31,689 nt of DNA from a virus: IMG/VR virus record IMGVR_UViG_3300029262_000219, positions 1-31,689 of that record; one strand, written 5' to 3'. Shown one piece after another: positions 1-31,689 of this stretch. Numbering within the stretch: the stretch's first letter is position 1; every line of letters begins with the position of its first letter. The notes under the pieces were generated by a model, which had not been told where the DNA came from, searched no databases, and saw only the letters and a program-made list of their open reading frames with translations. The translations under genes were made by a program, and so were the position numbers.

Positions 1-1
1 T

Positions 2-133
2 AAACAAGCACGAAAACATAAACTAGCAGGTAATGTACAGTTCATATTATGGAATAAAGGAGAACAAGGTCATAAAAAAGACTATTGGCATAACTTTGAT
101 TCTAGTTGGTGGTCACAGTTTGAAAAACATTGA
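2..133 (+). CDS. C-terminal fragment of an unidentified protein (5' end outside window)
   Basis: An open frame runs from the window edge to a TGA at 131-133 and gives 43 residues rich in Lys, Trp and aromatics. It contains NVQFILWNKG in the middle and ends in SSWWSQFEKH. There is no in-frame ATG, so this is the tail of a gene that begins upstream of the window. I do not recognise the family. The neighbouring small ORF starts 48 bases later on the same strand, so the two may share a transcript. The likeness of WWSQFEK to an affinity-tag peptide is coincidental. Confidence 0.5.
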   Translation, partial: KQARKHKLAGNVQFILWNKGEQGHKKDYWHNFDSSWWSQFEKH

Positions 134-162
134 AGCTAACGTATCGCAGATAAGATTAGTTG

Positions 163-181
163 CAAATTTAAAAACAAAATT
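163..181 (+). promoter_or_regulatory. A-rich translation leader shared with the gene at 10976
   Basis: The sequence CAAATTTAAAAACAAAATT lies immediately before the ATG at 182. A near-identical copy, with only an inserted ACA-type stretch, occupies 10954-10975 directly before the ATG at 10976. A looser version (AAATTTAAAACAAAAAAAT) precedes the ATG at 17425. No Shine-Dalgarno sequence is present. A-rich unstructured leaders are typical of translation initiation in Bacteroidota. Whether this is only a ribosome-binding context or also part of a phage promoter cannot be decided from one window. Confidence 0.45.
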
Positions 182-406
182 ATGGATATAAAAATAGAAA
201 TAGAATTAAAAGATAGTACTTGGGGATTTAGTGATTTGTTGGATGGTAGAGAACTAAACAACCAAACAAAAAAAGAAATTATTGAATTACTTAAAGAAGA
301 TATTGGAGAGGTATTTGACCAACAAATTGAAGTCAAGCAATTAAATTTATCTGGTGTTGTGGATAGTTTAATGGATATCAAAAATATAAAGAGAGGATAT
401 AGATGA
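182..406 (+). CDS. Hypothetical protein, 74 residues
   Basis: This small acidic-to-neutral protein starts MDIKIEIELKDSTWGFSDLL and has a predicted amphipathic helix around residues 30-45 (TKKEIIELLKEDIGEVFDQQ). No family is recognised. The start is supported by the A-rich leader shared with the 10976 gene. The reverse-strand ORF over the same bases is hydrophobic and has no leader, so I treat it as a shadow. The gene ends just before the structured non-coding region, which may be its 3' UTR or a separate transcript. Confidence 0.6.
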   Translation: MDIKIEIELKDSTWGFSDLLDGRELNNQTKKEIIELLKEDIGEVFDQQIEVKQLNLSGVVDSLMDIKNIKRGYR

Positions 407-485
407 GATAACCGTCGGATAAGATAATACATCAGATAATAATACTTATTAGTCTAATCACAATTCCCAACAATGTCCAAGCTTA

Positions 486-670
486 TGAGCATCTGTACTA
501 CTGAAAGGAGTTGTGAAAGTTCTTACTTATCCACCTAATCAACATTAGGCGATAAGCAGTAGAGATGTGAATCTCAATTAATGCAAAGTGGTTGAAGTAA
601 ACAGTAATAATACCGACTGTGTGAATCTGGATGTCTGGAGTACAAAACCGGGTACCGCTTTGCTTTTTTT
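486..670 (+). ncRNA. Branched structured RNA with GNRA-capped stem and terminator, no known family assigned
   Basis: The whole interval 407-707 has no convincing ORF but folds well on the plus strand. CTACTG (498-503) pairs with CAGTAG (557-562) and encloses two contiguous hairpins. One is AAGGAGTT-GTGA-AAGTTCTT (505-524, one G-G mismatch, a GNRA-type loop). The other is CTTATC/CCTAAT-CAAC-ATTAGG/GATAAG (526-556). Outside this three-way junction, CATCT (490-494) can pair with AGATG (563-567). Alternatively GAGAT-GTGA-ATCTC (562-575) forms a second GTGA-capped hairpin that excludes that helix. A further domain (583-663) is closed by a 9-bp helix followed by seven T. The 5' end is uncertain, and bases 407-485 hold only weak hairpins. 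I checked for tRNA, tmRNA and RNase P hallmarks and saw none. Confidence 0.6.
583..670 (+). terminator. Intrinsic terminator closing the structured RNA
   Basis: GCAAAGTGG at 583-591 pairs with CCGCTTTGC at 655-663 over 9 bp with one G-T wobble, followed directly by TTTTTTT at 664-670. The 63-base interior holds a small bulged hairpin (CCGAC 613-617 with GTCTGG 633-638), so this is a long-looped terminator. It would end the upstream RNA and insulate the secreted-protein genes that start at 708. Confidence 0.6.
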
Positions 671-707
671 AATCAATTAAAACTAAAACATTATAAAAAC
701 ATTTATT

Positions 708-1223
708 ATGAAAAAATCAATATTAGCAATTACATTATTATTATCAACATTATCATTTGCACAACGACATGTATCTATGTCAATTTACCAAGACGCTAAA
801 TTTTTAGTGGCTGGAGATAAGGATAGAGGATATGATGCAGGAACATTAGATCTTTTAATAAGAGTCGAGCTGCAAGGTCATCAACAAGAGTGGGGATATA
901 TGATTGCGTTTGGAGAATATGAATATGCTGGAATAGAAGGATCTTACTATAGATATTCAGCAAACGTTGGATATGTATTAAACAAACTTATAGTAAAAGA
1001 TTTTGAAGCTGGAGCATCAATTGGATATGGAATGATTGACAGATGGGGAAAAAGTTTCTCAAGTTTTAGTGGAGGTGCATTTTTAAAATACAAATTATCA
1101 GATGATATAAAACTATGTTTACTAGCTCAATTAACTGAAAGAAAAGAATTAAAATGGGCTTACGGTGGAAACAATGTAATAAGATTCTCTGGATTTATCG
1201 GAGTAGAATTTAATTTAAATTAA
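708..1223 (+). CDS. Secreted small outer-membrane beta-barrel-like protein
   Basis: The 171-residue product begins with a clear signal peptide: MKK, a hydrophobic stretch to about residue 15, and a probable cleavage after SFA at 18, leaving Gln at the N-terminus as is common in flavobacterial secreted proteins. The mature part of about 150 residues alternates polar and aromatic/Gly residues (for example EYAGIEGSYYRYSANVGYV and GGAFLKYKL). It ends in FSGFIGVEFNLN, the type of terminal strand used by small barrel proteins. No lipobox is present. The gene lies between the terminator at 670 and the lipoprotein gene and could be co-transcribed with the latter. A phage-encoded envelope protein suggests host-surface modification or superinfection exclusion, but that is inference. 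Family not identified. Confidence 0.65.
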   Translation: MKKSILAITLLLSTLSFAQRHVSMSIYQDAKFLVAGDKDRGYDAGTLDLLIRVELQGHQQEWGYMIAFGEYEYAGIEGSYYRYSANVGYVLNKLIVKDFEAGASIGYGMIDRWGKSFSSFSGGAFLKYKLSDDIKLCLLAQLTERKELKWAYGGNNVIRFSGFIGVEFNLN

Positions 1224-1284
1224 AATATAGAAAATAAACAATAAAGTCCAAAATAAAGTGGCAAACTAAATCAAATTAAACATT

Positions 1285-1869
1285 ATGAAAAAAATATTAT
1301 TATTATTAGTATTAGCAATTTCAACAACATTCACATCATGTCAAAAAGATGACTGTCAACAAGAAGCTCAAGTTCAATTTATTTCATTATCAAGAACAAC
1401 TCAAGCAGATGTTACTGTCCTTTCTGGAACTGGAGTTGAATCAGATCCATTTATTATTGACCTGTCAGGAATGACGGAAAATATTAAGATTGATGAACAT
1501 GGTCCTCACGGAGTAAATGCGTATTACCAAACAACCGGAGATACTAATTTAAATGGATTCAAGTTGGATGTTCATCATTTACAATTAAACATAACTGGAA
1601 ATTTAAATGGTGGAGGAACATTGAAAGTAAAAAATCATACTATTGTATGTGTTGCTGGAGCTGTTCAAAATAATCCAACATTAGATATTCACAATGAAGG
1701 CATATTCAATCCAGGTCAAGACTGTTCTAGCACACTAAGTGTTGGCGGACCAAGTTATTCTAATGGTGATATAGCTTTAATTGAGTGTGAACATTCAGTA
1801 CCATGTGTTGGACATCTTCATCATAATGATGACAATGGAAAGGCATATATATTTGTAAAAGTTCAATAA
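1285..1869 (+). CDS. Lipoprotein with Bacteroidota surface-export signal
   Basis: The 194-residue product starts MKKILLLLVLAISTTFTSC, a lipoprotein signal with the lipidated Cys at residue 19. It is followed at once by QKDD. This matches the lipoprotein export signal (Cys then Q-K-D/E-D/E) that sends flavobacterial lipoproteins to the outer face of the outer membrane. The mature part is Gly/Asn/Thr-rich and looks beta-structured (residues 50-190). It has five further Cys residues (in DDC, IVC, QDC, IEC and VPC contexts), compatible with disulfides, and a His-rich HSVPCVGHLHHNDDN near the C-terminus. No family is recognised. Anchored surface lipoproteins encoded by phages often block secondary infection, so superinfection exclusion is the leading guess. 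The next gene starts seven bases downstream. Confidence 0.7.
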   Translation: MKKILLLLVLAISTTFTSCQKDDCQQEAQVQFISLSRTTQADVTVLSGTGVESDPFIIDLSGMTENIKIDEHGPHGVNAYYQTTGDTNLNGFKLDVHHLQLNITGNLNGGGTLKVKNHTIVCVAGAVQNNPTLDIHNEGIFNPGQDCSSTLSVGGPSYSNGDIALIECEHSVPCVGHLHHNDDNGKAYIFVKVQ

Positions 1870-1876
1870 AGACTAA

Positions 1877-2314
1877 ATGGTAAGAGATACGTCAAGACTC
1901 TGCTTTGAGCAGATTAAGATTAAAGGATTGGTATCAAAGAAGAGACTTGAAGTATTGGAAGCTATTTTATTAACAGCACCTTGCACAAGCTCTGAAGCAT
2001 TGATATCAATTCAATCAAGAACAGGTGTAATATCGCAAGGGAGAGCTAGGTTCGGTGAACTTAGAGATTTGGGTGTTATATACGAAAGACAGAATAGAAT
2101 CTGCTCAGTGACTGGAAAAACAGTTATTGAGTGGGATCTTACTGACAAATTACCTGTTAAGGTAAAAAAGAAAAAAGGTAGACCTGAAAACTTAAAGAAA
2201 TGCATTGAATATTTAATTGAAGGCATGGATCTTAGATATTGGGATACTATAAGTAGACAGATGTTAGTTAACCTCAAAAATAACAAATATGCTTCCAAAA
2301 AGAAAAGAGTTTAA
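1877..2314 (+). CDS. Winged-helix DNA-binding protein
   Basis: The 145-residue product has a helix-turn-helix core at about residues 19-65: EVLEAILLTAP, then TSSEALISIQSRTG, then SQGRARFGELRDLGVI. A wing follows, RICSVTGKTVIEWDL, a pattern common in phage winged-helix proteins. The C-terminal half is basic (VKVKKKKGRPENLKK). It may be a transcription regulator or a replication-associated DNA binder; the sequence does not distinguish these. It is the first gene of a chain of overlapping genes running to 10846, which would suit a regulator of the replication operon. Its end overlaps the next gene by 26 bases. Confidence 0.6.
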   Translation: MVRDTSRLCFEQIKIKGLVSKKRLEVLEAILLTAPCTSSEALISIQSRTGVISQGRARFGELRDLGVIYERQNRICSVTGKTVIEWDLTDKLPVKVKKKKGRPENLKKCIEYLIEGMDLRYWDTISRQMLVNLKNNKYASKKKRV

Positions 2315-2573
2315 ATGGACTTTAAATGATAAAAGAATTATTGATCACATAGACAATGATAGGTATAAAATATGGGAGTCTAGAAACGGTACACAAACGT
2401 GTCTTAAAGATATGGATCACAATCACATCAAGAATTGTGAAAAGATGATTTTAAGAGGTGGTGATGGAAGAGAGCAGTGTTTAATTTACTTACAAACAGA
2501 ACTAATATATAGAGAATTATTAATCAGACAATCAAATGAAAACAAAAATGGAAACAGAGAACAAAGAAGATAA
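2289..2573 (+). CDS. Hypothetical protein, 94 residues
   Basis: This basic, polar protein starts MLPKRKEFKWTLNDKR. It contains a possible metal- or nucleic-acid-binding patch DMDHNHIKNCEK and a hydrophobic helix near the C-terminus (CLIYLQTELIYRELLIRQ). No family recognised. It overlaps the genes on both sides (26 and 38 bases) in other frames, so its translation is probably coupled to theirs. The next in-frame ATG would remove nearly half the protein, so the first ATG is preferred. Confidence 0.6.
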   Translation: MLPKRKEFKWTLNDKRIIDHIDNDRYKIWESRNGTQTCLKDMDHNHIKNCEKMILRGGDGREQCLIYLQTELIYRELLIRQSNENKNGNREQRR

Positions 2574-2928
2574 AATCGCATTTAAAGATTTTAAAGGTGC
2601 AATCACTTTAAGTGAATTTGAAGCAGTTTTAGGTGTGGCTAGAAAAGAATATAATCGTGTTATGGATATTATTAAAGCTAGAAATAATTTTCTTGAAAAA
2701 TCAAAATCTAGTATAAGTCAGATTGGTAAAGAAGCATCAAAAATGCCTCCAGGACTTGCTGATAAGCTGCTTGATGGATTAAAAAGAAAAGCAGAAAATG
2801 AGTTATTTAAAACTTATACTGAAGAACTAAGCAGACACAATGAAGTAACAGACTTCTTAAACAGATTTCAACTTTCAGAAGAGGTATTACCTTATGCTGA
2901 TTTAACCTTTTTAAAAAAAAATAACTAA
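2536..2928 (+). CDS. Hypothetical helical protein, 130 residues
   Basis: The product is almost entirely helical and charged. A segment LSEFEAVLGVARKEYNRVMDIIKARNNFLEKSKSS is split here by context as LSEFEAVLGVARKEY and NRVMDIIKARNNF (residues 22-55). A second amphipathic stretch lies around residues 75-110, before the tail LPYADLTFLKKNN. No family recognised. Two starts are possible, 2536 and 2548 (MKTK or METENKED), because both ATGs lie inside the preceding gene. The stop TAA shares its last base with the ATG of the next gene (TAATG), indicating coupled translation. Confidence 0.6.
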   Translation: MKTKMETENKEDKIAFKDFKGAITLSEFEAVLGVARKEYNRVMDIIKARNNFLEKSKSSISQIGKEASKMPPGLADKLLDGLKRKAENELFKTYTEELSRHNEVTDFLNRFQLSEEVLPYADLTFLKKNN

Positions 2929-3392
2929 TGAATATAATTAATAGATTATTTGGAAAAAACAAAAAACCAAGAAAAATATCAGATATTGTTGATGAACTTA
3001 GGCTTATAGCTGAAAGTAACAGTAAACTTACAATAGTATTTATGTCTACAGACACTGAATATAAATCAACTATGATTCAGGGAACTGAAAGCTCTGTAAA
3101 ATCATTGATGTCAGATGCATGCGCTAATGATGAAACATTTAATTCTATAATACAAGAAACTGCTAAGAGCTCAAAAAATACTTCTAATGAACTTTTCGAT
3201 GAAGAAGAGATTGCTTTAGATTTACTTAAAAATAACAAGAATTTTAAATCTATTGATTTGCCTGATGGAGGCAGAGGGATGGCAATAGATGTATCTAATA
3301 TTGATGATATTTCAGATGAAGATGTAGATGATATTATAAATGACATGTTCAGAGATCTAGATGGGAAAAATACAGACAGCCCAGAAGAATAA
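2928..3392 (+). CDS. Hypothetical acidic protein, 154 residues
   Basis: The N-terminus is basic (MNIINRLFGKNKKPRK). The remainder is acidic, ending in a run of Asp/Glu between about residues 125 and 154 (DISDEDVDDIINDMFRDLDG). The mid-region has predicted strands (KLTIVFMSTDTEYKSTM). No family recognised. It starts on the TAATG junction with the preceding gene and overlaps the downstream helicase by 32 bases, so it is probably a stoichiometric companion of its neighbours. An acidic-tailed partner for a helicase or DNA-binding protein is possible but not shown. Confidence 0.6.
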   Translation: MNIINRLFGKNKKPRKISDIVDELRLIAESNSKLTIVFMSTDTEYKSTMIQGTESSVKSLMSDACANDETFNSIIQETAKSSKNTSNELFDEEEIALDLLKNNKNFKSIDLPDGGRGMAIDVSNIDDISDEDVDDIINDMFRDLDGKNTDSPEE

Positions 3393-4602
3393 AATACAAT
3401 CTAAAGCAGTTGCACTAAGTATTATACATAGATTTCTTTGCCTTGAATGGTCCACAGGAACTGGTAAAACTCTTGGTGCTCTGAAAATTGTAGAAAATAT
3501 CTTAAAAGATAATCCTAAAGCTACTGGCTATTTAGTCTGCAAAGAAAGCACTCACAAAAAGAATTGGAAATTAGATATCAGTAAACATAATATGGATGTA
3601 GTTGGTAATTCAATGAAAACTGTATTGTACGCGTCTATGAAAAAGCAAACTGAAAAAGCTAATTTCCTTATTCTTGATGAGTGTCATGCCTTGACTCCGT
3701 TAAGAATAAAACAGTTAAGGTCAGTATTGCAGCGAGGAACTCGTATTATATTTCTTTCTGCTACCATTCCAAAAGAAAAAAAAGCGTTAATGAATGAACT
3801 TTGTAAAAAAGTTTATTACTACACAATTTCTTTGAATAAAGCATTTGAGATGAAGTTGTTGCCAATTCCATCTCTTGTTGTTCACAAGATATACCTAAAG
3901 AAAGAGATTGAAGGCAAGATCTGGGACTTTTCATACAGGAAGCCTCACAAAGGTAAGTTTACAAAATATTGTTCTCATAAGGACCTATTTAAGACTATAA
4001 AGATGTATCCAAAAGGATTTGGAATAGTTTGTCAGGGAAGTGAGCAGGAATATTATGATGGTATTTCTAAGCAAATGGAATATTACAGATCTCTATCTGA
4101 AGATATGGAAGTTCCGTATTTAGTTAGAGAAGGTTGCAGGAACAAATACTTAAACCTAGCTTCACGCAGGAAGAAATTCATTGCTGAAGTTAAAACAGAG
4201 AGTGTAAAAGATCTGGTTAAGGAATTTAGAATGAATAATCTAAGATTTATTTGTTTTACTGGATCTATTAACCAAGTGAAGGAGCTTGGTTCAGATAGTG
4301 CAGTTCATTCTAAAAATGAAAAAGGAGTTAATCAAAATTTGATTGATTGCTTTAATAATTTAGAATGCTCTGAATTATTTGCAGTTAAGATGTTAAGAGA
4401 AGGTATTAACCTTACTCAAATTGAAAGAGGCATAATAACACAATTAGATAGTGGTATTGGTTCATTCTTTCAAATGCTAGGCAGGTGTCTACGTCATGAA
4501 TTTCCAGAAATGCATTTACTTGTACTTCAAGAAACTCAAGATGTAGTATACTTTAAAAAATCAATAAATAATTTTAATAAAGACTACATAACATGGAGTT
4601 AA
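3361..4602 (+). CDS. Superfamily 2 DEAD/DEAH-type helicase
   Basis: The 413-residue ATP-dependent helicase or translocase has its motifs in the right order. These are a Q-motif-like start (TAQKNKIQSKAV, residues 6-17), Walker A GTGKT (33-37), the DECH box (106-109), SAT motif III (133-135) and motif VI QMLGRCLR (371-378) with the arginine finger. The length suits a minimal two-RecA-domain SF2 enzyme without large accessory domains. crAss-like phages usually encode such a helicase in the replication block. The exact role (fork restart, recombination or origin melting) is not visible. The gene overlaps both neighbours (32 and 10 bases) within the operon. It lies closer to the UvsW/SNF2-like phage helicases than to RNA helicases, but the subfamily is uncertain. 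Confidence 0.85.
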   Translation: MGKIQTAQKNKIQSKAVALSIIHRFLCLEWSTGTGKTLGALKIVENILKDNPKATGYLVCKESTHKKNWKLDISKHNMDVVGNSMKTVLYASMKKQTEKANFLILDECHALTPLRIKQLRSVLQRGTRIIFLSATIPKEKKALMNELCKKVYYYTISLNKAFEMKLLPIPSLVVHKIYLKKEIEGKIWDFSYRKPHKGKFTKYCSHKDLFKTIKMYPKGFGIVCQGSEQEYYDGISKQMEYYRSLSEDMEVPYLVREGCRNKYLNLASRRKKFIAEVKTESVKDLVKEFRMNNLRFICFTGSINQVKELGSDSAVHSKNEKGVNQNLIDCFNNLECSELFAVKMLREGINLTQIERGIITQLDSGIGSFFQMLGRCLRHEFPEMHLLVLQETQDVVYFKKSINNFNKDYITWS

Positions 4603-4886
4603 AAAAAAGAATAATAAAATCTTATTCAGTAAGCGAAATGATGACCATACTAAATAAGGATTTTATAGGTTACGGAGGTGCTTACAAAAGATATGTGTTG
4701 CTTACAACCTGTTTTAACAATGATGAAGATAGATTTGCAATGGTTGATTCAAGATTTGCCATTAAAATTAGAGTAGATGAACATTCCGAGCAGAATGATC
4801 CAGATCTTCTCCAATCATTCTATGCTTCAACTATGGAAGAAGCCGTGAGCAAAGCATTTAACAATAGCCGTAAACACAATGGATAA
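4593..4886 (+). CDS. Hypothetical protein, 97 residues
   Basis: The product has a mixed alpha/beta appearance (SYSVSEMMTILNKDF, then YKRYVLLTTCFNND, RFAMVDSRFAIKIRVDEH) and a C-terminal helix (STMEEAVSKAFNNSR). No family recognised. The ATG lies inside the helicase stop region (ten-base overlap), and the 3' end overlaps the next gene by eight bases. Co-translation with the helicase suggests an accessory role, which is inference. Confidence 0.6.
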   Translation: MELKKRIIKSYSVSEMMTILNKDFIGYGGAYKRYVLLTTCFNNDEDRFAMVDSRFAIKIRVDEHSEQNDPDLLQSFYASTMEEAVSKAFNNSRKHNG

Positions 4887-5430
4887 CATAACAATACCAA
4901 TTGATGATATTGTTAAGAATGGTTTATCAATTAATGAATACTTATTACTTTACAATACAGCTAATGGAAGCAAGATATCAGGTTTAATTGATGTTAGCTT
5001 GTCTTCTCTTGTGTCTTTGGAAAGTAAAGGATTCATCAAAATAAGTGATGATCAAATATTTTTAAGAGAAAAAGCATCTATATTCTTTACTCAAGAAGAT
5101 AGTCTTTTCCTGAAATGGCTAGAAACTTATCCAACTATGGTTAAGACTGGATACGGAAGAAAAAGGGCTTTATCTCCAGCAAGTATAGACACTATACTGG
5201 GCAAGAGGTTAGAGAGAAAGTGGAATATTATATTTAAAAATAATGTAGAAGAACAACAGCGAGCTATCAAAGTGTTAGAGCTGCAAATAAAAGACATGGG
5301 TAAGACCTCTGAAATGGAATACTTTGTTGAAGCTGCGAGATGGCTTAATGAAGGTTATCATGAAAAATATTCCTATCTATTAGATAGCGATGTTGCTGAG
5401 GAGCTTTATTCTAATGAAGATTATATGTAA
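4879..5430 (+). CDS. Winged-helix-like protein, possible replication factor
   Basis: Residues 14-60 (GLSINEYLLLYNTANGSKISG, shown here in two parts: GLSINEYLLLYNT and ANGSKISG, then SLSSLVSLESKGFIKISDD) fit a winged-helix fold of the MarR-like type used in phage replication-initiator N-termini. The central part has LFLKWLETYPTMVKTGYGRKRALSP in pieces (LFLKWLETYP, GYGRKRAL), and a long helix near residues 130-165 precedes an acidic tail. The placement just before DnaB-like helicase genes would fit a helicase loader or replisome organiser, but no diagnostic motif confirms this. It overlaps the preceding gene by eight bases and ends two bases before the next start. Confidence 0.5.
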   Translation: MDNITIPIDDIVKNGLSINEYLLLYNTANGSKISGLIDVSLSSLVSLESKGFIKISDDQIFLREKASIFFTQEDSLFLKWLETYPTMVKTGYGRKRALSPASIDTILGKRLERKWNIIFKNNVEEQQRAIKVLELQIKDMGKTSEMEYFVEAARWLNEGYHEKYSYLLDSDVAEELYSNEDYM

Positions 5431-5432
5431 TT

Positions 5433-5702
5433 ATGTTAGAAGACAGAAAAAAAGTTAAGTTAACTGAAAAAGAATTATTTAGGCTGAAAGAAAAACATTT
5501 TAAAATTGGTAGAGCTAACTTGCTTAGACTAGAAGATGTTAAGGCAGTTTTGGGTTTAAAAATGCATGAATCAGTTTGGTGCGCTTCAATTTGTAGAGAT
5601 GTACTTAGAGTTCACAATGGTTGGATTTATAGTACATATAACTCTGAAGATGATTTAACTGACAATAGCGTGTTCGTGGAAGATACTAGAAATAAATTAT
5701 AA
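5433..5702 (+). CDS. Hypothetical protein, 89 residues
   Basis: The N-terminal half is basic and helical (KKVKLTEKELFRLKEKHFKIG). The middle has LRLEDVKAVLGLKMHES, which resembles a small helix-turn-helix or MerR/excisionase-like segment. The end is acidic (NSEDDLTDNSVFVEDTRNKL). The family is not recognised with confidence. It lies two bases after the preceding stop and six before the next ATG, firmly within the operon. Confidence 0.55.
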   Translation: MLEDRKKVKLTEKELFRLKEKHFKIGRANLLRLEDVKAVLGLKMHESVWCASICRDVLRVHNGWIYSTYNSEDDLTDNSVFVEDTRNKL

Positions 5703-5708
5703 AAGAAT

Positions 5709-5861
5709 ATGAAATCATTTAGATGTAAAGAATGTGGTACTGGATACAGTACTACCGGAAAAGACACACCTCCAACTCCTGATTGGGACGATGGACATGT
5801 GTGTGAATTAAGCGAAGTTGCTAGCAAGATGAATGGAGAGGAGGGTGTCTTCAATGGATAG
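5709..5861 (+). CDS. Small Cys-motif (zinc-ribbon-like) protein, 50 residues
   Basis: A short ORF fills the gap between the 89-residue gene and the DnaB-like helicase gene. It starts MKSFRCKECGTGYSTTGKD and continues with PPTPDWDDGHVCELSE. The CxxC pair at residues 6-9 plus His and Cys in GHVC could bind one zinc ion, as in minimal zinc ribbons. The stop TAG overlaps the preferred ATG of the helicase gene (ATGGATAG), which supports it as a translated gene in the coupled series. Function unknown; a nucleic-acid-binding helper is plausible. Confidence 0.6.
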   Translation: MKSFRCKECGTGYSTTGKDTPPTPDWDDGHVCELSEVASKMNGEEGVFNG

Positions 5862-7086
5862 CTTAAAACCAGTTGGGAAAGTAAGAAAAAGACTAGTTGG
5901 ATTAAAAAAGATTAAAGATGCTAAAGATTCAGGTCAAATATTCTGTATTCCTTTTGACAATTACCCAAAATTAGCTGAGTCAATTCCCGGAGTAGTTCCT
6001 GGAATGATACAGATGGTTACTGCGGGTTCTGGTGTTGGTAAAACTCAAGTAACAAAAGCTCTTTATGTTAGAGAGCCTTTGGAATACGCGTTGAAACACA
6101 ACATTAACTTAAAGATATTCTATTTTGCTCTTGAGGAATCAGAGCAGGAGTTTATTGATACAATGATATGTAATTTCATATCTGCAAGATGTAATATCAG
6201 AATGGATTTATTGACATTGCAGGGCTATAGAAAGAAATCTTTAGATCAGCCAATTATGAACCTCATTGAGCAACATATTGATGATGTTGAAGATTTATTA
6301 GATAGAGTTGAGATAATTGATTCAGTCTATAATCCTACCGGTATCTACAAGTATTGTAGAGATCATGCTGATAAAAATGGCACTCATCATTATGAAGACA
6401 AAGAGTTTATAAAAACTAAAATTAATAGGAATCCAGAAAGTGCTAATTTTGGCAAAGAAACCACATATAAGGAGATAAATAAAGTTTACTCTCATTATGT
6501 TCCAAATGATCCTAATTCATTCACCATAGTAGTTGTAGATCATATAAGTTTACTTACTCCTGAAAAAGACAAGGATACTGGTGTAATGAAAAGTCAACAC
6601 CAGACAATGGCACAATGGAGTACAAATTATGCGTTAAAGCAATTAACTAAGCACTGGAATTGGGCTGTTGTAAATGTAATACAACAAGAGCAGTCTAACG
6701 AGAAGGAGCAGTTTACCAACAAAGGAGAGAGCATTCAGAAGAAAACTGAACCCTCTTTAGCTGGATTTGCAAACAATAAAGAAATACAACGTGATGCTAA
6801 GATTGTAATTGGAGTTTATTCTCCAGACAGATATGGTTTTGAAACATATCATGGTATTGATATCAGAAGGTTTAGAGATACTTTTAGAGCTATTAAAACT
6901 TTAAAAAACAGATTTGGACCACCTAATAAGTATCATCATTTTTTATTTGATGGCGCGACTAATAGGTTTTCAGAAATGCCAAAACCTGATGAGTTAGCCA
7001 AAATGCAGGCTTATGAGGCTTCTGCAGACAGGCTATTAGGAAGAGTAGGTAAACCCAGAACACCTAAAAATTTTGGGAATAATTAA
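5854..7086 (+). CDS. DnaB-like (SF4, RecA-fold) replicative helicase
   Basis: The RecA-fold ATPase has Walker A AGSGVGKT at residues 57-64. A DnaB-type motif 1a region follows (IFYFALEESEQEF). Walker B, IVVVDHISLL, has Asp near residue 229, and a later region VVNVIQQEQSN resembles motif 3. The N-terminal primase-binding domain of bacterial DnaB is absent, and about 410 residues fits short phage SF4 helicases. I prefer the ATG at 5854 over the in-frame ATG at 5833. A GGAGAGGAGGG purine run ends eight bases before 5854, one of the few Shine-Dalgarno-like sites in the window, and 5854 overlaps the upstream stop by only eight bases. The enzyme should unwind DNA at the fork together with the DnaG-type primase at 12777. 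A RadA/KaiC-like role is less likely. Confidence 0.8.
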   Translation: MDSLKPVGKVRKRLVGLKKIKDAKDSGQIFCIPFDNYPKLAESIPGVVPGMIQMVTAGSGVGKTQVTKALYVREPLEYALKHNINLKIFYFALEESEQEFIDTMICNFISARCNIRMDLLTLQGYRKKSLDQPIMNLIEQHIDDVEDLLDRVEIIDSVYNPTGIYKYCRDHADKNGTHHYEDKEFIKTKINRNPESANFGKETTYKEINKVYSHYVPNDPNSFTIVVVDHISLLTPEKDKDTGVMKSQHQTMAQWSTNYALKQLTKHWNWAVVNVIQQEQSNEKEQFTNKGESIQKKTEPSLAGFANNKEIQRDAKIVIGVYSPDRYGFETYHGIDIRRFRDTFRAIKTLKNRFGPPNKYHHFLFDGATNRFSEMPKPDELAKMQAYEASADRLLGRVGKPRTPKNFGNN

Positions 7087-7097
7087 AAAACAATATT

Positions 7098-8180
7098 TTG
7101 AGTGAAAAAATAAAACAATTTAAACCAGAGTTAATACCTAACTCTAAAACTGGTCAAGAATTTGAATTGACCAAAAACGTTATTAACCCAACTGATTACT
7201 ACGTGTCAATAAAACATGATGGCGGAAGAGTAGAGATACAAGGTACTGGACCGGGATTAAGTAGAGCTTTAAAAGTTATACCTAATGTTAAACTTCAAGA
7301 AATGGTTAAAGAAATTCAAGAGCACTCAGTTCTTGAGCCAGGCGAAATACTAGAGTGTGAATTTTATGCACCTAATATGACGTTCTCTGAAATTATGCAT
7401 TTCTTTAAAACTGAAGATGTAACATCTGCTCATACTAGAAATAAGTATGAAAAGTTGTGGTCTAAAACACTTGGAGATCCTGAGAAAGGTTGGAATTATC
7501 CAGGCAGATCAGTAGAATGGCTAACCACTTGGCATCCTGAATTAAAATTTTATGCTTTTAATTTGCTTGATACTGATGTAATGAAATGGAATAAACAGAC
7601 TAGGGACAGAAATTTAATGGTATATATTAAGGATTACTACTATTTGTATAAAGGTGAAGGTAATCTTAAGTATATTAAGCAAAATGTTTTTGATAGTCAT
7701 AAGGCTATTCAAGATTTTTATGACTTAGCTGTTAACAATAATGAAGAGGGGATTGTTATAGTTCGTAAAGATTCTTTATATAAGTTTGGTAGACATACTA
7801 TGAAATCAGGTAACATTTTCAAAATGAAAGAAGATAAGCTGGAATTTGATGCTGTAATACTTGATGTTGAAGAAGCTACTGAAGCTAGAGAAGGCGCTGA
7901 GAAGACTATAAATGAATTAGGACGTAGTAAGACATCTCAGTTAAAAGATGACAGGATACCTTCTGGTTTAGCTAAAGGATTTAAAGTTCGCATGGAAGAT
8001 GGTCGTGAATTTACTGTATCACTTAATCAATACAACAATACAGAAAAGACACAACTATTAATAGATAAGTCTGACTTTATTGGACAATGGATTAGGTTTA
8101 CAGCAATGCATCCAACTAAACCTGGAGGAATGCCAAGACAAGCTAGGTACACTAAAGGAAATATTAGAGACGCTAAGTAA
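7098..8180 (+). CDS. ATP-dependent DNA ligase
   Basis: The 360-residue nucleotidyltransferase joins nicks using an enzyme-AMP intermediate. Motif I is KHDGGR with the catalytic Lys at residue 39. EEGIV (216-220) fits motif IV, KMK (242-244) fits motif V, and an OB-fold-like C-terminal part (GFKVRMEDGREFTVSL, then IGQWIRFTAM) completes the two-domain core. The length matches small phage ligases. The start is a TTG at 7098, because the first in-frame ATG lies far downstream and would remove the catalytic lysine. The TAA stop shares a base with the next ATG. It probably seals Okazaki fragments and recombination products. Confidence 0.88.
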   Translation: MSEKIKQFKPELIPNSKTGQEFELTKNVINPTDYYVSIKHDGGRVEIQGTGPGLSRALKVIPNVKLQEMVKEIQEHSVLEPGEILECEFYAPNMTFSEIMHFFKTEDVTSAHTRNKYEKLWSKTLGDPEKGWNYPGRSVEWLTTWHPELKFYAFNLLDTDVMKWNKQTRDRNLMVYIKDYYYLYKGEGNLKYIKQNVFDSHKAIQDFYDLAVNNNEEGIVIVRKDSLYKFGRHTMKSGNIFKMKEDKLEFDAVILDVEEATEAREGAEKTINELGRSKTSQLKDDRIPSGLAKGFKVRMEDGREFTVSLNQYNNTEKTQLLIDKSDFIGQWIRFTAMHPTKPGGMPRQARYTKGNIRDAK

Positions 8181-8596
8181 TGGCAGGAGATAGATTTAAC
8201 ACAGGAAAGCTCAGATGGGGTCTTGTATCATGGAAAGCTTTGGCTCCCATGGTTCAAGTTCTTGAATTTGGAGCTAAAAAGTATGATGATTGGAACTGGA
8301 CTAAAGGACTTAAGTACACTGAGGTGTGTGAAAGTTTGTTACGTCATGTTCATGCATTTATGCAAGGAGAAAACAATGATCCTGAGAGTAAGCTAACGCA
8401 CGTTGGACATATTCTCTGTAACGCAATGTTTTTGTCTTATATGTTCTTATTTAAGAAAGTTATGGATGATAGATTTAAGGATAAAAACATTGAAGAAATT
8501 GTTGATTATAGAAGTAAAGAAGAGTTTGATAAGCATTTGCTAAGTCAAAGTTCTCAACCTAATATTAATCATAAACCAAATAAAGAGATGATATGA
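8180..8596 (+). CDS. dATP/dGTP diphosphohydrolase family protein (DUF5664, MazG-like)
   Basis: The protein carries the conserved RFNTGKLRWGLVSWKAL start, then VLEFGAKKYDDWNW, SLLRHVHAFM and HVGHILCNAMFLSYM. These are the hallmark segments of the family named dATP/dGTP diphosphohydrolase N-terminal domain. Acidic and His residues in the helices would bind metal and the triphosphate. Members split purine dNTPs to dNMP and pyrophosphate. A relative (MazZ) serves phages whose DNA contains 2-aminoadenine, but no purZ or datZ homologue is present here, so general pool editing is the safer reading. The gene sits between ligase (TAATG overlap) and a HAD phosphatase (ATGA overlap), which may act on its product. 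Confidence 0.75.
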   Translation: MAGDRFNTGKLRWGLVSWKALAPMVQVLEFGAKKYDDWNWTKGLKYTEVCESLLRHVHAFMQGENNDPESKLTHVGHILCNAMFLSYMFLFKKVMDDRFKDKNIEEIVDYRSKEEFDKHLLSQSSQPNINHKPNKEMI

Positions 8597-8988
8597 GTCA
8601 AATTAGAAAGTACACGCTACCATTCAAAGCTATCATAGCAATTGATTTTGATCTTACAATATGTATGAGCAATTATCCTGAGTTAGGTATGCAAAGAAAT
8701 GGAGCTTCTTTGGTAATGAACTCTTTAATAAAAGAGGGATACGGTATTGTTGTAAACACATGCCGAGAAATGCTTCCTTTAGCTGACGCTATTAAATGGA
8801 TGGAAGCAAATGATATTCCTTATCATTATTTGAACTGTAATTTTCCTCATTTAATTGAGTTTTATGGCTCAGATTCTCGTAAAATATCAGCAGACTTGTA
8901 TGTTGATGACAAATGTATAGGTGGTCTACCAGAGTGGTTAGACATACATAAATTAATAAAACAAAAATTCAAAAATGGCAGTAGTTAA
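8593..8988 (+). CDS. HAD-superfamily phosphatase
   Basis: The 131-residue protein has HAD motif I, IDFDLT, with nucleophile Asp18 and acid/base Asp20. A motif II-like VNTCRE follows, then the terminal acidic motif ADLYVDDK. There is no sizeable cap domain, typical of small phage HAD enzymes. It probably removes phosphate from a nucleotide or a nucleic-acid end. It overlaps the diphosphohydrolase gene by four bases (ATGA), and together they could convert purine dNTP to nucleoside. The DNA of its 3' end overlaps the next gene by 14 bases. Polynucleotide 3'-phosphatase activity is an alternative. Confidence 0.75.
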   Translation: MSQIRKYTLPFKAIIAIDFDLTICMSNYPELGMQRNGASLVMNSLIKEGYGIVVNTCREMLPLADAIKWMEANDIPYHYLNCNFPHLIEFYGSDSRKISADLYVDDKCIGGLPEWLDIHKLIKQKFKNGSS

Positions 8989-9847
8989 ATTAGAAATGAG
9001 CGAGTATGAGCTTATGAAGGAAAATACTAATCTTCTTAAAGAATCTCTATTTAGAGAGCAAGAGTTGGCTGATCAGTTGGCCGAGGCTAATGCAATTAAT
9101 ATTAAGGCTTTAGTTGCTAATGATAAAAATGTAACAATAATTACTAAGGTTACTACCGAGGAATTATATTCATCTTTAAGGAAACAAAGTGATGTTAAAG
9201 ATTATTTGCTTAATCATGTAAAAGCAGTTGTTTCTAAATCTATAGATGATTTAAAACGCGGATATATTTCTCATAGTAATTCATTTATGACTGACAGACA
9301 CATGTCTGATCCTCACATGAATGAGAGATACATGGGTAATCCTAATCAAAGATTTAATAAAGATGATGGATCACATGTTTACTACTCTCTATCAAGGATT
9401 ATTGAGAGAAGACTTGAAGAAGATATGTTTCGAGATCAAGATATAAGTAGTTTATTTTTTGCTAAAAAAAGAACCAAAATAACTACTGCTCCAGACGTTA
9501 TCACAACTAAAGGATTAGATCAAGTTGCTTTGGAAATGAAAAATGAAGTTTATGACTCTTTATCTAAAAAAGCTAAAAAAGCACTTGAATCTAATCCTAT
9601 TATTTTGGAAGAGAACCATGATTTACGGAAAGAGCTTAAGTTAGTTTCAGATAGATTAAAGGTTTCTAAATCTATAGAATCTCAAAGAGTTAAGGATATC
9701 GATCGTCTTTACAAGAAACAGGAATATCAACAAAAAATGTATTTAAAATTTGATGCAATTGATTTAATTGTTCCAGAAAAAACCCCTATCTTTGGAAACA
9801 GAAAAATAGTAAAAGAAATTAATGAAATTATAAATAGAGAAATATGA
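8975..9847 (+). CDS. Hypothetical coiled-coil protein, 290 residues
   Basis: The product is dominated by helix. An N-terminal coiled coil at about residues 8-50 (YELMKENTNLLKESL, REQELADQLAEA) and a C-terminal one at about 210-260 (EENHDLRKELKLVSDRLK, QRVKDIDRLYKKQEYQQ) flank a central region. The middle carries a short degenerate pentamer repeat (RHMSDPHMNERYMGNP, residues 110-125). No catalytic motif or family is recognised. It lies between nucleotide-metabolism genes and the Sak4-like ATPase, and overlaps both neighbours (14 and 4 bases). A scaffold or structural role is possible. Confidence 0.6.
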   Translation: MAVVKLEMSEYELMKENTNLLKESLFREQELADQLAEANAINIKALVANDKNVTIITKVTTEELYSSLRKQSDVKDYLLNHVKAVVSKSIDDLKRGYISHSNSFMTDRHMSDPHMNERYMGNPNQRFNKDDGSHVYYSLSRIIERRLEEDMFRDQDISSLFFAKKRTKITTAPDVITTKGLDQVALEMKNEVYDSLSKKAKKALESNPIILEENHDLRKELKLVSDRLKVSKSIESQRVKDIDRLYKKQEYQQKMYLKFDAIDLIVPEKTPIFGNRKIVKEINEIINREI

Positions 9848-10149
9848 ATGACTTCTTTAAGAGAAAAGAATCGGTATCAGTAGATTTACCTGTTCATGGT
9901 GATTACAAATTAGATGATTTTAGCAACGATTTGACTGCTTGCGGAATTACTGATATTGATGGGTTTCGTGAAAGACACGAAGCATTATTTAATAATTTAA
10001 TAATAGATTCTGATAAAGAAAATCCTGTTGCTACAATTGCATCTAAGATAGAGAAGAATTTTACTAAAAGAGAGCTTGCTTTTTTGCTATCAAAAGATAT
10101 GCTACAAGCAGCTTATAACAAAAGTTTAAAAGACTTAAAAAAAGAATAA
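9844..10149 (+). CDS. Hypothetical protein, 101 residues
   Basis: The product starts MNDFFKRKESVSVDLPVHG and ends with a helical basic tail (LLSKDMLQAAYNKSLKDLKK). The middle is acidic and helical (DIDGFRERHEALFNNLII). No family recognised. It starts on an ATGA overlap with the coiled-coil gene, and its stop lies one base before the Sak4-like ATPase gene, so it is co-translated with both. Confidence 0.6.
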   Translation: MNDFFKRKESVSVDLPVHGDYKLDDFSNDLTACGITDIDGFRERHEALFNNLIIDSDKENPVATIASKIEKNFTKRELAFLLSKDMLQAAYNKSLKDLKKE

Positions 10150-10150
10150 T

Positions 10151-10846
10151 ATGGCAAACAAAGTATTAGTAACCGGTTATAGTGGAACAGGAAAGACCTA
10201 TTCACTTAAAGATTTAGACCCTAAAGAAACTTTCATTATTTGTCCTGATGAGAAAGCTCTACCTTTTAGAGGTTGGAAGAAAAATTACAAAGACAGAAAT
10301 GAAGCAGGTATCTTTGACCCTATGACATGTAACTTTATGAAGACTACTAGTTGGGAGAAGATTAAGGCGGGTATGAATTATGTATCTAAAAGTAGACCTG
10401 ATATCAAAGTTGTTGTGATTGATACAATAACTTACGCTATGATTGGTGAGTTTATGTCAAAAGCTAAAACAGTAGGTTTCGCTAAATTTACAGAGATGGG
10501 TGATAATGTCTACAAGACATTAAAATCTATTGATGGATTACGTGATGACTTAACTGTTATTGTTATGGCTCATACTGAAGTAAAGAGTTTCAATGGTGTA
10601 GACAAGACTGTATTTGGTGTTCCAGGTGGAAAACTAGTTCAAGATGTAGTTAAGCCAGAAGGAATGTTTGCTACAATATTGGAGACTATTGTTGAAAAGA
10701 AAGGTGATGATATAACTTATGGTTTCATGACTCAAAACAACACAACTAACATGGCTAAAAGTCCAGCCGAAATGTTTCCTAGTAAAATAATTCCAAATAA
10801 CATGAAACTAGTCTTAGAGGCTATGCGTGAGTACGAGGAAGGATAG
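10151..10846 (+). CDS. Sak4-like RecA-fold ATPase (AAA_24 type), recombination
   Basis: The 231-residue P-loop protein has Walker A GYSGTGKT at residues 9-16 and Walker B VVVIDTIT with Asp91. It shows the layout of phage AAA_24/Sak4 proteins, short RecA-core enzymes that pair homologous single strands with help from SSB. The segment LTVIVMAHTEVK resembles the sensor strand, and KLVQDVVKPEGMFATILET fits the later core. Functional context is strong: a candidate SSB (11773), a PD-(D/E)XK exonuclease (17425) and a RusA-like resolvase (16697) lie on the same strand. It is the last gene of the overlapping series and is followed by a structured leader. A packaging or partition ATPase is a less likely reading. 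Confidence 0.75.
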   Translation: MANKVLVTGYSGTGKTYSLKDLDPKETFIICPDEKALPFRGWKKNYKDRNEAGIFDPMTCNFMKTTSWEKIKAGMNYVSKSRPDIKVVVIDTITYAMIGEFMSKAKTVGFAKFTEMGDNVYKTLKSIDGLRDDLTVIVMAHTEVKSFNGVDKTVFGVPGGKLVQDVVKPEGMFATILETIVEKKGDDITYGFMTQNNTTNMAKSPAEMFPSKIIPNNMKLVLEAMREYEEG

Positions 10847-10860
10847 TATTTAAAATAGTA

Positions 10861-10917
10861 TGTAAGGAACGGTATGAACCGCGAGGGAGTTTAGATTCTA
10901 AACTCTCTTCCCTTACA
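10861..10917 (+). ncRNA. Compact three-way-junction RNA element in a leader
   Basis: The 57 bases can fold almost entirely. The closing helix is TGTAAGG (10861-10867) with CCTTACA (10911-10917), extended by AA/TT with one bulged C. Hairpin 2 is CGGT-ATGA-ACCG (10870-10881). Hairpin 3 is GAGTTTAG-ATT-CTAAACTC (10887-10905), extended below by G-T, G-C, A-T and G-T pairs. No T-run follows, so this is not an ordinary terminator. It lies 14 bases after the Sak4-like gene and 58 bases before the ATG of the 10976 gene. It could stabilise or regulate that mRNA, or be an RNA-processing site. No known riboswitch or ribozyme core was recognised. Confidence 0.55.
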
Positions 10918-10953
10918 CTTATCACAGACATAAAAACAAACAAACAAAAATTA

Positions 10954-10975
10954 CAAATTTAAAAACACAAAAATT
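10954..10975 (+). promoter_or_regulatory. A-rich translation leader, second copy
   Basis: CAAATTTAAAAACACAAAAATT directly precedes the ATG at 10976 and matches the leader at 163-181 apart from a short insertion. It follows the three-way-junction RNA. The combination of a stable 5' structure and an unstructured A-rich start region is what one would expect for a strongly translated Bacteroidota-type message. Confidence 0.45.
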
Positions 10976-11689
10976 ATGAACATTGTATTCGGAACAAAAA
11001 AATTAGATCAATCAGCAGCAAGAAAAGCTGGATCAAAAGAAAAATACCCAGAATTAGCAGTTATTACTGTTGAAGGAGTAAAAGAGGCTAAGAAGTCTCG
11101 TAGAATTTTAGTAAATGCAAAAGCTGCAGAATTATTAAGCTTAATTGCTGGTGATGTTCAAGAAATTATTTTTGCTTCAGTAGAAACAGGAGATGTTTCT
11201 GAGCGTTCAGTATTAGTTGCAAACAAAGCTACTGTTGAAGGAGATTCATCTGAAATGGTTTGCTATAAAACTTCAAAGAACGCAGTTTCTTACGAAGGTG
11301 GTAAAGCAAAAGCTATTACTTCATCTCATGTTTGTAATGAGATACTTACATTCTTATCTAAAGATGATTCAACTAACCAAGAGTTTATGCTAGTTGCATT
11401 TGATTCTGATCAAGTTGATTCATTCACATTATCTCCAGTAGTAATGCCAGAACAAGTAACAATGGAAGATATGAATGGTAATGAAGTTACTGGAGAAGAT
11501 CTTCAAAACTCTATTTCTGATGAAATAGCTAAAGCAGAAGCTTCAAATCCAGTTTTACAAGTTGAATTACGTGAAGTTACAAACAGCTCTAATGATCAAG
11601 ATTTATCTGAAAGTGATGATTCAACATTGATATTGAAAAGATCAATTTCATTAGAAGAGAAAGCTCCAACAGAATGGATGGAGAACTAG
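10976..11689 (+). CDS. Hypothetical protein, 237 residues, likely abundant
   Basis: The N-terminal 150 residues look beta-rich (SRRILVNAKAAELLSLIAG, VQEIIFASVETGD, MLVAFDSDQVDSFTLSPVV). The C-terminal 80 are acidic and probably disordered (EDMNGNEVTGEDLQ, then SNDQDLSESDDSTLIL). No family is recognised. It has its own structured leader and A-rich start site, and a second strong hairpin follows. It sits between a Sak4-like ATPase and a candidate ssDNA-binding protein, and an acidic tail is common in proteins that regulate or bind ssDNA-binding partners. A role in replication or recombination is therefore plausible but unproven. Confidence 0.6.
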   Translation: MNIVFGTKKLDQSAARKAGSKEKYPELAVITVEGVKEAKKSRRILVNAKAAELLSLIAGDVQEIIFASVETGDVSERSVLVANKATVEGDSSEMVCYKTSKNAVSYEGGKAKAITSSHVCNEILTFLSKDDSTNQEFMLVAFDSDQVDSFTLSPVVMPEQVTMEDMNGNEVTGEDLQNSISDEIAKAEASNPVLQVELREVTNSSNDQDLSESDDSTLILKRSISLEEKAPTEWMEN

Positions 11690-11727
11690 TATTAAGAAAA
11701 TTAAAATTTAGAATTTAAACAAAACAG

Positions 11728-11753
11728 GTTAAGGGACACACCTTAAGTGTCCC
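11728..11753 (+). promoter_or_regulatory. Stem-loop with two mutually exclusive foldings
   Basis: GGGACAC (11733-11739) pairs perfectly with GTGTCCC (11747-11753) around the loop ACCTTAA. The overlapping TTAAGG (11729-11734) can instead pair with CCTTAA (11741-11746). Both helices cannot form together because the connecting loops are zero or one base long. No T-run follows, so it is unlikely to terminate transcription well. It lies 19 bases before the ATG at 11773 and may protect the mRNA, pause polymerase or act as a switch or protein-binding site. Confidence 0.5.
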
Positions 11754-11772
11754 ATTAAATTAAAATTATATT

Positions 11773-12699
11773 ATGAGTGCATTTGGTAAAGAAGTAGAAG
11801 CAAAAAGTAATGGTGGTGCAGTTAAATTGTACACTGGAGCTGAAAATTTTAAAGTAATAGCTGTAAATCCTACTAAAGAGGAATTAGAGGCTATTTATGA
11901 TCGTGAATTAAATTTTACGCCTGAGTATATTGGAGAAACAGACGTTAAAGATGGCGATGGTGATCGTACAGTACCTCAAATTAGATTAGATTTTCTTCTA
12001 GCTAATGAAGATGAGAGCATTACTACAAAGATTCAATTTTACGTAGCTAATACGCATCACAAATCTGCAACAGGTAAATTCAAAGTTATCAATTCATTTG
12101 GTAAAGATGCTTGGTTGTTACAAGAAGCTGTTCAAAACAAAACTGTTCCAGATAACATGGCTTGGTATTCTGTTGATGGTATGAAAGTTGCAAAAAGAGG
12201 AGAGGTAGAATTAATATCTTTCTTAGTGAACCTTTTAAACCTTCCTTATAATTTAGACAAAGTTGAAGATGTTTCTGAAGCTTATGCTAGAATTGATAAA
12301 GAAGAGTGGGCTAAGATTTTTGCAGGTGATGTAACGTTATTGCGTACTATCTTAGATGGTACTAACAACAAGATTGGTACTCTTTTAGGTGTTAAAACTA
12401 AAGGTGACGGTAAAATGGTTCAAACAGTTATGAACAAGCACACTTTACGTCAGTATTCAATCTCGAGTAACAAAGCTAACAAGTTTCAATATATCCTTAA
12501 GGATTTAGATGAGGCAGTTGCTGCTGGTTCTTTTGGTAATGTAAACTTTGGTCCTAGAGATTTAGCTTTACGTGAATTTCAAGTTGTTCCTACTGTTATT
12601 ACAACAGAAAACACAAATCAGACAGACGTTTTTGGAACAGGCGTTACTGGTCAGCAAGAAGAAGCTGAAGGAAATACTGATTGGTTGAATGAAGATTAA
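11773..12699 (+). CDS. Putative single-stranded DNA-binding protein
   Basis: The 308-residue product starts MSAFGKEVEAKSNGG. It has a beta-rich central part (QIRLDFLLANEDESITTKIQ, then GKFKVINSFGKDAWL), a basic helical region, and an acidic low-complexity tail ending DWLNED. This layout, an OB-like core followed by an acidic C-terminal tip, is that of phage SSB proteins such as the T7 and T4 types, and crAss-like phages commonly have an SSB of about this length in the replication block. No residue-level OB signature can be proven by eye. It has its own hairpin leader and a strong terminator downstream, fitting high expression. Confidence 0.5.
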   Translation: MSAFGKEVEAKSNGGAVKLYTGAENFKVIAVNPTKEELEAIYDRELNFTPEYIGETDVKDGDGDRTVPQIRLDFLLANEDESITTKIQFYVANTHHKSATGKFKVINSFGKDAWLLQEAVQNKTVPDNMAWYSVDGMKVAKRGEVELISFLVNLLNLPYNLDKVEDVSEAYARIDKEEWAKIFAGDVTLLRTILDGTNNKIGTLLGVKTKGDGKMVQTVMNKHTLRQYSISSNKANKFQYILKDLDEAVAAGSFGNVNFGPRDLALREFQVVPTVITTENTNQTDVFGTGVTGQQEEAEGNTDWLNED

Positions 12700-12724
12700 T
12701 AATCTTAATTAACTAAAACTTATA

Positions 12725-12757
12725 GAGGGCTATCATTTGATGGTCCTCTTTTTATTT
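12725..12757 (+). terminator. Intrinsic terminator after the putative SSB gene
   Basis: GAGGGCTATCA and TGATGGTCCTC (12725-12748) form an 11-bp stem with two G-T wobbles around a very short loop, followed by TTTTTATTT. It lies 25 bases after the stop at 12699 and 19 bases before the next ATG, so it ends the SSB transcript or reduces read-through into the primase gene. Confidence 0.75.
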
Positions 12758-12776
12758 AACTTAATACACAGATAAT

Positions 12777-13829
12777 ATGGCTTTTGGTAAAGGTAAAGAA
12801 ATTAAAAGATTACCCAATTCTGAAGATATACTTAGACATATATCTGATTTAGAAATTTTTGAGATGTATCTTGGTGGTCTTCCTAGGAAACCAATTAGCA
12901 GTCCGTTAAGAGAGGATATTGATCCATCATTTAGCTTGTTTCATAGTCAAAAACATGGAAAGGTTTTATATAAAGATTTTGCATCAGGTGATGTAGGTGA
13001 TTGTTTTGTATTTGTAATGAAGCTATTTAATTTAGCTTCAAAAATAGATGCATTTAATAAAATTGCAAGTGATTTTGCTTTAGATGAGTTTGAATTAAAT
13101 TCCAGTTCTTTTTCTACTTCCCCAAAAAAGGTTTATGTAAAAAAAAAGAAAAAATCTCTACCCACTGGTAGATTAAAAGTTAGTGTAAGAACTAGACCCT
13201 GGAAAATAAGAGATAAGAATTACTGGCAAGGAAAATATGAGCTAAATATAAATCAGCTTGAGTACTGCAAAATATTTCCTATTTCACATTATTTCATTAA
13301 CGGTTACTGTACAGTAGCCCTAAGTCTATCATACGCTTATGTAGAAGAAAAAGATGGTATCCAAACATTTAAAATATATCAGCCACAAGGCGATAAAAAT
13401 GAAAAGTGGATTAACAACAATGATTTTTCAACATGGGAGTTATGGACTCAATTACCTGATAAAGGTGAAACATTAATAGTAACAAGTAGCAGAAAAGATG
13501 CTGCTGTAATTAAAAGTCTTTTCCCTTCGGAAATTATAACATCTTGCTCTTTGCAGAGTGAAGGAGTAAATCCTAAAAAAGTTGTTGTAGATGAACTTAA
13601 GAGAAGATTTAAAAAGATATTTGTCATGTATGACAATGATTTTGCAAGTAGTAAAAATAGAGGAAGATTAGCTGGCGAGAAACTCTCAGAAGCTACAGGT
13701 TTTCTTCAAATAGAAATTCCATATAAATATAAAATTAAGGATCCTTCTGATTTCACAGATGTATATGGAGGAGAAGCTCTTAATGATCTTATACTTATGT
13801 TAATAGAAAATAAATTAAAATTAGAGTAG
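12777..13829 (+). CDS. DnaG-type primase with degenerate N-terminal zinc domain
   Basis: The first 100 residues align in pattern with the CHC2 zinc domain of DnaG primases (ISSPLREDIDPSFSLF, then VLYKDFASGDVGDCFVFVMK), but the zinc-binding Cys/His set is missing. A basic linker (KKVYVKKKKKSLPTG) leads to a TOPRIM-like domain. ETLIVTSSRKDAAVI ends near residue 244, with Asp241, and FVMYDND has Asp286 and Asp288 for metal binding. The usual TOPRIM Glu is replaced by Ser/Thr in VTSSRKD, a variation also seen in other phage primases. It would lay RNA primers for the DnaB-like helicase fork. Its own terminator-bounded unit suggests separate expression. Confidence 0.75.
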   Translation: MAFGKGKEIKRLPNSEDILRHISDLEIFEMYLGGLPRKPISSPLREDIDPSFSLFHSQKHGKVLYKDFASGDVGDCFVFVMKLFNLASKIDAFNKIASDFALDEFELNSSSFSTSPKKVYVKKKKKSLPTGRLKVSVRTRPWKIRDKNYWQGKYELNINQLEYCKIFPISHYFINGYCTVALSLSYAYVEEKDGIQTFKIYQPQGDKNEKWINNNDFSTWELWTQLPDKGETLIVTSSRKDAAVIKSLFPSEIITSCSLQSEGVNPKKVVVDELKRRFKKIFVMYDNDFASSKNRGRLAGEKLSEATGFLQIEIPYKYKIKDPSDFTDVYGGEALNDLILMLIENKLKLE

Positions 13830-13868
13830 CTTAAAAAAAAATAATGTAACATTTTAAATAATTAAATC

Positions 13869-14915
13869 ATGATAAAAAAAACAATCAACACAAATTTAAT
13901 GAAAAAACAAGAGACATTTAAAGTAATGGCTCTAGGCGAAGCAATGAGAACACCAATATTATTAATTGGACCTCCTGGAGTAGCTAAAACTGCTGCTGTA
14001 ATTGATTTTGCAACAGCATCATTAGGAGCATTAGCAGATAATGATTTGTTTCTATTGGAAACAGATGAAGGCACTAGATCTAACGCTGTAAAAGGTAATA
14101 TAGATTTAGCTGCTTTGACTACAACTAATGTTTACAAGGTAGACTCTCCTATTACGAGAGCAAAAGTAGTTGTTATTAATGAGATAGATAAAGCATCTCC
14201 TTCATTAAGAAACAGTTTACTTGGTATTATGAATGAGAGAATCTTGTTTAACGGTACTGAAAAGATAGATTGTGTTTGGAATAACTTCATTGCAACCTGT
14301 AATGAAATTCCAGATGATGAAAAAGATTCTCCATTTTGGGATAGATTTTTAATCACTCACAAAGTAAATAGATTATCTCAATCAGATATGTTAAATTACT
14401 ATTCTAAAGGCGGTAAGTCTTTTAGACAAAATCATAACATAAATTTACCTGAAGAAGCTGATATAGTTTCAATCACACTTAACCCTGATAAGTTAAAAAA
14501 AGTTCTTGATGTATGTCACAAAGATTTATCTGACAGAGCTTTATCATTTTTACCTTTATTGGTTAAGAATGTAATGTGTGTTTGGGGAATGAATGAAGAC
14601 AGAGGTTTAGTTAAAACTACTGAGCTTTTAATTGACAAGTCAACAGCTAATAAATTAGCTAAAACACTTGTTCCTAAAGAAGTTCGCGATCTTTATGATA
14701 TTATTGATGGTATTGGCCAATGTGTTTCTGATTCAGAATACAATAAGCAATATGATAGATTAGAGATTGCTTATGCAAACGCTAGCAAATCTGGTCATAT
14801 AAGTAAAAATGATGCTGCTGATCTTCAAGAGAAAATTGCACAAGAAGAATCTAAATTAGAGTTCTTAAAAACTGCTGACGATGACGCAGAAGTATTAAAT
14901 ACAATTAATAATTAA
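13869..14915 (+). CDS. MoxR/CobS-like AAA+ ATPase
   Basis: The 348-residue AAA+ protein has Walker A GPPGVAKT (residues 34-41), Walker B VVVINEIDKA (INE at 103-105) and a sensor region NNFIATCNEIPDDEKDSPFW followed by DRFLITHKVNRL. ALSFLPLLVKNV marks the lid domain. These features place it with MoxR/RavA/CobS ATPases. Such ATPases act with a VWA protein to insert metal or remodel client proteins. Here the VWA partner follows on a TAATG junction, so the pair is translationally coupled. A second ATG at 13899 is preceded by ACACAAATTTA and is an alternative start. The client is unknown. Confidence 0.82.
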   Translation: MIKKTINTNLMKKQETFKVMALGEAMRTPILLIGPPGVAKTAAVIDFATASLGALADNDLFLLETDEGTRSNAVKGNIDLAALTTTNVYKVDSPITRAKVVVINEIDKASPSLRNSLLGIMNERILFNGTEKIDCVWNNFIATCNEIPDDEKDSPFWDRFLITHKVNRLSQSDMLNYYSKGGKSFRQNHNINLPEEADIVSITLNPDKLKKVLDVCHKDLSDRALSFLPLLVKNVMCVWGMNEDRGLVKTTELLIDKSTANKLAKTLVPKEVRDLYDIIDGIGQCVSDSEYNKQYDRLEIAYANASKSGHISKNDAADLQEKIAQEESKLEFLKTADDDAEVLNTINN

Positions 14916-16366
14916 TGAGTTTTTTCTCTAGAAAAAATGGTTCAAAAGGCAAGGGTGTAGAAACTCCTGCCTATGATCCTTATGGAAGATACAAGAATAC
15001 CGGCGAAGGTGTTTTTGGATTCAGAAAAGACAAGAATGTAATAATACCTGGAGTAACTTCTTACGAACAAAAACAGCTTGTAAGAGTTCAAGAGTACGTA
15101 GCTAAAGAAACCGGTAAAGAATGCACTCTAAGTCAAGACTTGATTAATGACGTATATAGTATTTACGTTAATGGAGATGTTAAGAGAAGACCTTCTAATG
15201 ATGATAATGAAATTAGACACAAGGTTCTTGACAAAGTTTATGATTCACTTACAAAAGTTGTAACTGTTGATTCACCCTTATTTACTCAAGTATTAACTAG
15301 AGAACTTGCATTAGTATTGCAGAAAGTTGATGATGATGTTAAACAGGAGCAAGAGAATCAAAAAGACAATGGAGAAGGAGGAGGAGAAGGAGAAGGTGAA
15401 GGATTAGAAAGCTCTATGGGCGAAGGTGATAGCGGAGATGACAAAGAAGATGATGATAAGTCTAAAGATCAGTCTGAAAATAATGGCTCTAAAGGAGCTA
15501 CTAAAGATTCAGGAAGCTCTAACAGGCAAAACCTTGAAAGTATTGTCGATAATGCATTGAATGATGCTACTGATGCTATTGAAAAAGCCAAAGAAACTGC
15601 TGATGAAAAGATTAAAGACTTAGAAAATCAGATTGGTAAAGAAGCAATAAAAGATTTAATGGGTAATGATCCAGAATTTCTTGAAAAAATTGATGAGCTT
15701 AAATATCAATTGGAAGCTGTTACAATCAACAAAGATAGCATTAGGAAAGTTATGGAAAAGATTCTTAATGAGTCTATGAACTATTTTTCTTCTAAATTTA
15801 AGCGCGTTGAAGAGAGTTTATTTGATTGTGAAGACTGTGAAGACTTATTTGGTTTAGAGTTTCTTAATCCAGTATTTAGGAATGCTGAGTTAATGAGTAT
15901 TGGTAATGAATCTCGTATCTATAAAGGTAAGATGGATTTATTTATTGATTGTTCAGGATCAATGTCTAGTAACGCTCAATTTGAAGGGAATAATCTAAGA
16001 ATGATTGATTTAGCAAAAGGTATTGCTATGGTTTTATTTAGAATGGGTATGATTGAGAACTTATATTTTTTTGATGGTCGGTTGCACCAGATTAACAATG
16101 TAAATGAACTAACCATATTAAGCTTTTCTAAAAGTGGTGGTACTAATTTTGAAAATGTTATAGCTAAGATTAAGGAAAATGGTAACAATTCTGTTATTAT
16201 CACTGATGGTTATGATCAATGTGAAAGTTACACTAAGAAAGCATTCTGGATTGGTATTGGAGGGACAACTTTTAGTAACAATGATGGAGCATTTCCAACA
16301 TATAAAGCAACAAAACAATGTGTTGCTTATAATCCTCATTCTAGTAGATTTGATTACTGTAATTAA
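14915..16366 (+). CDS. CobT-like VWA-domain protein, partner of the AAA+ ATPase
   Basis: The 483-residue protein has an N-terminal region of about 140 residues. An acidic, Gly/Glu/Ser-rich low-complexity linker (about 150-210; GEGGGEGEGEG, GDDKEDDDKSKDQ) and a coiled-coil stretch (about 210-290) follow, with a VWA domain at the C-terminus. The MIDAS metal site is complete: DCSGS (Asp345, Ser347, Ser349), Thr410 in GGTNF and Asp431 in ITDGYD. This order, acidic middle and terminal VWA, is that of CobT, the chelatase subunit paired with CobS, and of ViaA-like adaptors. The VWA domain is expected to bind a client that the ATPase then remodels. The pair is intact with no sign of decay. Confidence 0.82.
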   Translation: MSFFSRKNGSKGKGVETPAYDPYGRYKNTGEGVFGFRKDKNVIIPGVTSYEQKQLVRVQEYVAKETGKECTLSQDLINDVYSIYVNGDVKRRPSNDDNEIRHKVLDKVYDSLTKVVTVDSPLFTQVLTRELALVLQKVDDDVKQEQENQKDNGEGGGEGEGEGLESSMGEGDSGDDKEDDDKSKDQSENNGSKGATKDSGSSNRQNLESIVDNALNDATDAIEKAKETADEKIKDLENQIGKEAIKDLMGNDPEFLEKIDELKYQLEAVTINKDSIRKVMEKILNESMNYFSSKFKRVEESLFDCEDCEDLFGLEFLNPVFRNAELMSIGNESRIYKGKMDLFIDCSGSMSSNAQFEGNNLRMIDLAKGIAMVLFRMGMIENLYFFDGRLHQINNVNELTILSFSKSGGTNFENVIAKIKENGNNSVIITDGYDQCESYTKKAFWIGIGGTTFSNNDGAFPTYKATKQCVAYNPHSSRFDYCN

Positions 16367-16386
16367 TTTAAAAAAAGAACAATAAA

Positions 16387-16719
16387 ATGGCTCTAAAAGA
16401 AAGAGAAATGGGAAGGTTTGCTAACAAATTTTGCAAAGTTGTTGAAAAATTAATAACTCTTCAAGACTTAGGATTTGTAGAAGATGGTTACCATAGATGG
16501 AACTATGTTATTTATCAATCTGAATGTGGTAATTTTTGTAAATCAATTATTGGTTCTGGAGATTATTTGTATCTTAGAGATCAGTTAGGAGACAAATATA
16601 CTGATGTATCTTTGTGTGTTTTATGGAATAGAGATATTGCTGGTCCAATTAAGAAGAAAGAAATTGAAAATTTTATTAACATATTAAAACAAGGAAATGT
16701 TAGACAGAAAAAGAGCTAA
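16387..16719 (+). CDS. Hypothetical protein, 110 residues
   Basis: This compact alpha/beta protein starts MALKEREMGRFANKF, a helix leading into DLGFVEDGYHRWNYVIYQ, strands with aromatic residues, and a closing helix (KKKEIENFINILKQG). Three Cys occur (FCK, SECGNFCK) but without a zinc pattern. No family recognised. It starts 20 bases after the VWA gene and overlaps the resolvase gene by 23 bases, so it may belong to either partner. It could be a third component of the MoxR-VWA unit, which is speculative. Confidence 0.6.
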   Translation: MALKEREMGRFANKFCKVVEKLITLQDLGFVEDGYHRWNYVIYQSECGNFCKSIIGSGDYLYLRDQLGDKYTDVSLCVLWNRDIAGPIKKKEIENFINILKQGNVRQKKS

Positions 16720-17197
16720 ACCCGTGGATATGATATTTATTCCCGGAAACATTCCTTCATTAAAGAACAGTAAGGTAAAGACGAGTAGAGGAATCTTCTC
16801 GTCACCTACTGTTTCTAAATTTCTTAGATCAATAGGTATACAAGGATTTAACTCTCGTAAAAAGACAGTTAAGGGATATGTAGATCCATTAAGACCTAAT
16901 CAATTTGAGGCTTTAAGATCAAGATTTTTGAGCATGAAGGCAGGTAAAGATGATCCATTAATAATAGGATATCATCAAGTGAGAAATAGCAAAAGGCTAT
17001 TTGATTTCAGCAACAGCGTTGAGATTATACAGGATTTAATGACAGCACATGATTTCATCGAAGATGATAATGTGAAGCATGTATTTCCCGTACCAATGAG
17101 TATAAAAGGAGAATTAATCAATCCAGATAATCCAAGAGCATTCCCACTATATAGTGTGGATAAAAATGCTGCTGGTGTATGGATAAAATTATTTTAA
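16697..17197 (+). CDS. RusA-like Holliday-junction resolvase, divergent active site
   Basis: The 166-residue protein has the RusA-type beginning FIPGNIPSLKNSK and the core FDFSNSVEIIQDLM then FIEDDN. Against Escherichia coli RusA (catalytic Asp70, Asp72, Asp91 and Lys76), Asp103 and Asp124 keep the exact 21-residue spacing of 70 to 91. The second Asp is Ser105 and the Lys is Glu109. The fold and role (cutting branched recombination or replication intermediates before packaging) are therefore likely, but activity may be altered. The ATG at 16697 overlaps the preceding gene. The in-frame ATG at 16730, giving MIFIPGNIPS, is an equally good start. The gene lies near the exonuclease at 17425. Confidence 0.65.
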   Translation: MLDRKRAKPVDMIFIPGNIPSLKNSKVKTSRGIFSSPTVSKFLRSIGIQGFNSRKKTVKGYVDPLRPNQFEALRSRFLSMKAGKDDPLIIGYHQVRNSKRLFDFSNSVEIIQDLMTAHDFIEDDNVKHVFPVPMSIKGELINPDNPRAFPLYSVDKNAAGVWIKLF

Positions 17198-17230
17198 TAT
17201 GATAAATAAAATAATTAAATTAAGTTTATA

Positions 17231-17392
17231 ATGAAAAAAAAAGCAAAAAAAGTAATGGCTAGATTAAGCTTTACGGATATTATTGTTCCTATTGAAGATG
17301 CTGGTAAAATATTTTATAATTCAGATGCATTAGTAGTAAATTACGAAGATGAAGATGGAGAAGAATGTGATGAAGATGGAGAATATGATTAA
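17231..17392 (+). CDS. Small acidic protein, 53 residues
   Basis: The ORF starts MKKKAKKVMARLSFTDIIVP, a basic segment, and ends in a highly acidic tail (YEDEDGEECDEDGEYD). It fills the 227-base gap between the resolvase and exonuclease genes. An A/T-rich leader (AATTAAGTTTATA) precedes its ATG, and a second such leader follows before the exonuclease ATG. The sharply bipolar charge suggests a protein that competes for or covers basic partners, for example a DNA mimic or tail-binding adaptor, but no family is recognised. Confidence 0.6.
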   Translation: MKKKAKKVMARLSFTDIIVPIEDAGKIFYNSDALVVNYEDEDGEECDEDGEYD

Positions 17393-17424
17393 TAACAATT
17401 AAATTTAAAACAAAAAAATAATAT

Positions 17425-18528
17425 ATGGCAATACAAGATCATAATCTTAAAATCCCTGAACAACAGTATAGGGATTTACCGCTACCATCTTATTCAATGC
17501 TTGCTAGTATAGATAAGCAAGGATTAGATGTCGTAGGGGGTGTCAAACAAAGCTTCAATTTAAAATTCGGAAGCCTTGTTGACATGATGTGTTTTGAGCC
17601 TCATTTAGTAGATGATAATTTCTACAAAGGAGGAGCTTCAAAACCACCAACAACAAATGTTAAAAATATTTGTGATTTAGTTTTACAAGGACTCAAAGGT
17701 AGAGCAGGTCAAACTGTTGAAATTGTAACTGATTTGGGGAGAAGGAAATCAAGAAAGTTATCCAATAATCTCGAAAACTATAAAGCAGATTTTGTTGCTC
17801 ACGCTAGAGCATTGAAAGTTTATGCTAATTACTCTGAAGATAAGCTAATAAGCACAGTTCTTGATGGTGGCTCTGTCACGGGAAGAGAGTATTTTAAAGA
17901 CAAAATGTCTTCAAGAGGCAAGAATCTTATCAAGCCTGAAATGTGGGCTCACGCAGCTCACACAGCCAATACCCTAATTACACATCCATTTACAGCTAAA
18001 TACTTTACTACTGGCGTAAAAGGTATTGAAATCATCTATCAATATAAATTTGATACCATGGTTAACGGCAGAAGGTGTAAAGGAATGCTTGATTGTCTGG
18101 TTATTAACCATCTCGCTAAAGTAATTATTCCAGTAGATTTAAAAACAGGAGAATCAGCCTGTAAAGACTTTCCAATGCTATATACCATGCATAGATATTA
18201 CATTCAAGGTGCATTGTACAGGGAAGCCTTAAAGACTATTTGTTCTAATGATTTTGAATTAATGAATTATGCCGTTAAGCCATTTGAATTTGTGTACATA
18301 TCTAAGTTAAATCCAAATAAACCTTTAAGGTTTGTTGTTGCAGAAGACATGCATCAATTAGCTTTACATGGATTTACTGATAGATATGGTTATGAATACA
18401 AAGGTGTTCATGAGCTTATGGAGGATTACTATTATAGTATTGAAAACAATAAAGCAGAATATTCTTTAGAAGAGGTGAATAATAAGGGTCTTGTTAATAT
18501 GAACGCTTTATCAATACTAGGTAAATGA
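17425..18528 (+). CDS. PD-(D/E)XK superfamily exonuclease (RecB/RecE-like)
   Basis: The 367-residue protein carries a typical phage PDDEXK core. GMLDCLVI has Asp223, IPVDLKTG has Asp238 and Lys240 after a strand, and YYIQGALYREAL has Gln261 and Tyr265 of the QxxxY motif. Family members resemble RecE and RecB nucleases that resect DNA ends 5' to 3', making single strands for an annealing protein. This matches a Sak4-like ATPase and candidate SSB on the same strand. The gene follows an A-rich leader at 17400-17424. Its stop (TGA) overlaps the next gene's ATG by four bases. A Cas4-like reading is unlikely because no Cys cluster is present. Confidence 0.8.
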   Translation: MAIQDHNLKIPEQQYRDLPLPSYSMLASIDKQGLDVVGGVKQSFNLKFGSLVDMMCFEPHLVDDNFYKGGASKPPTTNVKNICDLVLQGLKGRAGQTVEIVTDLGRRKSRKLSNNLENYKADFVAHARALKVYANYSEDKLISTVLDGGSVTGREYFKDKMSSRGKNLIKPEMWAHAAHTANTLITHPFTAKYFTTGVKGIEIIYQYKFDTMVNGRRCKGMLDCLVINHLAKVIIPVDLKTGESACKDFPMLYTMHRYYIQGALYREALKTICSNDFELMNYAVKPFEFVYISKLNPNKPLRFVVAEDMHQLALHGFTDRYGYEYKGVHELMEDYYYSIENNKAEYSLEEVNNKGLVNMNALSILGK

Positions 18529-19031
18529 ATCAAGGATATAAGATAACAATAGTCAAAAACAAGAGCACAACTTACTTGTTACCATTAATTGCTAAACAAA
18601 TAGATTTTGATGACAAATATAAATTATTAAATTCTTATCTGTCTTTTGAAGAAGGAGATGATGTGTTTTCTGTTATTTACAAGTGGAGTAGTAGCCCTGA
18701 ATACCTTAAGTTTGAAGGAAAATTAATGAAAAATCATTTATTTATTGGACATCAAGATTACGGTAACCATACTGTTTATAAATTTAGATTATCAATAGCG
18801 ATGAAAGCTGGTAGAGATAAGTTTATCAAAGGTAACATTAAAGGATTTTCCGACGATCATAAAGAAGCTGTAATAGAATATTTAAAAAAGATAAATGCAA
18901 AGAACATTGAGAGAATCAAGCTAATGCTGACTCCTGGTTCACAATTGTATTCTACTGCTCCAGATATGGAAAAAGAAACATTAGTTAATTCCGTAAAGGA
19001 AATTAAATTAGAATCAGATACCTTTCAATAG
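18525..19031 (+). CDS. Hypothetical protein, 168 residues
   Basis: The product begins MNQGYKITIVKNKSTTYLLP and has alternating strands with conserved-looking patches (FSVIYKWSSSPEYLKFEGKL, VYKFRLSIAMKAGRDKFIKG), then a helix with EAVIEYLKKINAKNIERIKL. No family recognised. It overlaps the exonuclease gene by four bases (ATGA), so it is very likely an accessory of that nuclease. A strong terminator follows ten bases after its stop. Confidence 0.6.
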   Translation: MNQGYKITIVKNKSTTYLLPLIAKQIDFDDKYKLLNSYLSFEEGDDVFSVIYKWSSSPEYLKFEGKLMKNHLFIGHQDYGNHTVYKFRLSIAMKAGRDKFIKGNIKGFSDDHKEAVIEYLKKINAKNIERIKLMLTPGSQLYSTAPDMEKETLVNSVKEIKLESDTFQ

Positions 19032-19040
19032 GTGTTAAGT

Positions 19041-19075
19041 AGAGGGGTGTAAGTTCGCAAGAAGCCCCTCTTTTT
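19041..19075 (+). terminator. Intrinsic terminator after the exonuclease operon
   Basis: AGAGGGG (19041-19047) pairs perfectly with CCCCTCT (19065-19071), with a 17-base loop and TTTTT overlapping the end of the stem. It lies ten bases after the stop of the 18525 gene and closes the exonuclease unit. Confidence 0.8.
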
Positions 19076-19095
19076 ATTAATTAAAAAAGAATATA

Positions 19096-19212
19096 ATGAT
19101 ATATTTAAAATTACTCCTAATTGGAGCATGTATTGGTGCGGGAGCTGAAATATCAACGGCAATAATGTCATTAACATTTAAAATCATAAAAAAATGGAAA
19201 AGAAATTCATAG
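19096..19212 (+). CDS. Small membrane peptide, 38 residues
   Basis: MIYLKLLLIGACIGAGAEIS opens a hydrophobic peptide that would span a membrane once (about residues 3-29) and ends in a basic tail (KIIKKWKRNS). This follows the positive-inside pattern. The ATG follows an A/T-rich leader just after the terminator at 19075. It overlaps a 16-codon ORF in another frame. A holin-like, regulatory or lysis-inhibiting peptide would look like this, but nothing confirms any of these. Confidence 0.5.
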   Translation: MIYLKLLLIGACIGAGAEISTAIMSLTFKIIKKWKRNS

Positions 19213-19244
19213 ACATACATGGTAAAACTAAAGAAATAGAGTAA
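19194..19244 (+). CDS. Possible micro-ORF, 16 residues
   Basis: MEKKFIDIHGKTKEIE begins inside the membrane-peptide gene in another frame. Its TAA shares a base with the ATG of the 113-residue gene (TAATG), exactly as other coupled genes in this genome. The composition is protein-like, and it may act as a coupling leader for the downstream gene. Its length makes it uncertain. Confidence 0.3.
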   Translation: MEKKFIDIHGKTKEIE

Positions 19245-19585
19245 TGGCAGTTTCTAAAGACTACATAGGTCAACCAATTATAATTGGTGACTGGTGTGCC
19301 ATAACACAGAATAATCGTATTCATGTTGGTGTGGTAGTTAGTATAAGCAAATCAGGAGCCCCAACAATAACTAGAAATAGTGTTGAAGAGTTTGCATTTA
19401 ATAGTAAGGAGTGGAGAAAGTTAAATAATAATTGGAAAACCAATCATTTAGCAAGAGAGCTTATTATTAATAAGTTTCCAAATACGGCAGTTAGTCCATT
19501 TATAAATTTATTGTCTTATTGTAGAGATCTTAAATTTGTAAGAATAATTCCGTCATCAGAGATGATCATAAAGTATGACATATAA
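19244..19585 (+). CDS. Hypothetical protein, 113 residues, SH3-like strands
   Basis: The N-terminus (QPIIIGDWCAITQNNRIHVG, VVVSISKSGAPTITRNSV) has the short Gly/Val-rich strands of an SH3-like barrel. It is followed by a helical middle (TNHLARELIINKF) and a C-terminal strand (LKFVRIIPSSEMIIKYDI). No family is recognised. Short SH3-like phage proteins often bind DNA or RNA. Its start coincides with the TAATG end of the micro-ORF. Confidence 0.6.
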   Translation: MAVSKDYIGQPIIIGDWCAITQNNRIHVGVVVSISKSGAPTITRNSVEEFAFNSKEWRKLNNNWKTNHLARELIINKFPNTAVSPFINLLSYCRDLKFVRIIPSSEMIIKYDI

Positions 19586-19605
19586 ACTTTAAAAAACAAA
19601 AAAAA

Positions 19606-20091
19606 ATGATATTAAAAAGAAAGACAGTACGATTAGCTAAAATTGGTGAAATCGGTGTCATAAAGCCATCTATTATAGAGGCAATGAAATCCACCGAGTA
19701 TTATTCTAAACATTCGGTGGTTGCAAATATTGGTGATAAAACTATCGAAAAAAGAATGTTAAGTTCTAATTTAAAAAAAGCTAATAGTAAAGTATTATTA
19801 GCTGATGCTGAATTAGTTTATATATTAAAAAGCCCTATTTTTGACGGGTTATTGGAAGTTGTGCCATTATGTTTTAATAATGACGCTTTTACTGCATTAG
19901 CAGTTCAGCGTGTTTTTTACGGCAAAAAAAATACATTTTATATACCTGAAGGCTCGATACAATCAATTTCTTCAGAAGGTATCACTAATGTAATTAGTCG
20001 TTATGGAGACGTAGCACAATCTTTGATTTCAAGGCTTATGAAAGAGGAATATTTCTTTAATCAACCAAATTTCTCATGGGTAAACAACTAG
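19606..20091 (+). CDS. Hypothetical protein, 161 residues
   Basis: This basic N-terminal region (MILKRKTVRLAKIGEIGVIK) is followed by alternating strands and helices (KVLLADAELVYILKSPIFDG, EVVPLCFNNDAFTALAVQR, FYIPEGSIQSISSEGITN) and ends WVNN. No family recognised. It starts 20 bases after the preceding stop behind an A-rich leader (AAAAAACAAAAAAAAATG-type) and overlaps a 37-codon ORF by 16 bases at its end. Confidence 0.6.
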   Translation: MILKRKTVRLAKIGEIGVIKPSIIEAMKSTEYYSKHSVVANIGDKTIEKRMLSSNLKKANSKVLLADAELVYILKSPIFDGLLEVVPLCFNNDAFTALAVQRVFYGKKNTFYIPEGSIQSISSEGITNVISRYGDVAQSLISRLMKEEYFFNQPNFSWVNN

Positions 20092-20189
20092 ATTTATACG
20101 AAGTAATTAAAGACTGTGAAGATGAAGAAAATAATAAGCTTAACGCAAAAGAAACTATTAGAATCAGAGAAGAAGAAAGATGTAAATAG
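20076..20189 (+). CDS. Small charged protein, 37 residues
   Basis: MGKQLDLYEVIKDCEDEENN continues KLNAKETIRIREEERCK, a helical, highly charged peptide. The ATG overlaps the end of the 161-residue gene, as at other junctions here. It competes with the first 34 codons of the ORF at 20116, which lies in another frame. The composition of this ORF looks more like real protein than that N-terminus, so one of the two readings in 20116-20189 is probably not translated. Confidence 0.45.
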   Translation: MGKQLDLYEVIKDCEDEENNKLNAKETIRIREEERCK

Positions 20190-20436
20190 AAGATTCTTTA
20201 ACAGAAACATAGAAGCCATGAGGTTTTGTAATAACAATGGGTTTACCATATATGCAACAGCACAAGCAGGCAGTATTTCTATGGTTAAGATATTTAAACA
20301 AAAAGGGGAGAAATTCCTCCCCTTAACTGAAACTTTGTTTGATCAAAGTAAACCAGAAGATGTTGAAAATTATATTGCTCTAATTGATATAGAGTATGAG
20401 AGAATATACAATAAGATGAAAAACAAAGTATTATGA
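20116..20436 (+). CDS. Hypothetical protein, 72-106 residues (start uncertain)
   Basis: The full frame gives 106 residues with a Lys-rich start (MKMKKIISLTQKKLLESEKK). The in-frame ATG at 20218 gives a 72-residue form starting MRFCNNNGFTIYATAQAGSI. The later form begins 28 bases after the stop of the overlapping 37-codon ORF and contains the better-ordered strand-rich part (TIYATAQAGSISMVKIFKQ, then an acidic helix VENYIALIDIEYERIYNK). No family recognised. Its stop overlaps the next ATG by four bases. Confidence 0.55.
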   Translation: MKMKKIISLTQKKLLESEKKKDVNRRFFNRNIEAMRFCNNNGFTIYATAQAGSISMVKIFKQKGEKFLPLTETLFDQSKPEDVENYIALIDIEYERIYNKMKNKVL

Positions 20437-20621
20437 AAAAAAATGATATAAAAGTACAGTTATATTTGAAAGACTGGAGCAAGGTGCCTTTTGCTTTTGA
20501 GTATCCACAATATATTGCATACGTCTACAAAAAAACAAAAAGTGGTCATGTAATAATGATATACGAAACCCACGCATCACCAATAGTAGCCAAAAATAGG
20601 CTTTTAGTACTACTGGGATAA
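20433..20621 (+). CDS. Hypothetical protein, 62 residues
   Basis: The product (MKKNDIKVQLYLKDWSKVPF, then YPQYIAYVYKKTKSGHVIMI) is strand-rich and basic, and ends LLVLLG. No family recognised. It starts on an ATGA overlap with the preceding gene and is the last plus-strand gene before the convergent terminator. Convergent genes begin 122 bases downstream on the other strand. Confidence 0.55.
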   Translation: MKKNDIKVQLYLKDWSKVPFAFEYPQYIAYVYKKTKSGHVIMIYETHASPIVAKNRLLVLLG

Positions 20622-20663
20622 AGAAATTAATTTGTGATTTAATTAATGTGTTTAACAAGAAAG

Positions 20664-20691
20664 CCCGATAAAAAGTGATTGTTTTATCGGG
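20664..20691. terminator. Bidirectional terminator between convergent gene blocks
   Basis: CCCGATAAAA (20664-20673) and TTTTATCGGG (20682-20691) form a perfect 10-bp stem around AGTGATTG. The inner A and T runs are symmetrical, so both strands have a stem with adjacent T-rich sequence. It separates the plus-strand genes (last stop 20621) from the minus-strand giants (last stop 20743). The rest of 20622-20742 contains no ORF or other structure that I can support. Confidence 0.8.
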
Positions 20692-20742
20692 TATTTCTAT
20701 TGATTCCTAAGTGGATGCTTTTTTTTACTTAACTTGAACAGA

Positions 20743-23700
20743 TTAATGAAATCCTGCAGCAGACTCTATGTAATCTAAAGATCCTTGTAGATCCTTTTGA
20801 GTTTGTGATAGACCCGGAAGTGTTTTCAGGGCTTTTACTTCAAATTTATTTCTACCTATATTACTACCATTCTCATACTCCTCAGTAATATCTCCAGCTT
20901 GGTATATTGCAGAAATAATATTTTTTAACGTACCTGAAGATGCTGTTGGTGACATAACAATCTTCATTGCCTCACCAGGCTGTACAAAGAAAAGTAATTC
21001 AGACATTTGTCTTCTTAAAGCATATCGTATTAATAGAGTTTCATCATCATCATCATCCATTGCCGCGTAAGCTAACATAGTTGCGGCAATCATCATTAAT
21101 TCTGCTGTAATCTTTTTAAAATTAGCTTTTTCATGACCTGATAAATCACTAGTACCTTTTTTTATCATCTCCATGTTTAGAGTTTTGATAGCAGGAACTA
21201 AAACTTTAGACATGAATCTCCAAGCAGTAATATAATACCCTTCTCTAATACCTTTTGCGTCTTGAGAATAAAATTGGTCAGCTCTAGTTAAGTCTTTACG
21301 ACTCTTACTTCCAGTCTTAATACCTCTCCATCTACGGAAATAACCTTCTTCAATCCATTTACGTAAGAAGAAAGCTAATTTACCAATAAAATTACGTTGA
21401 GCTGCAGCTTGTAGATCTGAATCATAATTACCGTGTAATTCGCGTACTTTGTATTTAATTAGATTCCTTGTTTCAAGCATTATCTGATTCCTGTCACCAG
21501 TTTTTGAAAATGTAGTTGCGGAAACCTTTTCATTTAATCTCATTTCTACCCCTCCCGTTATCTTGTTAGGTACAAATTCTATCATTTCATTAATAGATGC
21601 AGCTTGCTTTTTATCAGCAACTACATTCCCGTCTTTATCTAAATACTTTCCTTCAGAATTAAGTACTTTAATGTGATTCATTGTAGCGTACATTACGTGA
21701 GATTGCATCATGTGTTCGCCACCTTTTGCAATTGGACGTAAATTATTCATTTTCATTAAAGCTTGACCTCTAGTACTTTCTTCAAATGGGTTATCAAGAT
21801 ATTCTTTACCTCCCATTACGTTAAACGCACTAAGAAACATGTTGGTCCTAGATTTGTCCACATTTGTTCCCATGTCATTCATTACGTTACCCATATCTTT
21901 TAGGTAAATGTACTCAGCTTTCATTAAATCTTTATTGTTAAAATGCTCACCTCCAAATGCCTCTATCCTGTTATTGATACGAGCCATACTTGCGTTCACA
22001 ATACTGTTAGGTAAATTAAATAACAAAGCAGTCATACCTGAAAACTTTAACCAAGTTTTAGTAAGTTGATTTATATCTTTTTCCTTACCTAATACTTTAA
22101 TAGTACCAGCATCTACACTTTTTATGTCGTACATTCTACTTACAAGTACATCTAAAGCTCTTGCCGCGTCATTAGATAATCCATTTCTTGGATCTTTATA
22201 AAGTGCAACTTCATCTTTTCCTTCTGGAGTCATGTGTATTTTGCGTAATTTTCCCATATTTGCGGTATCTGGAACTTTTCTAGTTTTCATTACCTCTAAT
22301 ATAATCTTGAATGTAAGCTCAGCCTCTTTCTTTTTAGCATAGTTTTCTGACGCAACAGCATTCATTAGTGTTATTGTGTGCAAATCAAAAGATTGTTCAT
22401 TAGATTTAATCTTTTTCCTAAACGGAATAGCAACACTTAACTTTTCTTGATTAGCAACATCTGCGTAAACTCTTTTAAAAGAATCAGACAAACCTGAATT
22501 AGTAGCATCTTGAGTTTCAAAATCATCTTTTTGCTTTTGACTAATTTCAGAAAGTTTTTGCTTGGCAGCGCTAACAAAATTACCTTCAAGAACTCTCTGT
22601 GTATCAGTTTTTAATATTCCTGGCAGTCTTATCCATTCTTGACTAAATGACTGAGAAACTAAAGAGTTATGTCCTTTTGTCTTCTCATCACCTTTTTTAA
22701 TTTTATCTTTTAACCACGTAAGATGATCTTTTTTCTTTTCAGATAAAGAATTGTAATCTTCATTAATCCACTTCTTTTCAGGTAAAACACTTGGTTCATT
22801 TCTTCCATCGACTTCAACCGTAGTAGTGTTAGCATCAATCCATACCTCATATTCAGATCTTGCAATAGCTTGAGATGTAGGCATGTGTACTCTTTCTCCT
22901 TGCAACTCGTATGATATTTGAACAGAATTACCATCACTATCTGTCTCGACTCTGTATTTAATACCTTTACCAAATCTAAGTAGTCTTCTATGAGTCTTGC
23001 CATCTTCATCTTGTATCTCATAATTTAAAGCTTTTCCCGTAACCTTTATGTCTCCATAAACTTCATCTGCAGCTTCTCTATCGAATGATCTTTTAATATA
23101 CTTATCTTTCTCTTCTAAGAACTCCGGCATGTACTGTGAGGCATAATATGACTGTCCTGAAGCTGATACAGAAATCATACCTTCGTACTTGTTTTTTTGG
23201 TTTAAAGAATTAGTGTCTTTATCTGAAGAATCACTAAGATCTCTAAAGTTTTTGTTGTCAAAATCAAACTCTCTAGCTTCATTAAGTGCAAATTCAGATA
23301 TTGCTCTTTCTACTTTATCAACCAATGTTGAAAGCACCTGTATATCTGCAGAATTTGCATTCTTTTCTGACCACATCACGGCAGCCATCTTGCTTATATC
23401 AGAAATAGATTCTTCAGCATTCTTAAGTGCCTCTCTATATCCTTCATCTTTAATTATATCTTTGTATTCTAGAAGTTTCTCCATAACATATTGATCCACA
23501 CTAACTCCTGATGCTGATAATTCAAGATCATTGTATTCTTTCTCAAACTTAGTAGTATACTCAAATGTTAATCTATTGTTATTCTCTGACATATACTCAG
23601 CGTAGCTTTCTCGAGCATAATTTAGTAGCTTAATTTCTAAATCAGATCTATTACCCTGTATCTTTTTTATTTTTGCTGAAAATAATTTAGCTTCTGCAGG

Positions 23701-24816
23701 AGTAATTTCACCATCATCTTCAAGACTCATTACTAATGACTGAATATCATTAATAGTGCTAAAACTTTGATTCCACTCAATACTAGCTAAAACTTTTTTG
23801 TCACTAAGTTCATTTAATGCTTTCTTCTTGTCGTAATTAATTCTTACTTGATCAACTTCTCCTCCTACCCATTCAATATATTTAGCAAGACCTAGTTTTC
23901 TGTCAGCTTTATCAAGCTTCTCTAACTCTTTCTTTAGCTCAGAAATAGACTCAAATCTAGTTGTTCTATCCTCGCTACTTAAAGCTTCTTTAATTTTTTT
24001 CTGAACAGTGTCGGGTCTGTACTCATTATGTACATTATTTACTCTCGCTAATACCTCATTATAAATACGCTGCAAAGACTGTACTGATGTGGATTCATCA
24101 GTAGAACTCTTAGTTTCTTTTTCGCCCCGTAACTCTTGGGACTCAATACTAGCATTGGCCATTAAATTATTCTTTCTAACAGAATTATTTAATAGTTCTT
24201 TTGTTAACTCAGTTACTTCATCTCTATTTAAACCTAAAGATCTTTGAATAAAGCTAAAAAACCAACTTTTAATAGAAGCCCATGTTGATGCATCGCTAGG
24301 ATTATCCCATATTTCTGCACCTTTTCTACCTATTGCCGTTGTAATAAGTTCTTTTGCAAACATCTCTTCACTTAGATCTGGATACAAAGCTTTTATCTCA
24401 GCTTCCAATTCAGTACCTTGGAGTTGCTCTAAAGCTCTCTTTAGTCTAGGATTTTCAATTCCATTGGGGAAGGAATCAATAAAAATATGTCCGAACTCAT
24501 GGATTGCAGTTGTCGAGAATAATTGCTTAGGATTAATTAATATTACAGGCTTACCTGCTTTTTTAACTCTAGGATCACCTTTACCAAGTACCCTAGAACT
24601 ATTTACCGTTGAATCCATGATTACTTCTACATTCATAGATTCCTGAAGTCTCTTGACTTTGGCTTTGAATACACTTAATTCTTCTATTGTATAATTTCCT
24701 GAAGGTCTTTCTTCTTGAACACCATACTTTTCTCTAATTGCAGAATCATTAGACAGAACTTTAATAAGTCCTGCCTCTGAATAATCCTTGCCTTTGTAAT
24801 TAAATTTACAGCTCAT
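20743..24816 (-). CDS. Giant zincin-like metallopeptidase-domain virion protein
   Basis: The 1357-residue protein begins MSCKFNYKGKDYSEAGLIKV. An HEFGH zinc-binding helix (His106, Glu107, His110) follows, then EEMFAKELITTAIGRKG, which may hold the third ligand. These are signs of a zincin-like peptidase. The long middle is helical and coiled-coil-rich. Residues about 1235-1253 (ITAELMMIAATMLAYAAM) are hydrophobic and may cross a membrane, followed by DDDDDE. crAss-like phages carry such a giant protein next to the virion RNA polymerase. Established knowledge places these proteins in the virion, probably ejected into the cell; the peptidase could process its neighbours or act on the host envelope, which is inference. 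The start lies 12 bases after the polymerase stop. Confidence 0.82.
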   Translation of the reverse strand: MSCKFNYKGKDYSEAGLIKVLSNDSAIREKYGVQEERPSGNYTIEELSVFKAKVKRLQESMNVEVIMDSTVNSSRVLGKGDPRVKKAGKPVILINPKQLFSTTAIHEFGHIFIDSFPNGIENPRLKRALEQLQGTELEAEIKALYPDLSEEMFAKELITTAIGRKGAEIWDNPSDASTWASIKSWFFSFIQRSLGLNRDEVTELTKELLNNSVRKNNLMANASIESQELRGEKETKSSTDESTSVQSLQRIYNEVLARVNNVHNEYRPDTVQKKIKEALSSEDRTTRFESISELKKELEKLDKADRKLGLAKYIEWVGGEVDQVRINYDKKKALNELSDKKVLASIEWNQSFSTINDIQSLVMSLEDDGEITPAEAKLFSAKIKKIQGNRSDLEIKLLNYARESYAEYMSENNNRLTFEYTTKFEKEYNDLELSASGVSVDQYVMEKLLEYKDIIKDEGYREALKNAEESISDISKMAAVMWSEKNANSADIQVLSTLVDKVERAISEFALNEAREFDFDNKNFRDLSDSSDKDTNSLNQKNKYEGMISVSASGQSYYASQYMPEFLEEKDKYIKRSFDREAADEVYGDIKVTGKALNYEIQDEDGKTHRRLLRFGKGIKYRVETDSDGNSVQISYELQGERVHMPTSQAIARSEYEVWIDANTTTVEVDGRNEPSVLPEKKWINEDYNSLSEKKKDHLTWLKDKIKKGDEKTKGHNSLVSQSFSQEWIRLPGILKTDTQRVLEGNFVSAAKQKLSEISQKQKDDFETQDATNSGLSDSFKRVYADVANQEKLSVAIPFRKKIKSNEQSFDLHTITLMNAVASENYAKKKEAELTFKIILEVMKTRKVPDTANMGKLRKIHMTPEGKDEVALYKDPRNGLSNDAARALDVLVSRMYDIKSVDAGTIKVLGKEKDINQLTKTWLKFSGMTALLFNLPNSIVNASMARINNRIEAFGGEHFNNKDLMKAEYIYLKDMGNVMNDMGTNVDKSRTNMFLSAFNVMGGKEYLDNPFEESTRGQALMKMNNLRPIAKGGEHMMQSHVMYATMNHIKVLNSEGKYLDKDGNVVADKKQAASINEMIEFVPNKITGGVEMRLNEKVSATTFSKTGDRNQIMLETRNLIKYKVRELHGNYDSDLQAAAQRNFIGKLAFFLRKWIEEGYFRRWRGIKTGSKSRKDLTRADQFYSQDAKGIREGYYITAWRFMSKVLVPAIKTLNMEMIKKGTSDLSGHEKANFKKITAELMMIAATMLAYAAMDDDDDETLLIRYALRRQMSELLFFVQPGEAMKIVMSPTASSGTLKNIISAIYQAGDITEEYENGSNIGRNKFEVKALKTLPGLSQTQKDLQGSLDYIESAAGFH

Positions 24817-24828
24817 TGTAATTTGTTT

Positions 24829-27800
24829 TTATTGCTTACCTGAAGGGCAATCTTTTTTAGTTATATTTTCTTCTTTGATAATATTTTTCAACATGTCTGG
24901 GGTAATTTCAAATGATGGACCATCATACTCTTCTTCCTCAATATCAGAAATTTCATCCTCTGCATTTTCAATGTCTGAAAGAGTATCTGGTAATTCCTGA
25001 GAATCATCAATAAACATCTCATTAGCTTTTAATTCTTTTCTAATTTTATTAATAGCCATAAGCTCAGCACCATTAAGATTATTATCTTCTAATATAGAGC
25101 TTTCTATTTTCTTTTCATAAGAATATTCAAAAACTTTATTTTTACCTGCTTTAAGCCCAAGTCTAAATGTTCTTTCGTATGCTGGTAAATAATCATTATC
25201 AGCATCTTCTGTGAAGCTTTCTGATTTTTTAAAGAAACCAATTGTACCGTCATCAAGTTTAACTGTAACAAATTCAGGTGTATCTGGATAAGCAACACCC
25301 ATTTTAAACTTTTGGTATTTATCAAGAAGTTTTTTAGTTCCAATAAATCCATAATTCATATCAGATCCTTCTACTATAGGCTCTATGTCTGAGTCATTTA
25401 ATCTAGGTACAACTTCAGTATTATTAGACTCATGTCTAGCGAATTGATCAAAGAAAACACTCCCAGGAATATCATCTATTCTTTGAAAAAATGAATTAGT
25501 TTCCGCGTTTATACCTTCATCTCTCAATATTTCATGAGGAATGTGAGTAAAAAATTGGTTTAAATTCTGTTGAAATCCTGATTGAGTATAAGAATATCTT
25601 ACCAAATTAACGGCTAAATTTTTAGTTTTTTCATTCTTATAAAGATCTATCCAAGCTCTGTATATATCGTTTTGATATTCAGCAGGCTTGTCTTTACCAT
25701 TAATTCCAATGAAATCAAATCCATTGACCATATTAATTTCTAATTCCTGAATAAGGAAATTAGGCTTATAGATTTTTTTATTATCCGCTAATGCTTTAAG
25801 TCTTTGACTTTCTCTTAACTCAGAAACTTGTTTTGGTATTTTTTCAAATAGCTTTTCAAAGTTACTTCTATTCTTTTTTAGTAACTCAGTTCTTGACATC
25901 AAGTAAGTATAAACACCTTTATCTACTGCTGCTCCAAGTTTTTTTGAAACAATATACTCTTCTTTAGTCATCATGTTAGACGCGTGATCCATAACATCTT
26001 GCATTGCACTAGTTGCTGATAACATTATATTGCTACTAGTCAATACTGAATTTGTGAAATCTAAAGCTTTAGCTTTGTATGTTCCTAACGCTGTACCATC
26101 GTATTTAGACATGTAGTTATTTACGAACCCAACATGCTCAACTTTGTTAATTTTATTAGAAGCTATATGCATTTCTATTGGAGATCCACCAGCACCTCTT
26201 GTGTCAATCTTAGCAGAAAGCAAAGCGTCAGTCCATTGAGCTGATTTCTTTTCGTGAAATTCAAATGCATTTAATACCACGGAGTCTACAAAAGTTTTTC
26301 TAACTCCTTTTACACTTTGTTCCATGTCGCTTTTTGAAATTGTTCTTAGTTTTTTTTGAGATCCTTCAATATTTTTTATATCGTATTTATTTCTAAGATA
26401 TTCATAAGGATTTACATACTTAACTTTACCATCAACAACTATGGTTAATGGAGTTCCAGTAATACTGTCTACTCTTTTCTTTAAAGCAACAAGTTCTTTT
26501 AATATTGGTTGACCAATATATCTATTTATATCTTCCATAGAGCCACCTGCTCTAATAAGCATGAATGTAACATTAGCTGTAACATCATTGTGGTTTCCTC
26601 TTGTAATGTATGGATCTTTTGCTATATCAACATACGCGTTCAAAAATGCTGACAATGTTGATACTACACTATGCTTGTTGCCGTTAGGCACATCCATTTT
26701 TGTAATGCTCTTATTCTTTCCTACTTTTATTGCTTCTCCAAATCCTAAGTCGCTATTAACTGATATTTCTAAAGATTGATTAGCTACGTGATCAACTAAT
26801 TGATTAGCAGTTAATGCAACACCCATTTTACCAGACATGTAATTCATCTTAGTTTTTAACTGCGTAATAGGTGAGAATAAATCTAAATTCTTATCTTTTG
26901 GCTTAGGGTGCAAGTTTTCGATATCTTCTTTAAGAAATAATCCATCAATAGAAGTCATCATGTTATCATAAGTATGATCACTCTGAAGTACATCTGAATA
27001 AAGCTTTAATACGTTATTTTGAGCAATTAGTTTATCCGCTTTAGCTTTTTGCTTACTTGGAAGAAACTTCTTATTCTCATCACTAATCATTTCAAATTCC
27101 TTAGACTTTTTATTATACATAAGGTTTGGTGCCATTATGTACATCTTATCAATATCAAAATCTGATCCTGTCTTAGCTGGAATACCATCGTATCCTATGA
27201 TACTATCACCCATTGTAGAAGGTAATACTGCAACTATTTCAAGTGTATCATTTGATGACATACCTTGATTAGGTATTCTGTATCCAACAAGCTCTCTTAC
27301 TTTAGGATCCTTGAATGCTTTCTTCCAATCTGCTGGAGTCATAGTATTTACATCTACACCTGCATCTCTACCTGCATCTCTAAGTAATTTAACAGCTAAA
27401 GTATGAGGTATCATTACTTGACCTGGAAGAGTCTGACCATCTGGCCCTTGCGTTGGAGGTTGTAATCCTTTACCATCATAGTTGTCTGAGATTATTTTAA
27501 TACTAGAATCTTCTAGATCAGCCTTAAGCTTCTTTATAGCAACATTATCTTCCTTGCTTAAAGGATCTACACCTTGAGTATATAGCTCTGCTTTTTCTTT
27601 ACCATACTTACCTACTAAGTAATCATACTCAGCGTCAAGTAGGTCAGATTCACTGACACCAACTTCCTCTAATCCAAATGGTGATACTTGAATAAACGAG
27701 CCACCTTCAGTAGCAATTTTAGTCATGGCTCTGTTAAATACAGACATTAAGATGCTGTCAATTCTACCTTTAATCTGTGGTATTGCATCAATAGGAGTTC

Positions 27801-30800
27801 CTTTTTCAAGTGCTGTAATAATATTCTCATTAGCACCTCTTGATCTAAATTCTGCAATTAATACATCATAAATTGGATCCTTGTCAGTAATCTTGTTATC
27901 GACAATTCCTAATTTAGCAGAAACCTCATCAGCACCTATCTCAATTAATTTAGAAATTGCATCATGGATTCGTTGTAGTAACTCTGAACCATCTATCTTG
28001 TCTACTTCTCCCGATACTTTGTACTTTAAATCTAGTTTTAGATCTTCAAGAATATTTTTTTGTATTTGAGATCCTAAATTAGTTTCATGCATTGTCTTGA
28101 TAGGAAGATCTTGTTGAAGCTTCCATCCCCTATTAGACAAAGTATTTGTATTTAGTTTAAAATTAGGATCCATATCAGTTGTACCCTCTTTATTAATCCT
28201 AGTTGGTGCAATAGCTCCTACTTTGACTCCATCAATAGTAATTACCTCATGAACTTCATCAGAAGCTTTTTTTATGTAATTTCCATCTCTGTCGTGAGTC
28301 ATTCTTTTTAACAACTTTGCCATTGGAGTATTTTTTACCATGCTTGGAATAAGCACAGCTTGAGAGTACTTTAAGTATGTTGGAATACCTTTGTTTATTT
28401 CAAAGTAAACACCTTTAAGTGGTTGGGCTGCAAGTTTCATTTCAGAATCTTTTAACTGATTTCCATTTTGCATCTTCTTAAATACCTCTGCATGAGCGTC
28501 ACTCCATTGACCTAATCTCTGTTTAATGAATTTCCATCTACGAGGAGTAATCCATGCTTGAGCATCAGTAGTGTTTACGTCACTAGTTCCTTTCTTTTTC
28601 TTGCCGTTCTTATCGTATCTAGCTCCGTAAGCATCAGCAATAGACTTATCAGTCAAAGAGTCTCTTATTTGTTGAAGATACTTAGAAGCAACCTCAACGC
28701 CCTCAACAACTGCAACATTGAATTTCATGTCATCAGCAGAATCTAAAGCTAATTGTAATCCATCAGTATATGTTGCTGGTATTCTTTTAATTAAATCCGC
28801 GTTATTTTTAAAGTAAGCTGGATCTCCAGAAAATAGCTTTGTATATTCAATAGAAGAAACAAGTCCATTAACTAAATAATCACCCGCAATAGCTGCTAAT
28901 CCACCTTCATCTTTGTAATGAGCAATTAATTTGCTATTCATTTGAGATGTTTTAGAAAGCTCTTTAACTTCTTTATAAGTATCATTTAATCTTTCTTTTA
29001 ATGATGCTTCAACAGCTAATCTTACTTCATTCCTTTGACTATCACTGAATCCGTGCACACCATTGGAAGACAATGGCATATTAGTTTTAGGATCATATAG
29101 AATAGCTTTTAATGAATCTGAAGCTGTATCAAAACTAAATTCGGGAAAAAGTTGTGATTTTAATCCATTCTTTGCTCCAATATGATAGTGTTGAACTTTT
29201 TTATGTTCCGGAAGAGTTTCTATATCATTGGCAACATCTTTCATTCTGTTGTATTCAGATTCAAAATACTTTACAAAAATATCAACAGTTCTTTGCGGTA
29301 TTAATAATTTTCCTTTCGAATCTTTATCACCAGATATTAAAGAATCTACAAATTCAAATCCTTTGAACTCTACTCTTCTTGATTTATCTGCAGCAATAAT
29401 TGTAGGAAAGTACGAAGTCTGACCTATTTTTTTACCTAGTAATTTTGTTATATTATCATTTAATTGATCAGCTAATGAAATACTTACATTATCAACACCA
29501 TCATCTTTACCTTTAGAAGTAAATGAACTGGCCAATCCATGCTCAAATGCATCTAGTCTTTCTTGAGATCTTTTTAATCTCTCTTTTTTGTTGTGCTCAC
29601 TTTGTTCTTGCCCAAATACATCGCGAGTTTTGTAGCCAAGCAAATACTTTATCCACCTGGAACTACCATTTATTGGATCAGAAGCTAATGCCTCAAGCCC
29701 ACTTAAATCTTTTTTCCATTCAGAAATTTTATTCGATATGAATGTAGGGTTTGCATACGCAAAGTAAGTCTTACCTCCAGACGCAAGTATGCTAGATTCT
29801 GCAATATCTAACTCCCTCATTGCAGATGCCTTAGCTAACATTTTAACCATAGACTGAGTTCTGAAAGGATTTAGAAACGCACCATCTTTAATGAAGGGTT
29901 TACCTGCACCTTTTTTGTCAACTGCAGTTATATCTCCATTGATCATGTGTCCGATACCAACAAATAAATCTTTAATTGTGTTAAATTCATTTTCAGTACC
30001 TCCACCTAGCATTATAAGAGCATTGATATCAGAATCCATTAATCCAAATACACCTAAGTTTCTTAACTGCTGGAATAATTTAGGAACAATCTCCTCATAA
30101 ACTTCATTCTCTAAGCTCCTATCTCCATTGGCTTGGCCAATACCTTCTCTGAATTTTGTGTATAATACTGAAACTGCAGTTCCTATGAAATTTATTTCTT
30201 TTAAATTTTCAATAGAAAGATTAGCTTGTCCCCCTCCTAACCATTTTCCTCTAAATCTGTATCCCCATCTGTCAAGTATCTGACTTTCTCTACTATTTGT
30301 TGCAGTAGCATTTATAACTGTATATGCTGAAGAATCTTGATTGAACTCAGTAACATAAAAATTTACGTTAGTTTTATTAAATGCTTGTACAAATTCATAT
30401 ACTTTAAATCTACCAACACCATTGTCATTGTTCATTGTATCTAACTTCTCCGCAAGATCATAAGCCCAAGGTTTAACAGTCTTTAATTTTTCAATAACCT
30501 CCCTCATTTGCTTATACGTAGAAACCACTCCTCCTTCAGTACCGCCGGTTGTAACTATATCTGACAATAAAGGTTGTAGTGTTTGCCAAACTTGATTGAA
30601 ATCTTCAAATACAGGTGTTTTTAAAAAACCTGATCTTTTTATTTTTAATACTTGATTTGAACTGTTTGGATCTGATGATTTTACTAATCTCTTAGAAACT
30701 AATTGAGATAAGAATATTTTAGTGTTTATTGTGGCAGATTCTTTTGCATTCACAGTAATAGATTCAATCATGTTTAATCCACCACCTTTCTCTTCTTCTT

Positions 30801-31452
30801 TTACTTCTCCCTTAACATTTCCCTCTGCATCAATAATTTTTTCTTGGTAGTTTTGGCCTAATGCAGCTAACTTAAAAACAAGTTCATCTTTGAACTCATG
30901 CTTGTATAACTCAACAAGTTCAATTCTTTTTGTACCAATTTTAGCTTTTTCTTTAGGTAAGGTTGATAACTGTTGCTTGTAACTTTCAATTGATCTTTCT
31001 ATGCTAGATAATAAAGCTCTCTTTGATTTGTCTTTAGCATCTCCATCATTGAATGCCTGAGGGCCTCCTTCTTTATCGAATCTGTATAAGAAATGTTTAG
31101 ATACATCTTTAATTTCTTGAGGCGAGAAAGCATCTCTAAGCGGCGTTAAAGAGTTGACAGGAATCTTAGTCCCATCAACATCTTTAAAGTACCACTTGTT
31201 AGAGTTTTTTTTGTTGTATAATTTTGGCTCACCTTTATCAGTGACTTCTCCAATTTTTGCTAATAAACCATTAGCATCTCTGATACCTTTATAGTTTTTT
31301 TTCCAATCACCGAAAACTTTTCCAAAATCATTACCCAAAACCTTACTATACAGTAAGTCCGCTTTGTGCTGATCATTGAAAATTTCTAGTAATTGAGCGT
31401 GTAGTACGGATTTTTCCCCAGCTACCTCGTTCATTACGTTGCAAACTTCCAT
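24829..31452 (-). CDS. Giant virion-type RNA polymerase of crAss-like phages
   Basis: The 2207-residue single-chain RNA polymerase has the diagnostic region GYRIPNQG (about 1391) followed by AKTGSDFDIDKMYIMAPN. Asp1431, Asp1433 and Asp1435 of DFDID hold the catalytic magnesium in a double-psi beta-barrel. This matches Cellulophaga phage phi14:2 gp66, which is of similar size, relates to YonO and to cellular polymerases, and is packaged in the virion to transcribe early genes. The N-terminus (MEVCNVMNEVAGEKSVLHAQ) resembles the starts of other large crAss-like virion proteins. The C-terminus is acidic (DEISDIEEEEYDG) and ends KKDCPSGKQ. The plus-strand ORFs inside it are shadows. No frameshift was seen. 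Confidence 0.92.
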   Translation of the reverse strand: MEVCNVMNEVAGEKSVLHAQLLEIFNDQHKADLLYSKVLGNDFGKVFGDWKKNYKGIRDANGLLAKIGEVTDKGEPKLYNKKNSNKWYFKDVDGTKIPVNSLTPLRDAFSPQEIKDVSKHFLYRFDKEGGPQAFNDGDAKDKSKRALLSSIERSIESYKQQLSTLPKEKAKIGTKRIELVELYKHEFKDELVFKLAALGQNYQEKIIDAEGNVKGEVKEEEKGGGLNMIESITVNAKESATINTKIFLSQLVSKRLVKSSDPNSSNQVLKIKRSGFLKTPVFEDFNQVWQTLQPLLSDIVTTGGTEGGVVSTYKQMREVIEKLKTVKPWAYDLAEKLDTMNNDNGVGRFKVYEFVQAFNKTNVNFYVTEFNQDSSAYTVINATATNSRESQILDRWGYRFRGKWLGGGQANLSIENLKEINFIGTAVSVLYTKFREGIGQANGDRSLENEVYEEIVPKLFQQLRNLGVFGLMDSDINALIMLGGGTENEFNTIKDLFVGIGHMINGDITAVDKKGAGKPFIKDGAFLNPFRTQSMVKMLAKASAMRELDIAESSILASGGKTYFAYANPTFISNKISEWKKDLSGLEALASDPINGSSRWIKYLLGYKTRDVFGQEQSEHNKKERLKRSQERLDAFEHGLASSFTSKGKDDGVDNVSISLADQLNDNITKLLGKKIGQTSYFPTIIAADKSRRVEFKGFEFVDSLISGDKDSKGKLLIPQRTVDIFVKYFESEYNRMKDVANDIETLPEHKKVQHYHIGAKNGLKSQLFPEFSFDTASDSLKAILYDPKTNMPLSSNGVHGFSDSQRNEVRLAVEASLKERLNDTYKEVKELSKTSQMNSKLIAHYKDEGGLAAIAGDYLVNGLVSSIEYTKLFSGDPAYFKNNADLIKRIPATYTDGLQLALDSADDMKFNVAVVEGVEVASKYLQQIRDSLTDKSIADAYGARYDKNGKKKKGTSDVNTTDAQAWITPRRWKFIKQRLGQWSDAHAEVFKKMQNGNQLKDSEMKLAAQPLKGVYFEINKGIPTYLKYSQAVLIPSMVKNTPMAKLLKRMTHDRDGNYIKKASDEVHEVITIDGVKVGAIAPTRINKEGTTDMDPNFKLNTNTLSNRGWKLQQDLPIKTMHETNLGSQIQKNILEDLKLDLKYKVSGEVDKIDGSELLQRIHDAISKLIEIGADEVSAKLGIVDNKITDKDPIYDVLIAEFRSRGANENIITALEKGTPIDAIPQIKGRIDSILMSVFNRAMTKIATEGGSFIQVSPFGLEEVGVSESDLLDAEYDYLVGKYGKEKAELYTQGVDPLSKEDNVAIKKLKADLEDSSIKIISDNYDGKGLQPPTQGPDGQTLPGQVMIPHTLAVKLLRDAGRDAGVDVNTMTPADWKKAFKDPKVRELVGYRIPNQGMSSNDTLEIVAVLPSTMGDSIIGYDGIPAKTGSDFDIDKMYIMAPNLMYNKKSKEFEMISDENKKFLPSKQKAKADKLIAQNNVLKLYSDVLQSDHTYDNMMTSIDGLFLKEDIENLHPKPKDKNLDLFSPITQLKTKMNYMSGKMGVALTANQLVDHVANQSLEISVNSDLGFGEAIKVGKNKSITKMDVPNGNKHSVVSTLSAFLNAYVDIAKDPYITRGNHNDVTANVTFMLIRAGGSMEDINRYIGQPILKELVALKKRVDSITGTPLTIVVDGKVKYVNPYEYLRNKYDIKNIEGSQKKLRTISKSDMEQSVKGVRKTFVDSVVLNAFEFHEKKSAQWTDALLSAKIDTRGAGGSPIEMHIASNKINKVEHVGFVNNYMSKYDGTALGTYKAKALDFTNSVLTSSNIMLSATSAMQDVMDHASNMMTKEEYIVSKKLGAAVDKGVYTYLMSRTELLKKNRSNFEKLFEKIPKQVSELRESQRLKALADNKKIYKPNFLIQELEINMVNGFDFIGINGKDKPAEYQNDIYRAWIDLYKNEKTKNLAVNLVRYSYTQSGFQQNLNQFFTHIPHEILRDEGINAETNSFFQRIDDIPGSVFFDQFARHESNNTEVVPRLNDSDIEPIVEGSDMNYGFIGTKKLLDKYQKFKMGVAYPDTPEFVTVKLDDGTIGFFKKSESFTEDADNDYLPAYERTFRLGLKAGKNKVFEYSYEKKIESSILEDNNLNGAELMAINKIRKELKANEMFIDDSQELPDTLSDIENAEDEISDIEEEEYDGPSFEITPDMLKNIIKEENITKKDCPSGKQ

Positions 31453-31469
31453 TATGTATATTTATTTAT

Positions 31470-31689
31470 TTAATTGTTTTTACATGGATTTTCCTGTTGT
31501 CCAGAATCCATGTTTGTTAAATCTTTATTCATTTCAAAATCTGAATCACCCATCTCAACATCTCCCCATTCGTCATCAATATCCTCAGTCAGACTAGACT
31601 TAAATACTAGTTGATTTGAGCTAAGTATTGTTTCAATAGGCTTCGAAGGTACTGATTTATTTTTAGGTTTACTAATTTGAGTGTCACTA
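31470..31689 (-). CDS. C-terminal part of a third large-block protein (5' end outside window)
   Basis: A minus-strand frame is open from the window edge to a TAA at 31470-31472 and gives 72 residues. It has a basic segment (SKPKNKSVPSKPIETIL) then an acidic disordered tail (EDIDDEWGDVEMGDSDFEM), ending NPCKNN. It stops 17 bases before the polymerase ATG, in the same orientation, so the three giants form one transcript. The acidic tail resembles that of the polymerase. By position it is probably another large virion protein of the crAss-like block, but the conserved part lies outside the window. Confidence 0.6.
   Translation of the reverse strand, partial: SDTQISKPKNKSVPSKPIETILSSNQLVFKSSLTEDIDDEWGDVEMGDSDFEMNKDLTNMDSGQQENPCKNN

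Follow-up and report, generated by a model that had tools for sequence, protein, structure and literature searches.

The window, that is the whole stretch of DNA analyzed here (31.7 kb, a fragment of a virus record), carries at 580-670 of its + strand an element, named W, that we regard with very little doubt as a conserved RNA family. Taken as a whole, our reading, to which we give about even chances, is that W is a new small structured phage RNA that acts in trans and most likely serves translation. Concerning its parts, action in trans as an RNA of its own seems probable, and a link with translation, suggested by the genomic neighborhood only, is advanced tentatively. An initial sequence-only reading had proposed an undescribed structured non-coding phage RNA in a gene-free gap of the window, and this is borne out, the RNA having covarying pairs and no Rfam family and lying in a crAss-like phage. 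The RNA does lie within the gap then flagged, but its conserved part is 580-670, which had been treated as a closing helix plus terminator, and the covarying pairs fall within 580-668 instead of 498-562, where covariation had been predicted.

Genomic context of the window

A 2207-aa ORF (24829-31452, - strand) matches the virion RNA polymerase of Cellulophaga phage phi14:2 (gp66; 6VR4; E 3e-207), and the phage is therefore crAss-like; this group counts dominant human gut phages among its members. Up to 20.6 kb, the + strand of the window carries small genes followed by replication genes; among the latter, the ORF at 13869-14915 has an AAA ATPase domain of the MoxR type (bpMoxR, E 3.6e-24). The flagged site is found in the largest gene-free gap of the window (407-707), which is devoid of any + strand ORF of at least 40 aa, in agreement with the gap of about 300 bases described before. 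As to the earlier mention of host-surface neighbors, both ORFs downstream of the gap start with signal-peptide-like sequences; however, a Pfam search of these two ORFs gave no match, and elsewhere the RNA occurs without these genes. At the curated gathering score, the Rfam search that had been proposed as a check found nothing in the window, and neither Rfam nor ARAGORN recognized a tRNA or tmRNA in it, as the sequence-only reading had also concluded. A lax Rfam scan of 380-720 returned chance-level eukaryotic models only. The features of the window considered below are as follows.

182..406, + strand: upstream ORF, 74 aa; relatives were searched for and none was found
486..578, + strand: three-way junction domain, with helices 489-494/563-568 and 498-503/557-562, hairpins 504-524 and 526-556, and an alternative hairpin 562-575
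580..670, + strand: W element, with P1, P2, a variable P3 and a conserved core, then T7; delimited by covariance model and alignment with L139, L142 and L144-L147
583..592, + strand: P1, 5' strand, GCAAAGTGGT; covarying helix (8 of its 10 pairs show two-sided changes)
597..598, + strand: short inner helix, 5' strand GT, pairing with AC 647-648; GC/GC in other members
601..620, + strand: P2 hairpin, ACAGT 601-605/ACTGT 616-620, with loop AATAATACCG; from RNAalifold and pair counts
625..643, + strand: P3, variable hairpin, assigned by position and variability in the alignment; 70% of cells paired
649..651, + strand: CGG, possible pseudoknot partner of the P2-loop CCG 613-615; bases invariant
654..663, + strand: P1, 3' strand, ACCGCTTTGC; same covarying helix as 583..592
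664..670, + strand: T7 run after P1, terminator-like in sequence; T5 at the same place in L145
708..1223, + strand: downstream ORF, 171 aa, secreted outer-membrane-like protein
3361-4602, in the window: helicase gene, query for the locus searches

Identification of the W family

Direct sequence searches with the whole 300-nt gap as query found no relatives. With the helicase gene as query, 24 IMG/VR loci were retrieved, the early regions of which contain many structured gene-free stretches, and a search of a genome collection with the same gene yielded L139, a phage-like contig with 75% helicase identity. The gap at 2644-3006 of L139 holds a homologue of window 580-668, and the two contigs share the order of a small ORF, the RNA, a secreted protein, a CxKDDCxQEA lipoprotein, an HTH gene and the helicase. 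The score of the local alignment between them was matched by 4 of 1000 dinucleotide shuffles. The L139 contig (CAJYBF010000002.1), from a crAss-like phage, is filed in a public MAG labeled 'uncultured Mollicutes bacterium', and it was probably mis-binned into this bacterial MAG.

A pattern describing the core shared by the window and L139, with P1 left out, retrieved six contigs from IMG/VR, five of which (L142 and L144-L147) match the covariance model of the two sequences with E values from 4.8e-10 to 3.5e-7. The sixth (L143) lies inside coding-like sequence, with an E value of 0.08, and was rejected as a member, providing a natural negative; L140 was also rejected as a chance pattern match inside coding sequence. 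The family comprises seven sequences, including the nearly identical L142 and L146. Searches by blastn for W in INPHARED phages and PLSDB plasmids returned none, with a low-complexity filter that may mask part of the A-rich core, and no Rfam 15 family overlaps W in L139 and L142-L147.

A separate observation concerns L046, in which a gap (7835-8108) is closed by a 13-bp helix (AAACTCTTTGACT/AGTCAAAGAGTTT). Beside this helix, a 22-nt stretch (7842-7863) matches window 592-612; the W model gives no match there, and on the basis of the short match it is possible that the stretch is a divergent relative of W.

Structure and covariation of W

Members of the family are about 85-90 nt long and share a closing P1, the core TGAAG..AAC..AATAAWACCGAYTGTGTGA, the motif AAA.CCGGRY and covariation, while the GTGA loops described from the sequence do not characterize the family. 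P1 differs in sequence in nearly every phage, yet 97% of its cells are paired across the seven sequences, and G-U pairs occur in it in several members. Between the window and L139, all 10 pairs of P1 are conserved, the changes being two-sided in 4 of them and one-sided in 2. In the alignment of the seven sequences fitted to P1, two-sided changes were found in 8 of 10 pairs (0 of 500 shuffles). An unconstrained MAFFT alignment of the same seven sequences allowed RNAalifold to recover P1, P2, the inner helix 597-598/647-648 and P3, with two-sided changes in 12 of 19 pairs; 0 of 500 shuffles reached any of the measures, and the covariation score was 0.486, whereas shuffles gave 0.178 and slid structures no more than 0.223. 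P2 contributes one two-sided change, being ACAGT/ACTGT in the window and ACAAT/ATTGT in the other six members. The inner helix also presents one two-sided change, a weak signal in a helix of 2 pairs only, and the alignment of P3 is poor (70% of cells paired). The 9-bp closing helix followed by T7 that had been described from the sequence is recognizable in 583-592/654-663 and 664-670, but the helix really consists of 10 pairs, one of them G-U.

The core of W is nearly invariant (consensus GGTTGAAGCCAACAATAATAAAACCGATTGTGTGA ... AAAGCCGGAYACC), an invariance that, as for P2, is partly by construction, since five members were found via the core-derived pattern. The P2 loop has ten bases and ends in ACCG. 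A CCG/CGG contact between this loop and the 3' part of the core is possible in all members, and it appears as an alternative pairing in the single-sequence folds of the window, L145 and L146. It may be that CCG 613-615 and CGG 649-651 form a compact pseudoknot, through bases whose invariance carries no covariation signal.

The junction domain upstream of W

The pairings that the sequence-only reading had described in the 5' part of the gap are present, namely CTACTG 498-503 with CAGTAG 557-562, the two hairpins enclosed by them (504-524 and 526-556) and the alternative GTGA hairpin GAGATGTGAATCTC (562-575). The folding z score is -3.0 for 486-578 (1 of 500 shuffles as stable), -2.8 for 486-670 (2 of 200) and -2.0 for 580-668 (21 of 500), and by raw energy the place of the 5' domain among the 1020 windows of the contig is about 6th; folding energy by itself is modest evidence for a structured RNA here. 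Judged by its predicted energy, the junction 489-568 is probably a real RNA structure. Searches with blastn, nhmmer and a covariance model gave no homologue of it, and its counterpart upstream of W in L139 (2805-2905) folds no better than chance (z 0.1). The junction domain may be specific to this phage. Its two competing pairings around 562-567 might form a switch, as the sequence-only reading had suggested.

In the window, W would probably be transcribed as the 3' part of one RNA that also carries the junction 489-568. A tenable though less expected arrangement is that the gap holds two independent RNAs, the junction being a separate small RNA unrelated to W. The good folding of the 5' domain is consistent with it, as is the fact that RNA modules in related phages occur separately and in varying order, but the searches gave no homologue of this domain, and no promoter-like sequence or terminator was found between this domain and W.

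Genomic setting and proposed function

In L142, L144, and L146, a Bacteroidetes-type promoter, TTTG-N20-TATCTT(T/A), ends 4-5 nt before W, and transcription would therefore start at or near P1; no promoter of this type was found before W in the window, L139 or L145. In addition, tRNA, tmRNA and/or GOLLD genes are located near W in four of the five IMG/VR contigs. A tRNA-Met lies 146 nt upstream of W in L142 and L146, L144 carries a tmRNA and a tRNA near W, and in L146 and L147 W shares its strand with GOLLD and dozens of tRNAs. The sole neighbor of this kind in L139 is one tRNA, 560 nt upstream, and none was found near W in the window or L145. An RNA-like unit whose ends are joined by a long helix (z -2.75) was also observed between tRNA-Met and W in L142 (13232-13345).

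The promoters of its own and the changing neighbors point to W acting in trans as a separate RNA. Since different phages have this core in common, W would not be an antisense RNA to a varying mRNA; its target would be conserved, and the accompanying tRNA, tmRNA and GOLLD suggest a role in translation. We propose that W would be made as a stable RNA together with the phage tRNAs, tmRNA and GOLLD, and that it would most likely contact a conserved protein, the ribosome or a ligand, serving translation during infection. A bolder version, in which W is a new structural RNA class whose core forms a pseudoknot and contacts the ribosome or a translation factor, and in which it is one of several distinct RNA classes that crAss-like phages shuffle as modules in an RNA-rich early region, is speculative and we consider it doubtful.

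Alternatively, W could act in cis, as a leader or riboswitch-like element that belongs to the 5' UTR of the next gene and controls it, with P1-T7 as the terminator of the off state. In the window and L139, the start codon of a secreted-protein gene follows W at a distance of 30-40 nt, T7 follows P1 in the window, and a ligand-binding aptamer would likewise show an almost invariant core. This is nevertheless unlikely, because the gene downstream of W is outer-membrane-like in the window and encodes an unrelated secreted protein in L139, L146 has no forward ORF of 60 aa within 2 kb after W, and a second promoter-like sequence immediately follows W in L142 and L146. As the downstream genes differ, W does not appear to be the leader of one particular gene; nor is it that of the outer-membrane-like gene, since L028 carries the latter at 95% DNA identity without the RNA upstream.

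The sequence-only reading had proposed a regulatory RNA acting on phage or host mRNA, and base pairing of an A-rich loop with such mRNAs would make W an antisense RNA. The P2 loop (AATAAAACCG) is conserved and single-stranded in the model; however, the conserved bases span the core on both sides of P2 and reach into AAAGCCGGAY, far exceeding a seed, and the neighbors differ, as the hosts probably do, so that shared mRNA targets are unlikely. We thus regard an antisense role as decidedly improbable. Control of host-surface mRNAs is unlikely for the W element, given neighbors that vary among phages and a core that is nearly invariant.

Regarding termination, helix 583-592/654-663 is followed by T7, but the loop that it encloses is branched and 61 nt long, as opposed to the short loop of an intrinsic terminator, and a terminator scan restricted to short loops found none. 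In this phage, P1 and T7 may serve as a terminator as well. There is very little chance, on the other hand, that W is a plain branched intrinsic terminator of the upstream transcript and nothing more: the 10-pair helix with T7 in the window and the T5 after P1 in L145 would fit, but the long conserved core would be superfluous for termination, and no T-run of this kind immediately follows P1 in L142, L146, and L147.

In phage N4, a small DNA hairpin promoter is bound by the virion RNA polymerase. An N4-like hairpin promoter for the injected virion RNA polymerase, a replication signal or another DNA-level element is the least credible explanation. The gap does sit in the early region, and in crAss-like phages early genes are transcribed by an injected RNA polymerase (reviewed in PMC10136315), but the pairing of P1 is maintained through G-U pairs, which argues that W acts as RNA rather than DNA, and an ordinary Bacteroidetes-type promoter reads directly into several members.

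Comparison with known RNAs

W belongs to no known RNA family, and its kind is that of the phage tRNA-island RNAs of unknown function. Structured RNAs in phage tRNA islands, such as GOLLD and ROOL, are a standing puzzle. GOLLD (RF02032) is, like W, a structured phage RNA of tRNA islands with unknown function, and in L146 and L147 it lies beside W, on the same strand and within about 1.5 kb, the RF02032 match never falling over W. Unlike W, it is 400-800 nt long (vs. about 90 nt) and has another architecture, and there is no sequence or model match between the two. The small stable RNAs C and D of phage T4, which come from its tRNA cluster and whose function is unknown, may also be comparable to W as small RNAs of a phage tRNA cluster. 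Phage tRNA and tmRNA genes share with W the same islands and similar promoters (L144), but W lacks a tRNA-like domain, a T arm and a tag frame, and it receives no ARAGORN or Rfam call.

ROOL is a structured phage RNA often found near tRNA islands (PMC12286853), but it is much larger than W, and no ROOL match of Rfam was obtained in the window or the W loci. Binding of GOLLD to ribosomes has been reported from pull-downs (cited in PMC12286853). A YrlA or Y RNA was also considered, prompted by the TROVE protein reported in crAss001 (PMC8375218), and it was rejected, TROVE (Ro60, PF05731) being absent from 23 records including the window and phi14:2, many of which are fragments. W represents a separate and far smaller family in GOLLD-type islands, and a crAss-like phage carries it too. 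Its length of about 90 nt would make it simple to express, delete, pull down and solve, and it may offer a quicker handle on the role of the RNAs of these islands in infection.

Other conserved RNAs in the early regions of crAss-like phages

An uncatalogued conserved RNA, here family B, was found upstream of the helicase gene cluster in L004 (795-904), L017 (3982-4091), and L139 (3981-4092). Its covarying elements are the helix AATAYCCNNG/CNNGGRTATT and a hairpin around AGTCGATA; it also has a T-arm-like GTGGTTCGATTCCAC, and five pairs show two-sided changes in the three sequences. Although syntenic in L004 and L017, family B is not the RNA of the window, as its model gives no match in the gap; L135 and L137 were rejected as members, being chance pattern matches inside coding sequence. 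A further conserved RNA module (ATCAGGAAGC...TTCCTGNAACCATTYAGTTGGGKATAAACAG) is shared by L004 (676-798) and L139 (4390-4505); family B is adjacent to it in L004 and the order is reversed in L139, which argues that RNA modules shuffle.

A long RNA-like region was also observed in phi14:2 (L134, 2900-3370), L017 (2300-2710), and L126 (650-900), with very conserved blocks, namely GATGTGTTGT..CCTTGAGAAAG, ACAACACAAATGAGTTCTCAGCAAGTAGT and, in two of the three, GTGACCCTACTCTTATTAGT; Rfam gave no match to it in phi14:2 or L017. No published descriptions of these early-region RNAs were found in a search that most subscription journals fell outside. The published annotation of phi14:2 is blank where other conserved RNAs of crAss-like early regions occur.

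Genes for tmRNA are present in the early regions of phi14:2 (NC_021806, 4031-4500), L126 (977-1296), and L131 (435-756). That of phi14:2 is not among the RefSeq features in the stretch viewed, from which RefSeq removed predicted ORFs. Finally, L005 (1-260) and L043 (1203-1460) share a conserved structured gene-free region of 255 nt, with 86% identity and a few two-sided pair changes, which in L005 adjoins a tRNA-Leu.
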